Below are positions 1 through 64,000 of a stretch of 64,000 nucleotides of DNA, in pieces. The first letter of the stretch is position 1, and the number at the start of each line of letters is the position of its first letter. Position numbers and translations under genes: made by a program. The DNA is taken from the NCBI RefSeq assembly GCF_002270355.1, contig NZ_NJFZ01000042.1, positions 1 through 64,000 of the forward strand, read 5' to 3'. The notes under the pieces are model-generated. The model saw only the letters and a program-made list of their open reading frames with translations, was not told where the DNA came from and did not search any database. Source of the stretch: Flectobacillus sp. BAB-3569. GTDB taxonomy: Bacteria; Bacteroidota; Bacteroidia; Cytophagales; Spirosomataceae.

Positions 1-262
1 CATAATGCTCATTTTGAGCAGTATGACTTTACCGAAAAATCCTCAACCATAATGCTCATTTTGAGCAGTATGACTTTACTTAAAAATCTTCAAACCATAA
101 TGCTCATTTTGAGCAGTATGACTTTACCAAAAATCACCAAACCATAATGCTCATTTTGAGCAGTATGACTTTACCAAAAATCACCAAACCATAATGCTCA
201 TTTTGAGCAGTATGACTTTACTTAAAAATTCTCAAACCATAATGCTCATTTTGAGCATTATG
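1..262. repeat. parS-like centromere array, six tandem 47-48 bp repeats
   Basis: Six copies begin at 1, 48, 96, 143, 190 and 238, so the period is 47-48 bp. Each holds a dyad: TGCTCA, TTT, TGAGCA, flanked by CATAA on the left and a TATG-type end on the right. Copies 1-5 carry one mismatch in the outer arm (GTATG). Copy 6 is a perfect dyad with 12-bp arms (CCATAATGCTCA, TTT, TGAGCATTATGG). The array lies just downstream of parB. Plasmid F sopC has the same design, tandem repeats of about 43 bp each with a short inverted repeat that binds the ParB protein. A ParB-binding centromere is therefore the best call, by layout only. Base 1 falls exactly at a repeat start, so the array may continue outside the window. 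Confidence 0.82.
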
Positions 263-271
263 GTTGAAAAC

Positions 272-298
272 AAAAAAGAGGTCTAACGACCTCTTTTT
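272..298 (-). terminator. Terminator of the parAB operon
   Basis: AAAAAGAGGTC, loop TAAC, then GACCTCTTTTT is a perfect 11-bp hairpin with A and T tracts on both sides. It lies directly after the parB stop codon and could act in both directions, separating parB transcription from the parS array. Confidence 0.85.
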
Positions 299-299
299 A

Positions 300-1220
300 T
301 TACAGTAACTCTTCCAATTTACTTACTAAATTTTTTAAATCGTTCAGCTTTTCTTTGTCCTTAGCATTAACAATTTTCTTGACTAGTGCAATGATTTCGT
401 TAGAGCAATTGACGAGGGTGTGGTCAATTGGAACTGCTTCTGTTTTTTCTACTAAACCACTCGTTTGTAATACCGTTACTAATTCATCCGCACTCTCAAT
501 GGGTTTAGGTAATTCTTTTACTTTTGCTACTTTTTGTAAAAGCCCTTTTTCAATGTTTTGATTTCCTGCAAGTACTTCATTGCGTAAAGTAGTCGATAAT
601 TTCCCTAACCCTTCTGCAAACTCAGCATCACGGCGAATTGTAGCGGGGCTGACCTTATATTCTTCAGACAATTTAGAGGCCGTAGAAACTTTTACTCGCT
701 TACTTTCAAAATAATCATCAACGTTAATGAGTCCTTCGTCAGTAATGCGGTCATATTTGCCTCGCTCTGTTTTTTCATTGTTATAGCGTAAGCCTCTAAA
801 ATAGGATGCCTGCTGAGGCGTAAGATTACGGCGTCCCAATTGCAAGTCAATCATATAGTCTTTTACTTCTTTCAAAGTGTTAAAAGACAGAAGTTGAATA
901 TTAAAGTTCAATTGATTGGTCTGGCAAATACGATAGCGGTTATGTCCATCTATCAGTATATAGGCAGGGGTTGAATCTTCTGTGATACTTAATCCAGCTA
1001 CACTACGGGTGGTTTCCCAAACCAATAGTGCATCTTTGCACCCGTATTTTAGAATGTTCTGTTCTAATTGTTGAGACTCATCCTCACTCAAGGGTGGTAT
1101 AAAATCGCGAAGCTCTTCAAGAATTTGTATGTTTTGCTTAATGGCCTCTAGGGATATGAGATTACTTCCCAAGGCTTGCTTGGTTTTGGAGGCTATGACA
1201 TCTTTAAAATTTGCTTTCAT
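300..1220 (-). CDS. parB: ParB-type plasmid partition protein
   Basis: This 306-residue protein is the likely centromere-binding partner of the ParA encoded just upstream. A ParB/sulfiredoxin-fold N-terminal domain covers about residues 40-135, with the LIDGHNRYRI motif (residues about 89-98) in place of the usual arginine-rich box, followed by LGRRNLTPQQA. A helix-turn-helix follows at about 170-205 (STASKLSEEYKVSPATIRRD), which should read the parS dyads. The C-terminal third is predicted helical and probably dimerises. It is the second gene of a two-gene operon, 7 bp after parA, and the tandem repeats and a terminator follow it. The ParB family is clear. Whether it binds CTP cannot be judged, because the canonical GERR box is not evident. 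Confidence 0.85.
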   Translation of the reverse strand: MKANFKDVIASKTKQALGSNLISLEAIKQNIQILEELRDFIPPLSEDESQQLEQNILKYGCKDALLVWETTRSVAGLSITEDSTPAYILIDGHNRYRICQTNQLNFNIQLLSFNTLKEVKDYMIDLQLGRRNLTPQQASYFRGLRYNNEKTERGKYDRITDEGLINVDDYFESKRVKVSTASKLSEEYKVSPATIRRDAEFAEGLGKLSTTLRNEVLAGNQNIEKGLLQKVAKVKELPKPIESADELVTVLQTSGLVEKTEAVPIDHTLVNCSNEIIALVKKIVNAKDKEKLNDLKNLVSKLEELL

Positions 1221-1227
1221 CTAATCT

Positions 1228-2184
1228 CTATTTTACCACTTGTAAATACTGTATAAACTCTTCCGAAAACTCACGATACAATTTGGCTGCTTCCGAATTT
1301 TCTGCAAATTTGGATATTGTACTTTGTTCTATTTGTGCTTTTTGAAAATCAACAAGGTGTTTTATCTCGGTGCGAAATACCCTGAACTGTGACATACTTT
1401 CTCTAACGTGTTCTTTTACGCCGTCGTGTACAGAGTTTTTCTTTACCATCGTAAATACAATTCCGTCAATTTCGATGGCAGGATTCCAGCTTGTACGGAC
1501 TTCCGAGATTCTATCTAAAAGGGTATTCAACCCTTTCACAGCAGATATCTCTGGTTGAAGTGTAATCAAACAACTTTTAGAAGCAATCAAGGCTGAAGAA
1601 GTAAGCGCATTGAGTGAGGGTGGGCAGTCAATCAGAATGTAATCGTATTGCTCCATCAATGGGACTAATTTGTTTTTAAGTCTCGATACACCTCCCAACG
1701 AAATGATTAGTTCTATTTCGGCTTTCGCTAAATCTATATCCGATGGGCTCAGATCTAAATTTGGGGCTATATTCATGACTGGCAATTCATCTGCCTTCAG
1801 CAAGGCATCTACTACTTGCTTTTCTGGGGTATCTATTCCTAGAATTTGAGACAAATTACCCTGAGGGTCCATATCAATCAATAATACATTAAAGCCTTTT
1901 CTGGCTAATGCCTCGCCCAAAGATCCAGTCGTAGTAGTTTTACCAACTCCCCCTTTGTGATTGATGATTGAAATCACACGAGCGTTTTGATAAAGATTCG
2001 GCGAGTATCCGTATTTGGTTAGTACGGGTAATAAAGCCGCTAAATGTCTTTCATTGAGATTTCGCTCTCCTGTGATGGCTTTGGTTAGAGTTCCTTTCGC
2101 TAATGCTGATTCTTTTTCTACAGTAGAAACTGAAAGTGCTGGATTATGTCTTAAGAATTTTAGGACTAATTCTTGGCTTATCAT
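1228..2184 (-). CDS. parA: ParA-type partition ATPase with N-terminal HTH
   Basis: ParA ATPases bind DNA non-specifically and move ParB-bound plasmids apart. Residues 1-65 form an HTH-like region (VSTVEKESALAKGTLTKAI), typical of type Ia ParA proteins that repress their own operon. The deviant Walker A motif NHKGGVGKTTTTG is at about residues 74-86. Walker A' (LIDMDPQGNLSQILG) is at about 100-114, and the Walker B-like YILIDCPPSLNALT follows near 185. Length (318 aa) fits the family. The start is a clear ATG at 2184. The upstream dyad GTATCA-N4-TGATAC inside the promoter is the probable site of autorepression. Confidence 0.93.
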   Translation of the reverse strand: MISQELVLKFLRHNPALSVSTVEKESALAKGTLTKAITGERNLNERHLAALLPVLTKYGYSPNLYQNARVISIINHKGGVGKTTTTGSLGEALARKGFNVLLIDMDPQGNLSQILGIDTPEKQVVDALLKADELPVMNIAPNLDLSPSDIDLAKAEIELIISLGGVSRLKNKLVPLMEQYDYILIDCPPSLNALTSSALIASKSCLITLQPEISAVKGLNTLLDRISEVRTSWNPAIEIDGIVFTMVKKNSVHDGVKEHVRESMSQFRVFRTEIKHLVDFQKAQIEQSTISKFAENSEAAKLYREFSEEFIQYLQVVK

Positions 2185-2195
2185 AGGTAAAATCG

Positions 2196-2247
2196 TTTGT
2201 ATTATATTTCATACAAATATACCGAAAAGGTATCAGTTTTGATACAA
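2196..2247 (-). promoter_or_regulatory. parAB promoter with probable ParA operator
   Basis: On the minus strand TATATTTG (plus-strand positions 2214-2221) matches the Bacteroidota -7 element TAnnTTTG. A TTG lies further upstream at 2245-2247, with a 23-bp spacer that is a little long. A perfect dyad GTATCA-GTTT-TGATAC (2230-2245) fills the spacer, and a second dyad TTTGTAT-N8-ATACAAA (2196-2217) overlaps the -7 element. Both are placed where a repressor would block transcription. Given the HTH in ParA, autoregulation is likely. Confidence 0.6.
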
Positions 2248-2295
2248 CTTTTTTATAATTTATCTATTCAAAATAAGTATTTTTTGAAATGGATA

Positions 2296-2627
2296 AAAAC
2301 TACTTTTATGGTGTCTGGGATAATTATATGACTGAAAACAAAAACTACTTTTATGGTGTCATTTGTAAAACCTATTGAATTTATAAAAACTACTTTTATG
2401 GTGTCTGAAAGGATTCTGCCAGAAGTTGTAAAAACTACTTTTATGGTGTAACTATATTTTCAATTGAGTTCTCAAAAAACTACTTTTATGGTGTTCGGTG
2501 TACTTTTTATTACTTTTCAAAAACTACTTTTATGGTGTTTTATGCATTTTAATCATTTTCGTAAAAACTACTTTTATGGTGTCTGCCAACTTTTAATTAC
2601 TTTGACCAAAAACTACTTTTATGGTGT
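2296..2627 (+). repeat. Iteron array I: eight direct repeats spaced 44-45 bp
   Basis: The 19-bp unit AAAACTACTTTTATGGTGT is repeated exactly, starting at 2296, 2341, 2386, 2431, 2476, 2520, 2564 and 2609. The spacers differ in sequence but the period is constant at 44-45 bp. All copies are on the same strand as rep. These are probable initiator binding sites and may set copy number. Confidence 0.88.
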
Positions 2628-2815
2628 TGTCACTTTCAATTCTTTCTCTTACGATTTTTATCCGTGACTAACTTTAGGAGATTTTCAAAGCTGAATTTTT
2701 AAAGAAAAATTTAATAAAAAATCAACAATTCCCTTTGTTGTCTTTTAAATCTTTTATTCTTTTAAATCTTTTAGGTCTTCGTAACTAATTGAATTACAGT
2801 TTATTAACTAGGTTT
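2628..2815. other. AT-rich segment between iteron arrays (candidate unwinding region)
   Basis: No gene is present. The stretch is very AT-rich and holds a 16-bp direct repeat TCTTTTAAATCTTTTA at 2741-2756 and 2758-2773. AT-rich direct repeats beside iterons are typical of plasmid DNA-unwinding elements. The assignment is by position and composition only. Confidence 0.5.
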
Positions 2816-2930
2816 AAAACTACTTTTATGGTGCTTAAAACTACTTTTATGGTGTATTAAAACTACTTTTATGGTGCTTAAAACTACTTTTATGGTGTAT
2901 TAAAACTACTTTTATGGTGCTTAAAACTAC
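2816..2930 (+). repeat. Iteron array II: five full repeats plus a truncated one, spaced 21-22 bp
   Basis: Copies begin at 2816, 2837, 2859, 2880 and 2902, and a truncated copy (AAAACTAC) begins at 2923. The unit is the same as in array I, with the last base alternating between C and T. The 21-22 bp period is two helical turns, so the bound initiator molecules would lie on one face of the DNA, unlike the wider array I. Confidence 0.88.
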
Positions 2931-2987
2931 CTGCTTAAATTAAAAGTAGTTTTTGTGATGCTTTTTTTTCAATTCCTTTTATTTTTG
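2923..2987 (+). promoter_or_regulatory. rep promoter with inverted iteron (probable autorepression site)
   Basis: The partial iteron AAAACTAC (2923-2930) faces an inverted iteron whose minus strand reads AAAAACTACTTTTA (2941-2954). TATTTTTG at 2980-2987 is a perfect TAnnTTTG element, with TTTG at 2952-2955 (24-bp spacer) inside the inverted iteron. Rep_3 initiators such as RepE and Pi bind direct iterons as monomers and inverted half-sites at their own promoter as dimers, so self-repression is the natural reading. Confidence 0.6.
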
Positions 2988-3102
2988 TACAATAAAGGAA
3001 CGAAACCGAAGTCTGTGACAATTTTTTGATTAAGGGTCTTAATAAAAAATTAAGTATTTCATTCTAAGCTGATTAGTATAAATACCCGGTTTCCCTAATG
3101 TC

Positions 3103-4536
3103 ATGGAAGATATGAAGACAGAGAAAAGAGAGCAAGCTTTGGACAGCGTGACCAAAGACCCTTATCGGATTGTCAAAGGCAATCCATTGATTGAAGCTCG
3201 TTTTGAGTTGACCCCAACTCAAATGAAGCTTTTTATTTATATGCTGTCGTTGTTGGACATCAGCAAAGAAAGCTTTGTCCCATTAACCATCACGGTAAAA
3301 GATTTTCAAAAATTTACGGGCGTAGAAGGAGGAAGTTTGTATTCGCACCTACAACAAGAGGTGAAGAAGATGATCGACAAGAAAGTATACTACAAAGACG
3401 ACCGTATAGAACTAGATTCTCACCTCATCAGTGGCTATGTATATTTCAAAAAAGAAGGATATTTTGTTTTAGAGTTTCCCAATCTTTTAAAACCGTTTTT
3501 ATTACAGCTCAAAGAAAACTTTACCGTTTTGGATATTCGTAATATTTTGCGGCTAGATAGCTCTTATGCCATGCGTTTTTATGAGATATGCAAAGAAAAA
3601 GAACGCATCGGAACTTTTGAATTTGAAGTAGATAAGCTCAAACGAATGTTTAATATTGAGCACAAGTACAAAAACTACTTTGATTTTAAAATGAAAGTAG
3701 TCGTACAAGCACAAAATGAATTGATGAAAAATTCGGAGTTATATTTCGAGTTTACCGAAATCAAGCAAGGAAAAAAGGTCGTCAAATTAAGGTTTGTGGT
3801 AAAGAAAAATAAACTAGAGGAAGTTGAGGATCCATTGGTAGAGCAAATATCGGCTAGTTTTAAAGAGGCGAATAAAGACCCTTTGCCCTTAATAACGCAA
3901 TCAATAGAAATTCAAGCAAACGAGACGCTGAACCTTATTTATGATCAAGTAAAGGACTTTGGTATTACGCAACACACTATCAAAGATTGGCTTGATGAAA
4001 TATCTATTGAACAAATCCAACTAGCAATCAACTACCTGAAAAAAGAACTTATTAGTGGTCGCAATATCAAAAATATAGGAGGTTATTTGACTACCATGGT
4101 AAAAAGCCCTGACTTGATGCAAGCGCAGCAACAAGAGGTAAAAAAGAAAGAAGAAGCCAAAAGAGTTCAAGCAACAAAAAAAGCGGAAGTTCAAAGTAAA
4201 AAAGAACAACAGCAACGGAAAGACCAGTTATTAGAAGAATATACCAATGCCAAGCGAAAAGAAGCCAACATGATATTGAGCCAAAATCCCCAATTGTATA
4301 GGAATATTCTTGACAGAATGAGTTCAAATTTGCTGGGGTCAATGCAGTATGATAGTTATCTCCAGTTTTGTGGTGGACAAATATCGATTGATACATTTCT
4401 AAGCTATTTCAACTTAGGCACAGGTTTTTATGGAATTGTGATGAATATCTTGGAGTCCGAATTTCCTGTATTTGGCTATATCAAAGACGAATATAGTCCT
4501 AAGGCAAAAGAGATAGGTTTACGATTGACATACTAA
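3103..4536 (+). CDS. Rep_3-family plasmid replication initiator
   Basis: This is the probable replication initiator of the replicon. Residues about 20-235 match the RepB/Rep_3 fold of two winged-helix domains. Characteristic stretches are NPLIEARFELTPTQMKLFIY, LRLDSSYAMRFYEICKEK and the FEFEVDKLKRMFNI winged-helix segment. The C-terminal half (about 260-477) is long for the family and has a charged coiled-coil-like region, about residues 340-390, rich in K, E and Q, followed by a globular tail. It would bind the AAAACTACTTTTATGGTGT iterons upstream. ATG at 3103 is used here; an in-frame ATG at 3112 is possible. A strong terminator follows. Confidence 0.88.
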   Translation: MEDMKTEKREQALDSVTKDPYRIVKGNPLIEARFELTPTQMKLFIYMLSLLDISKESFVPLTITVKDFQKFTGVEGGSLYSHLQQEVKKMIDKKVYYKDDRIELDSHLISGYVYFKKEGYFVLEFPNLLKPFLLQLKENFTVLDIRNILRLDSSYAMRFYEICKEKERIGTFEFEVDKLKRMFNIEHKYKNYFDFKMKVVVQAQNELMKNSELYFEFTEIKQGKKVVKLRFVVKKNKLEEVEDPLVEQISASFKEANKDPLPLITQSIEIQANETLNLIYDQVKDFGITQHTIKDWLDEISIEQIQLAINYLKKELISGRNIKNIGGYLTTMVKSPDLMQAQQQEVKKKEEAKRVQATKKAEVQSKKEQQQRKDQLLEEYTNAKRKEANMILSQNPQLYRNILDRMSSNLLGSMQYDSYLQFCGGQISIDTFLSYFNLGTGFYGIVMNILESEFPVFGYIKDEYSPKAKEIGLRLTY

Positions 4537-4587
4537 CAAATGTGAATTATCACAAATCCTAGCTCTAGGATTATGCTCCAACTTTTC

Positions 4588-4630
4588 ATCAAAAAGCGGT
4601 CGGGAATTGTTTTTCCGACCGCTTTTTGAT
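4588..4630 (+). terminator. Rho-independent terminator after rep
   Basis: ATCAAAAAGCGGTCGG pairs perfectly with CCGACCGCTTTTTGAT around an 11-base loop. The A and T tracts make it bidirectional, between rep (plus) and the thioredoxin gene (minus). A near-copy of the stem occurs at 40364-40408. Confidence 0.88.
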
Positions 4631-4725
4631 ACTACAATACTTTTAGTTGCCAAGTATTACGACCCTATCTTTAGAACATAGATTCCTAAAATAATCACTC
4701 ATTCACCCAATTTCAACTCACTAAA

Positions 4726-5067
4726 TTATTTGAGTAAATAAGGTTTTATCGTTTTCGTTTTGATAACATGTTCTAATGAATTTTTGGTGATAATGCCCAC
4801 ATGTTTCCAGACAACCTCGCCTTGTTGAAACAAAAATAGAGTTGGCATACTTTTTACACCAAAATAGTCGCTGATATATTTTTCACGATCCACATCTACT
4901 TTTTGTATCAATATCCCATCACCCATCTGTTTACTCAAATCAGTTAAGATTGGAGCAAGTCCTTTGCAAGGCTGACACCATTGTGCGTGAAATACCAATA
5001 AAAAGGGTGTTTTGGCATTCATATGAGCTTCGAGTGAAGCAGGAAGCTCTGCTGATTTTTTTTTCAT
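4726..5067 (-). CDS. Thioredoxin-family protein
   Basis: This 113-residue cytoplasmic thioredoxin-like protein has no signal peptide. The redox motif is WCQPC (residues about 29-33), a variant of WCGPC. The family's cis-proline is in SMPTLFLFQQGE near residue 74. The full fold is present, from LLVFHAQWCQPCK to the C-terminal helix. It converges on rep and diverges from the rhamnose genes. It probably acts as a general disulfide reductase; no specific partner is indicated by the context. Confidence 0.85.
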   Translation of the reverse strand: MKKKSAELPASLEAHMNAKTPFLLVFHAQWCQPCKGLAPILTDLSKQMGDGILIQKVDVDREKYISDYFGVKSMPTLFLFQQGEVVWKHVGIITKNSLEHVIKTKTIKPYLLK

Positions 5068-5228
5068 AATTGGTTGCCTATTTTCAAGGTAAAATTAAAT
5101 CATTTATCACTCATGAAAATAGTTTTCACTGCAAAAGAGTAGTTTTTTGAAAGAAAAAATAAATACTTTCACAAAAAAATAAATTATTTTTAGGTATTAA
5201 TATACTGTAAATCAGATAGTTGAAGCTG

Positions 5229-5288
5229 TACTGTCGTTTGATACAGGACGGTAAAGGAAAGTTGACTCATTTACAACTATTAAGTTTG
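5229..5288 (+). promoter_or_regulatory. Probable control region of the rhamnose genes
   Basis: The 389-base gap 5068-5456 has no gene. TAAGTTTG at 5281-5288 matches TAnnTTTG, with TTG at 5262-5264 (a short 16-bp spacer). Upstream is an imperfect dyad TACTGTC (5229-5235) / GACGGTA (5247-5253). Transcription from here would give a leader of about 160 bases before the ATG at 5457. Weak evidence; the regulator is unknown and none is encoded next to the genes. Confidence 0.35.
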
Positions 5289-5456
5289 TGCTATCTAAGA
5301 AAAAAACAATTCGATATAGAATAAATGATAGAGGTGTTTTGTGTAATATTCCAATAACAAAATGTTAAATCCATCATTAATTACCCTTTAAACAGAAATA
5401 AAACAATCTATTCAAAAGCGGTGTAAATTCGCTTGAATACCAAATACCAAAAAACA

Positions 5457-7601
5457 ATGACAACGATTTCAACAGTGGATGTAACTAAATTTAAGCATGT
5501 AAGCTATTTATGGGATGATGCCAAAGCAGCAGCATTGGCAGGTGATGAAGTAGCTCTTTTCATTTACCGTTCAAACATGTTGGGTGCCGACCTTCGTTTG
5601 ACTAACTATGGTGGTGGTAACACTTCTGTAAAGCTCAAAGATGTTGATCCATTAACAGGTCAGGAAACGGACATAATGTGGATTAAAGGTTCGGGTGGAG
5701 ACATCGGTACTTTGAAAAAAAGCGGTTGTGCTGCGTTATACGTAGATAGACTCCGTTCGTTGGAAAATGTATATCGTGGAATCGAATTTGAAGATGAAAT
5801 GGTAGCCTTGTTTAACCATTGTATTTTTGATTTGGATTCTAAAGCTCCATCAATCGATACGCCTCTTCATGGATTCCTTCCATTTGCTCACATTGACCAC
5901 CTTCACCCAGATGCAGCTATCGCTATTGCTGCAGCGAAAGATGGTCAGAAAATCACGGAAGAATTGTTTAACGGCGAAATTGGCTGGGTAGGCTGGCAAC
6001 GTCCAGGTTTCGACTTAGGCTTGCAATTGCGTGCTTGTTTGGAAGAAGCTGCTGCTAAAGGAATCAAACTTCGTGGTATCATGTTGGGTTCTCACGGTTT
6101 ATTTACTTGGGGCGACACATCTTACGAAAGTTATATCAACACGTTGGAAGTAATTGAAAAATGTGCTGAATATTTAGAGTCTAACTACGGTAAAACTCGC
6201 CCAGTATTTGGAGGCGCTAAAATTGAAAGTTTGCCAGAGGCAGATCGTAAATTACAAGCTGCTAAAGTTGCTCCAATTTTGCGTGGTTTCTGCTCTTCGG
6301 AACGTCAAATGATTGGTCACTTTACGGATGATGCTCGTGTATTGGAATTCATTAATTCTAATGATTTAGAGAAATTAGCTCCACTTGGTACTTCTTGTCC
6401 TGACCACTTCTTGCGTACAAAAATCTCTCCTTTAGTATTGGAATTGGCTCCGAGCGAAGATTTGTCTGATGTAGCAGGTATCAAAGCTCAATTGACTCCT
6501 GCATTTGAGGCATATCGTGCTATGTACACAGAGTATTACAACACTTGTAAGCATGATAACTCGCCAGCTATGCGTGACCCTAACCCTGTAGTAATCCTTT
6601 ACCCTGGTGTAGGTATGTTTACTTTTGCAAAAGATAAAACTACAGCTCGTTTGGCATCAGAATATTACATCAACGCTGTGAATGTAATGAAAGGTGCTGA
6701 GGCTGTTTCTGAATATACTTCATTACCTCGTCAAGAGGCTTTTGATATTGAATACTGGTTGTTGGAAGAAGCAAAATTGCAAAGAATGCCTAAACCAAAA
6801 GCTTTGTCAGGTCGTGTTGCATTAGTGACAGGCTCTGCTGGTGGGATTGGCAAAGCTATTGCTAAGAAGTTTTCGGAAGAAGGCGCTTGTGTTATTATCA
6901 ACGACATCAACGAAGAGCGCTTAGAAGGTGCAAAAGCTGAATTTGTTCAGATCTTCGGAAAAGATGCGGTAGCTTCTACTTTGTTGAACGTGACGGATGC
7001 TGCTAGCACTGAGCAAGCGCTTGATAATGCTTGTTTGGCATTTGGTGGTGTCGACATCGTGATCAACAACGCAGGTATCAGTATTTCTAAATCTATTGCT
7101 GAACATAGCTTGGAAGAATGGGATAGATTATATGATATTTTGGTGAAAGGTCAATTTATCGTTTCTAAAGCTGGTATCGAAGTAATGCGTAAGCAAGGCT
7201 TTGGTGGTGACATCGTAAATATTGTTTCTAAAAATGCAGTAGTTGCAGGACCAAATAACCCTGGTTATGGTTCGGCTAAAGCAGCACAGGCGCATTTGAC
7301 AAGACTAATGGCGGCAGAATTAGGTGCTGACAAAATTCGTGTAAATACTGTAAACCCTGATGCGGTTATCTCTGACTCAAATATTTGGGCAGGTGGTTGG
7401 GCTGAAGGCCGTGCAAAAGCGTATGGTATTACAGTAGAAGAATTACCAGCTTATTATGCAAAACGTACTTTATTGAACGAAATCATATTGCCAGTTGACA
7501 TTGCGAATGCTTGTTTTGCGTTTGTTGGTGGTTTGTTGAGTAAATCAACAGGAAATGCCTTGAACGTGGATGGTGGTGTTTCAATGGGCTTCTATAGATA
7601 G
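5457..7601 (+). CDS. rhaEW: Bifunctional rhamnulose-1-phosphate aldolase/short-chain dehydrogenase
   Basis: A two-domain cytoplasmic enzyme of 714 residues. The N-terminal class II aldolase domain (about 20-430) has the RLTNYGGGNTSVK phosphate-binding motif and metal-binding histidines in HIDHLHPDA and GSHGLFTWG. It should cleave L-rhamnulose 1-phosphate to DHAP and L-lactaldehyde. The C-terminal SDR domain (about 450-714) has the NAD-binding VTGSAGGIGKA motif and the Tyr604/Lys608 catalytic pair in GYGSAK, and should oxidise L-lactaldehyde to L-lactate. The same fusion is known as RhaEW. ATG at 5457 is preferred, because an in-frame TTG at 5433 adds eight unconvincing residues. It is the first gene of the rhamnose run. 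Confidence 0.92.
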   Translation: MTTISTVDVTKFKHVSYLWDDAKAAALAGDEVALFIYRSNMLGADLRLTNYGGGNTSVKLKDVDPLTGQETDIMWIKGSGGDIGTLKKSGCAALYVDRLRSLENVYRGIEFEDEMVALFNHCIFDLDSKAPSIDTPLHGFLPFAHIDHLHPDAAIAIAAAKDGQKITEELFNGEIGWVGWQRPGFDLGLQLRACLEEAAAKGIKLRGIMLGSHGLFTWGDTSYESYINTLEVIEKCAEYLESNYGKTRPVFGGAKIESLPEADRKLQAAKVAPILRGFCSSERQMIGHFTDDARVLEFINSNDLEKLAPLGTSCPDHFLRTKISPLVLELAPSEDLSDVAGIKAQLTPAFEAYRAMYTEYYNTCKHDNSPAMRDPNPVVILYPGVGMFTFAKDKTTARLASEYYINAVNVMKGAEAVSEYTSLPRQEAFDIEYWLLEEAKLQRMPKPKALSGRVALVTGSAGGIGKAIAKKFSEEGACVIINDINEERLEGAKAEFVQIFGKDAVASTLLNVTDAASTEQALDNACLAFGGVDIVINNAGISISKSIAEHSLEEWDRLYDILVKGQFIVSKAGIEVMRKQGFGGDIVNIVSKNAVVAGPNNPGYGSAKAAQAHLTRLMAAELGADKIRVNTVNPDAVISDSNIWAGGWAEGRAKAYGITVEELPAYYAKRTLLNEIILPVDIANACFAFVGGLLSKSTGNALNVDGGVSMGFYR

Positions 7602-7681
7602 ATTTATTTTGCAAATGAGTAGATGAGTGATTTGTGAACAAATTCATTCATTTGCTCATTTGCTTAATCATTCCACAAATT

Positions 7682-7996
7682 ATGAAACGAGTTGCCTTCA
7701 AAATGCAATTGCATCAAGGTCAGGTCGAGGAATATAAGCGTCGTCATGACGAAATTTGGCCTGAATTAGTAGCATTGCTTAAAAGCATAGGAATTGAAGA
7801 TTATTCAATTTTCCTTGACCCAGACACTTTTGCTTTGTTTGGTGTATTAAAAATTGAAAACCCAGCATTGATGGATGAACTTCCTAAACATCCAGTTATG
7901 CAAAAGTGGTGGAAATATATGGGCGATATCATGGATGCCAATCCAGATAACTCCCCAGTAAGTGTACCACTCGTTGATGTATTTCATTTACCTTAG
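7682..7996 (+). CDS. rhaM: L-rhamnose mutarotase
   Basis: This 104-residue protein interconverts alpha and beta L-rhamnose, supplying the anomer used by the isomerase. The motif YKRRHDEIWPEL carries His22, the catalytic residue at the same position as in E. coli RhaM. The C-terminal MQKWWKYMGDIMD segment and the final VFHLP also fit the family. An in-frame GTG at 7634 would add a 16-residue hydrophobic extension not expected for this cytosolic dimer, so ATG 7682 is chosen. It lies between the aldolase/dehydrogenase and isomerase genes in one orientation, probably in one operon. Confidence 0.93.
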   Translation: MKRVAFKMQLHQGQVEEYKRRHDEIWPELVALLKSIGIEDYSIFLDPDTFALFGVLKIENPALMDELPKHPVMQKWWKYMGDIMDANPDNSPVSVPLVDVFHLP

Positions 7997-8029
7997 GACA
8001 AACTATCCGAATTTTAACAGAAACATCTC

Positions 8030-9304
8030 ATGTTACTCGAATCATACAAAATTGCCTCACACAACGACTCTTTGTTGAAAGGCCACGAAAATAAATTGGC
8101 GTTTACTCGCTCTGAAATCGCTGGAACTGAAGAAATCATTCAAAAACTTGTTGACTTCCAAATTGCTATCCCTTCTTGGGCTTTAGGAACTGGGGGTACT
8201 CGTTTCGGACGATTTGCGGGGGGCGGTGAGCCTCGTTCTTTGGAAGAAAAAATTGAAGATGTTGGTCTTTTGCATGCTTTAAACAAGGCTTCTGGGGCTA
8301 TTTCGTTGCATATTCCATGGGATATTCCTACTGATCCTAAGGCAATTCGTACTTTGGCAGCTCAGCATGGTTTGAAGTTCGACGCAGTAAACTCAAATAC
8401 ATTCCAAGATCAGGCTGATCAAGAATATACTTACAAGTTTGGTTCTTTACAAAATGTAAACAAGGCGATTCGTAAGCAGGCTATCGACCACAATATCGAG
8501 GTAATTAAGCATGGTATCGAGTTAGGTTCTGATTCATTGACAGTTTGGTTGTCTGATGGTTCTTGTTTCCCTGGTCAATTGAACTTTAGAAAGGCTTATC
8601 AAAATACCTTGGAAAGTTTGCAAGAAATTTACGCAGCTTTACCAGATGATTGGAAAATCTTTGTTGAATACAAAGCTTTTGAACCGAATTTCTACTCTAT
8701 GACGGTAGGAGACTGGGGACAATCGTTGTCGTATGCTCGCAAATTGGGAGATAAAGCCTATACTTTGGTTGACTTGGGACACCATTTGCCAAATGCTAAC
8801 ATCGAGCAAATTGTATCATTGTTGTTGATGGAAGAAAAGTTGGGTGGTTTCCACTTTAACGATTCTAAATATGGAGATGATGATTTGACAGCTGGTTCTG
8901 TAAAACCTTACCAATTATTCTTGATTTTTAATGAATTAGTGGAAGGTATGGATGCTCGTGGTATGAATCACGCTAAAGATTTGGGCTGGATGATTGATGC
9001 ATCTCACAATGTAAAAGATCCTTTAGAGGATTTGTTACAATCTGTTGAGGCTATCATGATTGCTTATGCTCAAGCGCTTTCTGTAGACAGAAAAGCTTTA
9101 GAAGATGCTCAAGAAAACAACGATGTTGTTCGTGCACAAGAAATTCTTCAAAATGCATTCCGTACAGATGTTCGTGCTATCGTTGCTGAAGCTCGTTTGC
9201 GTGCTGGTGCTGCTTTGAATCCTGTAGCACTATACCGTGAGTTGAAAGTAAGAGAAAACCTTATTGCTGAACGCGGTTTGAAAACCGTATCTACTGGTTT
9301 GTAA
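8030..9304 (+). CDS. rhaI: L-rhamnose isomerase (RhaI-type TIM barrel)
   Basis: This 424-residue metal-dependent sugar isomerase converts L-rhamnose to L-rhamnulose. It resembles the Pseudomonas stutzeri RhaI type rather than E. coli RhaA. Probable metal ligands lie in VEYKAFEPNF (Glu near 213), LVDLGHHLPN (near 249) and FHFNDSKYGDDD (near 275). The ALGTGGTRFGRFAGGGEPR loop near residue 52 is also typical. It begins 33 bases after rhaM and is followed by a hairpin. Substrate assignment is strengthened by its kinase and aldolase neighbours. Confidence 0.9.
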   Translation: MLLESYKIASHNDSLLKGHENKLAFTRSEIAGTEEIIQKLVDFQIAIPSWALGTGGTRFGRFAGGGEPRSLEEKIEDVGLLHALNKASGAISLHIPWDIPTDPKAIRTLAAQHGLKFDAVNSNTFQDQADQEYTYKFGSLQNVNKAIRKQAIDHNIEVIKHGIELGSDSLTVWLSDGSCFPGQLNFRKAYQNTLESLQEIYAALPDDWKIFVEYKAFEPNFYSMTVGDWGQSLSYARKLGDKAYTLVDLGHHLPNANIEQIVSLLLMEEKLGGFHFNDSKYGDDDLTAGSVKPYQLFLIFNELVEGMDARGMNHAKDLGWMIDASHNVKDPLEDLLQSVEAIMIAYAQALSVDRKALEDAQENNDVVRAQEILQNAFRTDVRAIVAEARLRAGAALNPVALYRELKVRENLIAERGLKTVSTGL

Positions 9305-9354
9305 GATTTTGGGTAGAAAATCTTTTTCTACCTCTCCTATATACTTTAGAATTT

Positions 9355-9386
9355 ATATTCCCGAGCAACAAATTACTCGGGAATAT
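9355..9386 (+). terminator. Hairpin after the isomerase gene
   Basis: ATATTCCCGAG (9355-9365) and CTCGGGAATAT (9376-9386) form a perfect 11-bp stem with a 10-base loop. The following tract is only moderately T-rich, so this may be a partial terminator or an RNA-stabilising structure between isomerase and kinase. Confidence 0.55.
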
Positions 9387-9450
9387 TCTTCCCTTCATTT
9401 ACTGACATATCTGTGAGGCCTTAGGCTGTTTTAAAATTCATTACCGAAAT

Positions 9451-10854
9451 ATGAATCCAATACCAGTTTGCGCAATTTTTGATATTGGCAAGACCAATAA
9501 AAAACTGTTTTTATTTGATGAACAATACCAAATTGTTTGGGAAAAAAGTATGCAATTCCCCGAAACGGTCGACGAGGATGGGGATGCTTGTGAGGATGTA
9601 AACTTGTTGCAGTCGTGGGTATTGGAATCATGGAATGAGGTGCTAGGTTTAGATAATTTCGTCGTAAATGCGCTTAATTTTTCTACTTATGGGGCTAGTT
9701 TTGTCTATGTGAATGAAGAGGGAAATGTATTGACTCCACTTTATAATTATCTAAAATCTTATTCGCCTGAGTTGCAAAAAAAGTTTTATGATACTTATGG
9801 GGGGGAAGAAGAATTTGCCGTAAGAACAGCATCTCCAGTGTTAGGTTCTCTTAATTCTGGTATGCAGATTTATCGTTTGAAATACCAGAAACCTGAAATA
9901 TTTGAGCAAGTAAAATATTGTCTTCATTTACCTCAATTTTTACATAGCCTCTTTACAAAAAAATATTATTCTGATATAACCAGTATTGGTTGCCATACCA
10001 ATCTTTGGGATTTTAGGGCACAGAAGTACCATGAATGGACTTCTCGTGAGAAAATTGAAACAAAGCTTCCAACACTTTTCTATTCAGACGAAGTGGTAAA
10101 ATTAGCGAATGAGGATAAGGCTGTTTCTGTTGGAGTGGGCTTGCACGATAGTTCTTCAGCTTTGATTCCTTATTTGATCAATTTTCAAGAACCTTTTATT
10201 TTGCTTTCAACAGGAACATGGAGTATTTCCTTGAATCCTTTTAATGATATTCCGCTTACTTTTGAAGAGTTGCAATATGACTGTTTGTGTTATATGCACT
10301 ATCAAGGCAAGCCCGTAAAAGCTTCTCGTTTATTTTCGGGATATGAACATGAGATTCAGACAAAGCGTATTGCACAGCATTTTGGAGCCGAAAATGATTT
10401 CTTCAAGACAGTTGCTTATGATGCACAGATTATCGACCGTTTAAAAAATGCGCAAAGTCCATCTGTTTCTGAAGAGGATAATAAATATGAACTATTAAAA
10501 AGTTCTTTATTTGAACATCGTGACTTGGCAGATTATTCATCCGTTGAGGAAGCTTACCATCAATTGATGTTGGATATTATGACCCAACAATTAATTTCTA
10601 CGGAATTGGTTTTGCACAATTACCCTGTGAAGCGAGTTTTTGTGGATGGTGGTTTTAGCAAAAATCCTATTTTTATGAACCTTTTGGCTGCTGCTTTTCC
10701 TGAACTTGAGGTGTTTGCTGCATCTATGGCACAAGCCAGCTCTTTGGGTGCTGCGTTGGCTATTCATAAACATTGGAACTCAAAAGCATTACCCGGAGAT
10801 TTGATTGATTTGAAGTATTATGCTTGTCAGCCTACCCTTTTACCCAAAAATTAA
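9451..10854 (+). CDS. rhaB: Rhamnulokinase-like FGGY carbohydrate kinase
   Basis: This 467-residue sugar kinase would phosphorylate L-rhamnulose to L-rhamnulose 1-phosphate. The N-terminal FGGY domain opens with the phosphate-binding IFDIGKTNKKLFLFD. The second half starts around SVGVGLHDSSSALIPY and contains LLSTGTWSISLNPF, the ATP-site loop RVFVDGGFSKNP (near 397-408) and a final QASSLGAALA segment. Length is typical. It lies 146 bases after the isomerase with a hairpin between, so it may be less expressed or separately initiated. The rhamnulose substrate is inferred from neighbours. Confidence 0.88.
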   Translation: MNPIPVCAIFDIGKTNKKLFLFDEQYQIVWEKSMQFPETVDEDGDACEDVNLLQSWVLESWNEVLGLDNFVVNALNFSTYGASFVYVNEEGNVLTPLYNYLKSYSPELQKKFYDTYGGEEEFAVRTASPVLGSLNSGMQIYRLKYQKPEIFEQVKYCLHLPQFLHSLFTKKYYSDITSIGCHTNLWDFRAQKYHEWTSREKIETKLPTLFYSDEVVKLANEDKAVSVGVGLHDSSSALIPYLINFQEPFILLSTGTWSISLNPFNDIPLTFEELQYDCLCYMHYQGKPVKASRLFSGYEHEIQTKRIAQHFGAENDFFKTVAYDAQIIDRLKNAQSPSVSEEDNKYELLKSSLFEHRDLADYSSVEEAYHQLMLDIMTQQLISTELVLHNYPVKRVFVDGGFSKNPIFMNLLAAAFPELEVFAASMAQASSLGAALAIHKHWNSKALPGDLIDLKYYACQPTLLPKN

Positions 10855-11004
10855 GTCAGGTCTTTATAATTCAAAATAAAGAAAACTAGTAGAAGGAAAG
10901 AGTAGTTTTTAAGTAAAATACCTTATTTGAGTAGTGGTTAAAAATATTTGACTGATTTGGGTAAACATAAAAAAGTACAATTTGTTATTTTCGAAAACGT
11001 TGCG

Positions 11005-11023
11005 CTTTTAAAAGGTCACCTTT
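11005..11023. promoter_or_regulatory. Palindromes upstream of the lactate-oxidation genes
   Basis: CTTTTAAAAG (11005-11014) overlaps AAAGGTCACCTTT (11011-11023), a perfect 6-bp-arm palindrome around a C. They lie 63-81 bases before the lutA ATG in a 231-base gap. They look like a dimeric repressor site, but no regulator is encoded beside them and the promoter itself is not clear. Confidence 0.4.
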
Positions 11024-11085
11024 ATAAAATTTGAAATACATTTAAAGTGGTACCTATAAGTATCACATTTGAAATATCCAAGATT

Positions 11086-11826
11086 ATGCGTGTTGGCTTA
11101 TTCATTCCTTGTTATGTTGACCAATTTTATCCTCAGATAGGCGTGGCAACGTTGGAGTTGCTTGAAAAATTGGGCTGTGAGGTTCATTTTCCTTTAAATC
11201 AAACTTGCTGTGGTCAGCCGATGGCCAATTCTGGTTTTGAACATTTGACAGGAGGATGTAATTCCTTATTCATCGATAATTTTGAAGGCTTTGATTATAT
11301 CGTTTGCCCTTCTGGAAGTTGTACTTTGCATATTAAAGAACATCTTCACGAAGAAAAAAGAGAAGAAAAAGCTTCAGTTATTCGTAAACGAGTTTATGAG
11401 TTGGTGGAGTTTTTAACAGATATTTTAAAAGTGGAAAATCTTGAAGCCAATTTTCCACACAGAGTAGGTTTGCATCAAAGTTGTCACGGTCAGCGAGGTT
11501 TGAAACTGGCACAAATGTCTGAGTTGAATGCCCCATTTTTCTCAAAACCAGAGCAATTATTGAAACAAGTCAAGCAGTTGGATTTGGTTTCTTTATCTCG
11601 AAAAGACGAATGTTGTGGTTTTGGTGGAACCTTCTGTGTGACGGAAGAAGCCATTTCGGTACGCATGGGGCAGGATCGTGTCAAAGACCATGAAGACAAG
11701 AATGTTGAATTTATAACAGGAGGAGATATGTCTTGTTTGATGCACTTGGAAGGTATTCTACGTCGTCAACAAAGTCCTGTAAAAGTGATACATATTGCAG
11801 AAATATTAAATAGCCAAATCAAATAG
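11086..11826 (+). CDS. lutA: L-lactate oxidation iron-sulfur protein LutA (YkgE family)
   Basis: This 246-residue protein carries two cysteine-rich CCG motifs, TCCGQPMANSG near residue 42 and ECCGFGGTFCV near residue 176. These ligate an iron-sulfur centre in the LutA/YkgE and heterodisulfide-reductase-like family. With LutB and LutC it forms the NAD-independent L-lactate to pyruvate oxidation complex. ATG 11086 (MRVGLFIPCYVDQF) matches the usual family N terminus, so the 13 upstream in-frame codons from GTG 11047 are not used. It follows the rhamnose genes directly, which suits removal of the L-lactate they generate. Confidence 0.93.
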   Translation: MRVGLFIPCYVDQFYPQIGVATLELLEKLGCEVHFPLNQTCCGQPMANSGFEHLTGGCNSLFIDNFEGFDYIVCPSGSCTLHIKEHLHEEKREEKASVIRKRVYELVEFLTDILKVENLEANFPHRVGLHQSCHGQRGLKLAQMSELNAPFFSKPEQLLKQVKQLDLVSLSRKDECCGFGGTFCVTEEAISVRMGQDRVKDHEDKNVEFITGGDMSCLMHLEGILRRQQSPVKVIHIAEILNSQIK

Positions 11827-11854
11827 ATTTTGCTCCCAATTTAAGTAATCAGAT

Positions 11855-13231
11855 ATGGAATCTAAAGTTCTTGAACATAGCAAGGCCTCGGAGGTATTTA
11901 ATCAAGACAAAGAGCGTGTAGGTTGGCATGACGAAACACTTTGGTTTGTAAGAAGTAAGCGAGATAAAGCCGCTCATAATATTCCTGATTGGGAATTGTT
12001 GCGCTCTACGGCTTCTAGTATCAAGCATAATGTGTTGTCAAATATGCACGACTATTTAGTCGAGTTTGAGAAAAATGCTTTGGCTAATGGTGTCCACATC
12101 CATTGGGCAGCCGATGCTGAGGAGCACAATAAAATTGTTCATGGTATTATTGCTAAGCATGGCGTCACTCGTATGGTAAAGAGTAAGTCGATGCTTACCG
12201 AAGAATGCCATTTAAACGATTATTTAGCGAAAAATGGTGTTGAGGTAATTGATACTGACTTGGGTGAACGCATTGTGCAGTTGCGTGATGAGCCACCAAG
12301 TCATATAGTTTTGCCTGCGATTCACTTGAAAAAAGAGGATGTTGGTGAAACTTTCCACATACATTTAGGAACTGAAAAAGGAAATAAGGATCCGCAATAT
12401 CTTACTGAAGCTGCACGTCATCATTTGCGTGAAACATTCTTAACTCGTAAAATAGCACTAACGGGTGTAAACTTTGCAATAGCTCAAACTGGAGAGTTTG
12501 TGGTTTGTACCAACGAAGGAAATGCAGATATGGGAGCCCACTTGGCTGATGTGCATATTGCCTGTATGGGTTTTGAAAAGTTAATTCCTCGTCGTGAACA
12601 CCTTGGTGTATTTTTGAGATTGTTGGCGAGAAGTGCTACTGGTCAGCCTATTACGACTTATTCAAGTCATTTCAAGAAGCCTCGTGAAGGACAAGAAATG
12701 CACATTGTAATTGTCGATAATGGTCGCTCGACGCAGTTGGGTCGTGAAGATTTTCGTAACTCGTTGAAGTGTATTCGTTGTGGAGCTTGTATGAATACGT
12801 GTCCTGTTTATCGTCGTAGTGGTGGACATAGTTATCACAATGCCGTTGCGGGTCCGATTGGCTCTATTTTAGCGCCGAATTTGGATATGCGCAAAAATGC
12901 AGACTTGCCATTTGCCTCGACTTTATGTGGTTCATGCTCGAATGTATGTCCTGTTAAGATAGATATTCATGACCAGCTGTATAAATGGCGTCAGGTAATT
13001 GTGAAAGAGGGATATGCTGCCACGTCTAAAAAATTAGGAATGGGCGCAATGACCTTCACGCTTTCAAATCCTGCGGTTTACCAAACAGGAGGAAAAGTCG
13101 GGAGATGGTTTATGCGAAATATCCCATTTGTGGTAAATAATGGTTTGAATCCTTGGTTTAAAAATAGAGAGATGCCAGAGCCTCCAAAAGAATCCTTTAG
13201 AGAATGGTATCTGAACAATAAAAAATCTTAG
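11855..13231 (+). CDS. lutB: L-lactate oxidation iron-sulfur protein LutB (YkgF family)
   Basis: This 458-residue subunit has a LUD (DUF162) domain at about residues 60-290 and then two 4Fe-4S motifs, CIRCGACMNTCPVYR near 306 and CGSCSNVCPVKID near 358. It should pass electrons from L-lactate oxidation to the quinone pool. It starts 28 bases after lutA in the same orientation. Length and domain order are typical, and the C-terminal tail ends in a proline-rich EMPEPPKESF segment as is common in the family. Confidence 0.94.
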   Translation: MESKVLEHSKASEVFNQDKERVGWHDETLWFVRSKRDKAAHNIPDWELLRSTASSIKHNVLSNMHDYLVEFEKNALANGVHIHWAADAEEHNKIVHGIIAKHGVTRMVKSKSMLTEECHLNDYLAKNGVEVIDTDLGERIVQLRDEPPSHIVLPAIHLKKEDVGETFHIHLGTEKGNKDPQYLTEAARHHLRETFLTRKIALTGVNFAIAQTGEFVVCTNEGNADMGAHLADVHIACMGFEKLIPRREHLGVFLRLLARSATGQPITTYSSHFKKPREGQEMHIVIVDNGRSTQLGREDFRNSLKCIRCGACMNTCPVYRRSGGHSYHNAVAGPIGSILAPNLDMRKNADLPFASTLCGSCSNVCPVKIDIHDQLYKWRQVIVKEGYAATSKKLGMGAMTFTLSNPAVYQTGGKVGRWFMRNIPFVVNNGLNPWFKNREMPEPPKESFREWYLNNKKS

Positions 13232-13505
13232 TCAATCCGAAAGGAGTGCCAAAAGGCAATGCAAAATTTGGAGTTTATCCATGACATAGTGAGGTGTAAA
13301 AGTCGGATTGGGTGAGAGATTTTCCACCCGCCTTCTTTTCTTACCTTTTTACTTAACTTAATTAAGTATCTAGTCAGGTAAGCGTGGTTTGTGAGGGATA
13401 ATTACTTGTTTCTCAAATATATTAAGACGGTAATTTAGATTCACAACTCATAATTCACAATTCTGCATTAACACTTATCTGACCCAAGCAGGTCGTCCAA
13501 CTATC
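13232..13505. other. lutB-lutC spacer with inverted repeat
   Basis: This 274-base gap interrupts an otherwise compact lut operon. CAATCCGA (13233-13240) and TCGGATTG (13303-13310) are a perfect 8-bp inverted repeat 62 bases apart, starting just after the lutB stop. No ORF of interest was seen. The spacer may hold an attenuator-like structure or a second promoter for lutC. Confidence 0.4.
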
Positions 13506-14090
13506 ATGAGTAGCAGAGATAGAATTTTAGCAAAAATAGCTCAAAATCAACCAGAATTTAGTGCATTACCTGGCTTAGAAGGTTTGGGGAATGTCTACGA
13601 AAGTCCTGCCCAGCAGTTCAAAACAATTTTGGAAGGTATTGGTGGTAAAGTAATCGAGTTTTCGGATTGGTCTGAGATAAAATCTTTTGTAAAAGAGCAT
13701 TTTGACTCAAATTCAAGAATCATTTCGACTCTTCCAGAATTGGCAGATATTGCCGAGCTTGATTGGGTCTATAATGACCCGCACACTTTAGAGAATGTTG
13801 ATTTCACTATTATACGAGGTCATTTGGGTGTTGCTGAAAACAGCGCTATATGGATTACCGAATCTCTTTTGAAGCAACGTGTTTCGGCATTTATTCCACA
13901 ATATTTAGCAATTGTTTTAGAAGCAAATTCTTTAGTATCGTCAATGCATGAAGCTTATGCTCAAATCGGAATGGAGGAATATGGTTTTGCGACTTTCTTA
14001 GCTGGACCTTCCAAAACTGCTGATATTGAACAATCATTGGTATTGGGTGCACATGGAGCTCGTGGTTTAACCGTGTTTTTAAAAGTGTAA
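13506..14090 (+). CDS. lutC: L-lactate oxidation protein LutC (YkgG family)
   Basis: This 194-residue LUD-domain protein is the third component of the L-lactate dehydrogenase complex. It starts with the typical short helical segment SSRDRILAKIAQNQ. The LUD core covers about residues 60-190, with VDFTIIRGHLGVAENSAIW and the conserved C-terminal LVLGAHGARGLTVFL. It is separated from lutB by 274 bases, unusually far for this operon, but is in the same direction. A strong terminator follows. Confidence 0.93.
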   Translation: MSSRDRILAKIAQNQPEFSALPGLEGLGNVYESPAQQFKTILEGIGGKVIEFSDWSEIKSFVKEHFDSNSRIISTLPELADIAELDWVYNDPHTLENVDFTIIRGHLGVAENSAIWITESLLKQRVSAFIPQYLAIVLEANSLVSSMHEAYAQIGMEEYGFATFLAGPSKTADIEQSLVLGAHGARGLTVFLKV

Positions 14091-14140
14091 TTTGTACGAA
14101 TAAATCTAACTTGTAGACTCGCTATTTTACAAGTATTTTA

Positions 14141-14182
14141 GAAAAGAAGCTATCCAAAATTGGGTAGCTTCTTTTCTTTTTT
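14141..14182 (+). terminator. Terminator after lutC
   Basis: GAAAAGAAGCTATCC (14141-14155) pairs with GGGTAGCTTCTTTTC (14162-14176) with one mismatch and is followed by a T tract. It ends the rhamnose/lactate gene run. Confidence 0.88.
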
Positions 14183-14285
14183 ATCTAAAATAACGCTCAA
14201 TTTCTGAGAGAATTTATACTTTACAAAGTATTTGTTTGATTATATTTATTGTATCTTTATGATTCAATAAATGTCTTATTTTACT

Positions 14286-16367
14286 ATGAAAAAAATCTGG
14301 TACTCTATCTGCTTGGCTGTTGCATCTCATCTGGGTTTAGAAGCTCAAAATTTTTCTCCTAAAACTCCCTATTATGGTGTAGCGTATTATGATGAATATA
14401 TGCCTTATGATAGGCTTCAGCAGGATGTGGATATGATGAAAAAGGCTGGTATCAATGTGGTTCGAATTGCTGAGTCGACTTGGAGTACTTTAGAGCCACA
14501 AGAAAATACCTTTGACTTTTCGCATATAGATCGAGTTTTGGATGCCATGCACAAAGCTGGAATCGCTGTGATTATTGGAACGCCAACGTATGCCGTGCCC
14601 ACATGGTTGGTTCGTAAGCATCCCGATGTTTTGGCTGTGACTTCTCGTGGACAAAATCAATATGGGGCTCGACAAAATATGGATATTTCGAATGTGCACT
14701 ATCGTGAAGCCAGCGAAAGAGTTATTCGTAAGTTGATGGAACACGTTAGCAAACATCCCGCTATTATCGGATACCAAGTAGATAATGAGACCAAGGCCTA
14801 CGGTACCGCAGGACCCAATGTGCAAAAGGCTTTTGTAGAATATTGTAAACAAAAATTCGGAACACTTGATAAGCTCAATAAGGCTTTTGGCTTTGATTAT
14901 TGGAGTAATAGGATTAATGCTTGGGAAGATTTTCCCTCGACAGTTGGGACTATCAATGCGAGTTTCGCTGCTGAATTTGCCAAGTTTCAACGGAAATTGG
15001 TGGTTGATTTCTTGAAATGGCAGGCTGATATTGTACGAGAATATAAACTTCCTGAACAATTTATTACACAAAATTTTGACCTTGATTGGCGTGGATATTC
15101 GTATGGTATTCAACCTGATGTGGATCATTTTGCAACAGCCAAAACCTTGGATGTTGCTGGGATAGATATATACCATCCGAGTCAAGACCAATTGACTGGT
15201 ATTGAAATTGCCTTGGGCGGTGATATTACTCGCTCAATGAAAAATGGGAAAAATTATTTTGTATTAGAGACTGAAGCTCAGGGTTTTCCTCAATGGACAC
15301 CTTATCCTAATCAATTGCGATTGCAAGCATTTAGTCATTTGGCTTCTGGTGCTAATATGGTCGAATATTGGCATTGGCATTCTATTCATAATTCAGCCGA
15401 AACTTATTGGAAAGGCTTGCTTAGCCACGATTTTCAGCCTAATCCTACGTATAATGAAGCTATTACAATAGGTCAAGATTTTCAGAGGGTTGGACAAAAA
15501 TTGATTAATCTAAAAAAGAATAATCAGGTGGCAATTCTATTCAGTAATGAAGCTTTGACTGCTTTTAATGCTTTTAGTTTTGGTTGGGGAGCTCGTGAGA
15601 CTTACAACGATATTTTGCGACCTTATTATGATGCTTTATATAAAATGAATGTCGAGCTCGATTTCATTGACCCTTCTACTGAAGATATTTCGCAATACAA
15701 AGTAATTGTTGTTCCAGCACTGTACGCCGCTCCAACTAATTTGTTGAAAAAACTCAATGATTTTGTCAAGAATGGAGGACATATTGTATATACTTTGAAA
15801 AGTGGTTTTTCTGACGAAAATGTCAAAGTAAGGACCGAGATACAACCAGCTATTATTTCTGAGGCTTGTGGAGTTCAGTATTCACAGTTTTCAATTCCAA
15901 ATGGTGTTAGTTTGAAAGATACAGAGGGAAAATGGACATCAGATAAGACGAAAGTAACCCAATGGATGGAATTACTGACTCCAACAACAGCCAAAGTGTT
16001 GGCTTATTACGAGCACCCACAATGGGGAAAATATGCCGCTATTACCCAAAACCAATTCGGTAAGGGCACGGCTACATACATAGGTTGTTTGACGAGTGAG
16101 TTTGTCTACAAGCAAGTTTTACAAAATGTGTTGGATAAAGCCCAATTGTCGAAGGAAAATTCAGGTTTGGAATTTCCACTAATTCATCGTTCTGGCACAA
16201 ACCAACTGGGGAAGAAGTTACATTACTATTTTAACTATTCGGGTACTTCTCAAAATTTCACCTACAAAGAAAATACAGGTAATGATTTGTTAGCCAACAA
16301 AACGGTAACAACTAATCAAGGAATATCGCTTGAGCCCTGGGGATTTGTGATAATAGAAGAGAAATAA
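14286..16367 (+). CDS. Secreted GH42-family beta-galactosidase
   Basis: This 693-residue glycosidase has an N-terminal signal peptide (MKKIWYSICLAVASHLGLEAQ). The TIM barrel opens with GVAYYDEYMPYDRLQQDVDMM, and the acid/base Glu lies in GYQVDNETKAYG near residue 168. The nucleophile is the Glu in FVLETEAQG near 328. Trimerisation and C-terminal beta domains follow. GH42 enzymes hydrolyse terminal beta-galactosides; the arabinoside alternative cannot be excluded. ATG 14286 is chosen because it gives a clean signal peptide (14271 adds five residues). Export to periplasm or surface fits use of plant polysaccharide side chains that also carry rhamnose. Confidence 0.88.
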   Translation: MKKIWYSICLAVASHLGLEAQNFSPKTPYYGVAYYDEYMPYDRLQQDVDMMKKAGINVVRIAESTWSTLEPQENTFDFSHIDRVLDAMHKAGIAVIIGTPTYAVPTWLVRKHPDVLAVTSRGQNQYGARQNMDISNVHYREASERVIRKLMEHVSKHPAIIGYQVDNETKAYGTAGPNVQKAFVEYCKQKFGTLDKLNKAFGFDYWSNRINAWEDFPSTVGTINASFAAEFAKFQRKLVVDFLKWQADIVREYKLPEQFITQNFDLDWRGYSYGIQPDVDHFATAKTLDVAGIDIYHPSQDQLTGIEIALGGDITRSMKNGKNYFVLETEAQGFPQWTPYPNQLRLQAFSHLASGANMVEYWHWHSIHNSAETYWKGLLSHDFQPNPTYNEAITIGQDFQRVGQKLINLKKNNQVAILFSNEALTAFNAFSFGWGARETYNDILRPYYDALYKMNVELDFIDPSTEDISQYKVIVVPALYAAPTNLLKKLNDFVKNGGHIVYTLKSGFSDENVKVRTEIQPAIISEACGVQYSQFSIPNGVSLKDTEGKWTSDKTKVTQWMELLTPTTAKVLAYYEHPQWGKYAAITQNQFGKGTATYIGCLTSEFVYKQVLQNVLDKAQLSKENSGLEFPLIHRSGTNQLGKKLHYYFNYSGTSQNFTYKENTGNDLLANKTVTTNQGISLEPWGFVIIEEK

Positions 16368-16389
16368 TTGGTTCTTTTTCTGCTAATAG

Positions 16390-16432
16390 ATTGTCTTTCA
16401 AAAGAGTTTTTTGACTCATTTTGAAAGACAAT
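16390..16432 (+). terminator. Terminator after the GH42 gene
   Basis: ATTGTCTTTCAAAA (16390-16403) and TTTTGAAAGACAAT (16419-16432) are perfect 14-bp arms, extended inside by GAGT/ACTC. A T-rich tract follows. Confidence 0.8.
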
Positions 16433-16499
16433 TTCATTTTAAAGAGATTTATTTTTAAAAAACCATGACAAATCATGATTTAGTTGTATTGCCGTTAAT

Positions 16500-16507
16500 T
16501 ATATTTG
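16500..16507 (+). promoter_or_regulatory. TAnnTTTG promoter element before the GH127 gene
   Basis: TATATTTG is a perfect -7 element 33 bases before the ATG at 16541. No well-spaced TTTG was seen upstream. Confidence 0.5.
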
Positions 16508-16540
16508 TGTCAAAAATACACAATTTATTTTTTGACGACA

Positions 16541-18910
16541 ATGAAAAAAGTAACCTCTATACTCATTGGGCTCGGCTTTACAATAACTTCCTCGGTAAGC
16601 TATGCACAAAACTCTCCAAAGCCGATTGAGGCTTTTTCTTTGAATGAAGTCCGATTGACTGGTGGTGCATTTTTGCATGCCCAACAAAAGGATTTAGACT
16701 ATATTCTTTCACTCAATGCCGACCGACTGCTTGCGCCGTATCGCAAGGAAGCTGGGCTACCCATAAAAGCACCAGCGTATGGTAATTGGGAGAGTTCGGG
16801 CTTAGACGGACATATTGGGGGACATTATTTGTCAGCTTTGGCGCTGATGTATGCGTCAACAGGAGATAAGCGTTTGAAAGAAAAACTTGATTATTGTATC
16901 GCTGAGCTATCACTTTGTCAGCAACAGAACAAAAATGGCTATGTTGGGGGAATACCCAATGGTAAAATATTTTGGGAAAGAATTGGCAAAGGTGATATTG
17001 ATGGTAGTGGTTTTGGTTTGAATAATACTTGGGTACCATTGTATAATATTCATAAGCTATTTGCAGGTTTGAGAGATGCGTATTTGATTGGAGGAAACCA
17101 AGAAGCGAAAGAAGTTCTAATTCATCTTACCGACTGGTTTTGTAATCTTATTGCACCCCTCAACGATACGCAAGTTCAACAGATGCTCAAAACAGAGCAT
17201 GGTGGTATGAATGAGGTTTTGGCAGATGTGTATGTGATAACCCAGCAAAAGAAATATCTGGACGTAGCCGAAAGAATGTCACATCAGGCAATTCTTGCAC
17301 CATTGGTATCTCATGAGGATAAATTAACAGGTTTACACGCCAATACACAAATTCCCAAGGTCATTGGCTTTGAAAGAATTGCTGAACTAAAGAACCGTCA
17401 AGATTGGCACTCGGCTAGTGAATATTTTTGGCAGAATGTTACTCAAAAACGTAGTGTGGCATTTGGAGGAAATAGCTATCGAGAGCATTTTAATGCCACA
17501 GATAATTTTAAACCAATGTTAGAATCTAATCAAGGTCCTGAGACTTGTAACTCATACAACATGTTAAAACTGACCAAATCGCTGTTTTTGCATGAACCGA
17601 AGTCTTCTTACATTGATTTTTACGAAAGAACCTTATACAATCATATTTTGTCCTCACAGCATCCCGAACATGGAGGGTTGGTTTATTTTACACCAATTCG
17701 TCCGCAACACTATCGAGTGTATTCTGATGCTCAAAAAGGTTTTTGGTGTTGTGTGGGTTCAGGCATAGAAAATCACGCTAAATATGCAGAGTTGATTTAC
17801 GCACATGATGAAAAAAATATTTGGGTGAACTTGTTTGTGCCATCTCAACTCGACTGGAAGGAAAAAGGTATTCGTTTTACCCAAAAAACAGATTTTCCTA
17901 ATCAAGAAAGCACTGTAATTCAACTTTCTTTGAAGAAACCACAAAAATTTAAGTTGTTTCTAAGAAAACCTTTCTGGCTCAATGCTAAAACCTTGTCAGT
18001 AAAAGTAAATAATCAAATACAAAAACTCAGTGTAAATGAGCAAGGTTATGTTTCGGTTGAGAGAACATGGCAAAATGGCGATATAGTACAATTAGCTTTG
18101 CCTATGGATACTAGATTAGAACAATTACCAGACGGCTCTAACTGGTATGCTTTTGCTCATGGACCAATTATTTTGGCTGCTGCTACCGATTCTACCGATT
18201 TGAAGGGATTAGTAGCAGATGATTCAAGAATGGGTCATGAAGCAATTGGTAAATTGTATCCAATCAATCAAGCGCCCGTGTTGGTAGGCACACAGAATGA
18301 GGTTGTTGCGAGTTTGAAACCGATTAAAAATCAGACCCTTGCCTATAAAATAGAAAGTCCGAATCTGTTTTTTACTCAGAAAACAAACTTGATTTTAAAG
18401 CCATTTTATCAATTGCATGATGCTCGTTATATGATGTATTGGCCATTGATGAGTGCTAATGAGGTAAGTCAGCATCAGGAAAAACTGAAGGCAGAAGAGC
18501 AGGCTGGTATTATTTTGCGTCAAAAAACGGTAGACTGGATTACTTTGGGCGAACAACAACCTGAAGCTGACCATGCCTTTGACGGAAAGCAAACTAGAGT
18601 AGGAGGGAGTATTGGTAATTTTTGGCGCTCCACTACGGCATGGATGTCTTACAAATTGAATAATCCAGAGTTAAAAGCCAAAGCAATCGAAATAACAGTC
18701 TTGAAAGATGCCAAAACTCATATTTTCGAAGTTTGGATAAACGATGTTTTATCTCAGAAAGTAGAAATTAATGCTGATAATGGAAAAATTCAAATCTTTA
18801 CCATTGCTTTAGAGGGAAATACATTGTTGCAGCAAAATATCCCTATCAAAATTGTTTCGACAGGGGAAAATGGTTCTGGGGCTATACAAACCATTCGATT
18901 AGTAAAATAA
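16541..18910 (+). CDS. Secreted GH127-family glycosidase (beta-L-arabinofuranosidase type)
   Basis: This 789-residue protein has a signal peptide (MKKVTSILIGLGFTITSSVSYAQ). The (alpha/alpha)6 barrel domain (DUF1680) covers about 30-520, followed by beta-sandwich domains. The Zn-binding and catalytic set known for GH127 is intact: Glu and Cys in GPETCNSYN near 331-335 and the Cys-Cys pair in FWCCVGSG near 402, the second of which is the likely nucleophile. GLDGHIGGHYLSALALMYA is another family hallmark. It likely removes beta-L-arabinofuranosyl groups from plant glycans. ATG 16541 is chosen over the in-frame upstream codon at 16505 because of the signal peptide. Same direction as the GH42 gene but separated by a terminator. 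Confidence 0.9.
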   Translation: MKKVTSILIGLGFTITSSVSYAQNSPKPIEAFSLNEVRLTGGAFLHAQQKDLDYILSLNADRLLAPYRKEAGLPIKAPAYGNWESSGLDGHIGGHYLSALALMYASTGDKRLKEKLDYCIAELSLCQQQNKNGYVGGIPNGKIFWERIGKGDIDGSGFGLNNTWVPLYNIHKLFAGLRDAYLIGGNQEAKEVLIHLTDWFCNLIAPLNDTQVQQMLKTEHGGMNEVLADVYVITQQKKYLDVAERMSHQAILAPLVSHEDKLTGLHANTQIPKVIGFERIAELKNRQDWHSASEYFWQNVTQKRSVAFGGNSYREHFNATDNFKPMLESNQGPETCNSYNMLKLTKSLFLHEPKSSYIDFYERTLYNHILSSQHPEHGGLVYFTPIRPQHYRVYSDAQKGFWCCVGSGIENHAKYAELIYAHDEKNIWVNLFVPSQLDWKEKGIRFTQKTDFPNQESTVIQLSLKKPQKFKLFLRKPFWLNAKTLSVKVNNQIQKLSVNEQGYVSVERTWQNGDIVQLALPMDTRLEQLPDGSNWYAFAHGPIILAAATDSTDLKGLVADDSRMGHEAIGKLYPINQAPVLVGTQNEVVASLKPIKNQTLAYKIESPNLFFTQKTNLILKPFYQLHDARYMMYWPLMSANEVSQHQEKLKAEEQAGIILRQKTVDWITLGEQQPEADHAFDGKQTRVGGSIGNFWRSTTAWMSYKLNNPELKAKAIEITVLKDAKTHIFEVWINDVLSQKVEINADNGKIQIFTIALEGNTLLQQNIPIKIVSTGENGSGAIQTIRLVK

Positions 18911-18959
18911 GATCTCAATTCATGCAAACACTTGCAGTTGATTAATTGAGTTTTTCAAC

Positions 18960-18999
18960 AAAACGCTTTCTGAGGTATAGCCCTTTGAAAGCGTTTTTT
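18960..18999 (+). terminator. Terminator after the GH127 gene
   Basis: AAAACGCTTTC (18960-18970) pairs with GAAAGCGTTTT (18987-18997), with a T run after it. Confidence 0.85.
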
Positions 19000-19075
19000 G
19001 TTTGAGATGAAGCATCAACATATCTTGAGATAGTATCTGAAAAAGTTAAAGGATACAAAACTCTTGAGTTTTTAC

Positions 19076-19083
19076 TAAATTTG
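19076..19083 (+). promoter_or_regulatory. TAnnTTTG element before the FGE-like gene
   Basis: TAAATTTG is a perfect -7 match 52 bases upstream of the ATG at 19136. No -33 element is convincing. Confidence 0.4.
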
Positions 19084-19135
19084 AGCATTACCTGTAAGAA
19101 TTTTGAATCTCTTATTTTCTATAAAATTTTGAAAT

Positions 19136-20203
19136 ATGTTGAGAATAACAATGCTAATAAGTCTGATGGGATGGATTTTAAGTCCCCTTTTTCATGAAGT
19201 TATCACAACCCAGCAAAAGCCTTCTGTAGCCGTTTGTAAAACAGAACCTAAGAAAAAAAGCTTAGCCAGAATAGCCATGAAGAATAGTATCAAGGTTAAT
19301 TCAGACAAGAAAGACAACGGGATGGTGTTTGTGCAAGGAGGTAGTTTTATGATGGGAAATAAAGATTTCTCAGATGCGGTTCCTGTGCATAAAGTGACAG
19401 TCAATTCTTATTGGATAGATGCACATGAGGTAACGAATGCGGAGTTTTCGGCATTTGTAAAAGCTACCAAATATATCACAGTGGCAGAAAGACCACTTGA
19501 TCCTAAAGCATTCCCTGGCGTTCCATTGGAAAAATTAAAGGCAGGTTCATTGGTTTTTAAAGCCCCAAAGCAGGTAAGTTCACTTGACAATTACTTTGAG
19601 TGGTGGGAGTTTGTTGCAGGTGCGGACTGGCGACATCCATTAGGGCCTAAAAGCAATATTATAGGAAAAGAAAACTACCCAGTAGTTCATATAGCCCATG
19701 AAGATGCTGTAGCTTATGCTAAATGGGCTGGTAAACGTCTACCTACCGAAGCCGAATGGGAATTTGCATCCAAAGGTAAAAATAGTAGTTCTAAATACGA
19801 ATGGGGAAATCAATTGCTACCCAATGGGAAGTGGATGGCAAATATTTTTCAAGGTACTTTTCCTACACAAAATCTCAAGAAAGATGGTTATGCTGCTACA
19901 GCACCAGTGGGTTCATTTCCAGCAAATACCACAGGCGTGTATGACATGACAGGAAATGTTTGGGAATGGTGTAGTGATTTGTATCATGTGAATTATTATA
20001 AGTCGAGCCCTACGCAGAACCCTAAAGGACCCAAGAATAGCTTTGATCCAGAAGAACCTGGCGTCATAAAGTATGTTCAAAGAGGCGGCTCTTATCTGTG
20101 CAGTGATCAGTATTGTGTGAGATATGAGGCGGGGAGTAGAGGAAAAGGAGAGGCCATGAGTTCGACAAACCATATTGGTTTTCGATGTGTAAAGGACATG
20201 TAA
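19136..20203 (+). CDS. FGE/SUMF1-family protein with intact active-site cysteine pair
   Basis: This 355-residue protein has an N-terminal hydrophobic segment (signal or anchor, residues 1-22). The FGE-sulfatase domain (about 60-355) is recognised by MVFVQGGSFMMG, RLPTEAEWEFASKG, GVYDMTGNVWEWCSD and the closing NHIGFRCVKD. GGSYLCSDQYCVRYEAGSR carries Cys322 and Cys327, matching the C-x4-C pair that binds copper in true formylglycine-generating enzymes; most bacterial SUMF1 relatives lack it. It may therefore activate sulfatases, although none is encoded in the window. It lies between glycosidase genes and a SusCD pair, so sulfated glycans are a plausible link. An alternative start is ATG 19151. 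Confidence 0.85.
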   Translation: MLRITMLISLMGWILSPLFHEVITTQQKPSVAVCKTEPKKKSLARIAMKNSIKVNSDKKDNGMVFVQGGSFMMGNKDFSDAVPVHKVTVNSYWIDAHEVTNAEFSAFVKATKYITVAERPLDPKAFPGVPLEKLKAGSLVFKAPKQVSSLDNYFEWWEFVAGADWRHPLGPKSNIIGKENYPVVHIAHEDAVAYAKWAGKRLPTEAEWEFASKGKNSSSKYEWGNQLLPNGKWMANIFQGTFPTQNLKKDGYAATAPVGSFPANTTGVYDMTGNVWEWCSDLYHVNYYKSSPTQNPKGPKNSFDPEEPGVIKYVQRGGSYLCSDQYCVRYEAGSRGKGEAMSSTNHIGFRCVKDM

Positions 20204-20206
20204 GCG

Positions 20207-20425
20207 TTAGCAGAGACAATTAACTACCATAGTTTTACTAGATTCATGTAAGTCATATTGTAACTCGAATTGACTATCAAAATCATCTTTTGCCATGAAG
20301 AACAGTTCTCCAGTTGTATCCTCGAATCGAGTAAACATTACGCAAAAACCTTGAATGTCGTGATTGTATACAGAATCACTGATTACCTTAATCTGAGTAA
20401 GGCTTTTTTTGTGTTGATATAGCAT
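20207..20425 (-). CDS. Small hypothetical protein
   Basis: This 72-residue acidic protein has no recognised family. It has amphipathic beta-like stretches (GFCVMFTRFEDTTGELFFMA) and an acidic middle (KDDFDSQFELQYDL), a composition unlike a random reading frame. It converges on the FGE-like gene with only a 3-base gap and is upstream of the SusD terminator. A near-match to the -7 element (minus strand GATATTTG) lies about 40 bases before its ATG. It is probably a real small cytoplasmic protein of unknown role. Confidence 0.5.
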   Translation of the reverse strand: MLYQHKKSLTQIKVISDSVYNHDIQGFCVMFTRFEDTTGELFFMAKDDFDSQFELQYDLHESSKTMVVNCLC

Positions 20426-20520
20426 AAAACTTTATAAAGTATGGATAAGTAAACTAGTACGGTACAAATATCCACCAAAATTTACATTTAATTGTTGAGG
20501 TATTCCATCTTTTGTTAAAA

Positions 20521-20562
20521 AATAATGGCTGCTATTAACCAAAGTCAATAGCAGCCATTATT
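20521..20562 (-). terminator. Terminator of the susCD operon
   Basis: AATAATGGCTGCTATT and AATAGCAGCCATTATT are perfect 16-bp arms around a 10-base loop, 17 bases beyond the susD stop codon. Confidence 0.85.
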
Positions 20563-20578
20563 ATTACTCTAAATCCTA

Positions 20579-22069
20579 TTACTGTGGGTTTTGAACAACC
20601 ACACCGTTAGTGTTATTGATTTCGTCTTGAGGAATCAAGAATACCCATCTCTTATCACCAGCAGGTACATCCATTACACCGTTAGTATAAGCAGCGTTAT
20701 GGTTACCACCATTACGGTTTAAGGCTGCGTTTGTACGTTTTAAGTCATAGAAACGGAAACCTTCACCCCAAAGTTCAACACGACGCTGAGTCATGATTTC
20801 TTCGATTAACGCATCTCCAGTCTTTGTAGATTTTACATAAGATGGATCACGGTTAACTGCCAAAGGATAAAGAGCATCAGCAGCAGCAGCGTTGTTTCCT
20901 GAACGAGCTAAAGCTTCAGCCTCAATCAAATACATTTCGGCCGCACGCATATATGGCACATCCCCGATACTTAAACTTGCATCTGCGACTCTAAATTTCT
21001 TTGGATGGTATGCAAATCTGTTGAAGTTAGAAGCAGGAAGAGGGAAATCAACGGTGTTTTTACCTGTCGGATCCCACAATTTCTTACGAATATCAGTATC
21101 AGTAATTTTATTATACAACGCCGAGAACATCACTTTTGGAGTTGAACGAATAGCCGTTGAGCTATAGTTGTTCGACATATAAGCGAAGAATGAATAGAAG
21201 TAGTTAGTCTGATCTGCTACAATTCTAGAAGCCCACATCCATTCTCCATTTGAATAGTTGTTGAAACCACCCAAATAGTCTGTATTTGACATCAAAGTAA
21301 ACCCTGTTCTGGCTTCTTTCGCTAATGTAGCAGCAGTAGTCCAATCTTGTTGAGTAAGAGCAACACGAGCTTTAATACCTTTAGCTACATTGATATTGAA
21401 GTGAGACTTATCTAAACGAGTATAGCCTGAAAACAAAGCAATAGCATCTGTCAAGTCTTTGTTGATTTGAGTATAAACCTCAGCAACAGTAGCACGAGGA
21501 GTTGGAGTAGTTTTTGGTTCAAGAACCAACGGAACACCTAAACCACTATTAGCAGCTCCAGCGACAAAGCGCTCACCAAATAACTGTACCATTTGGAAAT
21601 ATGCCCAACCACGGTAAGTCAATGCTTCAGCTTTGATGGCATTTTTATCTGCATCAGTACCTTCTGCTTTATCAATATTCGCAATAATCATGTTTGCGTT
21701 ACTGATAAGCATATAATAGAAAGTATAGTTATAATAACAAATCGAGCTGTTAGCAGTTCGGTGACTAATCCATTGGTATTCACTTCTCAACCATGAGTTT
21801 GAAACGTTAGGGAATACTAAGTCCTCACCCAAAATGTCGGTATATAACATGTTACCTGATTGACCACCTTGCGCTTGTACACTAAAAATTTGTGAGTACA
21901 TCAAACGGTGAATACCATTCAATGCTGCCCAAGCATTTTTAGTTGTTTTAAAAGCATCTACTGTAGCAACTTGGTCTGTAGGTGCTGTTTCGAGATAATC
22001 CGATTCGCACGCAGATAATGACAATGCTGTCATTAATCCTAGAACGCCTTTTTTAAGTATATTTTTCAT
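20579..22069 (-). CDS. susD: SusD/RagB-family outer-membrane glycan-binding lipoprotein
   Basis: This 496-residue lipoprotein has a signal peptide ending in the lipobox LSAC (Cys21), so it is anchored at the outer membrane. SusD-like TPR features and conserved segments such as ALTYRGWAYFQMVQLFGE, AAEMYLIEAEALARSG and the C-terminal QRRVELWGEGFRFYDLKR are clear. It pairs with the SusC transporter immediately upstream (33-base gap) to capture oligosaccharides and hand them to the pore. The substrate is not readable; neighbouring enzymes suggest arabinose-, galactose- or rhamnose-containing plant glycans. A strong terminator follows. Confidence 0.93.
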   Translation of the reverse strand: MKNILKKGVLGLMTALSLSACESDYLETAPTDQVATVDAFKTTKNAWAALNGIHRLMYSQIFSVQAQGGQSGNMLYTDILGEDLVFPNVSNSWLRSEYQWISHRTANSSICYYNYTFYYMLISNANMIIANIDKAEGTDADKNAIKAEALTYRGWAYFQMVQLFGERFVAGAANSGLGVPLVLEPKTTPTPRATVAEVYTQINKDLTDAIALFSGYTRLDKSHFNINVAKGIKARVALTQQDWTTAATLAKEARTGFTLMSNTDYLGGFNNYSNGEWMWASRIVADQTNYFYSFFAYMSNNYSSTAIRSTPKVMFSALYNKITDTDIRKKLWDPTGKNTVDFPLPASNFNRFAYHPKKFRVADASLSIGDVPYMRAAEMYLIEAEALARSGNNAAAADALYPLAVNRDPSYVKSTKTGDALIEEIMTQRRVELWGEGFRFYDLKRTNAALNRNGGNHNAAYTNGVMDVPAGDKRWVFLIPQDEINNTNGVVVQNPQ

Positions 22070-22101
22070 TTGCTTTTTCTCTTTTATTGATGATTTTCTA
22101 A

Positions 22102-25100
22102 TTAAAAACCTAAACGAGCACCAATTGACATAACTCTGTTGAAGTTATAGGTGTTGTCTACTGTACCGTTGAATGAACCAGTTACGTTCATACCTTTTCT
22201 AGCTGACAATAGGCCAAGGTTTTCGCCTGAGAAATAGACACTTGCATTTTTAGCCCCAATTTTAGCCAACCAGTTTGAAGGGATTTTATACGTAAAGGTT
22301 ACGTTATTTAACATTAAATAAGAGGCATCCGTTAAGTATCTTGTACTACCACCAGTTTGGTTTGTGATGTTTCCGTTATCAAAACGAGGAACGTCTGTTA
22401 CATCACCAGCTTTTTGCCAACGTCTCAACGCATCTACGTGCATAGCTGTACCATAAGTACCACCGTGCATCAAAGAGCCATACGCTGAGTCATACACTTT
22501 ACCACCTAATTGGTAGGTCAATTGTACGCTCAATGTAAAGTTTTTGTAAGAGAAATTGTTATTAATAGAACCATATACATCTGGAATAGAAGAAGTACCA
22601 TTGTAACGTTGATTTGCTTCTGCTAATACAGTTGTAACAGTATCTGCACCAATTACTTTACCATTAGTAGTCAAGATGTTTGTTTTGTACAAGGCATTAC
22701 CTGTTTCAGAATCAACACCATAGAATTGACGCAAGTAGAAATCGTAGATTGAGTGACCAACACTATATCCTTTTGAGCCAGAGATAATTAGAGGTTGATT
22801 GTCTGGCATCTTAGTGATTTGGTTCTTCAATGTTGTTGCGTTAAGCGTTGCAGAATATTTGAAATCACCAGTATTGATAATATCACCTGTTAATTGGAAT
22901 TCAAAACCTCTGTTGTAAAGGTTACCAATGTTTTTAGGAATAGTAAAACCACCACCTGTTGTACCACCAGCAGCTAAAGGAAGAGGTACGTTGAAGATCA
23001 AACCTGCTGTTTCACGATTGAAATATTCAAGACTACCTGACAATTTACCTTTGAATAAGCTGAAATCAACACCTAAGTCAAAGTTGTTTGCTGTTTCCCA
23101 AGTCAAATCAGGGTTCGGGATAGAAGCTTGCGTAAATCCTGGTTCTGCATTGTTATTTCTTCCTAAAGTATACAATGCTTGATAAGGATAATAACCTAAA
23201 CCTCCATCATTACCTACTACACCATAAGATGCTCTTACTTTCAATAAGTCAACCCATTTTACATCAAAGAAATCTTCTCTTTCGATATTATAGGCTCCAC
23301 CAACTGACCAGAAGTTAGCCCAACGTACGCCAGGAGCGAAACGAGAGTTACCATCGCGACGAATAGAAGCATTCAAGATATATTTTTTATCGAAATCGTA
23401 GTTAGCTCTTGCAAAGTAACTTTCGATGGTGTAGTTATCTTCGTAAGAAGAAACGCCTAATACTGTTGCAAAGTTTGGCAATTCAGTAATACCATCTACG
23501 ATGATACCTGAACGAGAACCTGTCAAATAGTTGTATTTGTAAGTAAAGTTCTCATGACCACCCAAAACGTTTACATGATGTTTACCAATTTGTTTATCAA
23601 ATTCTAACAATTGGTTCCAAGTATAGTTGGTAGTACGGTACAAGTAGTGGTATGAGCGACCTGCAGGAGCACCATCCCCAATCGTTGGGTTATCGTAAGT
23701 ACGGTAGTGTGTATCTTGCAAATCAAAGCTCAAGTTTGTTGTAGCTTTCAAAAATGGTAAAATCGTGATTGTAGCAAAGGTACGTGCACCTATCAAACCA
23801 CGGATTTGGTTACGTTGATTTAATTCGTTTTCCCAAATTGTATGACGACCACTAGAGTTTGGTCTAGAGTCCCCCATGTCATATACTCTATTTCCATTTG
23901 CATCCAATACATAAGCACCTGTTGTTTGGTCATGCTTGTAAACAGGATAAATTGGAGCCATGAAACGTGAGATATAGAATGGGTTGATAAACGAAGTACC
24001 ACCATCTGAACCAGCATCAACATTGGCCATACTGTAAGTACCATTCAAGTTCAAACCAGTTTTCAACCATTTGGTAGCTTGTGTATTTACACTAACACGA
24101 CCAGTAAAACGTTCGAAATCAGATTTTAACAAATAACCTTGTTCTTTTGTATAACCTAATGATACAAAGTAGTCTGACTTACTAGTACCACCATCATAGT
24201 TGATAGTATAGTTCTTTCTACTTTTTCCACCTTGTTGCATTGCATTTGCCCAGTTTAAATCTTCTGGATATAATAATTGAGCATTAGGGTTCAATTGGCC
24301 GTTTACGTCTACGATTTGAGTAGGCGAAACGTTGAATGGGTTATAGCTTCCCAATAAATTGTAAATACCAGTGTAAGCTCTACCTCCGTACGAAGTTGTC
24401 AAGCCAGAAGCTATACTGCTAGCTACATCCTGTGGTACTTTTAATGAACCATAAGTCAATGTATTACGATATACTTCCCACATCAATGGATAGTATTGTT
24501 GAGCACTTACAGTTTCATATTCTTGTAAACCTCTAGCAATTACACCTTCAGAAGCGCTAATATTGAAGTTGTTACGACCTTCTTTTCCTTTTTTGGTAGT
24601 AATCATGATTACACCATTTGCCCCTCTTGAACCATAAATAGCGGTTGTTGCAGCATCTTTCAATACTGAGATAGACTCAATATCATCTGGGTTCAAAGTA
24701 GACGTACTACCGTTGAAAGGTACACCATCAACAACATAAAGTGCGTTGTTTGAAGCAGAAAGTGAACCAAAACCTCTTACACGAATGGTAGGTTCAGAAC
24801 CTGGAGCACCACCAGACAACGTAGCCTGAACCCCTGGAGCAGCACCTACTAGGGCGTTCATTACGTTTGCTACTGGTTTAGTAGCGATTACGTCTTTACT
24901 AATTTGAGCCGACGAACCAACGTGAGTAGATTTATTTACAGTACCATAACCAACGATAAGTACCTCGTTCAACATTTGTGCATCACCTTCAAGTGATACA
25001 TTGATAGTTGTACGGTTTTGGATAGAAATTTCTTGTTTTGTGTAACCTACCGAAGAAATAACTAAGGTGCCATTTCCGGCTGCAGCGATACTAAATTTAC

Positions 25101-25278
25101 CATCCTTATCGGTGGTAGTACCTTTAGTAGTACCTTTTAGTACAACTGTAACACCAGGCAAAGCTGTACCATCTTCTTTCGAGGAAACAACCCCTTTCAC
25201 GGTAGTTTGAGCTTGGGCATAGCCACAAGTCAACACAAACAGAAATAATACGAGAAAATTTCGTAAACGATTATTCAT
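22102..25278 (-). CDS. susC: SusC/RagA-family TonB-dependent outer-membrane transporter
   Basis: This 1058-residue protein has a signal peptide (MNNRLRNFLVLFLFVLTCGYAQAQ). A carboxypeptidase-regulatory-like domain follows at about 25-105 (TTVKGVVSSKEDGTALPGVTV). The TonB box region and plug lie at about 108-235, with VLIVGYGTVNKS, RVRGFGSLSASNNALYVVDG and ATTAIYGSRGANGVIMITTK. The remainder is a large beta-barrel ending in aromatic Phe (GARLGF). It forms the oligosaccharide import pore with SusD. ATG 25278 is preferred, since a 13-codon in-frame extension to 25317 precedes a perfect signal peptide. No sigma/anti-sigma pair was found nearby. Confidence 0.94.
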   Translation of the reverse strand: MNNRLRNFLVLFLFVLTCGYAQAQTTVKGVVSSKEDGTALPGVTVVLKGTTKGTTTDKDGKFSIAAAGNGTLVISSVGYTKQEISIQNRTTINVSLEGDAQMLNEVLIVGYGTVNKSTHVGSSAQISKDVIATKPVANVMNALVGAAPGVQATLSGGAPGSEPTIRVRGFGSLSASNNALYVVDGVPFNGSTSTLNPDDIESISVLKDAATTAIYGSRGANGVIMITTKKGKEGRNNFNISASEGVIARGLQEYETVSAQQYYPLMWEVYRNTLTYGSLKVPQDVASSIASGLTTSYGGRAYTGIYNLLGSYNPFNVSPTQIVDVNGQLNPNAQLLYPEDLNWANAMQQGGKSRKNYTINYDGGTSKSDYFVSLGYTKEQGYLLKSDFERFTGRVSVNTQATKWLKTGLNLNGTYSMANVDAGSDGGTSFINPFYISRFMAPIYPVYKHDQTTGAYVLDANGNRVYDMGDSRPNSSGRHTIWENELNQRNQIRGLIGARTFATITILPFLKATTNLSFDLQDTHYRTYDNPTIGDGAPAGRSYHYLYRTTNYTWNQLLEFDKQIGKHHVNVLGGHENFTYKYNYLTGSRSGIIVDGITELPNFATVLGVSSYEDNYTIESYFARANYDFDKKYILNASIRRDGNSRFAPGVRWANFWSVGGAYNIEREDFFDVKWVDLLKVRASYGVVGNDGGLGYYPYQALYTLGRNNNAEPGFTQASIPNPDLTWETANNFDLGVDFSLFKGKLSGSLEYFNRETAGLIFNVPLPLAAGGTTGGGFTIPKNIGNLYNRGFEFQLTGDIINTGDFKYSATLNATTLKNQITKMPDNQPLIISGSKGYSVGHSIYDFYLRQFYGVDSETGNALYKTNILTTNGKVIGADTVTTVLAEANQRYNGTSSIPDVYGSINNNFSYKNFTLSVQLTYQLGGKVYDSAYGSLMHGGTYGTAMHVDALRRWQKAGDVTDVPRFDNGNITNQTGGSTRYLTDASYLMLNNVTFTYKIPSNWLAKIGAKNASVYFSGENLGLLSARKGMNVTGSFNGTVDNTYNFNRVMSIGARLGF

Positions 25279-25730
25279 TTTTTGTGCGTTTTTAGTTAGT
25301 AGATAAAGAAAATACAATAATTAGCAAAGGAAGATATCTAAGAAAAGTACCAATAATAATGCAGTTCAATAGGGTGCTGTGGTTTATCGAAAAAATTATT
25401 TATGGTGATTTTTATAAACATCAAAATAAAACAACTGTCTGTATGTGTTAAACAGAAATTTTATTGCTATGGGGTAAAATTAGCGTATTTTTTACTAAAA
25501 TTTTATAAAAAATTAATATAATTTATTGATTATGAGTATTTATTCTTAAATTTTACTACTCGAATTATACTGTTTTGTGTTGTTTATCATGATATTTCTA
25601 CGTTTAAATAAATAAAAAAAGCCTTAGTTCAACGGTCTACAGTTGTTGGACTAGGGCTTTTTTAAACTTCGATTTGTCTTATTTAACTTCTACATATTAC
25701 TATTTTGTATCTTGTTAAATTTCAATAGTT
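25279..25730. other. Intergenic region between susC and a small gene, with hairpin terminator
   Basis: No gene is seen in this AT-rich gap. A hairpin at 25615-25663 has 19-base arms, AAAAAAGCCTTAGTTCAAC and GTTGGACTAGGGCTTTTTT, matched except for two positions that are U-G wobbles on plus-strand RNA. It lies downstream of the minus-strand gene at 25731 and shields susC from it. The susC promoter must lie in 25279-25600, but no exact TAnnTTTG element was found on that strand. Confidence 0.6.
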
Positions 25731-26072
25731 TTATTCGTCAATTTTTGAGTTTGATAGTATAAGTCGTGCCTCAATGACCAATAAGGATTCGGTTATCAGG
25801 TCGCATAGTTCAAGAATTTCGGCTTCGGAAAATAATAAAAAAAAGTGCTGTAGCGGCGTTTTGAATAGCAACTCCTTCCCATGAGAACTTGGATATTCAT
25901 AGAAGCCTATCTTTTCTTCCATAACAGCTTTAAATTGTTTAAGCTCGGCTAAAGAAAGTGCAAAAAGTAAATTCTTATAAGCGAGATTATATTGATTGCA
26001 ACAAGTGCAGTGACTGACAAAAGCATTTTCTTTTTCTAATATGCTCTGAGTTTGATGTTCTGAATGACGCAT
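25731..26072 (-). CDS. Small uncharacterised protein of a two-member family in this window
   Basis: This 113-residue protein has no signal peptide. A Cys cluster (HCTCCNQYNLAY, residues 21-32) is followed by LLFALSLAELKQFKAVMEEKI, KTPLQHFFLLFSEAEILEL and a helical end. It aligns by eye along its whole length with the protein at 37968-38318 (shared Cys, LxxFxLxxxxxF core, P-Q/L-H-x-x-L-x-L-x-E-I stretch). Both resemble a short Bacteroidota-only family, possibly DUF6686; I am not certain of the number. It is cotranscribed with the HMA-like gene (32-base gap) from a promoter carrying an operator-like dyad shared with the siderophore-type receptor, so an iron- or metal-related role is inferred. 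Confidence 0.7.
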   Translation of the reverse strand: MRHSEHQTQSILEKENAFVSHCTCCNQYNLAYKNLLFALSLAELKQFKAVMEEKIGFYEYPSSHGKELLFKTPLQHFFLLFSEAEILELCDLITESLLVIEARLILSNSKIDE

Positions 26073-26104
26073 GATATATACGTTTTGAGTTTATACTTCA
26101 AGAT

Positions 26105-26320
26105 CTACTTCGAAAGATATTCACAGTAATACCCAATTCCTTTCAAGGCTTTACTGATTGCTTGAGGCGTTATCAACTCTTCCGATACTACCGAAAGGGC
26201 ATGGTTGAAATCTGAAAAATCAATACTAAATGATTTGATTCCGAGTGGCTGTAATGCCTCCCATACCGATTGTATGCCAATAGGCGATTGTATATCGGTT
26301 CTAAACATTAGAATATTCAT
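26105..26320 (-). CDS. HMA-like small protein lacking the CxxC metal site
   Basis: At 71 residues, the predicted order is strand, helix, strand, strand, helix, strand: NILMFRTDI, IGIQSVWEALQPL, IKSFSIDFSD, HALSVVSEELI, TPQAISKALKGIG, YYCEYL. This is the ferredoxin-like layout of heavy-metal-associated (HMA) copper chaperone domains. The loop that should hold CxxC reads QSPIGIQS, so classical copper binding is unlikely. It is the first gene of a minus-strand pair, divergent from the TonB-dependent receptor. It may be a sensor, adaptor or metal-handling remnant. The fold call is by pattern only. Confidence 0.65.
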   Translation of the reverse strand: MNILMFRTDIQSPIGIQSVWEALQPLGIKSFSIDFSDFNHALSVVSEELITPQAISKALKGIGYYCEYLSK

Positions 26321-26390
26321 AGGTTTACTATTTTAAAGTTAATGATTTGATTTATAGATAATTGTATTGATTTTAATGCTGAATTCTATA

Positions 26391-26425
26391 CAAATATATC
26401 TATCTATTTAGAATTGTTCCAAATA
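26391..26425 (-). promoter_or_regulatory. Promoter and 21-bp dyad for the HMA-like/small-protein operon
   Basis: On the minus strand TTTG (26420-26423), a 21-bp spacer and TATATTTG (26391-26398) form a near-perfect Bacteroidota promoter. The dyad TATTTAGAA-TTG-TTCCAAATA (26405-26425) has 8 of 9 arm positions paired and covers the -33 element. See also the sites at 26438-26458 and 37885-37905. Confidence 0.7.
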
Positions 26426-26437
26426 AAAACGGAAATT

Positions 26438-26471
26438 TATTTGTACTTAGTCTAAATAAGGTGTAATTTTG
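26438..26471 (+). promoter_or_regulatory. Promoter and 21-bp dyad for the TonB-dependent receptor
   Basis: TTTG (26440-26443), a 20-bp spacer and TAATTTTG (26464-26471) are a textbook Bacteroidota promoter. The dyad TATTTGTAC-TTA-GTCTAAATA (26438-26458; 7 of 9 arm positions paired) covers the -33 element and starts 33 bp from the neighbouring dyad. Such placement suits an iron-responsive repressor of Fur or DtxR type, but the regulator is not encoded here. Confidence 0.7.
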
Positions 26472-26579
26472 TTTCATCAAAGCAGATACAACCACATGTG
26501 TTAATCCTCATGTGAGGCTTTTAGAATATGGATCATGAGTGGTCGCTAACCACTTTATCAACCCTCAAATTTTTCTATA

Positions 26580-28916
26580 ATGAAAAACATTTATCTAACA
26601 TTGATGCTATTGACGTGTTCATGGCTATCAATCGCACAAACCGCAATATTGAAAGGACAGGTTAAAACACAGGAAGGAAAACCCGCGGAATTTGTGAATG
26701 TAATTTTACGTGGTACTAATAAAGGAGTCATTACAAATGATGCAGGTAATTTCGAAATCCAAGGAATTAAAGCTGGTAACTATGTAGTTCAGGCTAGTTT
26801 TGTGGGCTTAGAGGCTGTTCAACAAAAAGTAAGTTTAACCTCAGGACAAACATTGGAGATTACCTTGACTTTACCTGAAAGTGCCAAAGAGCTACAGGAA
26901 GTGGTCGTAAACTCGAACCCTAGTAAATATGTAACAGATTATCCTTCAATATCTTTAAGATTAAAAACCCCTTTGCTCGAATTACCTCAAAACATTCAGG
27001 TTGTTACAAAACAATTATTACAAGACCAACAAATTTTTGATATGCTCGAAGGTGTAACACGCAACGTAAGTGGAGTTACACGTCTTGAGCACTGGGATAA
27101 CTACGCACTTTTGAATATGCGTGGGTCTCAAATTGCGGCTTTTCGTAATGGTATGAACGTGCAAATGGCATGGGGACCGCTTGCCGAAGATATGAGTATG
27201 GTCGAGCGTATTGAGTTTGTGAAAGGACCTGCTGGATTTATGCTTGCTAACGGTGAACCTGCGGGTTTTTATAATGTGGTAACCAAGAAACCAACAGGTT
27301 TTACTCGTGGTGAAGTAACTGGAACAATTGGTAGTTTTAATACCTATCGTTCAACCTTAGATTTGGATGGGAAATTGACAAACGATGGAAAATTACTGTA
27401 CCGTCTTAATATAATGGGGCAGTCGAAAGGCTCACATCGTTTGTTTGAACACAATAATCGTGTGTCGGTGGCGCCAGTTGTCAAATACCAAATTTCACCA
27501 AAAACATCATTGACAGCTGAATATACCTATCAATACAACCAAATGTCGATGATTGGGTCTAATTATTCTTTTTCGAAAAAAGGCTTTGCTGATTTACCTG
27601 CGAGTTTTACGACTGCCGAGAAAAATATGGATCCAACCAATATTAACGATAATACGATTTTCTTGACGTTTGCTCATGCATTTAATCCTAATTGGAAGTT
27701 TACAGGACAAGTGGCTTACATGAATTATAGTCAGGTAGGACAGTCAATGTGGCCTTCTGGAATTTCTGCCGATGGCGATACGCTTTACCGCAAAATGTCT
27801 ATCTGGGATGTATTGGGTGAAAATAAATTAGGACAGTTTTTTGTAAATGGAGATTTTAAAACGGGCTCAGTCAAACATCTTCTATTAGGAGGAACTGACA
27901 TTGGTTATAAAGATTATTATCATGATTTTGTGGCGGCAAAAGACATTACCCCATTGGCAATTTACAATCCACAATACGGTATTACTCCCGAATCGGTATA
28001 TCCTGTGTACGACAGAAGTAAAAGTTTAAAAGAACGTGGGGCTCATTATTACCAAAAATACTACGCTTTTTATGTACAAGACGAAATTCATTTGATTGAA
28101 AATAAATTAAGATTGACCTTGGCGGGTCGTTTTACTTCTTCAACTGATGGAAATCCGTATGCTGGCGAAGCCGTTGGGAATAAATTTACTCCGCGAGTAG
28201 GTTTAAGTTACTCACTCGACAAGCATACTTCTGCTTATGCAGTATTCGATGAAGCATTTATCCCTCAAGCTGGTGCTGGTCAAAATGGTGTTAGTTTCAA
28301 GCCTATTACTGGAAATAACAAAGAGATTGGTTTGAAAAGAGAATGGCTGGGAGGCTTATGGACTACCTCAGTAGCTGCGTATAATATCACCAAAAATAAT
28401 GTACTTACAGCTGACCCTACCAACCCAAATTTCTCCGTACAATTGGGACAAACTCAAACAAAGGGTGTTGAATTTGACCTTCGTGGACAAATCCTTCATG
28501 GACTCGACCTAACCTTAAATTATGCTTACACCAATGCAAAAGTAACTAAAGATACCAATCCTATAAATGAAGGTGTCGATGTGCCAGGTTCAACTAGAAA
28601 TATTGCTAATGCGTGGTTGTCATACAAAGCTACCAACGGAAAATTGAAGGGCTGGGGCGTTTCTTTAGGAGCGCAATACCAAAATGGTCGTTCGTCTTGG
28701 TATGTGTTTGATGGCACCAAACAACCTTTGAAAGATTATTTCAAAATGGATGGCGCTGTTTCTTATCAAGTTAATAAGTTATCTTTTGCCTTGAATATCA
28801 ATAATTTACTTAATGCGTATTTGTATTCTGGTGCGTATTATAACTGGGGAGGCTTTTATTATTATCAAACAGAAGCACTCCGAAATGCTCGTTTGACAGT
28901 AGGATATAAATTCTAA
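26580..28916 (+). CDS. TonB-dependent siderophore-type outer-membrane receptor
   Basis: This 778-residue receptor has a signal peptide ending near SIAQ (residue 20). A carboxypeptidase-regulatory-like domain covers about 22-100 (LKGQVKTQEGKPAEFVNVIL) and the plug domain about 110-235. The family mark is LELPQNIQVVTKQLLQDQQ, then MLEGVTRNVSGV, MVERIEFVKGPAGFML and EPAGFYNVVTKKP. The beta-barrel ends in Phe (ARLTVGYKF). The plug resembles FhuE/FpvA ferrisiderophore receptors rather than SusC. It heads a probable operon with a PepSY protein 67 bases downstream, a common iron-uptake pair. Its promoter carries the repeated dyad described at 26438. Confidence 0.9.
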   Translation: MKNIYLTLMLLTCSWLSIAQTAILKGQVKTQEGKPAEFVNVILRGTNKGVITNDAGNFEIQGIKAGNYVVQASFVGLEAVQQKVSLTSGQTLEITLTLPESAKELQEVVVNSNPSKYVTDYPSISLRLKTPLLELPQNIQVVTKQLLQDQQIFDMLEGVTRNVSGVTRLEHWDNYALLNMRGSQIAAFRNGMNVQMAWGPLAEDMSMVERIEFVKGPAGFMLANGEPAGFYNVVTKKPTGFTRGEVTGTIGSFNTYRSTLDLDGKLTNDGKLLYRLNIMGQSKGSHRLFEHNNRVSVAPVVKYQISPKTSLTAEYTYQYNQMSMIGSNYSFSKKGFADLPASFTTAEKNMDPTNINDNTIFLTFAHAFNPNWKFTGQVAYMNYSQVGQSMWPSGISADGDTLYRKMSIWDVLGENKLGQFFVNGDFKTGSVKHLLLGGTDIGYKDYYHDFVAAKDITPLAIYNPQYGITPESVYPVYDRSKSLKERGAHYYQKYYAFYVQDEIHLIENKLRLTLAGRFTSSTDGNPYAGEAVGNKFTPRVGLSYSLDKHTSAYAVFDEAFIPQAGAGQNGVSFKPITGNNKEIGLKREWLGGLWTTSVAAYNITKNNVLTADPTNPNFSVQLGQTQTKGVEFDLRGQILHGLDLTLNYAYTNAKVTKDTNPINEGVDVPGSTRNIANAWLSYKATNGKLKGWGVSLGAQYQNGRSSWYVFDGTKQPLKDYFKMDGAVSYQVNKLSFALNINNLLNAYLYSGAYYNWGGFYYYQTEALRNARLTVGYKF

Positions 28917-28983
28917 TTATTCAGGCATCCTTCCAATAGGAGGGATGCTCTTTTATTGATTGTACATCTAAAATTATTCATCA

Positions 28984-30135
28984 ATGAATTTTAAAAAACT
29001 TGTCGGAAAAGTTCATTTATTCTTGGGTTTGGCATCTGGGATTATTGTTTTTATCATCAGTGTTACGGGTTGTTTGTATGCTTTTCAGGAGGAAATACAA
29101 AATGCAACTGAGGAGTTTCGATTTGTTACACCCCAAAAAACAGCAATGTTACCTCCTTCCCAATTACAGGAGATAGCTACTAAAACTCTGCCTACCAGAA
29201 ATTTACATGCCATTATGTATGGCTCTCCCGACCAGTCAGTCCAAGCTATATTTTATCATTTTGAGCCATATCACTATTTCTTAGTGTATCTTGACCCATA
29301 CACAGGCAAGGTGTTACAGGTGAAAGATATGTCAAAGGATTTTTTTAGATGGGTATTAGATGGACATTATTATTTGTGGTTGCCTCCTTCGGTTGGACAA
29401 CCGATTGTGGCATCGGCAACTTTGGTCTTTTTTGTCTTACTTATTTCTGGCATTATTCTTTGGTGGCCTAAAAATAAGGGTGCAGCCAAGCAACGATTTT
29501 CAGTTAAATGGAATGCTCAATGGCGTCGTAAAAACTATGATTTTCACAACGTTTTAGGCTTTTATGCATCATGGGTGGTGGTTGTATTGGTTATAACTGG
29601 GTTGGTTTGGGGATTTCAGTGGTTTTCTAAAGGAGTTTATGCTGGAATAGGTGGAAAAAAATCTTTAGAATTTGTCGAACCACTTTCCAGAAAAGTTCCT
29701 TCCTCAAGTTCAGAAGCTGCCATAGACCAAGCTTGGCATAAAGTCTTGAAGGAAACACCTCAGGCAGCCTCTATCGAAGTCCATGTTCCTGAATCAGATT
29801 CTGCATCGATTGCAGTGAATGTGAATCATCAAAAAGGAACTTTTTGGACTACAGATTATCGATATTTTGACCAATATACATTGAAGGAGCTTAATGTTTC
29901 GCATCTGTATGGTCGTTTCAAAGATGCAACGGCTTCGGATAAACTTTTCAGAATGAATTACGATATTCATGTTGGCGCTATTTGGGGAATAGCTGGAAAA
30001 ATTTTAGCTTTTTCAGTAAGCCTTATTTCAGCAAGTTTGCCAATCACTGGATTTTTAATTTGGTGGGGACGTCGTAACAAAAAGAAGGATATTTTACCTA
30101 AACAAAAAAATAAAACCGCATTAATTACTGAGTAA
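28984..30135 (+). CDS. PepSY-associated inner-membrane protein (putative ferrisiderophore reductase)
   Basis: This 383-residue membrane protein has about four transmembrane segments: residues 10-33 (VHLFLGLASGIIVFIISVTG), about 137-160, about 190-212, and near the C terminus 330-358. PepSY-type periplasmic regions lie between them. Conserved histidines near the membrane segments (GKVHLFLG, DGHYYLW, DFHNVLGFY, NYDIHVGAIWG) suit haem ligation. Proteins of this type are commonly encoded beside ferrisiderophore receptors and are proposed to reduce ferric siderophores in the periplasm. It follows the receptor gene in the same direction. A terminator follows at 30249. Confidence 0.85.
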   Translation: MNFKKLVGKVHLFLGLASGIIVFIISVTGCLYAFQEEIQNATEEFRFVTPQKTAMLPPSQLQEIATKTLPTRNLHAIMYGSPDQSVQAIFYHFEPYHYFLVYLDPYTGKVLQVKDMSKDFFRWVLDGHYYLWLPPSVGQPIVASATLVFFVLLISGIILWWPKNKGAAKQRFSVKWNAQWRRKNYDFHNVLGFYASWVVVVLVITGLVWGFQWFSKGVYAGIGGKKSLEFVEPLSRKVPSSSSEAAIDQAWHKVLKETPQAASIEVHVPESDSASIAVNVNHQKGTFWTTDYRYFDQYTLKELNVSHLYGRFKDATASDKLFRMNYDIHVGAIWGIAGKILAFSVSLISASLPITGFLIWWGRRNKKKDILPKQKNKTALITE

Positions 30136-30248
30136 TCAAATTGGGCTGACGGAAAAATTGGTATAGTGCAATCAGCGATTTTCGAGTCAAAAAGACTTTT
30201 CAATTAGTATTTAGAAAGTCGATCTCTAAACCTTTATTTCGCTATCAG

Positions 30249-30283
30249 AAACCTATCCGTTTATTTTGGATAGGTTTTTTTTT
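30249..30283 (+). terminator. Terminator after the PepSY gene
   Basis: AAACCTATCC (30249-30258) pairs with GGATAGGTTT (30268-30277), followed by a run of T. Confidence 0.85.
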
Positions 30284-30310
30284 ATCTTGTACCAAAAATC
30301 TCCAAAGACT

Positions 30311-30577
30311 ATGTCTCACGTAACATTTCCCGAAAAAACTATTCTAATTTGCGATGGTAGCAAGTGCGGAAAACATAAAGAGCTTCGAAAGTTCTTTAAG
30401 GAGTCTATCAAGGATCATGGACTCAAAGACGAGGTTGAAATTGTAAAAATTGAATGTACGGATCGCTGTAAGCATGCTCCAATCGTATGCTTTCAACCGC
30501 AAAATCAATGGTTGTCTGAGGTGACGATATGGCAAGCCGATTCACTTTTCAAAAAGTTTATTTTAGAAAAAGAATAA
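30311..30577 (+). CDS. Small 2Fe-2S ferredoxin-like (thioredoxin-fold) protein
   Basis: This 88-residue protein has four cysteines in the pattern of thioredoxin-fold 2Fe-2S ferredoxins: CDGSKCGKH (C-x4-C) near residue 15 and CTDRCKHAPIVC near residues 53-64. It probably carries electrons in the cytoplasm. ATG 30311 (MSHVTFPEK) is used rather than the in-frame TTG at 30266, which falls in the preceding terminator. The position downstream of iron-uptake genes suggests a partner in iron reduction or iron-sulfur handling, but it has its own flanking terminators, so cotranscription is unlikely. Confidence 0.8.
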   Translation: MSHVTFPEKTILICDGSKCGKHKELRKFFKESIKDHGLKDEVEIVKIECTDRCKHAPIVCFQPQNQWLSEVTIWQADSLFKKFILEKE

Positions 30578-30600
30578 AGCACCCGCAAGGTGCTTTTTTT
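30576..30600 (+). terminator. Terminator overlapping the end of the ferredoxin-like gene
   Basis: AAAGCACC, loop CGCAA, then GGTGCTTT and a T run. The stem begins at the stop codon. Confidence 0.85.
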
Positions 30601-30740
30601 GATTCTCCGATTTATCTATTGTTTTGCCCGTATGGTCGAATAAATGAAGGTAATCTTTTATTACCTTCAGAAAATGATAAAATTACTGAACTATTATCCA
30701 AAAATGATGTCTACACGCATCACATAAATGAATTTCAGTA

Positions 30741-32267
30741 ATGAATCGAGTATCTATTTTTAGCTTATTAATTGCTAATACTCTTCTGTACGTCTCTTGT
30801 GACTCAACAAAAGCGAACAAACAAAATTTAGTTCCCTCAGGTTTGACGGGCGAACAACTATCTCAACAACATTGCGTTTCTTGTCACGCTTATCCATCTC
30901 CTAATTTAGTGGAAAAAGAATGGTGGGCTAAAGGTATTTTGCCAAAAATGGCTTTACGACTTGGCATGGGAAATAAAATGGGATATCTCACCAATATCAG
31001 TTATGAAGACATGATGGAGGTTTCGGTAGCAAATATCTATCCAGATGCACCTGCTATGGCTCCCGAAGATTGGAAGAAGATAGTAGACTTTTATGTAAAA
31101 AATGCTCCTGAAAAACCTATTCCTCAAGTTTCAAAAGTCAAAGCCACACAACTTTCTGATTTGTTTGATATTCAAACCTTAGAGAATACCAACAACGAGC
31201 CTTCATTGGTAACAATGGTGAAAATTTTACCTAATGAACAAGCTCTTTATGTAGCTCATCGTGGTAGAAATCGGGTGGAAAAATGGGATAAAACACTCCA
31301 AAAAATCTCCGAAGTTCCCACAGAGAGCCCTGTTTCTGATGTTGTAAAAACACCTAATAATATGATGGCACTTGGTATGGGCATTATGGATCCCAATGAC
31401 CAAGCATTGGGAAAACTATGGAGTATCGCCAAGGGTTCTTCTCAAACGCTAGTCGAAAAGCTTCGTCGTCCTGTCGAAATCTCAATGGGAGATTTAGATG
31501 CTAATGGTGCACCAGACTATCTGATTTGTGAGTTTGGTAACGATATAGGAAAATTGACGTGGTATGATCAAAACTTTAAATTGAAGAAAGAAATTTTGAA
31601 TTTTGCAGGTATCCGAAATGCCACTATTACCGATATAAATGGCGATAAATTACCTGATATTGTGGTTTTACAAACTCAAGGTGATGAAGGCATTTGGGTG
31701 CTCGAAAATCGAGGTAATGGAGAATTTGAGCCCAAGCGTGTCTTGCGTTTTCCTCCTATTTACGGCTCAAGTTTTATTCATGTAGTTGACATCAATAAAG
31801 ATGGCTATCAAGATATTGTGTATACCAATGGCGATAATGCCGATGCTTCCATTTCTTTAAAGCGATATCATGGCGTACATGTTTACCTGAATGATGGAAA
31901 GATGAATTTTAAGCGTCAATATTTTTACCCGATGCATGGAGCTTCTAAAGCCTTAAGTCAAGATTTTGACGGTGATGGAGATATGGATATTGCAGCTATT
32001 TCGTTTTTCCCAGATAAAAAACAAAATCCTGCAGAAGGTTTTTTATATTTTGAAAATACAGGAAAAGGCTTTACTCCGCATTTTATAGAGGGAATTTCTG
32101 ATAAAAAATGGATGGTAATGGATTGTGGCGATTTGGATAAAGACGGAGATATCGACCTTGTGTTAGGGGCGTTTAATCTTCAAGATAGGGATAGACAATC
32201 CAATGCGTCCTCTGAAAAAAGGACTGGTGTTTACGTACTAAAATCAAAAAATAAGACTCATTTGTAG
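30741..32267 (+). CDS. Lipoprotein with cytochrome c motif and FG-GAP/VCBS repeats
   Basis: This 508-residue protein has an N-terminal signal and probable lipidation at Cys20 (LLYVSCDS). A haem c site CVSCH is at residues 45-49. After a linker, about residues 150-500 contain FG-GAP/VCBS-type repeats with Ca-binding-like acidic loops: DLDANGAPDYL, DINGDKLPDIV, DINKDGYQDIV, DFDGDGDMDIA and DLDKDGDIDLV. This suggests a periplasmic or surface beta-propeller carrying one haem. The reaction is unknown. It is placed after iron-related genes but separated by a terminator. The mono-haem plus propeller layout occurs in other Bacteroidota proteins of unknown function. Confidence 0.8.
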   Translation: MNRVSIFSLLIANTLLYVSCDSTKANKQNLVPSGLTGEQLSQQHCVSCHAYPSPNLVEKEWWAKGILPKMALRLGMGNKMGYLTNISYEDMMEVSVANIYPDAPAMAPEDWKKIVDFYVKNAPEKPIPQVSKVKATQLSDLFDIQTLENTNNEPSLVTMVKILPNEQALYVAHRGRNRVEKWDKTLQKISEVPTESPVSDVVKTPNNMMALGMGIMDPNDQALGKLWSIAKGSSQTLVEKLRRPVEISMGDLDANGAPDYLICEFGNDIGKLTWYDQNFKLKKEILNFAGIRNATITDINGDKLPDIVVLQTQGDEGIWVLENRGNGEFEPKRVLRFPPIYGSSFIHVVDINKDGYQDIVYTNGDNADASISLKRYHGVHVYLNDGKMNFKRQYFYPMHGASKALSQDFDGDGDMDIAAISFFPDKKQNPAEGFLYFENTGKGFTPHFIEGISDKKWMVMDCGDLDKDGDIDLVLGAFNLQDRDRQSNASSEKRTGVYVLKSKNKTHL

Positions 32268-32360
32268 AGGCCACTTGGGGATTCTGCGGTTTTTATTGCA
32301 CTAAAATCATAAAGTAAGGATATATTCAGAAAGCTAAATAGAATCCCACAAATGACCTCT
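32266..32360 (-). terminator. Long inverted repeat between convergent genes
   Basis: Arms 32266-32285 (AGAGGCCACTTGGGGATTCT) and 32340-32360 match as inverted copies with two substitutions and one extra base, around a 54-base loop. On minus-strand RNA the two substitutions are G-U wobbles, so the stem is better there, downstream of the receiver gene at 32368. It probably ends or protects that transcript; there is no classic T tract. Confidence 0.5.
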
Positions 32361-32367
32361 TCAAAGA

Positions 32368-32766
32368 CTACTGAATATAGTTTGTACGTCTGCACAAACG
32401 CAATACAGCATTAATTCTTGCTTGAATTTCAAATGGATTAAAAGGTTTTTCTATAAAATTATCAGCTCCTAAGTTCATACATTCAATGCGGTCTTTGCTT
32501 TCTGAACTTGCTGTTAATAATAGAATAGGTAGACTGGAAAAAAGGTGACTCTCTCGGAGCTTTTTGATTAACTCTTTTCCACTCAAAAGAGGGAGGTTTA
32601 ATTCAGTAATAAGAAAATCAATGTCAATACCAGAGTTTAAAAAATCAATGGCCTCGTAGCCGTTACTTTTCTGGATAATGTCAAATTCTTTTCCTAAAAA
32701 ATGGTCGAGGATAATTTTGGTAGAATCGGACTGATCTACAACTAGAAGTTTCTTTTTTAAATTCAT
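32368..32766 (-). CDS. Stand-alone receiver domain with Glu in place of the phosphoacceptor Asp
   Basis: This 132-residue single-domain response regulator starts at ATG 32766 (MNLKKKLLVVDQSD). The helix-strand order and the Thr (LLLTASSES) and Lys (FIEKPFNPFE) of receivers are present. However, the strand-3 motif reads FLITELNLPLLSG, with Glu where Asp is normally phosphorylated (codon GAA), and the acidic pocket is DQSD instead of DDD. Glu there often mimics the phosphorylated state, so it may be constitutively active or unresponsive. No kinase is adjacent. It is probably an adaptor protein. Confidence 0.85.
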   Translation of the reverse strand: MNLKKKLLVVDQSDSTKIILDHFLGKEFDIIQKSNGYEAIDFLNSGIDIDFLITELNLPLLSGKELIKKLRESHLFSSLPILLLTASSESKDRIECMNLGADNFIEKPFNPFEIQARINAVLRLCRRTNYIQ

Positions 32767-32945
32767 AACAATGGCAGGTAAAGTTAAGGACAAAGTAGTT
32801 AGTTATTCTTGCGATGCTTTTTTAGTCGCACTGCAAGAATAACTACTTTATCGCAATAATCATGCCTTAAGTGAAGAAAATACTGTTTGTTTTTTATTTT
32901 ACGATATAAATCTCAAAAGTTAATCAAAAATCAAGTCTGATTTTG

Positions 32946-34370
32946 CTAGTTTTTTAACGTTAAATACAAGCCTTCAGGTCGTTGAGCATCATCATTCCAA
33001 CGCTTGAGAGAATCTTTTGTAAATAATTCTTTTTCTAAAAAGCTGATTTCTAAATAATTATAGGTCTTGTCTTCTTTGAGATTTCCAACAGTTTGTTCAA
33101 CAATCGGAATCCAAGTTCCTGAATTAAAAAAAGCTTTATTTTCTTGAAATATTTGCATGGGGTTGTGTGTGTGGCCCATGGTTATTACTTCTACACTAGG
33201 GTATTTTTTGAAAATATTGGGCGCCTCTTGCGATAAATCATCAGGTTCTTTAAGATTGAATACACCGACAAACTGACCAACAATATAGGATATGATTAAG
33301 GTGCCTAAGTTTTTTAAGAAACTTAAGTTACTCCAATCTCCTTTCAGATTGATGTTAGTAATATCTTTATACATCAAAAAAATGGTAAGCACCACAGGTA
33401 TCATGATGATGCCAATAAAGGTCAGTGCCTGACCAAAAACATAGGCAAAGGCCTTTTTATCAACAAATTTCAATAGTGCCAGTACCCTTTTAGTCAAAAT
33501 TTCGATGGCTAATGGAAATCTCTCTTTTAATAGAATAGCGAGAATATTACTGGTCGGACGAATATTATCAAGAAAAGGATAGGCTATTTCGATCCGATTA
33601 AGCAAATATCTATTGACAAACGAACCCAAAGGCAATCTCAATTGTCCGCTAAGTTTACCTTCTAAGGTTGGTGTTCCAACCACATGAGAGAATTTATCAT
33701 AACGATGCCCATGTTCGATATAGAGTTTTTGGTTGATGATTACCGAATCTTGTATAAAAGATATCTTACCTATTATGGGTTTGTTTTGTTGGAGGGCTAT
33801 CTCATTTAATTTTACAGAAAAATAGGTCTGAACCTTTTCCCAGTGCCATTCCAAATCATGATTGCCTTTTAGAATTAGGAGTTCTTTGTGGGGCTGACTA
33901 AGCCATTCTACAAGGGCCAGAAATACTTTTTCGTGACCTTCAATAACTTTTTCTAATTTCCAAATAGATTTAAAATCATCGGTTTTGAATCCATATACTT
34001 TTTCATCCTCAGTGAAGCTGGCTTTCAGCTCCTCGATTGTTTTATTTATTTGAACCTTTTGTAAAATTTTTTGCCATTCATCATAGCCAAAGTGAAGCAC
34101 TTCTTTTTCTGTAAAAATGACCCTCAAAAAGTCGATAAAATCACCATTAATTACTAAGACGGCTTCTTCTTCTTGATATTTGTTTAGGTGAAATTGAATC
34201 CATCGCAGAAAAGCTTCATCGGCAAAAAAGTTTTCGGTTCCTGTAATCATTCCAGAGGGTTCTTTTCCTCTTGCAATATGCAAATCGCTAATGATTAAGA
34301 AATGAGCAGCAGATGTGTTGAGTGTCTCTACTTGATGTAGGTCGGTCAGAGAATTATTTTGGAGTGTCAT
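32946..34370 (-). CDS. Membrane-anchored calcineurin-like metallophosphoesterase
   Basis: This 474-residue protein has the five metallophosphoesterase motifs in order: ISDLHIARG (near 28), INGDFIDF (near 73), LKGNHDLEWH (near 166), EHGHRYDKF (near 217) and MGHTHNPM (near 398). Two hydrophobic segments (about 308-332 and 352-372) lie between motifs 4 and 5, an insertion that should anchor the enzyme in the membrane. The dinuclear-metal active site looks complete. The substrate is unknown; lipid-linked phosphoesters such as UDP-diacylglucosamine are possible given the membrane location. It is a single gene on the minus strand. Confidence 0.85.
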   Translation of the reverse strand: MTLQNNSLTDLHQVETLNTSAAHFLIISDLHIARGKEPSGMITGTENFFADEAFLRWIQFHLNKYQEEEAVLVINGDFIDFLRVIFTEKEVLHFGYDEWQKILQKVQINKTIEELKASFTEDEKVYGFKTDDFKSIWKLEKVIEGHEKVFLALVEWLSQPHKELLILKGNHDLEWHWEKVQTYFSVKLNEIALQQNKPIIGKISFIQDSVIINQKLYIEHGHRYDKFSHVVGTPTLEGKLSGQLRLPLGSFVNRYLLNRIEIAYPFLDNIRPTSNILAILLKERFPLAIEILTKRVLALLKFVDKKAFAYVFGQALTFIGIIMIPVVLTIFLMYKDITNINLKGDWSNLSFLKNLGTLIISYIVGQFVGVFNLKEPDDLSQEAPNIFKKYPSVEVITMGHTHNPMQIFQENKAFFNSGTWIPIVEQTVGNLKEDKTYNYLEISFLEKELFTKDSLKRWNDDAQRPEGLYLTLKN

Positions 34371-34410
34371 GGCTTATAATTTTTCTTCAATTTCTTGAAA
34401 AAATAGGGCA

Positions 34411-34446
34411 AAAAAAAATTGGTTTCAGAAAACTCTGAAACCAATT
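34411..34446 (-). terminator. Terminator after the carboxylesterase gene
   Basis: AATTGGTTTCAGA (34417-34429), loop AAAC, TCTGAAACCAATT (34434-34446): perfect 13-bp arms with an A8 tract, which is T8 on the minus-strand transcript. Confidence 0.9.
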
Positions 34447-34545
34447 ACTCATTTATCAACTATAAAGAAAATTTTCAATTAATACTATCTTTCTGATGCT
34501 GAGTATCTTCAAATAATGGATATATGATTAACTCATAAGCTCTTG

Positions 34546-36174
34546 CTATTTGCCTGAGCTTATCTCTATCAACTCTTTATCGTGATGATTTCTCACTTCT
34601 ACTTTATTGTCAAAAAACATTGTCGCTCCATTTTGTGAAGTATACGCAGGCCAAGATGGTAAACCTTTGTGAGCTGGATTGCCAGTACGTGCAAAATTTA
34701 TCCATGCTTGACTCATTTTGTCTTCTAGAATTTTTGCTTCCTTTCCACCTCCAGTCATTTCTTGACAACGGTCGATGTTGTTAAATACAAAACCCAATTC
34801 GATACAGTGAATAGCCTTGTACATACCATCGTTTACAGGAGATTGCCATGTAAATAGATATGCATAAACAGGTGCTCCACCAAAATCTGCCTTTAAGTTG
34901 GCATGCTTCACCATGCCAGGTCTAAATGCTGCCAAATCTATATCGATATAGTCAGATGGTTTTGTGGTATTTGGATAGGCTTTTTCAACAGCCTTCAAAT
35001 AGGCATCTGTTTTGTCGGCATAACGTTTTTTTAGAAAATCTACAGCTTGTTCTTTGGTAAAATCACGAATAGCTGGATTCATTAATGACGCCATGAATTC
35101 ATTTTTGGTACAACCCAACATGAATGGAATATCTTTTGAAATAGCCAAGCCCGCAGGGTCAACTTGTTGATAAGGCAAAAAGTCACCATCGTGAACAGGT
35201 CCCCAACCTAACCCACCACCTACAAACGCTTTTCCATCTTTTTTCATTTGATCTTGAACTTTAGCAATCGCTTTCTTGCTTGCCTCATTCAATTTTTCGT
35301 AAGGTATTTTTTGTAAAGAATCTACCTGATTTGGTTTCAAACCCAATACTTCTAACAAAGCCTCGCCCACTTTTTTGCTATCTTCTTGTTCCAAAAAGCT
35401 TTGACGATAACTACCACTTTGATTAATTGCTTTATGAAATAGCCCTTTAGCCGATGGCGCATACATCAATGTAGTAACTTTAGCACCACCACCTGATTGT
35501 CCAAAAATGGTTACATTGTTTGGATCACCACCAAAATTGGCAATATTACTTTTGACCCATTCCAAAGCCATAACAGCATCCATCATTCCGACATTGGCTG
35601 ATTTTTTGTATTTATCTCCAAAGCTAGACAAGTCCAAAAAGCCAAGGACATTCAAACGGTGATTGATAGAAACCACTACGACATCTCCTTTTTTACTCAG
35701 ATTTTCGCCTTCGTAAGATGGTAACTCAATAGCCGAACCCGCACTGAACCCACCACCATGCAACCAAACCATAACAGGGCGCTTTTTGCCGTCATTGATA
35801 CCCTGCGACCATACATTTAGTGTTTGACAGTTTTCGTTGGTATAACCCCAGTTGTGGTTAAATGCAAATTCGAGAGGGTCAAACACCGTTGTTGTTGGGT
35901 CGGTAGGACATACGGGGCCATAAGCTGTAGAACTACGCACATCGCTCCAAGCCTTTGGGCGAGTAGGAGGCATAAAGCGCTCAGATTGTGCATAAGGAAT
36001 GCCCTTGTAAGTAAAAGTTCCGTTGTGAATATAACCTCTTACTTTTCCCAAATCGGTGCTTACAACGGCAATATTTTTACCTGCCACCAATGGGTCTGAT
36101 TGTGCATGCGTGTGCGAAATGGTTCCTAGCAAACTCACACTCAGTAAGCTACTCAATAGAATGATTTTTTTCAT
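34546..36174 (-). CDS. Secreted type-B carboxylesterase
   Basis: This 542-residue alpha/beta-hydrolase of the carboxylesterase/cholinesterase family has a signal peptide (MKKIILLSSLLSVSLLGTISHTHA). The oxyanion motif is WLHGGGFSAGS (near 134). The nucleophile Ser lies in IFGQSGGGAK (near 224; GESAGG in most relatives). The acid residue is in CTKNEFMAS (near 358) and the His in KAIHCIELGFVFNN (near 454). It probably hydrolyses ester side groups on substrates in the periplasm, for example decorated plant glycans, but the substrate is not readable. Divergent from the MFS transporter gene; the two could share control, though no operator was identified in the 297-base gap. Confidence 0.88.
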   Translation of the reverse strand: MKKIILLSSLLSVSLLGTISHTHAQSDPLVAGKNIAVVSTDLGKVRGYIHNGTFTYKGIPYAQSERFMPPTRPKAWSDVRSSTAYGPVCPTDPTTTVFDPLEFAFNHNWGYTNENCQTLNVWSQGINDGKKRPVMVWLHGGGFSAGSAIELPSYEGENLSKKGDVVVVSINHRLNVLGFLDLSSFGDKYKKSANVGMMDAVMALEWVKSNIANFGGDPNNVTIFGQSGGGAKVTTLMYAPSAKGLFHKAINQSGSYRQSFLEQEDSKKVGEALLEVLGLKPNQVDSLQKIPYEKLNEASKKAIAKVQDQMKKDGKAFVGGGLGWGPVHDGDFLPYQQVDPAGLAISKDIPFMLGCTKNEFMASLMNPAIRDFTKEQAVDFLKKRYADKTDAYLKAVEKAYPNTTKPSDYIDIDLAAFRPGMVKHANLKADFGGAPVYAYLFTWQSPVNDGMYKAIHCIELGFVFNNIDRCQEMTGGGKEAKILEDKMSQAWINFARTGNPAHKGLPSWPAYTSQNGATMFFDNKVEVRNHHDKELIEISSGK

Positions 36175-36471
36175 TAGTTAATTGGTATAAGTGTAAGTAA
36201 ATGAGTAGCATTTATGCTTTTCGAGTTACCTACGTTTTTAAATAATTGGATAATATGGAAACGTCATCTGAGCAATTGTCTCAATGTGAGACTATAGATA
36301 CAAATGTGATAAAAAATCGGATTTAATGCAAAAAAGTGTGAAAAAAATTATACAAATCGAAGAAAGTTTGGGTAAATAATCATCTGCTAGGTCTTTACTC
36401 ATTAACTCTAATCATCAAAATGTTCAAAAGCAGGTCTTTATGACTGAGTGATGAACCTTAAACTGTTTTTT

Positions 36472-37755
36472 ATGAATCCTAAAATTCCTCAATATCGTTG
36501 GAGAATAGTACTCTTACTTTTTTTTGCTACCACCATCAACTACCTTGACCGTCAGGTAATTGGATTATTAAAACCGACCCTAGAAAAAGAATTTAACTGG
36601 ACAGAGTCCGATTACAGTCAAGTAATCATGGCGTTTACGGCGGCCTATGCCACAGGCTTTTTGTTTTTTGGTAGAATCATCGATAAAATTGGTACAAAAC
36701 TAGGTTACACTATTTCGGTTGTATGGTGGAGTATTGCGGCAGTATTGCACGCCGCCGTAAGTTCAACTTTTGGTCTGGCAAGTATGCGTATGCTATTGGG
36801 GCTTGGTGAGTCGGGTAACTTTCCTGCTGCTATTAAAACAGTAGCGGAATGGTTTCCAAAAAAGGAACGAGCTTTTGCCACAGGTATATTTAATTCAGGT
36901 GCAAACATTGGTGCGGTAGTAGCTCCCATTATGGTACCTTGGATTTTGGGTGCGTATGGCTGGCGAGAAGCGTTCATTATCACTGGTGGTGTGGGTTTTA
37001 TTTGGTTGATTTTCTGGAAATTATATTACGAAACGCCCACCAAACACCCTAAATTAAGTCAGGAAGAGTTAGAGTTTATCAATAGCGATGCCGACGAGCA
37101 AGAAGTAGAAACAACAGAATCTGTGAAATGGATTAAGCTTTTTGGAATTCGTCAAACATGGGCTTTTGTATTTGGGAAAATGTTTACTGATCCTATTTGG
37201 TGGTTTTTCCTTTACTGGTTACCATCTTATTTTGCAGAGCGTTTCCAGTTAGATTTGAAAAAGCCTAGTATTGAATTAATAGTAGTGTACACAGCTACGA
37301 CCATAGGAAGTATTGGTGGCGGATACCTTTCGGGTTATCTTATCAAAAAAGGTTGGACTGTATTTAAGGCAAGAAAAGCCTCTATGCTGAGTTTTGCGCT
37401 GGCGGTATTACCTGTATTTTTTGCCCAATATTGCACCAATATCTGGCAGGCGGTTGGTTTGATTGCCCTTGCGATGGCGGCACACCAAGCTTGGAGTGCG
37501 AATATTTTTACTACAGCATCAGATATGTTTCCGCGCAAGGCGATTAGCTCAGTAGTTGGAATTGGTAGCATGGCAGGCTCTGTTGGAGGAATTCTATTTC
37601 CTATTCTAGTTGGTTATTTGTTAGATACTTACAAAAAGGCTGGAGATATAAACATCGGTTATAATGTGATCTTTATCATTTGCTCAATGGCATATATTGT
37701 TGCTTGGCTAGCAATGCACTTTTTTGCCCCTAAGATGGAAAAAGTAAAATTATAG
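36472..37755 (+). CDS. MFS transporter of the anion:cation symporter (ExuT-like) family
   Basis: This 427-residue inner-membrane protein has about 12 transmembrane helices. Recognisable ACS-family features are INYLDRQVIG in helix 1, GRIIDKIGTK after helix 2, RMLLGLGESGNFPAAIK and EWFPKKERAFATGIFNSGANIG. Relatives carry hexuronates and other sugar acids by proton symport; rhamnose transport is possible but not supported by sequence alone. ATG 36472 (MNPKIPQYRWRIV) matches the family start; 36448 adds eight residues. Divergent from a secreted esterase, which may release its substrate. A terminator follows. Confidence 0.88.
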   Translation: MNPKIPQYRWRIVLLLFFATTINYLDRQVIGLLKPTLEKEFNWTESDYSQVIMAFTAAYATGFLFFGRIIDKIGTKLGYTISVVWWSIAAVLHAAVSSTFGLASMRMLLGLGESGNFPAAIKTVAEWFPKKERAFATGIFNSGANIGAVVAPIMVPWILGAYGWREAFIITGGVGFIWLIFWKLYYETPTKHPKLSQEELEFINSDADEQEVETTESVKWIKLFGIRQTWAFVFGKMFTDPIWWFFLYWLPSYFAERFQLDLKKPSIELIVVYTATTIGSIGGGYLSGYLIKKGWTVFKARKASMLSFALAVLPVFFAQYCTNIWQAVGLIALAMAAHQAWSANIFTTASDMFPRKAISSVVGIGSMAGSVGGILFPILVGYLLDTYKKAGDINIGYNVIFIICSMAYIVAWLAMHFFAPKMEKVKL

Positions 37756-37836
37756 CTGAATGTGGGATTATTGGGTTTAATGCTGTAAATTGGCACTATA
37801 TAACCCAGATTATCACCACATCATAATTGTTATTAG

Positions 37837-37867
37837 ACGGCTACTCTCCTAAGTAGCCGTTTTTTTG
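37837..37867 (+). terminator. Terminator after the MFS gene
   Basis: ACGGCTACT, loop CTCCTA, AGTAGCCGT and a T7 tract. Confidence 0.9.
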
Positions 37868-37884
37868 ATTTTAGTTAGAAAATT

Positions 37885-37940
37885 TATTTAGACTTATTTT
37901 AAATAGTTATTGCATGATATTCTTTCTCCTATTAACTTTG
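37885..37940 (+). promoter_or_regulatory. Promoter and 21-bp dyad before the second small-protein gene
   Basis: TTG (37910-37912), a 20-bp spacer and TAACTTTG (37933-37940) form a good promoter 28 bases before the ATG. Immediately upstream is the dyad TATTTAGAC-TTA-TTTTAAATA (37885-37905). Its left arm and centre match, as reverse complement, the right arm of the site before the TonB-dependent receptor (TATTTAGAC). Confidence 0.65.
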
Positions 37941-37967
37941 TAGTGTATTCAAAATAGAGGTAAGGTT

Positions 37968-38318
37968 ATGGAATATCCTGCGTTTCACGAATTGTATCAA
38001 AATTCAAAAGGAAGTACTTGGCAATGCGATTTGACAAACAAGATTCATGTGCATTTTAATGGAATGGTAGCAAGTTTCAAGATTCATGATTTCTTAGCAT
38101 TTCGTCGTAAGGTATCGTCAATCGATATTCATCAAATGATCTTTAATTTATCAGATGATTTTGATTATGAGTTAGTTGAAGCTCCACAAGCACAATTGTC
38201 ATGGGAGCTAACGCTTTGTGAAATAGTTCAGTTGAGAGATTTATTGGATGGAACGAAGTTTGTCCTTTCCTTAAATAGTATGTTATATGAGGTGTTGGGA
38301 GAAGGGGCTTTAGCATAA
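37968..38318 (+). CDS. Small uncharacterised protein, paralogue of 25731-26072
   Basis: This 116-residue protein has no signal peptide or transmembrane segment. CDLTNKIHVHFNGMVASFKI is followed by HDFLAFRRKV and then APQAQLSWELTLCEIVQLRD. It aligns by eye with the 113-residue protein at 25731, although the Cys cluster is reduced to one Cys. Such proteins are found in Bacteroidota only as far as I know (possibly DUF6686, not certain). Its promoter carries the same 21-bp dyad as the siderophore-receptor promoter region, so it probably belongs to one metal-responsive regulon. It is monocistronic, between two terminators. Confidence 0.75.
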   Translation: MEYPAFHELYQNSKGSTWQCDLTNKIHVHFNGMVASFKIHDFLAFRRKVSSIDIHQMIFNLSDDFDYELVEAPQAQLSWELTLCEIVQLRDLLDGTKFVLSLNSMLYEVLGEGALA

Positions 38319-38352
38319 ATGCTTTTACAATAATCGGTGTACATATTAAAAT

Positions 38353-38394
38353 ATCGCTTCATGGAGACTCAAAGCTCTGTGTAGCGATTTTTTT
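38353..38394 (+). terminator. Terminator after the small-protein gene
   Basis: ATCGCT (38353-38358) and AGCGAT (38383-38388), with further partly paired bases inside, followed by a T run. Confidence 0.65.
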
Positions 38395-38455
38395 ATGGCG
38401 ATTGATTAATACCCTTTAAAAGATAAAACATGGTAGAAACGCCTTTTTTATTTTC

Positions 38456-38463
38456 TATTTTTG
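38456..38463 (+). promoter_or_regulatory. TAnnTTTG element before the NIPSNAP gene
   Basis: TATTTTTG is a perfect -7 element, 79 bases before the ATG. No -33 element is clear. Confidence 0.4.
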
Positions 38464-38542
38464 TTGAATGTATAAGTAAAAACAATCATTTCTTGTTTTA
38501 TCTATATATTCAAACATTATTCACTAATTATTTTAATAGAAA

Positions 38543-39349
38543 ATGAAACATGTATTTCGTACCAGAATAGTGGCTGTACTGGCTCTATTGGTTACAATTC
38601 TTACTTCTGTTGCATCTTGGGCAGCTGCTCCCAAAAGAGATTTTTATCAGTTGGTTATTTATCGTTTGAAAACAGCCGAGCAAGAATCGAGACTCGATAA
38701 TTACTTGCAGAATGCCTATATGCCAGCATTGCATCGTGCAGGTATTGAAAAAGTGGGTGTATTTAAGCCTATCATTGCAACTGATGCTGCCGAGCCAGCC
38801 GAAAAATTAGTCTATGTATTTATTCCTTTTAAATCACAGGACGAATGGGCAAAGTTGGAAGGAAAACTTGCTTCAGATAAAACTTATTTAGAAGACGGAA
38901 AAGATTATATCGACACGCCTTGGGACAAGCCTGTATATACACGTATGGAGTCTATTTTGATGAGAGCGTTTGTTGATCAACCGCATTTCCAAATGCCAGC
39001 GCTTTCTTCGCCAAAATCCGAAAGAGTGTATGAGTTTAGAAGCTATGAAGGTCCAAGCGAGAAATTGTATGTGAACAAAGTAGATATGTTTAATGCAGGA
39101 GGAGAAGTAAAATTGTTTAAAAGACTGAATTTCAATGCTGTATTTTACTCTGAAGTAATATCTGGCGCAGCTATGCCGAACTTGATTTACATGACAACTT
39201 TCGAAAACAAAGCCGATAGAGATGCGCATTGGAAGGCGTTTGGTGCTGATCCTGAATGGAAAACTTTATCTGCGATACCAAAATATCAGCATAATGTTTC
39301 AAAAAATGATACACGTTTCTTGAGACCAACGGATTACTCTGATATCTAG
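38543..39349 (+). CDS. Secreted NIPSNAP-family protein
   Basis: This 268-residue protein has a signal peptide (ending near SWAAA, residue 29). Two NIPSNAP-like alpha/beta-barrel domains follow: the first (about 33-140) opens with FYQLVIYRLKTAEQESRLDNYLQNAYMPA; the second (about 160-262) opens with RVYEFRSYEGPSEKLYVNKV and includes VFYSEVISGAAMPNLIYMTTF. Secreted tandem NIPSNAP proteins are frequent in Bacteroidota and Planctomycetes, often near carbohydrate genes. Their biochemical role is unknown. Monocistronic with a strong terminator. Confidence 0.85.
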   Translation: MKHVFRTRIVAVLALLVTILTSVASWAAAPKRDFYQLVIYRLKTAEQESRLDNYLQNAYMPALHRAGIEKVGVFKPIIATDAAEPAEKLVYVFIPFKSQDEWAKLEGKLASDKTYLEDGKDYIDTPWDKPVYTRMESILMRAFVDQPHFQMPALSSPKSERVYEFRSYEGPSEKLYVNKVDMFNAGGEVKLFKRLNFNAVFYSEVISGAAMPNLIYMTTFENKADRDAHWKAFGADPEWKTLSAIPKYQHNVSKNDTRFLRPTDYSDI

Positions 39350-39370
39350 TAAATTAAAGAGTTTTGAGAG

Positions 39371-39399
39371 AGGTGAGCTATTAATGCTCACCTTTTTTT
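39371..39399 (+). terminator. Terminator after the NIPSNAP gene
   Basis: AGGTGAGC, loop TATTAAT, GCTCACCT and a T run. Confidence 0.9.
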
Positions 39400-39576
39400 A
39401 TTATGGCTAATAAATCTATAATTTAACCTATCCATTTTCTTTGAAATAAGCAGTCTTATCTCTAAATTTACCTACCTGCCTTTCTACAACAAGTCCGCAC
39501 GTAATAAAATGCCTACAATTTTACACCGAATTAACGAATATTATCAAATAATGTGCGGAATGATGACTAAATATGG

Positions 39577-39603
39577 TATTTTTGTATATTGTTTTTGTAC
39601 AAA
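39577..39603 (+). promoter_or_regulatory. Promoter and palindrome of the LexA-like regulator
   Basis: TATTTTTG (39577-39584) is a perfect -7 element. TTTGTACAAA (39594-39603), a perfect 10-bp palindrome, lies just downstream at the expected transcription start, where a self-repressor could bind. The rest of the gap 39400-39576 shows nothing recognisable. Confidence 0.5.
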
Positions 39604-39642
39604 TTATTCGCATTCACTTTAGGAATTAGATATATACACACA

Positions 39643-40338
39643 ATGGATACTTTTTTTAGCCAAAACCTGCAATACCTACGCAAACAGTTAGACGGAAAAA
39701 TTTCGCAGGAAAAACTTGCTGAGGAAGTTGATTTAAAAAAATCTACACTCGGTTCTTATGAGAGTGGTCGCGCTGAACCACGTTATGCTGATTTGATTAA
39801 ATTGGCTAGTTATTTTAACGTAAGTGTAGATGATATGCTTACAAAAGACCTAGCAACAAATCAACCAGCTAAACGTCAGGAAGATAAGCTTAGAATATTG
39901 GCTACTACCGTTAACAACGAGAATGAAGAAAACATCGAGTTTGTTCCTATTAAGGCTGTAGCGGGTTATTCAAACGGTTACGGAGATATTGATTATATTA
40001 GTCGTTTACCCATTTTTAACGTACCTTTTTTACCGAAAGATCGCAAGTATCGTGTATTTCCAATTCAAGGAGACTCGATGTTGCCTTTGAGAGAGGGCTC
40101 TTTAGTTTTTGCTGAGTACGTCGACAATTGGCGTGCTATCAAAAATGGTACAATTTGTATTGTAGTTACCAAAGATGAAGGTGTTGTTCTGAAAAAAGTA
40201 TTTAATTATCTCAACGAGAAAAACGTCTTGATTCTTAAATCAACCAACGAAAGATACGCTCCTTACCCTGTAATGGAGGACGATATTCAAGAGCTTTGGA
40301 AATTTGTTGGATTCTTTACGGGAGAATTTCCTTTGTAG
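39643..40338 (+). CDS. LexA-like repressor: HTH plus S24 peptidase domain
   Basis: This 231-residue transcription regulator has an N-terminal XRE-type HTH (about 8-62, ISQEKLAEEVDLKKSTLGSYESG). The C-terminal S24 domain (about 105-225) has the catalytic Ser in QGDSMLPL (near 145) and the Lys in VVLKKVF (near 183). The probable self-cleavage Ala-Gly bond is in KAVAGYSNG (near 109). It is a CI/LexA-type repressor that could respond to RecA, controlling stress or plasmid functions. ATG 39643 is chosen; the in-frame upstream codons overlap the promoter and operator. A terminator nearly identical to that of rep follows. Confidence 0.88.
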   Translation: MDTFFSQNLQYLRKQLDGKISQEKLAEEVDLKKSTLGSYESGRAEPRYADLIKLASYFNVSVDDMLTKDLATNQPAKRQEDKLRILATTVNNENEENIEFVPIKAVAGYSNGYGDIDYISRLPIFNVPFLPKDRKYRVFPIQGDSMLPLREGSLVFAEYVDNWRAIKNGTICIVVTKDEGVVLKKVFNYLNEKNVLILKSTNERYAPYPVMEDDIQELWKFVGFFTGEFPL

Positions 40339-40363
40339 AAAAGAGTTATCCAACCTTGCAGAT

Positions 40364-40408
40364 ATCAAAAAAGCGGTCGAAAATTAATTTTTCGACCGCT
40401 TTTTTGAT
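40364..40408 (+). terminator. Terminator after the LexA-like gene
   Basis: ATCAAAAAAGCGGTCGAAAA pairs with a matching arm ending in GCTTTTTTGAT. It shares the outer stem and flanks with the terminator at 4588-4630. Bidirectional, between convergent genes. Confidence 0.9.
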
Positions 40409-40457
40409 GAATAATTCAAAAACAAGCCTTTCTCTCAAAGTAGAATAAAGTATATTG

Positions 40458-40862
40458 TCAATGAACATCCATTTCTGATTTTAATCTCAGTAAGGTTGTA
40501 GTATTGATAGGCTTACTGATAAATTCTTTGACACAAGGTACTACTTGAGATTTACGAATGTCTTCGGGGTCGATACTTGAAGAAAGGATAATAACCTTTG
40601 TTTCTGGAAAATTATTTTGAAATCTCTGTCTAAAAATATCAAGGAATGCCCAGCCACCCATTTGAGGCATATTCAAATCGAGAAAAATTAGCTCTGGAGC
40701 ATCAATGGAAGGGTTTTGCTGTAAACCTTCATAATAACTTACAGCCTCTGTTCCATCTGCGACGGTTTCTACTATTGATGAAAAATCACATTTTTTCATG
40801 GCCATCTTGAGTATCATCAAGGTGATGGGGTCGTCGTCTACACACAAAATCTTCTTAAACAT
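40458..40862 (-). CDS. Single-domain response regulator
   Basis: This 134-residue receiver has the acidic pocket LCVDDDPITL, phosphoacceptor Asp in LIFLDLNMPQMGG (near 62), Ser in VIILSSSID and Lys in FISKPINT. There is no output domain. It starts 2 bases after the stop of the kinase gene at 40865, so the pair is cotranscribed and the kinase is its probable phosphodonor. Stand-alone receivers of this type are usually phosphorelay intermediates or bind target proteins. Confidence 0.9.
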   Translation of the reverse strand: MFKKILCVDDDPITLMILKMAMKKCDFSSIVETVADGTEAVSYYEGLQQNPSIDAPELIFLDLNMPQMGGWAFLDIFRQRFQNNFPETKVIILSSSIDPEDIRKSQVVPCVKEFISKPINTTTLLRLKSEMDVH

Positions 40863-40864
40863 AT

Positions 40865-43855
40865 TTACTTCTTGAATAAAATTGAAAATTGAGTCCCTTT
40901 GTCTACCTCACTTTTTACTGAAATATTCCCACCAAGGGATTTTATTTGAGCCTGCACCATATACAAACCAATTCCTTTACTATCTGGATGATTATGAAAT
41001 CGTTGATAGAGACCAAATACTTTGTTTTTATGTCTTTTGAGGTCGATTCCTAATCCATTATCTGTAAATGTCAATTCGATGCCTTTTGAAGTATTTCTAG
41101 TTTTTACCACAATTTCTAAAGGCCTTTTGTTCGAACGATATTTCAGGGCATTTGATAGTAAATTTAAGAGTATACTTTCTAGATACGATATATTAAAATT
41201 TACAGATGGGGCCTTTACAAAATTGGTAGTGATTGATGTCCCTGCCTCTTGTATAAGTTGTTGTGTCATCTGTGTTATTCTGATCCAAACTGTCTCAAAA
41301 TCAATAAGTTCTTGTTGAACATTGACATTTTCTTTAATTACCAAGATTTTTAATAAATCATTGATGGTATCATTAAGTTGATTGGTCGAAGTTTTGAAAC
41401 CTTCTAATACTGTCAATGTCATAGGGTCTGTGATGGTCGAGGTATTCAACATCTTGAGCAAACCTAACAAGTTAGATAATGGCGAACGAATATTATGAGA
41501 AGTTATATAGGAGAATTGACGTAAATCTTGATTGATTTGCGTTAATTCCCTAATCAGTAACTCCCGTTCTGCCTCATTTTTTTTGCGTTCGGTAATGTCC
41601 TTCTGAATCGAAATCCAATGTGTATACCAGCCCGTTTCATCTGCAAGAGGAACAATAGAAATACTTACCCAAAACGGTTCGTTATTCTTTCTATAATTGA
41701 CAATTTCAATCTCGCAGGGCTCCCATTTTTTTAAAGCCGCTCTGATTTTGTTTAGTTCGTATCGACTACTTTCAGGGCCTTGAAGGATTCTTGGTGATTT
41801 TCCTACAATTTCATGAAGCTCATATCCTGTCATTTTGGTAAAAGCTTCATTGGCATAAATGATTCTCGGACCTGGCTGTTCGACAGGTTCTGCTTCAGTA
41901 ATTAAAATAGCATCGTTGCTGTTGGTAATTACCGATTTCCAGAGGTTTAGCTGTTGTTCTTCTTGTTTTTCTTTGGTAATGTCACGCATGGCACCTACCA
42001 TTCTGATAGGTTTTCCATGGGTATCGAAAACCATATATCCCTTATCGCTTACATGGGCAATTTCGCCATTGGCGCGTATGTAACGATATTCACTTTCCCA
42101 AGTACTTTGTTCTGGATTGGCGAGCGCCAGTTGAATTTCATCCAAAACTCTTTCTTTATCTTCTGGATATATATTTTTGCTCCAATCCTGAAAATCTTTC
42201 ATAGGACCGTAAGGGTACTTTCCAAAAATAAATTCGTAATTGTCTGACCAGTACGAATCTCCTGTAAGGATATCCCAGTCCCAAATAATATCTCGTGTTG
42301 CTTTTTTGGCTAATTCAAAGCGTTCATTACTTTTTCTGAGCGCTTGTTTAGCTTGTTTTTGTAGAGTAATATCCAAAAATGTACTATCAACCCGCAGAGC
42401 ATTACCAAGGGTATCAAAGACTACTTGGGTTTTACTGAAAAGATATTTGGTTTTGCCAGAAGCAAGTACAATTCTAAACTCTTTTTCGATGGGCTTGCTG
42501 CCATATAGCACAGATACTTCCAAGAGTTTGATTGACATTCTATCTTCTGGATGAACCATGCCGATAAAGTTTTCATAGTCAAACTTCTCTCTATTTTCGG
42601 TTATTTCAAAAATCTTAAAAACCTCTTCTGACCAGAATATTTTTCCTGTTCTTAAATCATGCTCCCAATAAGCAAGATGGGCAATTTCTTGTGCAGCCTT
42701 GAGGCGATTATTGGTTTGGATAAGCTCCTTTTCTGCGAGTTTTCTTTGTGTTATATCATGAACAAGCACCAACGATACCGTACGGTTTTTATACTCTATC
42801 TGATGGGCTGTAATGTCAACGGTTAGGGGGATTCCAGATTTGGTTTGGTGCAATGAAACACCTCGATAATTGGGTGGATTTGTATTAAAGTCCCAGCTGG
42901 CATTTTTGTAATTCTCTAAATGCTCTGGAGCGATAATATCATACACGGTCATACTGAGAAGCTCCTCTCGGCTATAACCATATTGTCGCAAGGTTGCGTC
43001 ATTCACTTCAAGAAATTCCTTGGTATAGAAATCGTTAATCCACATGGGTAATGGATTGTTATTGAAGAGATAAGAATAGTTTTGTTCAGAAAGTTTAAGT
43101 GCTTTTTCTTTGACTAAACTTTCAGAAAAATCTTTGGCAATAGCAATTACCGTTTGTCGATTTGGATTCCAAACGGCATTCCAAATCATGGGAAATATGC
43201 TTCCATCTTTCTTACGAACATCTAAAACGACATTTTGAATCGTTTGTCCGTGTACTAAAGAATCAAAAGTTTTTTTAATAATGTTCAGAGAAGATTCCGT
43301 TAAAAAAGATAGGAGATTCCTATGCTGAAATTCATCAATAGTATATCCCCAAGATATACTGGCTGCTCTATTAATTTTAAGAATGTTTCCCGATTCGGTG
43401 GTTATACACAGAATATCATTTGACTGATTAAGTATCGGATTAAAATCTGGCGAGATTATCGTGTTGATGATCTCTTGTGGTGCCAAAACGTGGGGTATCG
43501 AGATGTATACGATAGTCTGTTCAGCCGATTGCATAATTCGAGCCTTTAGACCATACGAACTCGAAAAATATTCGGTTACATTCTGTGAAGGAGTAACAGA
43601 TTCTTGTTGAAATCCAAAATCGTTTAATAATTGAGGAAGAACCTTTCCCGAACACAAACCTTGGTGACTCTCAATGAAAGTCTGGGCTTGGCGATTTTGA
43701 TAAATGTTTTCTTGATTCTTATTGTAGATAAGAATCGCTTCATTGGCAAAATCCAAAGCTTGATAGAAAGCAGGATTTTCCTGTTCTATCATCGAGGTGG
43801 ATTTTTTAGTTGTATTTTCTGAAAGTTGAGATTCGGTATTAGTAAACGTTTCCAT
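40865..43855 (-). CDS. Multi-PAS sensor histidine kinase
   Basis: This 996-residue predicted soluble kinase has no transmembrane segment. About six PAS/PAC units span residues 15-760; PAC ends are visible as DITQRKLAEKE, DITLQKQAKQA, DITKEKQEEQQ and DITERKKNEAE. The kinase core has the phosphoacceptor His in YITSHNIRSPLSN (near 782), the N box in LESILLNLLSNALKYR, the G1 motif DNGLGIDL and the G2 motif GIGLYMVQAQ. The signal is unknown. It is closely related to the split kinase at 58895-61980 (same last PAS and His box). The in-frame ATG at 43900 is an alternative start. Confidence 0.9.
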   Translation of the reverse strand: METFTNTESQLSENTTKKSTSMIEQENPAFYQALDFANEAILIYNKNQENIYQNRQAQTFIESHQGLCSGKVLPQLLNDFGFQQESVTPSQNVTEYFSSSYGLKARIMQSAEQTIVYISIPHVLAPQEIINTIISPDFNPILNQSNDILCITTESGNILKINRAASISWGYTIDEFQHRNLLSFLTESSLNIIKKTFDSLVHGQTIQNVVLDVRKKDGSIFPMIWNAVWNPNRQTVIAIAKDFSESLVKEKALKLSEQNYSYLFNNNPLPMWINDFYTKEFLEVNDATLRQYGYSREELLSMTVYDIIAPEHLENYKNASWDFNTNPPNYRGVSLHQTKSGIPLTVDITAHQIEYKNRTVSLVLVHDITQRKLAEKELIQTNNRLKAAQEIAHLAYWEHDLRTGKIFWSEEVFKIFEITENREKFDYENFIGMVHPEDRMSIKLLEVSVLYGSKPIEKEFRIVLASGKTKYLFSKTQVVFDTLGNALRVDSTFLDITLQKQAKQALRKSNERFELAKKATRDIIWDWDILTGDSYWSDNYEFIFGKYPYGPMKDFQDWSKNIYPEDKERVLDEIQLALANPEQSTWESEYRYIRANGEIAHVSDKGYMVFDTHGKPIRMVGAMRDITKEKQEEQQLNLWKSVITNSNDAILITEAEPVEQPGPRIIYANEAFTKMTGYELHEIVGKSPRILQGPESSRYELNKIRAALKKWEPCEIEIVNYRKNNEPFWVSISIVPLADETGWYTHWISIQKDITERKKNEAERELLIRELTQINQDLRQFSYITSHNIRSPLSNLLGLLKMLNTSTITDPMTLTVLEGFKTSTNQLNDTINDLLKILVIKENVNVQQELIDFETVWIRITQMTQQLIQEAGTSITTNFVKAPSVNFNISYLESILLNLLSNALKYRSNKRPLEIVVKTRNTSKGIELTFTDNGLGIDLKRHKNKVFGLYQRFHNHPDSKGIGLYMVQAQIKSLGGNISVKSEVDKGTQFSILFKK

Positions 43856-43930
43856 AGAAATTTGCTCTTTGTATGGGGTTTTTAAGTGGGAAAAAACCAA
43901 TTAAAAACTGCCAATCATCGAGAAAAACGG

Positions 43931-43938
43931 TCAAATAT
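43931..43938 (-). promoter_or_regulatory. TAnnTTTG element of the kinase/receiver operon
   Basis: The minus strand reads TATATTTG here, 76 bases before ATG 43855 (31 before ATG 43900). No TTTG at the expected distance was found. Confidence 0.4.
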
Positions 43939-44010
43939 AATGGTGGATTCTCTTATTTATCTTGTGGATTCGAGGTGCCCACTGCTGGGCATTTGTAAAA
44001 AAATACTAAG

Positions 44011-45036
44011 TTATTCGTCTTGTCCTTCTTCATAGTGTAAACCCATGAATTGAAGGGGGGATTGTCCAAAAGTCTTTTTAAATATTCTTGAAAAACTTGA
44101 TGGATAATTAAAACCAACCATATAGGCTACCTCATTGATAGTGTATTTGCCTGATTGTAAGTACTTTCTAGCTTGCACTAAGCGTTCGTTTAGATGATAA
44201 TTATAAACACTGTTGTTGAAAATTGCTTTGTATAAAGTTTTGAATTTGGCTGTACTCATGCCCACAGATTTAGAAAGTTCTTCAATGGAAGGGCAAGGCT
44301 TTGACAAATCTGTTAGAATAGCTTCATTGATTTCATGGATTTTTTGTATATCTCTTTTTTTAAAGTTCTGATTAGTTGGAATAAATATGCTTTTATTTAT
44401 GAGTTTTTTGAAGAAAATCAATGTCAAATCAAGGGCAGTCCGATAAAAAAGTAACTTGGTATTTTGCTGGTAAAGGTCCTCATTGAGCAGTGTATCTACG
44501 ATTCTATGTAAGTCTACATCAATATTATCAATCATAAATATAGGCTCATTGCTCTGGATAATCTCATTGAGACGCTCTGCTGGTTCTTCTTTTAGATCTT
44601 GAATAATATTCGTTTCTATCCAATCTTTTGAGAAGGTCAAAGAAAAACTAAAAATCGGGCGATTGGCTGGAAATATTCGAGCGTTTGAAACAGACGACGA
44701 ACTCAACACCACACAATAAGGGTAATTATTGGATGTAATTTCAGCCAACTCTTTAGTATATAGGTAATCATTACAAATACTTACATTCCACCGAGTATTC
44801 TCTTCGGAGGGTGTTGGTCTGATATGTAAGTCCTCATTCAATTGTAGTTGCAATAGCTCAACTTCAAATCCTTGCTCTATTTCAGTAGAAAGAATTTGAC
44901 CTTTTCCTTTCGAATTTTCAAATTGATAAACAAAGCGGTTGTGTTGCTCAATCTGAAGGTAATCTAAAAGTTGGGTTAAAAAGTCTGGCGAATGATGATT
45001 TTCAAAAACAATTGATGCGTTAAGTAATGATTTCAT
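44011..45036 (-). CDS. AraC-family transcription regulator
   Basis: This 341-residue regulator has a C-terminal AraC HTH pair at about 235-335: IEELSKSVGMSTAKFKTLYKAIF and then YTINEVAYMVGFNYPSSFSRIFKKTFGQSPLQF. The N-terminal 220 residues do not show the cupin motif of sugar-responsive AraC proteins; the closest type I recognise is the PchR-like group. The target is unknown. It lies between two signalling operons on the same strand, so it could act downstream of one of them, and it is far from the rhamnose genes. Confidence 0.88.
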   Translation of the reverse strand: MKSLLNASIVFENHHSPDFLTQLLDYLQIEQHNRFVYQFENSKGKGQILSTEIEQGFEVELLQLQLNEDLHIRPTPSEENTRWNVSICNDYLYTKELAEITSNNYPYCVVLSSSSVSNARIFPANRPIFSFSLTFSKDWIETNIIQDLKEEPAERLNEIIQSNEPIFMIDNIDVDLHRIVDTLLNEDLYQQNTKLLFYRTALDLTLIFFKKLINKSIFIPTNQNFKKRDIQKIHEINEAILTDLSKPCPSIEELSKSVGMSTAKFKTLYKAIFNNSVYNYHLNERLVQARKYLQSGKYTINEVAYMVGFNYPSSFSRIFKKTFGQSPLQFMGLHYEEGQDE

Positions 45037-45216
45037 AATTTTAAGTTGCTCTTATTCTATCGTGACAATCAAAGTAAAACTTGCAAATAGAATATTCTTC
45101 ACTAATATAAGAAAAATATCGTCCTTCATAATTCAATTGGTCGATAATTCGTATAAACGCAGAATATATTCACACTGGATCGACTGGTAAAATCTTGTTT
45201 GGGTATTTGGATTATC

Positions 45217-46305
45217 TTAAAAATTACTAACGGGTATTTTCAAAATAATCTCAAAAAGGTTGTTTTGAGCTGATACTTCCATTTTACCATGTACAGTTCG
45301 AACCCATTCTTGGATAATGTATAGCCCCAAGCCTGTTCCATTCATATCCTTGGGGTTATGTGCTTGAAAAAACGGTTTTACATCGTTGGTACAAATGGTG
45401 TAGTTGCCCAAATAATGATTCCGAATAATCATCAGTAAATGGTTGTTTTCGAGGCGTGTATCAATATAAACTTTGTGAGCATGATTGGCATACTGAATGA
45501 TATTTTGGTACAATTCAGTCAACACAAATTCTAAAAGAACTTCATCGTAGCCATATAAGATATTGATATTTGATTTAAAGCTAAACTCAAAGGGCATAGA
45601 TGCGCTTTTTTTGAGGGTATTATATATTTGATGATGTAAGACTAGGATGTTGACCGTGCCACTTGTAGCATTACGCCAAGGATTATTGTTATTAGATAAC
45701 TGGTTGTACCATAATAGCTTGCGAGTAGTTCTCAGAATTCTGTTGCCCGAAATACTAATTCCTTCAATTAATGGTAAGGCGTCGTTTACTTGGCTGTTTT
45801 GTAGCATTTCAATCGCCATTTTGCTCAAATTGACGATACCATTTAAGGGAGTCAAATACTCATGACTCGAAATATGATAGAATACATCAACGGCATTTTT
45901 ACGGATTTCCAAACCTACAGATTCTTTTTTCTGGCTGCTTAGTTCTAATCTGGCATGAATGGTTTCGACCAAATCTTTTGACATAAATGGCTTCGTCAAG
46001 AAATCATCTGCACCAAGATTCATCCCTTTTCGTTTATCCCAAAAATCGGCTCTTGCGGTCAGAAATATAAACGGGAGGTAGATGAATTCTGGAATAGCAC
46101 GAATCCTTTTGAGTACCTCAAAACCGTCAACTTCATCTAGCATGATATCACAAACTACCAAGTCAGGTTTAAATGATTGAACTAACTCAACCCCCAACTG
46201 TCCTTTGTGTGCTACTTCACATTCAAACTGATTTAACTCTAAAATAGTTTTGGTGTTTTCGGCTAATAATAAATCATCCTCTATTAATACGATTTTAGGT
46301 ATCAT
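45217..46305 (-). CDS. Receiver-histidine kinase hybrid with degenerate ATP-binding region
   Basis: At 362 residues, the receiver domain (1-125) has Asp in LVVCDIMLDEVDG (near 53) and Lys in FLTKPFMS. A short linker leads to a His box, HISSHEYLTPLNGIVN (near 151), and an ATPase-like domain with N-box residues in LTELYQNIIQYANHA and a clear G2 motif GTGLGLYIIQEW. The DxGxG G1 motif is missing: the corresponding stretch reads LLMIIRNHYLGNY. ATP binding may be weak or lost. It is the last gene of a four-gene operon; its start overlaps the preceding kinase by 11 bases. Confidence 0.88.
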   Translation of the reverse strand: MIPKIVLIEDDLLLAENTKTILELNQFECEVAHKGQLGVELVQSFKPDLVVCDIMLDEVDGFEVLKRIRAIPEFIYLPFIFLTARADFWDKRKGMNLGADDFLTKPFMSKDLVETIHARLELSSQKKESVGLEIRKNAVDVFYHISSHEYLTPLNGIVNLSKMAIEMLQNSQVNDALPLIEGISISGNRILRTTRKLLWYNQLSNNNNPWRNATSGTVNILVLHHQIYNTLKKSASMPFEFSFKSNINILYGYDEVLLEFVLTELYQNIIQYANHAHKVYIDTRLENNHLLMIIRNHYLGNYTICTNDVKPFFQAHNPKDMNGTGLGLYIIQEWVRTVHGKMEVSAQNNLFEIILKIPVSNF

Positions 46306-48187
46306 AATTTTTGAGTTCTAAAAGTACAGAAGTGCCTTGGTTTTGCTTACTTCTAAAATGAATAGTGGCTTTGTGGAAATCGACAAAATATTTTACTACC
46401 AGCAAACCTAAACCTGTTCCTTTGATACCTTCCACGTTGGAGGCACGCGTAAAGGCTTTAAATAAATTGGGAAAATCTTTTTCAGGAATTCCAATTCCAA
46501 AATCTTTAATGAGAATACACACCTTAGATTTTTGGTAGCTAATACGAATAATAGGGGAGGCTTTATTATTGGAGTATTTGAATGCGTTTTCTATGAGATT
46601 TTTGAGAATATGCGTCATCATCAACCTATCAAAACATACAGGATAGGCTTGTCCTTTAAACAGCACATTGATTTGACGACCGTCTTCATAAGGAGCAAAA
46701 TTGGCGTTAATAATCTGTTCTATGAATTCATTCATGTTTTGAGGTGATGGCTTAAACTCCATTTTGCCTCCTTCGATTTTGCTCACTAGCAATAGCTCCT
46801 TCATCAAAGATTCCATCCCTCGAACTTCATTGATAATTCGGGAAAGGTATAGTTGAAGCTGCGGTTTTGTAACTTTATCGGCGTCGTTGAGCATTTCAAG
46901 AATTTCGGCACTCGACTGAATCACCGACATGGGAGTTCGCATTTCGTGCGATACAATATTTACAAAACCTGATTTTAATTCATTAAGGCGACGCTCCTTA
47001 TCAATGATTTTTTGAAGTTCTGCAACGGCGTAATATTGGTCCGACACATCACTTAAAAATACGGCATAATTAATGTTTCCAGCTTTTTCTTGTACGTAAG
47101 GGGTAAAAGAGTAGGAGAAGTATTTAATCATACCGTATTTATCTTTTACCTGATAAACTTTGGCTGTATGATGAGCATAGTTAGTTTGCTGATAGAGAGC
47201 TATATCTTTTCTGATAATCGAAGTATCTTCAATGGCAATGGCGTCTATTTCTTTACCAATAATTTGAGAAGCAGGAATACCAAAAAAAGATTCGTAAGCG
47301 GCATTGGCGAATACCACTTGAAAGTTATCATCTATAACAATCACTACAACATCCAACAAATCAGCTACCTTGGCGAATATAATATCCTTTTGACGAGCAT
47401 ACTCTTCTGTCTTTTTTAATGAGGTCACATCTATTCCATAGCCTACCACAAATTCGAGTTCTCCATTATCTTGGAAGATAGGTTGGAAACGACGTAAATT
47501 AAACTTATGCTGCCCTTCTCGATTGATACCTTCTTCCAAAAATTCATATACTTGCTTGGTAGAAACCGCTTGTGTGAACGCTTCACGACGTATATCGGCA
47601 AAGGCAATATCCTTACCACGTGCCTTGGCAAACTCGTAATCATCTTTATTCATGAGCCACTCACGCAAATTATTGTCTTGAACGGCTGTTTGATTCACAA
47701 AAACATATTGGTGTTTTTTGTTAAAGACGGCAATATCTGCGGGAATATGATTCAAGATTTGTTCATAAAATTTCTTTAAATGAAGGATATGGTACTCCAT
47801 TGTACGGGCTTCGGTGTAGTCATAGTAAATCCATACATGCCCATTATGAACCCCTTCGTTGATGATTGGCAGATAATCTCTTAGAAAAGAACGACCATCT
47901 GCCAATTCCACGATTTCATGAGAGACAAACTCTTCAGCCGATAGAATTTCTTCAATGCGTACTAAAAATTGCGTAGGATTTCTAAACATTGAAGCACTTT
48001 GAGTGGCTGCAATTTTGCAATCAAATCCAATCAACTGTTCGGGAGGAACTGGGATTTTGAAGAGTTGACAAAAGTTTTGATTGACAAACTGCAACCTACG
48101 CTCATAGTTTTCCATCAATACCGCAAATGGTATCTTGTTGAGCACAAAGTTAAGTTGCGAGTAGAGTTTGTCTTCGTTGAGTATCAT
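46295..48187 (-). CDS. PAS sensor histidine kinase
   Basis: This 630-residue predicted soluble kinase has three PAS-like domains (about 10-130, 135-265, 270-390) and a coiled-coil linker (AELQKIIDKERRLNELKSG). The His box is VNIVSHEMRTPMSV (near 421). The ATPase has LKNLIENAFKYSNN (N box), DFGIGIPEKD (G1) and GTGLGLLVVKYF (G2). It is the third gene of the operon 49222 to 45217. Its ATG overlaps the preceding receiver stop by 4 bases, which implies coupled translation. The signal is unknown. Confidence 0.92.
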   Translation of the reverse strand: MILNEDKLYSQLNFVLNKIPFAVLMENYERRLQFVNQNFCQLFKIPVPPEQLIGFDCKIAATQSASMFRNPTQFLVRIEEILSAEEFVSHEIVELADGRSFLRDYLPIINEGVHNGHVWIYYDYTEARTMEYHILHLKKFYEQILNHIPADIAVFNKKHQYVFVNQTAVQDNNLREWLMNKDDYEFAKARGKDIAFADIRREAFTQAVSTKQVYEFLEEGINREGQHKFNLRRFQPIFQDNGELEFVVGYGIDVTSLKKTEEYARQKDIIFAKVADLLDVVVIVIDDNFQVVFANAAYESFFGIPASQIIGKEIDAIAIEDTSIIRKDIALYQQTNYAHHTAKVYQVKDKYGMIKYFSYSFTPYVQEKAGNINYAVFLSDVSDQYYAVAELQKIIDKERRLNELKSGFVNIVSHEMRTPMSVIQSSAEILEMLNDADKVTKPQLQLYLSRIINEVRGMESLMKELLLVSKIEGGKMEFKPSPQNMNEFIEQIINANFAPYEDGRQINVLFKGQAYPVCFDRLMMTHILKNLIENAFKYSNNKASPIIRISYQKSKVCILIKDFGIGIPEKDFPNLFKAFTRASNVEGIKGTGLGLLVVKYFVDFHKATIHFRSKQNQGTSVLLELKNYDT

Positions 48188-48588
48188 TGGTGGAACGATT
48201 CTATGGATTCTTCGATAGCATTTTTGATTTGATCTTTCTCAATTGGCTTTGATAAAAATTGTACTATTTCAGCGTTTGGTAACCTTTCTAGAAAATGCGA
48301 ATATGTGGTTGCTGAAATAACTACAACTTTTATATTCGTATGCTCGAATTCTCTCGGATTTTCTTTGAGATACTCTAAAAATTCATACCCATCCATAATA
48401 GGCATATTGAGATCCAACAATATCACAATATGGTTGTGGGAGGTTGCTTTTAGCCAGTTGATGGCGTCTTCACCATTTTCACATTCTTGATAGGTTTGCT
48501 CTAATGTTTCAAGGGTTTTACCTAATACAAATCGATTGATAAAGTCGTCGTCAACAATTAAAATGATTGGCGGGTCCAATGTTGTCAT
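48184..48588 (-). CDS. Single-domain response regulator
   Basis: This 134-residue receiver has ILIVDDDFINR, phosphoacceptor Asp in VILLDLNMPIMDG (near 57), Thr in VVISATTYS and Lys in FLSKPIEK. There is no output domain. Second gene of the operon, 4 bases after the LuxR-type regulator and overlapping the kinase by 4 bases, so it is probably a phosphorelay partner of that kinase. Confidence 0.92.
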   Translation of the reverse strand: MTTLDPPIILIVDDDFINRFVLGKTLETLEQTYQECENGEDAINWLKATSHNHIVILLDLNMPIMDGYEFLEYLKENPREFEHTNIKVVVISATTYSHFLERLPNAEIVQFLSKPIEKDQIKNAIEESIESFHQ

Positions 48589-48592
48589 AATA

Positions 48593-49222
48593 TTAGTGGA
48601 TAAATAGGGCTAGCAACTCTCCTTTCGAATTGATACCTAGCTTGTGGTAAATTTTCTTTACATGGTCATTGACGGTAGTATAACTTATATAAAGTTTTTC
48701 GGCGATTTCTTTGTAGGACAGGCCTTTCAAAAGATAGTCCATTACGTCGAGTTCGCGTTTTGTTAATAATTCTTCAGCATTTATTTTCTTTTCTTGCGGC
48801 TGCTGAGATATTTTAGAAAAAAGCATGGATGCTATCTCTGGAGAGATGAGCGCACCATTATTTTTGATAATATCAATCTGTTCTACGAGTTTTTTGAGTG
48901 AAAGGGGCTTCAACAAATATCCATTTGCCCCAGCCTTGATAGCTTCCCAAATGGATTCTTCGTTACAAGTGCCACTTATCATGACAATATGGGTATTGTT
49001 GAATTGTCTCCTGACTTTACTGATTCCTTCAATTCCAGAAATTCCGGGCAAGCCTACATCAATAAATACGATATAAGGTTCTGACGAAACTGTCTGACTT
49101 TGTTCTAAAAAACGCTCAATACTACATGCCGAAATACTGACTTCAATATCAGGATACATGGAAAAAAATATTTCGATATTTTCTCGTAAGATTAAATCAT
49201 CCTCTATGATTGCAATTTGCAT
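48593..49222 (-). CDS. NarL/LuxR-type response regulator
   Basis: At 209 residues, the receiver domain (1-120) has IIEDDLILREN, Asp in IVFIDVGLPGISG (near 56) and Lys in GYLLKPLS. The LuxR-type HTH is at about 145-205 (LTKRELDVMDYLLKGLSYKEIAEKLYIS). This is the only DNA-binding output in the four-gene operon that it heads. It is likely the final target of phosphoryl groups from the kinase two genes downstream. The promoter element TACATTTG lies 42 bases upstream. Confidence 0.93.
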   Translation of the reverse strand: MQIAIIEDDLILRENIEIFFSMYPDIEVSISACSIERFLEQSQTVSSEPYIVFIDVGLPGISGIEGISKVRRQFNNTHIVMISGTCNEESIWEAIKAGANGYLLKPLSLKKLVEQIDIIKNNGALISPEIASMLFSKISQQPQEKKINAEELLTKRELDVMDYLLKGLSYKEIAEKLYISYTTVNDHVKKIYHKLGINSKGELLALFIH

Positions 49223-49263
49223 ACGTTACACTTTTAATACATTTTTCGCAAAATATTTGTATT

Positions 49264-49271
49264 CAAATGTA
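49264..49271 (-). promoter_or_regulatory. TAnnTTTG element of the four-gene signalling operon
   Basis: The minus strand reads TACATTTG, a perfect match, about 42 bases before the ATG at 49222. The -33 element is not clear. Confidence 0.45.
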
Positions 49272-49533
49272 AGAGAGATATAACGTTAGGCACAGGATTT
49301 TACCATTGAAAAAAAATGATAAAAATCAGTATTACGATAAATTTTTAAGAAGGGCTTTTAATGCGGGTTCGAGCTACTGAAGGACAATCCGTTCTCAGTA
49401 GCATAAGTTGCAAAGTTGAGCTAATTAGGAATGATATGCAATCCCTATTTCTAGGGATTTTGCAGAATTATTGCAATTTTTTGCAAAAGGTTGAAAGTTT
49501 TTCTTTTGTGAAAGGAATAAAGGAAATAGGTCT
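49272..49533. other. Intergenic stretch with two hairpins
   Basis: No gene is seen. GCTACTGA (49374-49381) / TCAGTAGC (49396-49403) and AATCCCTA (49440-49447) / TAGGGATT (49452-49459, loop TTTC) are perfect inverted repeats in the 3' region of the kinase gene at 49534. The second is a compact stem of the terminator kind, but it lacks a T tract. Confidence 0.45.
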
Positions 49534-51330
49534 CTAGTAGATTTGGTCAATCGTGAAGTCGAGGAAAAAAGTGGTTCCCTGGTTTTCGCTACTAACAAAA
49601 TAGATATGACCGTTATTGAGCTGAACTAAGTTTTTAACAATTACTAAGCCCAGTCCTGTTCCTTCGATAATCCCAACATTTTTGGCTCTAAAAAAGGACG
49701 AATACATTTTCCCTTGCTCTGTAAGAGGAATACCTATGCCAAAATCCTTGATTTGAATTTCCAATTGATTTTTCTCACTGCTAACTGATATGATGGGATT
49801 TCGTTTACCCAACGAATACTTAAAGGCATTCGAAATGAGATTGTCTAGAATATGGATAAAATGTTGGGGGTCAAGCCATATCTTGGGAACTTCCCCAACG
49901 ACCTCTAATTCTGTAATACGATGGTCTTTTTGTTGTTGATTCTGTCGATTGATGGCAAAATTGATTAGCTCTATTACGTTTACTTCCTCTCGATGTACGG
50001 TCAATTGCTGTGACTCAATTTTTCCTATTAGGAGGGTTTCACTGATAAGATTTGAGATCCGATGAATTTCGGACTGAATATTATCTAATTGCTTTGTAAT
50101 CTTCTCGTTATAGGTCGATTTTTCTAGTTTAATATAAGCTTCGATAATCTCAGCACTCGAACGAATAGTGGCAAGTGGTGTTCTGAATTCATGTGAAGTC
50201 ATATTCACAAATCGTGATTTTAGTTGATTCAGCTCTTTCTCACGTTGCAAAGATTTCATCATACTTTCTTCTACCAATTTGTGTTCTTGGATACTCCTCG
50301 AAGAAGTAATCATTCGGTCACATATATCATAGTCGTCAAAGAAAATCTTAACACTTGTTTCTATCCATACATATTCATTATTCTTCTTTCTAAATCGGTA
50401 TGATATATATCTTACTTCACTATCTGCAGAACTATTTGGAATAGAAACAATCTTTACTTTGTCGTCTGGGTGAAAAAAGTCGTAATGACTTTGCCCTTGG
50501 AGTTCTTCTGGACAATATCCCGTAAGCAGACTGATAGATGGTGAAACGTAGAGATATTTTCCTTCCAAATCATGGATGCAAACAATGTCTTGAACGTTAT
50601 GCGACAAAATTGTATTAATTCTAGCATTTTCTTTTTCATTGGTAATATCTCGCAATGTACCAGAGGTACCTAGCACTTCGCCATTTCTACCAATGACTAA
50701 GGTGGCAAAAACTTCTATCCATTTGATTTTGTGTGATTTAGAAATATATCTAATGATGTGTTTGCAATAACTTTTCTGTTGGTTGATCAATGGCGCAAAT
50801 AGCAACTCATTTTTTCTTACATCCTCTGGATGCAAAAATTCATAAAAAGGTCGTCCTAGGCTTTCTTCTAAAGTGTACTCAAAAATATCGCTCCAAGCCT
50901 GATTGAGAAATACCCAGTTTCCAAGAGCATCGGTCTGAAATAAAACTTCGTGAATATGATCAACAATATATTTGTACTGTAGCGCTTGTTCTGAGTCAAA
51001 TGTTTGGGTGGATTTTGGGAAAAACTGAATTAATCCAAAAGTTTCACCAGCATTGTGGAGAGGACTTAATTTAAGCTCAAATATCTGATTTTCGAGTTCG
51101 GAAATATATTGAACAGTTTGACCTTCCCAAACTTGGCTTAGAGATTCATGGAGAAGTTTATTAGAAAAAAAAGAACTGTTTAGGATGCTTGTTGGAGGAA
51201 AAGTTTGGTCAAAAGCTAAATTGCATTTTTCGATTTTGTAAGACGAATTTATGACACATACAGGGTGATCTATATGCTGAAGCAACTGAGAGAAAAAATC
51301 AATCTTGGCGGTACTAGGTTTTGAAAACAT
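49534..51330 (-). CDS. PAS sensor histidine kinase
   Basis: At 598 residues, three PAS-like domains (about 10-110, 118-240, 245-365) carry PAC signatures such as GTLRDITNEKENA and HPDDKVKIV. The His box is FVNMTSHEFRTPLAT (near 382). The ATPase has LDNLISNAFKYSLG, DFGIGIPLTE and GTGLGLVIVKNLV. No membrane segment is seen. The His box and ATPase closely resemble those of the kinase at 46295, suggesting duplication. It is a single gene; its cognate regulator may be the LuxR-type protein immediately downstream on the same strand. Confidence 0.92.
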   Translation of the reverse strand: MFSKPSTAKIDFFSQLLQHIDHPVCVINSSYKIEKCNLAFDQTFPPTSILNSSFFSNKLLHESLSQVWEGQTVQYISELENQIFELKLSPLHNAGETFGLIQFFPKSTQTFDSEQALQYKYIVDHIHEVLFQTDALGNWVFLNQAWSDIFEYTLEESLGRPFYEFLHPEDVRKNELLFAPLINQQKSYCKHIIRYISKSHKIKWIEVFATLVIGRNGEVLGTSGTLRDITNEKENARINTILSHNVQDIVCIHDLEGKYLYVSPSISLLTGYCPEELQGQSHYDFFHPDDKVKIVSIPNSSADSEVRYISYRFRKKNNEYVWIETSVKIFFDDYDICDRMITSSRSIQEHKLVEESMMKSLQREKELNQLKSRFVNMTSHEFRTPLATIRSSAEIIEAYIKLEKSTYNEKITKQLDNIQSEIHRISNLISETLLIGKIESQQLTVHREEVNVIELINFAINRQNQQQKDHRITELEVVGEVPKIWLDPQHFIHILDNLISNAFKYSLGKRNPIISVSSEKNQLEIQIKDFGIGIPLTEQGKMYSSFFRAKNVGIIEGTGLGLVIVKNLVQLNNGHIYFVSSENQGTTFFLDFTIDQIY

Positions 51331-51435
51331 GTATGAGTGGAATGGTTAGGTAAAAATAGCTAGACAAAACTTCTGAAATTCTTGCACAAGGTCAATGTTT
51401 AGAAAGATAACTTAATAGCCAAAACGATTTTTCTA

Positions 51436-51465
51436 AAGTGATTTTACAGATGATAAAAATCACTT
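51436..51465. repeat. Perfect 10-bp inverted repeat upstream of the kinase gene
   Basis: AAGTGATTTT (51436-51445) and AAAATCACTT (51456-51465) lie about 105 bases before the ATG at 51330. This is a candidate operator or RNA hairpin. The remainder of the gap 51331-51755 holds only a short dyad TAGAC-GTAA-GTCTA (51660-51673). Confidence 0.4.
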
Positions 51466-51755
51466 GTATTTCTAAGCTCCATGAAATCGCATTTAATTAT
51501 TATAAGTATTTGATATGTAGGCAATTATCTTGGGTGGGCTGAAGTGGCTTTTTGGGGTGTTTCTGTCAAAAAATGGATACATTTGAAGGGCTTGCATATA
51601 ACATTCTTTCCTTGTATTATTGTTTAAAATTATTGCCTTGGTAAACCCCAACAACGTTTTAGACGTAAGTCTAGCATTTGGTTTTGTATGAGAGTCAAAC
51701 CATTATAGCGTTTTTCCAACTACAAACTATCACTATTTTAATTTACCCAAACTTT

Positions 51756-51944
51756 ATGAAAATTCTAAGTCAGTTAGAATTAAAGCAGTTTAAGTCTCAT
51801 ATTATCACAAATCTAAACAAACTTGTAGATGATGAAGAGCCGCAAATTTCTCTAAATCCATCCGATGAGATAGTTTTTGAAAAAGAAAATTCAGAAAGTG
51901 AGCTTATGACTGCATCGTTCAATAGTAATGAGGACTCATTCTAA
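51756..51944 (+). CDS. Small hypothetical protein, acidic
   Basis: This 62-residue protein starts MKILSQLELKQFKSHIIT, helical and amphipathic, and becomes strongly acidic and serine-rich (EIVFEKENSESELMTASF). It has no cysteine, no transmembrane segment and no Gly-Gly leader cleavage site, and no maturation enzyme is adjacent. It lies alone between two divergent kinase genes and is followed by several hairpins. Upstream in-frame codons to 51678 do not look coding. Role unknown; existence is moderately supported by composition and position. Confidence 0.5.
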   Translation: MKILSQLELKQFKSHIITNLNKLVDDEEPQISLNPSDEIVFEKENSESELMTASFNSNEDSF

Positions 51945-52381
51945 TGAAAGCGGGTCGCCCATGCCCTAAATGGTATCTTGTTAGAGTGTCCGCCCAACAC
52001 TCCAACCTTAAAAGTAAAATTCTTACTAAGATAACCTTCGATGTTTAATCTTAAAGGTCTAATTCAGCGCCTAAATTAGCCTTTTGCTTATTTATCTTGG
52101 AATTACTGCGTAGCTTAATTTTTATTGAGTAAATTTAAAAGCTATTTAACGTTAATTTTCGGATATAGTAGATACATGTCTCTACCTAATTCATTCTAAC
52201 TGTACGGATATTTTTGTTTGGCACAATGGCATCACAGTCTTCATCGACCAACCGATGACTGTGAGGTGAGGTTTTATGCTTATTTATATTTACGTTGGTG
52301 AAAATATAATATGCCTTCGGTCAAAATGTGTTCACTATGTCAATATAAACAAATTTCAAAATTTTAGCTTACGGCATAAAG
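51945..52381. other. Structured intergenic region, no gene recognised
   Basis: Three hairpins occur in a row. GAGTGT (51984-51989) / ACACTC (51997-52002) has a GC-rich loop. GG-CTAATT (52056-52064) / AATTAGCC (52074-52081) is followed by TTTT and is the likely terminator of the small gene at 51756. TCACAGT with ATCG pairs with CGAT and ACTGTGA in about 52228-52263. The last may be part of a non-coding RNA or long leader. No ORF was credible. Confidence 0.4.
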
Positions 52382-52413
52382 TTGATAGCCTAGGGCGGGT
52401 AAACTTAGATTTG
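52382..52413 (+). promoter_or_regulatory. Promoter of the giant kinase gene
   Basis: TTG (52382-52384), a 21-bp spacer and TAGATTTG (52406-52413) match the Bacteroidota promoter pattern, 49 bases before the ATG. Confidence 0.6.
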
Positions 52414-52462
52414 CCCACTTACTAAATTACATATCCTTGAATTTCATAGCTGCCCAATTCGA

Positions 52463-55400
52463 ATGATAAAACCGCTTTCTCAACTTGAATTTCTGGTTGA
52501 ACAGTTGCCCAATGCTTCTACTGAACAACTTCCTTATTTCACCGAGCAACTTCGTGAAATACTGGATACACTCAAGGCAAAAGGGAGTCATTGTCCTACT
52601 CTTACCTCTTCAGAAGAACCAACAGAACCCCATGATTTCTTCATAGATTCACTGGCAGAACTGTGTATTTGGGAGTATTTTCCTAGTACGCAACAGTTTG
52701 TATTCTCCGATAATATTGTCAATTATTGGTCAGATTATCAGGTAGGTAATCGCTTGGAGGATATATTTTCAGATGCAGGGAAAGAGGTGCTAGAAAGGAA
52801 TCTGTCCAATGCTATTAAAACAAAAAAAGGTTTTGAAGTGGTATTACAAGCCAATGAGCTAGGCAAAAACCTATGGGTAGAAGTTTCGGCACATTGGAAC
52901 CTTGCCAACACCAATCAGGGAAATGAGAAGGAAGAGGTGTTGATGGGTATTATCCGTGCCATGAAAATAGGTAAACAGGATTTACAAACCATTAATACAG
53001 AGGAGTCTGGCAATTTTGCGTATGACCTCCTAGCAGGCATATCAGACGGTTTTGTGGTTATTAATCAAGATTGGATCATTACCTACGCCAATGAACAATT
53101 AGCAAGTTCTATTCAAACAACTGTTGACCAGTTGATTGGTAAAAATGCTTGGGAGACTTTCCCTGAATTTTCAAACGGCCCATTTCAAGAGACCTGTCAA
53201 GATGTAATGACTAATCGAGAAACGAAAGTGGTCATTAACTACTTTACTCCTTGGAATAAGTGGTTTCAGAATAGAATTTTCCCCGCTTCGAATGGTATTG
53301 CTATTTTTTCTACAAATCTTACCTATGAAAAGCGTCTTGAACAATCGCTCATCAAAAGTGAAGCAGAGTTAGCTTCCTTGGTAGAAAATATTCCATATGC
53401 GATTTTCTCCCTAGATTTATCTTTTTGCTTATTGAAGTATAATGGTGCTTTTAGGAATTTTTGGCTAGAAAAAGCTGGCTTTGAACCCCAAATCGGAGCG
53501 CCATTACCTTATGAAATATGTAGTGTTGCCAATCTGGTTGACTGTGATCTATTCTTTCAAGATGCTATTCGAGGGAAAAGTACAACTATTGAACGAAGAA
53601 TAGATGTTCGGGATTCTGAACAAATTTTTGAGGTGAGTATTAATCCTTCTTATAACGCTCAAAATGAAGTAGTTGGGATTACGGTGCTCATGAATAATAT
53701 TACCTTAAGAAAGCAGACAGAACAAACCCTTCTCGAAAATCAACAGCGATATCAATCTCTCTTTGACCAAAATCCTGATGGTGTATTTTCTTTGGATTTT
53801 GAAGGAAAATTTACCTCCGTTAACGCCGCATTGGCAGATATACTCGAGTATCCAAAAGATGCTCTTTTAGAATGCAAAGTTAGTAATTTTTCGACTTTGG
53901 TATTCTCGGAAAACCTTCAACAAATTTTGCAAAAGACCCTTGAAGGGAGTTCTCAAAATATTGAAATTGATATAAGGACAAGGACTGGGACGACCAAAAG
54001 AGTTCATCTGACCTCGATGCCTATACTGCTCAATGGGCACTTGCAAGGCGTATACGGTATTTTGAAGGATATTACCAGCAGTTTCGAAACTTCACAAGCC
54101 ATCTTAGCCAACGAACAAAAATGGAAACGTGCTTTGGAAGGTAGTCAGCAGGGTGTTTGGGATTGGCGTGTGCTTGAACAAAAAGTGCATTTTTCAAAGA
54201 TTTGGAAAGAGTTAATAGGATATCAAGAAAATGAGTTAGAGGACTCCTATCAGGAATGGCTGATGCGTATACATCCTGATGATTACGAAAGAGTTATGAA
54301 ATCAACCCTTCAGTTGATTCATGATGAAATTCAGTATTTTGAAGAAATATATCGTTTCAAACATAAACAAAATCATTATATCTGGGTGTTAGATAGGGGT
54401 GTTGTGATGGAACGAAATGCTCAAAACGAACCTACTCGAGTAATAGGAACCTTGTCTGATATTTCTCATCTAAAAGCCGTAGAGGAACAACTGCTTAAAA
54501 GTGAAAAGAATCTTACCGACGCTCAGAAAATCGCGCGTATAGGAAGTTGGGAGGTTGACCTACGTAAGAATCATTTGATTTGGTCTAACGAGCAATTTTC
54601 ACTTTTTGGGTTAGATCAAAAAACCTTCAAGTATACTATTGAGGCCTGTTTGCAAAGTATCCATCCCGATGATAGGGATGACTTCCTAAAAGCTTATGAT
54701 CAGGTTTGTGAGGGAAAAGGGCGATTAAACATTGAACATCGTATTGTACTTCCGTCGGGAGAAATACGATATATGCATGAAAGAGGAGAGTTAATCACCG
54801 ACGAATCGGGACAAGCAATAGCCATAAAGGGCACTTCACAAGATATCACCGAGCGTAAACTTATAGAGCTTAGTTTGTTGCAAGAGCGTAACTTCCTGAG
54901 GATTGTTATCGATAATATCCCTGCGTATATCTATTACAAAGATACCGAGCATCGTCACCTATTGGTTAATAAAGTCGGTTTAGATTTATTCGGTGTCGGC
55001 AAAGAGGAAGATTTGCTTCATCAATCAGGGCTAAATTTATTGGAAGAAAGTAGTGCTAATTTGCTCCGTGAGCAAGAGGTATACGTAATGTCTTCGGGTA
55101 ATGCGGTAACGAATATCAAAGAATACTTCCTTACAAAGTCAGGACAAATCAAATGGTTATTGTCCAATAAAGTACCTCTTCGAGACACGAATGGGGAGGT
55201 AATTGGCGTAGTAGGTGTAAGCCGTGATATAACCGATTCGGTTAAGAAAGAATTAGAGCAAGAGCACCTCTGGACGATTTCTCGAAAACTCAATGAAATA
55301 GATATTCTTCAGGTTGCTATCTATGAATCGCTCAGAATTCTGGCCTACTACTTGGACTGTGTGTATGCCGAAGCTTGGATGTTGAATCTTAATCATTCCA

Positions 55401-58400
55401 AACTCAACCTTCACGCTAACTGGTTTGCTGATGAGTCTGTAGCCTTGGATTTTACAGGATTGGCTTTCCAAGATCTCAAAATAGGAGAGTTTCTGCCTGG
55501 AATGGCTTGGGCTACTCAGCGTATTCAGGAATGGGATTTATCTAATGGTTTTATTCCATCTACCGAAAAGCGTATTATCGATAAATTAGATTGTCGTTCG
55601 GGAGTAGCACTACCCATTTTGTTTCGTGGACAAGTCATTGCGGTTTTCTGCTTTTACTCAACAGAAGAACATATATCGAACGATACAGATTTTTTTGATA
55701 ACGTTTCAAGGCAAATTGGGGTAGATTTATCAAGAAGAAAAGCCGAAGACGAGCTCAATATATTCTTTAACTCCTCGCCAGATTTTCTGTGCATGCTCGA
55801 TGCAGATTTTTGTTTTACAAGACTTAATAAAGTAGCTACAGAATGGCTATATGGTACTGAGCGCTCACTTATGGGGCGGTCGGTTTTTGATTATATTCAT
55901 GACGAAGACAAAGAAAAGACCTTACAACAAATATCAGTACTAGCTCAAACGCGTCAGGTAGGGTATTTTGAAAATAGAATCTTGAAAGAAGATGGTGAAG
56001 TTCGTTGGTTAGCTTGGACGGTTGCTTCTATCAAAGAACAAGATCGGGTAATTGCTGCGGCAAAAGATATTACTGAGAAAAAGCATAGTGATCAGCATTT
56101 GAGTTTGTACAAGCACCTTCTCGACAATATGAAAGATTTGGTGTGTTTGTGGAGTCCCGAAGGAAAGCCTATTTATGTCAACAAGTCTTTCCATGAATTT
56201 GCGGGCGATTTTACAGATATAGTAGATAAAAAAATCCCACTTGTCGAGGAGCCTCTTGCTTACAATATTTTTGATTCAGTTTTGAAAGGCCAGCACGTGA
56301 GTCAAGATGTAGTGATTTATGACAATGAAGATTGGATAGATTATTATGTAAGTGCCGGACCGATTGCCGACGAAAATAATCAGATTGTGTCGTTGTTTAC
56401 CATCTTCACAGATATTTCTGAACGGAAAAAACATGAGCGTGATTTGGAACAATATAATGTTCAAATTACTAATATTCTTGAAAGTATTACTGATGGGTTT
56501 TTTGCGGTAAATCACAAATATACAGTGACTTACATGAACGCTGAAGCTGAAAGACTGTTGGGGATGAGTCGTAATTTCTTAATCAATGAAAATCTTTGGG
56601 ATACTTTTGGACATGGTGCGCCATTGAGTTATTATTCTGAATATACTCGCGCCATCGAAGAAAATGTATCAGTATCGTTTGATGACTTTTATGCACCGGG
56701 TAGAAGATGGTTCCATATTAACGCCTATCCTTCCGAGAATGGACTTTCTATCTTTTTTAGAGATGTTACCGAACAAAAGTTGAAAGAGCAGCTTGACCGA
56801 ATCGAAAAAGCAGCTCTGGAATACAACACTTCTCAAGATTCTACATTGGCGCAAGTACTGGAATATTATATCAATCAAGTACAAGAGTTGCAAGGAAGCA
56901 CATTTATTACTGCTTGGCAAGTGGTAGGAAACGAGTTGAAAATGCTCGTAGATTCAAGTTTGGACGAAAATTTGATTACCTCTATCGAAACCTTTGGTTT
57001 TAGTACCAAACCAAATGAGCAAGGAGAATACACCAGTTTGTTTTTCCCGCATAAGCAATTTGTAAAAAACCTTGCCTTGATGCCACAATGGCAACCTTTG
57101 GTAGAAATGCTTAGAGCACAGAGGATTAAGGCATGCTGGTCGATGCCAATTGTTGGAGCGGGCAGCAAAATCATTGGCGTGTTGGCGTATTTCTTCAATG
57201 ACGAGCGAGTGCCTTCGCGAGAAGAAGAGGTGGCGCTCGAAAATGTGAAGCGAGTAGTAACGCTCATTATGGAAAGTAAGCTAGCTGAATTGGCGCTCAG
57301 AGAAAGTAATGAACGTTATAATTTAGTCGCGAAAGCCACCAATGATTTGATTTGGGACTTGGATCTCGAAACCAATGAGATTCTATGGAGTGAAAGTATG
57401 ACCCAAATATTAGGGTATTCGCTTCAAGAAATTACAGGTGATTATTACTGGTGGCTCTCGAAGGTTCATCCCGATGATGCTACAAGAGTTAATTATAGTT
57501 TGCGTAAACATTTGGTCGATAAAAAACTCCACTGGGAGGATGAATACCGCATCCTATGCGCCGACGATTCCTATAAGTTTGTGTACGATAGGGGCTTTAC
57601 GCTTTATGATGAAAACAATAATGCCATTCGAATGATTGGAGCAATTCAGGATGTTTCGCCATTGAAACAAACAGAACTGAAGTTAAACGAGTTAAATCTT
57701 GAACTAGAAAAAAGAGCAAGCGAGCTGGTCGCATCCAATGAAGAGCTCGAAAGATTTGCGTATGTAGCCTCGCATGATCTTCAAGAACCCCTACGCATGG
57801 TGAGTAGTTTCCTGCAACTTTTGCAGAAAAAGTATGATGCCCAACTCGACGATCAAGCAAAGAAATACATTTATTTTGCTGTGAATGGCTCAGAGCGTAT
57901 GAAACAGCTGATACTTGATTTGTTGGAATATTCACGTGTTGGGACCAACCGCGATGCTTTTGTTCTTGTAGACTTGAATGAGGTGATTACAGAGGTCATA
58001 CAGATTTACGACGAAAAAATTAAAAAGGAGCACGCAACAGTATTAGTCAGTAAATTGCCCATTATAGACGGGAATAGGGTACAATTGCTCCAATTAGCTC
58101 AGAATTTGATTGGAAATGCGCTAAAATATCGAGGAGAAAAAGACCCTGTTATTCAGATTGAATTGGATGAAACTGAAAATGATTGGATTTTTTCTTTCAG
58201 AGATAACGGAATTGGTATAGATTCTGCATATTTTAAAAAGATTTTTATCATTTTTCAAAGACTACACAACAAAACAGAATATTCTGGAACGGGTATTGGT
58301 TTGGCTATTTGCAAGAAAATCGTTGAACGCCATAAAGGTAAAATGTGGGTTGAGAGTGTAGTTGGAGAGGGTAGTGCTTTTAAATTTACATTACCTAAAA

Positions 58401-58432
58401 ATAAGCCCAAATTTATCGAAACTAACTTGTAA
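52463..58432 (+). CDS. Giant soluble PAS/GAF sensor histidine kinase (1989 residues)
   Basis: No signal peptide or transmembrane helix is seen, so it is predicted cytoplasmic. By eye the order is PAS-like x7 (about 55-935), GAF (about 940-1095, LCDRxGVALPILFRGQVIAVF-like core), PAS x3 (about 1098-1450), GAF (about 1455-1610, ACWSMPIVGAGSKIIGVLAYFF) and PAS (about 1615-1735). The kinase core has the His box YVASHDLQEPLRMV near 1772, then NLIGNALKYRGE, DNGIGIDSA and GTGIGLAICKKIVERH. The SHDLQEPLR box is of the phytochrome/cyanobacterial-like class. At least 11 PAS units are far more than usual. Signals are unknown. There is no linked receiver, unless it acts with the receiver-kinase at 58895. 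Confidence 0.93.
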   Translation: MIKPLSQLEFLVEQLPNASTEQLPYFTEQLREILDTLKAKGSHCPTLTSSEEPTEPHDFFIDSLAELCIWEYFPSTQQFVFSDNIVNYWSDYQVGNRLEDIFSDAGKEVLERNLSNAIKTKKGFEVVLQANELGKNLWVEVSAHWNLANTNQGNEKEEVLMGIIRAMKIGKQDLQTINTEESGNFAYDLLAGISDGFVVINQDWIITYANEQLASSIQTTVDQLIGKNAWETFPEFSNGPFQETCQDVMTNRETKVVINYFTPWNKWFQNRIFPASNGIAIFSTNLTYEKRLEQSLIKSEAELASLVENIPYAIFSLDLSFCLLKYNGAFRNFWLEKAGFEPQIGAPLPYEICSVANLVDCDLFFQDAIRGKSTTIERRIDVRDSEQIFEVSINPSYNAQNEVVGITVLMNNITLRKQTEQTLLENQQRYQSLFDQNPDGVFSLDFEGKFTSVNAALADILEYPKDALLECKVSNFSTLVFSENLQQILQKTLEGSSQNIEIDIRTRTGTTKRVHLTSMPILLNGHLQGVYGILKDITSSFETSQAILANEQKWKRALEGSQQGVWDWRVLEQKVHFSKIWKELIGYQENELEDSYQEWLMRIHPDDYERVMKSTLQLIHDEIQYFEEIYRFKHKQNHYIWVLDRGVVMERNAQNEPTRVIGTLSDISHLKAVEEQLLKSEKNLTDAQKIARIGSWEVDLRKNHLIWSNEQFSLFGLDQKTFKYTIEACLQSIHPDDRDDFLKAYDQVCEGKGRLNIEHRIVLPSGEIRYMHERGELITDESGQAIAIKGTSQDITERKLIELSLLQERNFLRIVIDNIPAYIYYKDTEHRHLLVNKVGLDLFGVGKEEDLLHQSGLNLLEESSANLLREQEVYVMSSGNAVTNIKEYFLTKSGQIKWLLSNKVPLRDTNGEVIGVVGVSRDITDSVKKELEQEHLWTISRKLNEIDILQVAIYESLRILAYYLDCVYAEAWMLNLNHSKLNLHANWFADESVALDFTGLAFQDLKIGEFLPGMAWATQRIQEWDLSNGFIPSTEKRIIDKLDCRSGVALPILFRGQVIAVFCFYSTEEHISNDTDFFDNVSRQIGVDLSRRKAEDELNIFFNSSPDFLCMLDADFCFTRLNKVATEWLYGTERSLMGRSVFDYIHDEDKEKTLQQISVLAQTRQVGYFENRILKEDGEVRWLAWTVASIKEQDRVIAAAKDITEKKHSDQHLSLYKHLLDNMKDLVCLWSPEGKPIYVNKSFHEFAGDFTDIVDKKIPLVEEPLAYNIFDSVLKGQHVSQDVVIYDNEDWIDYYVSAGPIADENNQIVSLFTIFTDISERKKHERDLEQYNVQITNILESITDGFFAVNHKYTVTYMNAEAERLLGMSRNFLINENLWDTFGHGAPLSYYSEYTRAIEENVSVSFDDFYAPGRRWFHINAYPSENGLSIFFRDVTEQKLKEQLDRIEKAALEYNTSQDSTLAQVLEYYINQVQELQGSTFITAWQVVGNELKMLVDSSLDENLITSIETFGFSTKPNEQGEYTSLFFPHKQFVKNLALMPQWQPLVEMLRAQRIKACWSMPIVGAGSKIIGVLAYFFNDERVPSREEEVALENVKRVVTLIMESKLAELALRESNERYNLVAKATNDLIWDLDLETNEILWSESMTQILGYSLQEITGDYYWWLSKVHPDDATRVNYSLRKHLVDKKLHWEDEYRILCADDSYKFVYDRGFTLYDENNNAIRMIGAIQDVSPLKQTELKLNELNLELEKRASELVASNEELERFAYVASHDLQEPLRMVSSFLQLLQKKYDAQLDDQAKKYIYFAVNGSERMKQLILDLLEYSRVGTNRDAFVLVDLNEVITEVIQIYDEKIKKEHATVLVSKLPIIDGNRVQLLQLAQNLIGNALKYRGEKDPVIQIELDETENDWIFSFRDNGIGIDSAYFKKIFIIFQRLHNKTEYSGTGIGLAICKKIVERHKGKMWVESVVGEGSAFKFTLPKNKPKFIETNL

Positions 58433-58894
58433 TGAGCTTTCGATTTTCGGCTATGAGCTTTAGGCAAAACATTTCCTATTATAAAAGTAGAATGTTCTTT
58501 GCCTAATGTTTACAGCTGGTATCCTAAGGCTTTAAGGCTAATATAAGTTAGTGGGCAAAATAGAATTTAATTTTTGTGCCCAAGGCATTCAGGTATCAGC
58601 TTTCGGCGGTGGGCTTTGTAAAAAAGTATGGCTGTGGTTAATAAAAACATTTTAACACTCTGTGCCTTGTACCTGTTGCCTTGTCCCTAAACACATAACT
58701 TAAATCTTATTCTGCTCGATTACTTAAGTATAATTAATTTTGCAAAATATCGCTTTTTGCTATTAGTAGTTTGCAGTAGGCAAAAGGTTTCTACCACATT
58801 TTCAGAAGCACTTTTACACTTTTGTCTTACAAAATTGAGCCTAATGCAGGTAAAATTAATTTAATTTTGCCACTAACTTAACTTCATTACCACC
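58433..58894. other. Intergenic region with two promoter-like elements
   Basis: No gene is seen in these 462 bases. TAATTTTG occurs at 58735-58742 and again at 58862-58869. The second lies 25 bases before the ATG at 58895, with TTG at 58835-58837 (24-bp spacer), and is the better promoter candidate. No strong terminator of the kinase gene was found. Confidence 0.4.
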
Positions 58895-61288
58895 ATGATT
58901 ACTATAAAACCACAACAATTGAGGATACTCGTTGTAGAAGACAACCTCGGTGACTATATACTTTTTGAGGAATATCTACACGATACAGGGCTAGATGTAA
59001 AGGAGGTTCAGAATGTCATAACGGTAGCTGAAGCTAAACAGGCTTTGGCCAATGCTGATTATGATTTAGTATTCTTGGATTTATCATTGCCAGATAGTAT
59101 TGGGATTCAGTCTATTATAGATTTGAATAAAATGGCAGCTCATATCCCAATAGTTGTGCTTTCGGGTATGGAGGATACTCAAACAACCACCGAAGCAATT
59201 GTAAATGGTGCACAAGATTATCTGATAAAAGGCGAATTAGAGTCAAAACTGCTTTCAAAGACCATTCGATATAGTATTGAACGTAAGCGTAATCTTGAAA
59301 GAATAAAGCAGAGTAACGAGCGCTACACTATGGTGTCCAATGCAACAATTGGTGTGGTTTGGGATGTCAATTTGGCAAATAATGAGGTAGTGCGTTCGGG
59401 AGATACATTCTTACATACCCATGGGTATGAGGAAAAATCGTTCACTTCTGATTTTAGTTTTTGGGGTGAAAGAGTCCATCCTGAAGATATCATTGCTTTA
59501 GAGGCCGTTATAAAAGCTCATTTGCTTTCTCGAAGTAACAAGTTCTGGGAATATGAATATCGTTTTCAAAATGGTGCTGGAGAATATTTCTATGTTCATG
59601 ACCGTGGCTCAGTAATTTATGATGATAATGACGTGCCCGTAAGGATGCTGGGCACTATGATGGATATAACTGAGCGTAAGGTTTCGCAAGAAAAGCTACG
59701 AATATCTGAATACAACTATCGACAAATTTTTGATAATAATCCAAACCCCATGTGGATTTATGATAGTGCCACCATGGAATTTTTGGAGGTAAATCCTGCG
59801 GCAATTCAGCATTATGGTTACGATCGAGAAGAGTTTTTGGAGATGTGCATGGAGGATATTTGTCCGAAAGCCATGCAAAGAGAGTCTTTGTCATTAAAAA
59901 ACAGCTTATTGCAAGTACATTTAAAAGCAGGGTACGAAAAAATCATCGTAGAGGTTACGGCATATCCTATTGATTTCGCTGGTCGTAAGGCTATGCAAAT
60001 GTTGATTAGGGACGTTACCGAAAAAGTTAGAGCTGAGGAAGAAAAACGAATTTTAGTCCATAGTTTAGAACTATTTAGGAATGCGGCCTCGCTCACCAAA
60101 GGGCTTAATGCTTGTCTAGAATCGATAAGGAATTACTTGGGCTGGGAGCATTCAGAAATTTGGATGACAGACTACCAAAAAGAATATATCCGATTACAAA
60201 CCTACAGCTATACCACCGAATTTGAGCATTTTCAAGAAATGGTGGATCCATTTTTGCAAAAAGATGTGAGTCTTGCTCAAACGATATATAACGACAGTCA
60301 CAATCGTCAGCATCCTATTTGGTTGAATAATCTTCACGAAATGGAGGATTTTAAAAGAACCTCTGTTTCTGATAAAATAGGAATACATTCTGGTATTTCT
60401 ATTCCTATCATTTACGATGAAAAGCATATTGGATGGATGGTTTTTTTCAGTAAAGCCGTACATCAACCTGACGACAGTATCCTATCTTTTTTGGGAGAGG
60501 TTTGCAAGCAATTAGGAGCTGAAATCGAAAAGCGAAATGCCGATGAAATGCTCAATCACTTCTTCTTGTTGAGCAACGATTTGCTAGGTATTGCTACGCT
60601 CGACGGCTTTTTTGTCAGAATTAATAACGCTTTTTTACGTGTTTTGGGCTATGACACTCATGAAATCAATGGTCATGATGTAATAGATTTTGTACATCCA
60701 GAAGACAAACAACAAACACTTGAAGTCCTCCGAGGAATTCAAGAAAAGGCTTCGGTGTCGGTAATGGAAAATCGTTTTATTGCCAAAGACCAAAGTGTTC
60801 GTTGGATTTCTTGGTCGGTTACCTATTTGCCCGACGAAAAACTCATATTTGCCTCAGGACGTGATATTACTCAACAAAAAGAAGAGGAACTTCAGTTGCG
60901 TTTGCGCGAGTCTGTGATTACTAATAGCAATGACGCCATTGTGATTACAGAGCCTAACCTCGAAAATAAATGCCATCGGGCTGTTTATTTTAATACGGCT
61001 TTTGTTCGTCTTTCGGGCTTTGACTCAAGCGAAATAATGGCCAATCCAACAATGATGATGGTTGGTGAAAAAACCGATTTGGAGGCAATTGCCAAAATTG
61101 AGGATGCCATCAAAAATTGGAAGCATGAGGAAGTTGAAATCATTGTTTATCGCAAAAATGGTGAGCAATTTTGGGCAAGTTTGGAAGTTGTACCCGTACC
61201 CGATGCTAAAGGTGAGTTTACACATGCAATTTCGGTGTTCAGAGATATTTCTGCTCGCAAAAAGCAGAAGCAGAAAAAGAGGTTTTGA
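58895..61288 (+). CDS. Receiver-PAS-PAS-GAF-PAS-PAS protein, N-terminal part of a frameshifted hybrid kinase
   Basis: At 797 residues, the receiver (1-125) has VVEDNLGDY, Asp in LVFLDLSLPDS (near 62) and Lys in DYLIKGE. PAS domains lie at about 145-270 and 275-390, GAF at about 395-550 and PAS at about 555-670 and 675-790. The frame ends at TGA 61286-61288 just after the last PAC (DISARKK). In the -1 frame the sequence continues as AEAEKEVLIREL, matching the kinase at 40865 (NEAERELLIREL). The break is at the A5 run 61259-61263, where a sixth A, or -1 slippage on C-AAA-AAG, restores one protein of about 1030 residues with the kinase core at 61285. Confidence 0.85.
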   Translation: MITIKPQQLRILVVEDNLGDYILFEEYLHDTGLDVKEVQNVITVAEAKQALANADYDLVFLDLSLPDSIGIQSIIDLNKMAAHIPIVVLSGMEDTQTTTEAIVNGAQDYLIKGELESKLLSKTIRYSIERKRNLERIKQSNERYTMVSNATIGVVWDVNLANNEVVRSGDTFLHTHGYEEKSFTSDFSFWGERVHPEDIIALEAVIKAHLLSRSNKFWEYEYRFQNGAGEYFYVHDRGSVIYDDNDVPVRMLGTMMDITERKVSQEKLRISEYNYRQIFDNNPNPMWIYDSATMEFLEVNPAAIQHYGYDREEFLEMCMEDICPKAMQRESLSLKNSLLQVHLKAGYEKIIVEVTAYPIDFAGRKAMQMLIRDVTEKVRAEEEKRILVHSLELFRNAASLTKGLNACLESIRNYLGWEHSEIWMTDYQKEYIRLQTYSYTTEFEHFQEMVDPFLQKDVSLAQTIYNDSHNRQHPIWLNNLHEMEDFKRTSVSDKIGIHSGISIPIIYDEKHIGWMVFFSKAVHQPDDSILSFLGEVCKQLGAEIEKRNADEMLNHFFLLSNDLLGIATLDGFFVRINNAFLRVLGYDTHEINGHDVIDFVHPEDKQQTLEVLRGIQEKASVSVMENRFIAKDQSVRWISWSVTYLPDEKLIFASGRDITQQKEEELQLRLRESVITNSNDAIVITEPNLENKCHRAVYFNTAFVRLSGFDSSEIMANPTMMMVGEKTDLEAIAKIEDAIKNWKHEEVEIIVYRKNGEQFWASLEVVPVPDAKGEFTHAISVFRDISARKKQKQKKRF

Positions 61289-61980
61289 TTCGAGAGTTAA
61301 CCGATAGTAATACTGATTTAAAGCAGTTTACATTTATCACTTCTCACAATTTACGAGCGCCATTGTCTAATCTAATCGGTATTCTGGATTTGGTAGAGCC
61401 AGAGTCAATTCGTGATGAAATGACGCTAGAATTACTCGAAAAATTTAAAGAGTCGACACTCTTACTCAATCAAACTATCAATGATTTATTAGATGTTTTG
61501 GTAATGAAAAATCGGGTAAACTTAGAGAAAAAGCCTTTGAGTTTGAAAGCTGAATTTGACAAAGTAAAATCCTCTATTGGCTACCAAATCCGAGAAGCAA
61601 ATGCTTCATTGCAAACAGACTTTAGTGGTGTTGGTGAAGTGAGTTTTGACTCTTCTTATCTTGAAAGTATTTTATTAAATTTATTGACCAATGCCATAAA
61701 GTATCGTTCATTGAGTCGACCGCTTGAAATACAGGTGTTTACCATAGATACCCCTAATTATGTTGAACTTCACTTTACAGATAATGGAATAGGTATTGAT
61801 TTGAAGCGTCATCGAAGTAAAATTTTTGGGCTTTATCAACGTTTTCATGATTATCCAGATAGCAAAGGATTAGGACTTTATATCGTAAGTTCTCAAATTC
61901 GGGCGCTTGGTGGAAAAATAGATGTGCAAAGCGAGGTTGATAAAGGCACTACTTTTATTGTGTATTTTGCTAAATCCTAG
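61285..61980 (+). CDS. Histidine kinase core, C-terminal part of the frameshifted hybrid kinase
   Basis: At 231 residues if begun at TTG 61285, it holds a complete kinase core: His box FITSHNLRAPLSN near residue 19, N box LESILLNLLTNAIKYR, G1 DNGIGIDLKRH and G2 GLGLYIVSSQIRALGG. It overlaps the upstream stop by 4 bases (TTGA), so coupled re-initiation is possible if the split is real. Otherwise it is the C terminus of the protein starting at 58895. Close to the core of the kinase at 40865 throughout, including GLYQRFHDYPDSKGLGLY. Confidence 0.85.
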   Translation: MIRELTDSNTDLKQFTFITSHNLRAPLSNLIGILDLVEPESIRDEMTLELLEKFKESTLLLNQTINDLLDVLVMKNRVNLEKKPLSLKAEFDKVKSSIGYQIREANASLQTDFSGVGEVSFDSSYLESILLNLLTNAIKYRSLSRPLEIQVFTIDTPNYVELHFTDNGIGIDLKRHRSKIFGLYQRFHDYPDSKGLGLYIVSSQIRALGGKIDVQSEVDKGTTFIVYFAKS

Positions 61981-62096
61981 GCTTTTGAAACGAAAATCCT
62001 CAATACTGAGTTGAAGAAGTGTAAATACTCTTCAAAGTCGTCAATTTACTTTGTCACATCACTTTCGATAGTCGTTTACAAAAGCTTAATTAAATT

Positions 62097-62393
62097 ATGT
62101 CAGAAAAAAGTTCCTTATCCGCTAATATCATCAGAGCTTTCCTTATCATAGGAAAAATAGAAGGCTACAGCTATTTGTTTTTGTTGTTTGTGGCAATGCC
62201 AGTCAAATACATTTTGCATAAACCCGAAATCGTTAAAATTGGAGGCACCATTCATGGAGTCCTGTTTGTTGCATTTGTGGCAACTATTTTAGCTATGATT
62301 ATTCAAGTAGGCATGACTTTGCGCAAAGCAATGTTGGCATTCGTATTATCATTAATTCCGTTTGGAACTTTTTACCTGAAAAAGACACTATAA
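62097..62393 (+). CDS. DUF3817-family small membrane protein
   Basis: This 98-residue integral membrane protein has about three transmembrane helices. Family hallmarks are RAFLIIGKIEGYSYLFLLFVAMPVKY at the start, the His in GTIHGVLFVAFVA and the final SLIPFGTFYLKK. The family function is unknown. It starts 117 bases after the kinase fragment and ends 19 bases before the HD/Pycsar-like gene, so cotranscription with the latter is likely. Confidence 0.88.
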   Translation: MSEKSSLSANIIRAFLIIGKIEGYSYLFLLFVAMPVKYILHKPEIVKIGGTIHGVLFVAFVATILAMIIQVGMTLRKAMLAFVLSLIPFGTFYLKKTL

Positions 62394-62412
62394 TCGTGTT
62401 GCAATTGTCTTT

Positions 62413-63591
62413 ATGCATACCGAAAAACTCAACTTAGTACAACAATATGCCGAGTCGGTGTTGTCACAACTACCGCCTCAGTTTTGTTACCACAATGCCC
62501 AACATACAGAAGCCGTAGTGGCTGCCACCATAGAAATTGCACAAGAGGAAGGGGTAAAAGATAAAGCGCTCGAAAATCTCTTGATGGCTGCTTGGTTGCA
62601 CGATATTGGTTACTCGGTGAGCTTTGATGACCATGAAACCCACAGTATTACACTTTCTCAGGAATTTTTGGCAAAAATAGAATGCCCTCAAAAGCAAATA
62701 GATAAAGTTGCTGTCTATATTGGAGCTACTCGTATGCCCCAAAGCCCACATTCGCATAAGCAAATGATTTTGTGTGATGCCGATTTGTCGCATTTGGCTT
62801 CTGATAATTTCCTAGAAATGACAGAACATCTTCGTACCGAAATTTGCTTTACCAAAATGTCTTTATCCGAGAAAGATTGGCTTAAGAAAACACTAACCTT
62901 CATGGACGATCATCACTATTTTACTGCATATGGAAAGAGAGTTTTGGAACCTCGTAAACAAAAAAATATAGCTCTCATCAAAGAGAAATTAGAAGAATTG
63001 AAACAGAGTAAAAAAGATAGTAAGGAGAAAGAAAAGGATGCAGACGCAAAGGTGAAACGCCCAGACCGTGGTATCGAAACCATGTTTAGAACCACTTCCG
63101 CCAACCACTTTCAACTGTCTGCCATGGCCGATAACAAGGCCAATATTATGATTTCGGTAAACACGATTGTTATTTCATTGATTGTCAGTATATTAATGAG
63201 GAAATTGGAGGAGAATACCTATCTCATAATACCTACGATCATGATTACTACAGTATGTTTATTGGCTACAGTTTTTGCAGTATTGGCAACTATTCCGAAT
63301 GTAACGAAAGGTAAATTTTCAAAGGAGGATATTGCTAACCGAAGTGCTAATTTGTTGTTTTTTGGTAATTTTCACGAAATGAAATTAGAAGATTATCAGG
63401 CTGGTATGAAGGAAATGATGAATGACTCGGAGTTTCTATATGCCTCCATGACGCGCGATATTTACTTTTTGGGGAAGGTACTTGGTAAAAAGTATAGGTT
63501 GTTACGTATTGCTTATAATATTTTCATGTTCGGTTTTGTGGCTTCTATTCTGGCTTTTGGGATAGCTACCATGTTGCAGCAGCATAAGTAA
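62413..63591 (+). CDS. HD-domain protein fused to a Pycsar-effector-like transmembrane domain
   Basis: At 392 residues, the N-terminal HD hydrolase domain (about 1-180) has metal-binding YHNAQHTEAV, the HD pair in AAWLHDIGYS (near 62) and later ILCDADLSHL. A charged coiled linker (about 190-215, K/E/D-rich) leads to a C-terminal domain (about 220-392). This domain carries RTTSANHFQLSAMADNKANI and then three hydrophobic segments (near 247-262, 270-293 and 365-387), with IPNVTKGKF between. This is the layout of DUF5706, the membrane effector domain of Pycsar anti-phage systems. In those, a cyclic pyrimidine nucleotide from a cyclase triggers membrane damage. No cyclase gene is visible, so defence or cyclic-nucleotide signalling is inference. 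Confidence 0.85.
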   Translation: MHTEKLNLVQQYAESVLSQLPPQFCYHNAQHTEAVVAATIEIAQEEGVKDKALENLLMAAWLHDIGYSVSFDDHETHSITLSQEFLAKIECPQKQIDKVAVYIGATRMPQSPHSHKQMILCDADLSHLASDNFLEMTEHLRTEICFTKMSLSEKDWLKKTLTFMDDHHYFTAYGKRVLEPRKQKNIALIKEKLEELKQSKKDSKEKEKDADAKVKRPDRGIETMFRTTSANHFQLSAMADNKANIMISVNTIVISLIVSILMRKLEENTYLIIPTIMITTVCLLATVFAVLATIPNVTKGKFSKEDIANRSANLLFFGNFHEMKLEDYQAGMKEMMNDSEFLYASMTRDIYFLGKVLGKKYRLLRIAYNIFMFGFVASILAFGIATMLQQHK

Positions 63592-63743
63592 TGTTTATTT
63601 GTTTGGGTTTGTTTTTTAAATGAATTCTGTTCAAATTTTGAATAGATTTAGGGTGATGTATGCAAATGGCTAATAACCAGAGGCATAGCACCATACCTGT
63701 TTACCAACAAGTTGACTTTACCATTGACTAAAATTTCATTTCC

Positions 63744-64000
63744 ATGTTCAAAAAATCCTTTAGGCTGGTATTTATCAGCTTTCTTTTTTTATCAAATATT
63801 ACGTTTGCCCAAAAGCAAACTTCTGATAGTTCAAAACCTTTAATTACTGCCAAAGAAATGATTGCACCAGGCATTCTGATTGCTACAGGAATGGTATTTA
63901 TTAACAATAGTACCAAAGCTGAACAAAAAGAATGGCATACTAAATATCTATCTAGTTTTAGAACTCACGCTGACGATTATTTGCAGTTAGCTCCACAAGC
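63744..64000 (+). CDS. Secreted protein, truncated by window end (PAP2-phosphatase-like N terminus)
   Basis: The first 85 residues are present. A signal peptide (MFKKSFRLVFISFLFLSNITFA) is followed by QKQTSDSSKPLITAKEM, a hydrophobic stretch IAPGILIATGMVFI and then HADDYLQLAPQ. The last motif recalls the start of the PAP2 domain in Bacteroidota membrane-associated phosphatases. The catalytic motifs would lie beyond the window, so the family call is tentative. The frame is open to the last base. Confidence 0.6.
   Translation, partial: MFKKSFRLVFISFLFLSNITFAQKQTSDSSKPLITAKEMIAPGILIATGMVFINNSTKAEQKEWHTKYLSSFRTHADDYLQLAPQ

Follow-up and report, generated by a model that had tools for sequence, protein, structure and literature searches.

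Predicted Fur boxes tie DUF6686 proteins to siderophore uptake in Flectobacillus and to iron genes in other Bacteroidota

The 64,000-nucleotide stretch of Flectobacillus sp. BAB-3569 DNA analysed here (the window) contains three 21-bp dyads, which precede a siderophore receptor gene and the genes of two proteins of the DUF6686 family. We consider it very probable that these dyads are Fur boxes that repress three transcripts together with iron, and that DUF6686 is a recurrent member of Fur regulons; somewhat less firmly, we propose for it a cytosolic role in the handling or sensing of iron. The apparently new finding is that DUF6686 and a 71-residue protein encoded next to it are reproducibly linked to predicted Fur control.

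The dyads are located at positions 26405-26425 (box 1, minus strand, TATTTAGAATTGTTCCAAATA), 26438-26458 (box 2, plus strand, TATTTGTACTTAGTCTAAATA) and 37885-37905 (box 3, plus strand, TATTTAGACTTATTTTAAATA), with matrix scores of 24.4, 25.9 and 26.2, respectively. Their sequences and positions are as given in an earlier note on this DNA, and boxes 1 and 2 indeed start 33 bp apart. The note had also placed the -33 elements of two divergent promoters under these two boxes, and the DNA there does fit the -33/-7 form of Bacteroidota promoters (TTG-N20/21-TAnnTTTG). Box 1 covers the -33 element of a leftward putative promoter (26391-26422, minus strand, TTG-N21-TATATTTG) preceding the gene of the 71-residue protein and that of DUF6686 protein A, and box 2 covers the -33 element of a rightward putative promoter (26441-26471, plus strand, TTG-N20-TAATTTTG) preceding the siderophore receptor gene; in both cases the TTG lies within the dyad. 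Box 3, described in the note as sitting just upstream of the promoter of the paralogous gene, ends 4 bp before the start of the putative promoter of DUF6686 protein B (37910-37940, plus strand, TTG-N20-TAACTTTG), and its centre is 73 bp upstream of that gene. An identical copy of the box 3 site precedes the DUF6686 B orthologue in three other genomes (G001, G002 and G003). The promoters are putative, because the promoter-like pattern alone is equally frequent in the window and in the reversed window (3 vs 3).

The three dyads are not due to chance. A symmetric matrix built from 19 genomic sites, all outside the window, recovers exactly these three dyads in the 64 kb, with the next-best position scoring 9.2, and no position in the reversed window scores 11 or higher. 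The shape of the matrix is partly circular, because its training sites were found with the consensus of the dyads in the earlier note and retained if near iron genes; the tests upstream of DUF6686 genes, and their controls, are much less affected by this circularity. Genome-wide, the dyad pattern with at most two mismatches occurs 21+19 times compared to 3+3 times for the reversed pattern (approximately six to seven times as often), where the paired numbers are forward and reverse readings and a single palindromic site may be counted twice. With the same tolerance, the pattern is also enriched in most of 23 relatives. A looser pattern, TTTAGACTNNGTCTAAA with three mismatches, showed no enrichment (223/196 vs 377/378) and was dropped; enrichment of the motif depends on both the flanking TA and the variable centre.

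Outside the window, 15 of the 16 best genomic sites (at most two mismatches) are found at iron, haem or Fe-S loci, and the remaining one is within an unrelated coding region. Sites are present at TonB receptor genes on contigs C26 (with HmuY), C29, C85, C120, C22 and C138, and one boxed TonB receptor outside the window is accompanied by a PepSY_TM protein. Further sites are located at feoA-feoB, sufC-sufD, hemA and apbE, at an ankyrin/DUF2271-apbE cluster and, with a weaker score, between fur and a Pyr_redox gene. These genome-wide statements come from pattern searches and 20 retrieved stretches. The motif separates iron-type from carbohydrate-type receptors here, since the gene of a SusC-type receptor in the same window (22102-25317) has no site in the matrix scan. 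The earlier note had proposed a scan of the whole genome, and the outcome, a motif concentrated at iron genes, supports its reading of the dyads as an iron-type operator. On contig C22 of the host genome (G000), an AraC-type regulator gene (L061:9195-10232) has its own Fur box and adjoins a Fur-boxed TonB receptor gene; AraC-type regulators next to receptors are an arrangement of siderophore regulators in other phyla.

Paired Fur boxes show a two-peaked spacing, with nine distinct pairs at 31-33 bp (L001, L031, L034, L035, L036, L106, L107, L132 and L135) and nine at 60-63 bp (L008, L009, L011, L025, L081, L130, L133, L146 and L166). These distances are near three and six helical turns and possibly reflect cooperative binding or looping, in genomes that are related and not independent.

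Riemerella anatipestifer has the closest known operator, the Fur box ATTTAGAATTATTCTAAAT, which was derived from delta-fur transcriptomes and tested in EMSA (PMC5609570, PMC10986502). In that organism purified Fur binds the motif in EMSA, the receptor gene rhuB is repressed by iron and Fur, and one box is common to hmuR and the hypothetical gene RAYM_06185, reported as Fur-regulated (Table 5; PMC5609570, PMC10986502). The window dyads agree with ATTTAGAATTATTCTAAAT at most positions, and the two systems are alike in the sequence and symmetry of the operator and in the types of target (TonB receptors and HmuY/HmuR). They differ in that the divergent promoters here each have a box of their own, the two boxes starting 33 bp apart, and in that the targets include DUF6686 and the 71-residue protein. 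The operator is of a known kind, a Fur box, and regulons of this type have been described before; the claim of the earlier note that the operator was undescribed is refuted by the work on Riemerella (PMC5609570, PMC10986502). Nothing relevant on Spirosomaceae Fur regulons came up in a literature search.

By analogy with the demonstration in Riemerella, we infer that Fur is the binder in this species. The genome also contains one gene of the DtxR family, and DtxR-type operators may be odd palindromes of similar length, but we consider it quite improbable that a DtxR/IdeR-family regulator, which would still respond to iron or manganese, binds these sites. They match the EMSA-tested box of Riemerella, and a site is present in the fur intergenic region, whereas around the dtxR gene nothing better than a weak site (16.3) is found. 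Nor is the motif confined to genomes with a DtxR-family protein, in this small sample: two relatives without a PF02742 match keep it (7/7 vs 0/0 reversed in G027 and 4/2 vs 0/0 in G010), while it is not enriched in one relative without a PF01475 match (1/4 vs 2/1 in G029). This contrast, with one to two genomes each way, favours Fur. The genome has three Fur-family genes (PF01475 matches on contigs C128, C16 and C34) and PerR boxes show a comparable 7-1-7 symmetry, so the sites might serve a PerR- or Zur-like family member responding to peroxide or zinc. Such an assignment is highly improbable, given that the targets are iron, haem and Fe-S genes and that the closest studied operator responds to Fur and iron.

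With Fur as the predicted regulator, the most conspicuous targets are the DUF6686 proteins. Protein A (25731-26072, minus strand; 113 residues, with C22-x2-C25) matches PF20391 with an E-value of 3.6e-11 and 43.6 bits, above the curated cut-off of 23.9 bits. Protein B (37968-38318, plus strand; 116 residues, only the first Cys kept) is just below that cut-off (23.1 bits, E-value 7.5e-5), and we treat it as a divergent DUF6686 relative; its predicted fold and an aligned Cys agree with protein A. The small proteins, which the earlier note took to be paralogues of one family tied twice to the same operator, both match DUF6686 (B marginally), and each is behind a box. A literature search for DUF6686 found no paper naming the family.

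The association extends well beyond the window. Upstream sequence was usable for 67 Bacteroidota DUF6686 genes, and 31 of these are preceded by a Fur box (score of at least 14) within 600 bp. Reading the same DNA reversed gave a box in 0/67, and the control family DUF3276, likewise a Bacteroidota family and taken from the same set of relatives, in 0/30. The difference between DUF6686 and DUF3276 (Fisher P 7e-7 overall; 18/27 vs 0/30 and P 1.5e-8 in the same relatives only) is overstated by these P values, because the genomes are related and not independent. Outside the host's own family a box is found upstream of 13/42 DUF6686 genes, and for about half of the DUF6686 genes no box could be detected, above all where the genome is GC-rich. 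The plasmids searched contained no DUF6686. As judged from sequence, DUF6686 is probably a recurrent Fur regulon member across Bacteroidota.

The neighbouring genes point in the same direction. A receptor, PepSY_TM, ferritin or Fur homologue is encoded within approximately 1.5 kb of 34/68 DUF6686 genes, compared to 1/30 controls (P 2e-6). Feo was excluded from this comparison for both families, and FeoB matches beside DUF3276, presumably GTPase cross-matches, were discarded. A receptor gene directly follows DUF6686 at four loci (L130, L133, L136 and L141) and is divergent from it in the window and at L142, while a ferritin gene is located directly downstream at L131, L134 and L143. In Spirosoma arboris (L127:6636-8261), two DUF6686 genes and a gene for a 77-residue protein are followed by fur, with one Fur box upstream, which suggests that autoregulated fur may be expressed together with DUF6686 from a putative operon. 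At L143 a separate Fur box is present between DUF6686 and the ferritin gene. A DUF6607-type protein recurs beside DUF6686 (L128:6583-7512, L132:6390-7328 and L146:7094-8002), where the Pfam match was tested in L128 and the other two proteins are alike by sequence; it is possibly a further partner of DUF6686.

Many DUF6686 genes adjoin receptor genes, and the link could therefore be passive, with the genes merely sharing the promoters of neighbouring iron-uptake genes. We regard this as unlikely, since DUF6686 B has its own box without an adjoining iron gene, and stand-alone DUF6686 genes with their own close upstream box occur in other families (L096, L097 and L119). The associations lend good support to a role of DUF6686 in iron homeostasis, and the metal-handling role predicted in the earlier note is strengthened by the phylum-wide pattern. 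That the biochemical role is iron handling or sensing is somewhat favoured; any specific chemistry is much less certain.

The 71-residue protein (26105-26320, minus strand) is a conserved partner of DUF6686 in the cassette. The earlier note had called it HMA-like, a label that is not confirmed: the protein has no Pfam or NCBIfam match at an E-value of 0.001, HMA profiles included, and its sequence contains no CxxC. Homologues are present in 25/101 genomes of the host's family. At 20 loci that encode them, DUF6686 is adjacent or close in most, and most have a Fur box. Two of the loci (L166 and L167) have a Fur-boxed 71-residue-protein gene without DUF6686 in the retrieved stretch, and because the gene is boxed in most loci, including these two, it looks like a predicted Fur-regulon member in its own right.

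On the other side of the divergent promoters, the gene at 26580-28916 (plus strand) encodes a TonB-dependent receptor with Pfam Plug and beta-barrel domains. The protein exceeds the curated cut-off of TIGR01783 (294.7 bits vs 223.5), which confirms the siderophore-type receptor of the earlier note. A PepSY_TM membrane protein (28984-30135, plus strand; PF03929, E-value 1.3e-65) is encoded co-directionally with the receptor. On the same strand follow a small protein with weak similarity to 2Fe-2S ferredoxins (30266-30577; a Cys pattern and NF041612 at an E-value of 7.6e-5, far under the cut-off) and an FG-GAP repeat protein (30741-32267; PF13517) with a haem-c-like CVSCH motif (CxxCH) in its sequence. 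After DUF6686 B, on the same strand, a NIPSNAP-domain protein is encoded (38543-39349) that has a hydrophobic stretch at its N-terminus, and the matrix scan of the window found no Fur box belonging to this gene.

Fairly confident AlphaFold2 models of DUF6686 proteins A (pLDDT 88.9, pTM 0.79) and B (pLDDT 84.1, pTM 0.76) show a similar order of elements (four strands, a helix, more strands and a long helix), at 14% identity between the paralogues. Both models align best to repeats I-II of PURA (Z 6.6 and 3.2 Å over 97 residues for A; Z 7.2 and 3.4 Å over 100 residues for B) and are weakly PUR-like, although identity to PURA is 8% and Z-scores below 8 may arise from a common arrangement alone. 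Weak structural matches to trypanosome MRP1/2, Whirly and polo-box chains, with Z of at most 5 and TM below 0.5, were set aside, and a sequence search of solved structures (PDB) with DUF6686 gave no match. A universal metal site is not apparent, because the CxxC is complete in 38/68 DUF6686 proteins and half-present, with one Cys, in 28/68; on these counts we rejected the idea that conserved metal binding by the CxxC defines how the family works. By eye, no signal peptide was seen in proteins A and B, which suggests that they are located in the cytosol. One may speculate that DUF6686, under the control of Fur, binds nucleic acids in the manner of PUR proteins and carries out a protein-based iron-sparing response in Bacteroidota: under iron shortage it would change how target RNAs are translated or how stable they are, and in some family members the CxxC would sense iron or redox state. 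We hold this to be unlikely.

In the mechanism that we propose, Fe(II)-loaded Fur would bind each 21-bp site when iron is plentiful, and would cover or abut the -33 element, thereby repressing transcription. When iron is scarce Fur would leave, and three transcripts would start: a rightward transcript of the siderophore receptor-PepSY_TM operon, a leftward transcript of the 71-residue-protein gene and DUF6686 A, and, 11 kb away, a transcript of DUF6686 B. DUF6686, most likely in the cytosol, would then handle or sense the incoming iron, a proposal made because its genes adjoin those of ferritin, TonB receptors and PepSY_TM proteins and, once, form a putative operon with fur.

Predicted Fur control, together with the link to genes of iron uptake and storage and to the gene of the regulator, offers a first functional handle on DUF6686, and the tie to Fur makes the function of both DUF6686 and the 71-residue protein testable. 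The sites also support the view that the Riemerella Fur box applies in Cytophagales and, with less certainty, in other Bacteroidota; the Fur regulons of these groups may thereby become predictable from sequence.
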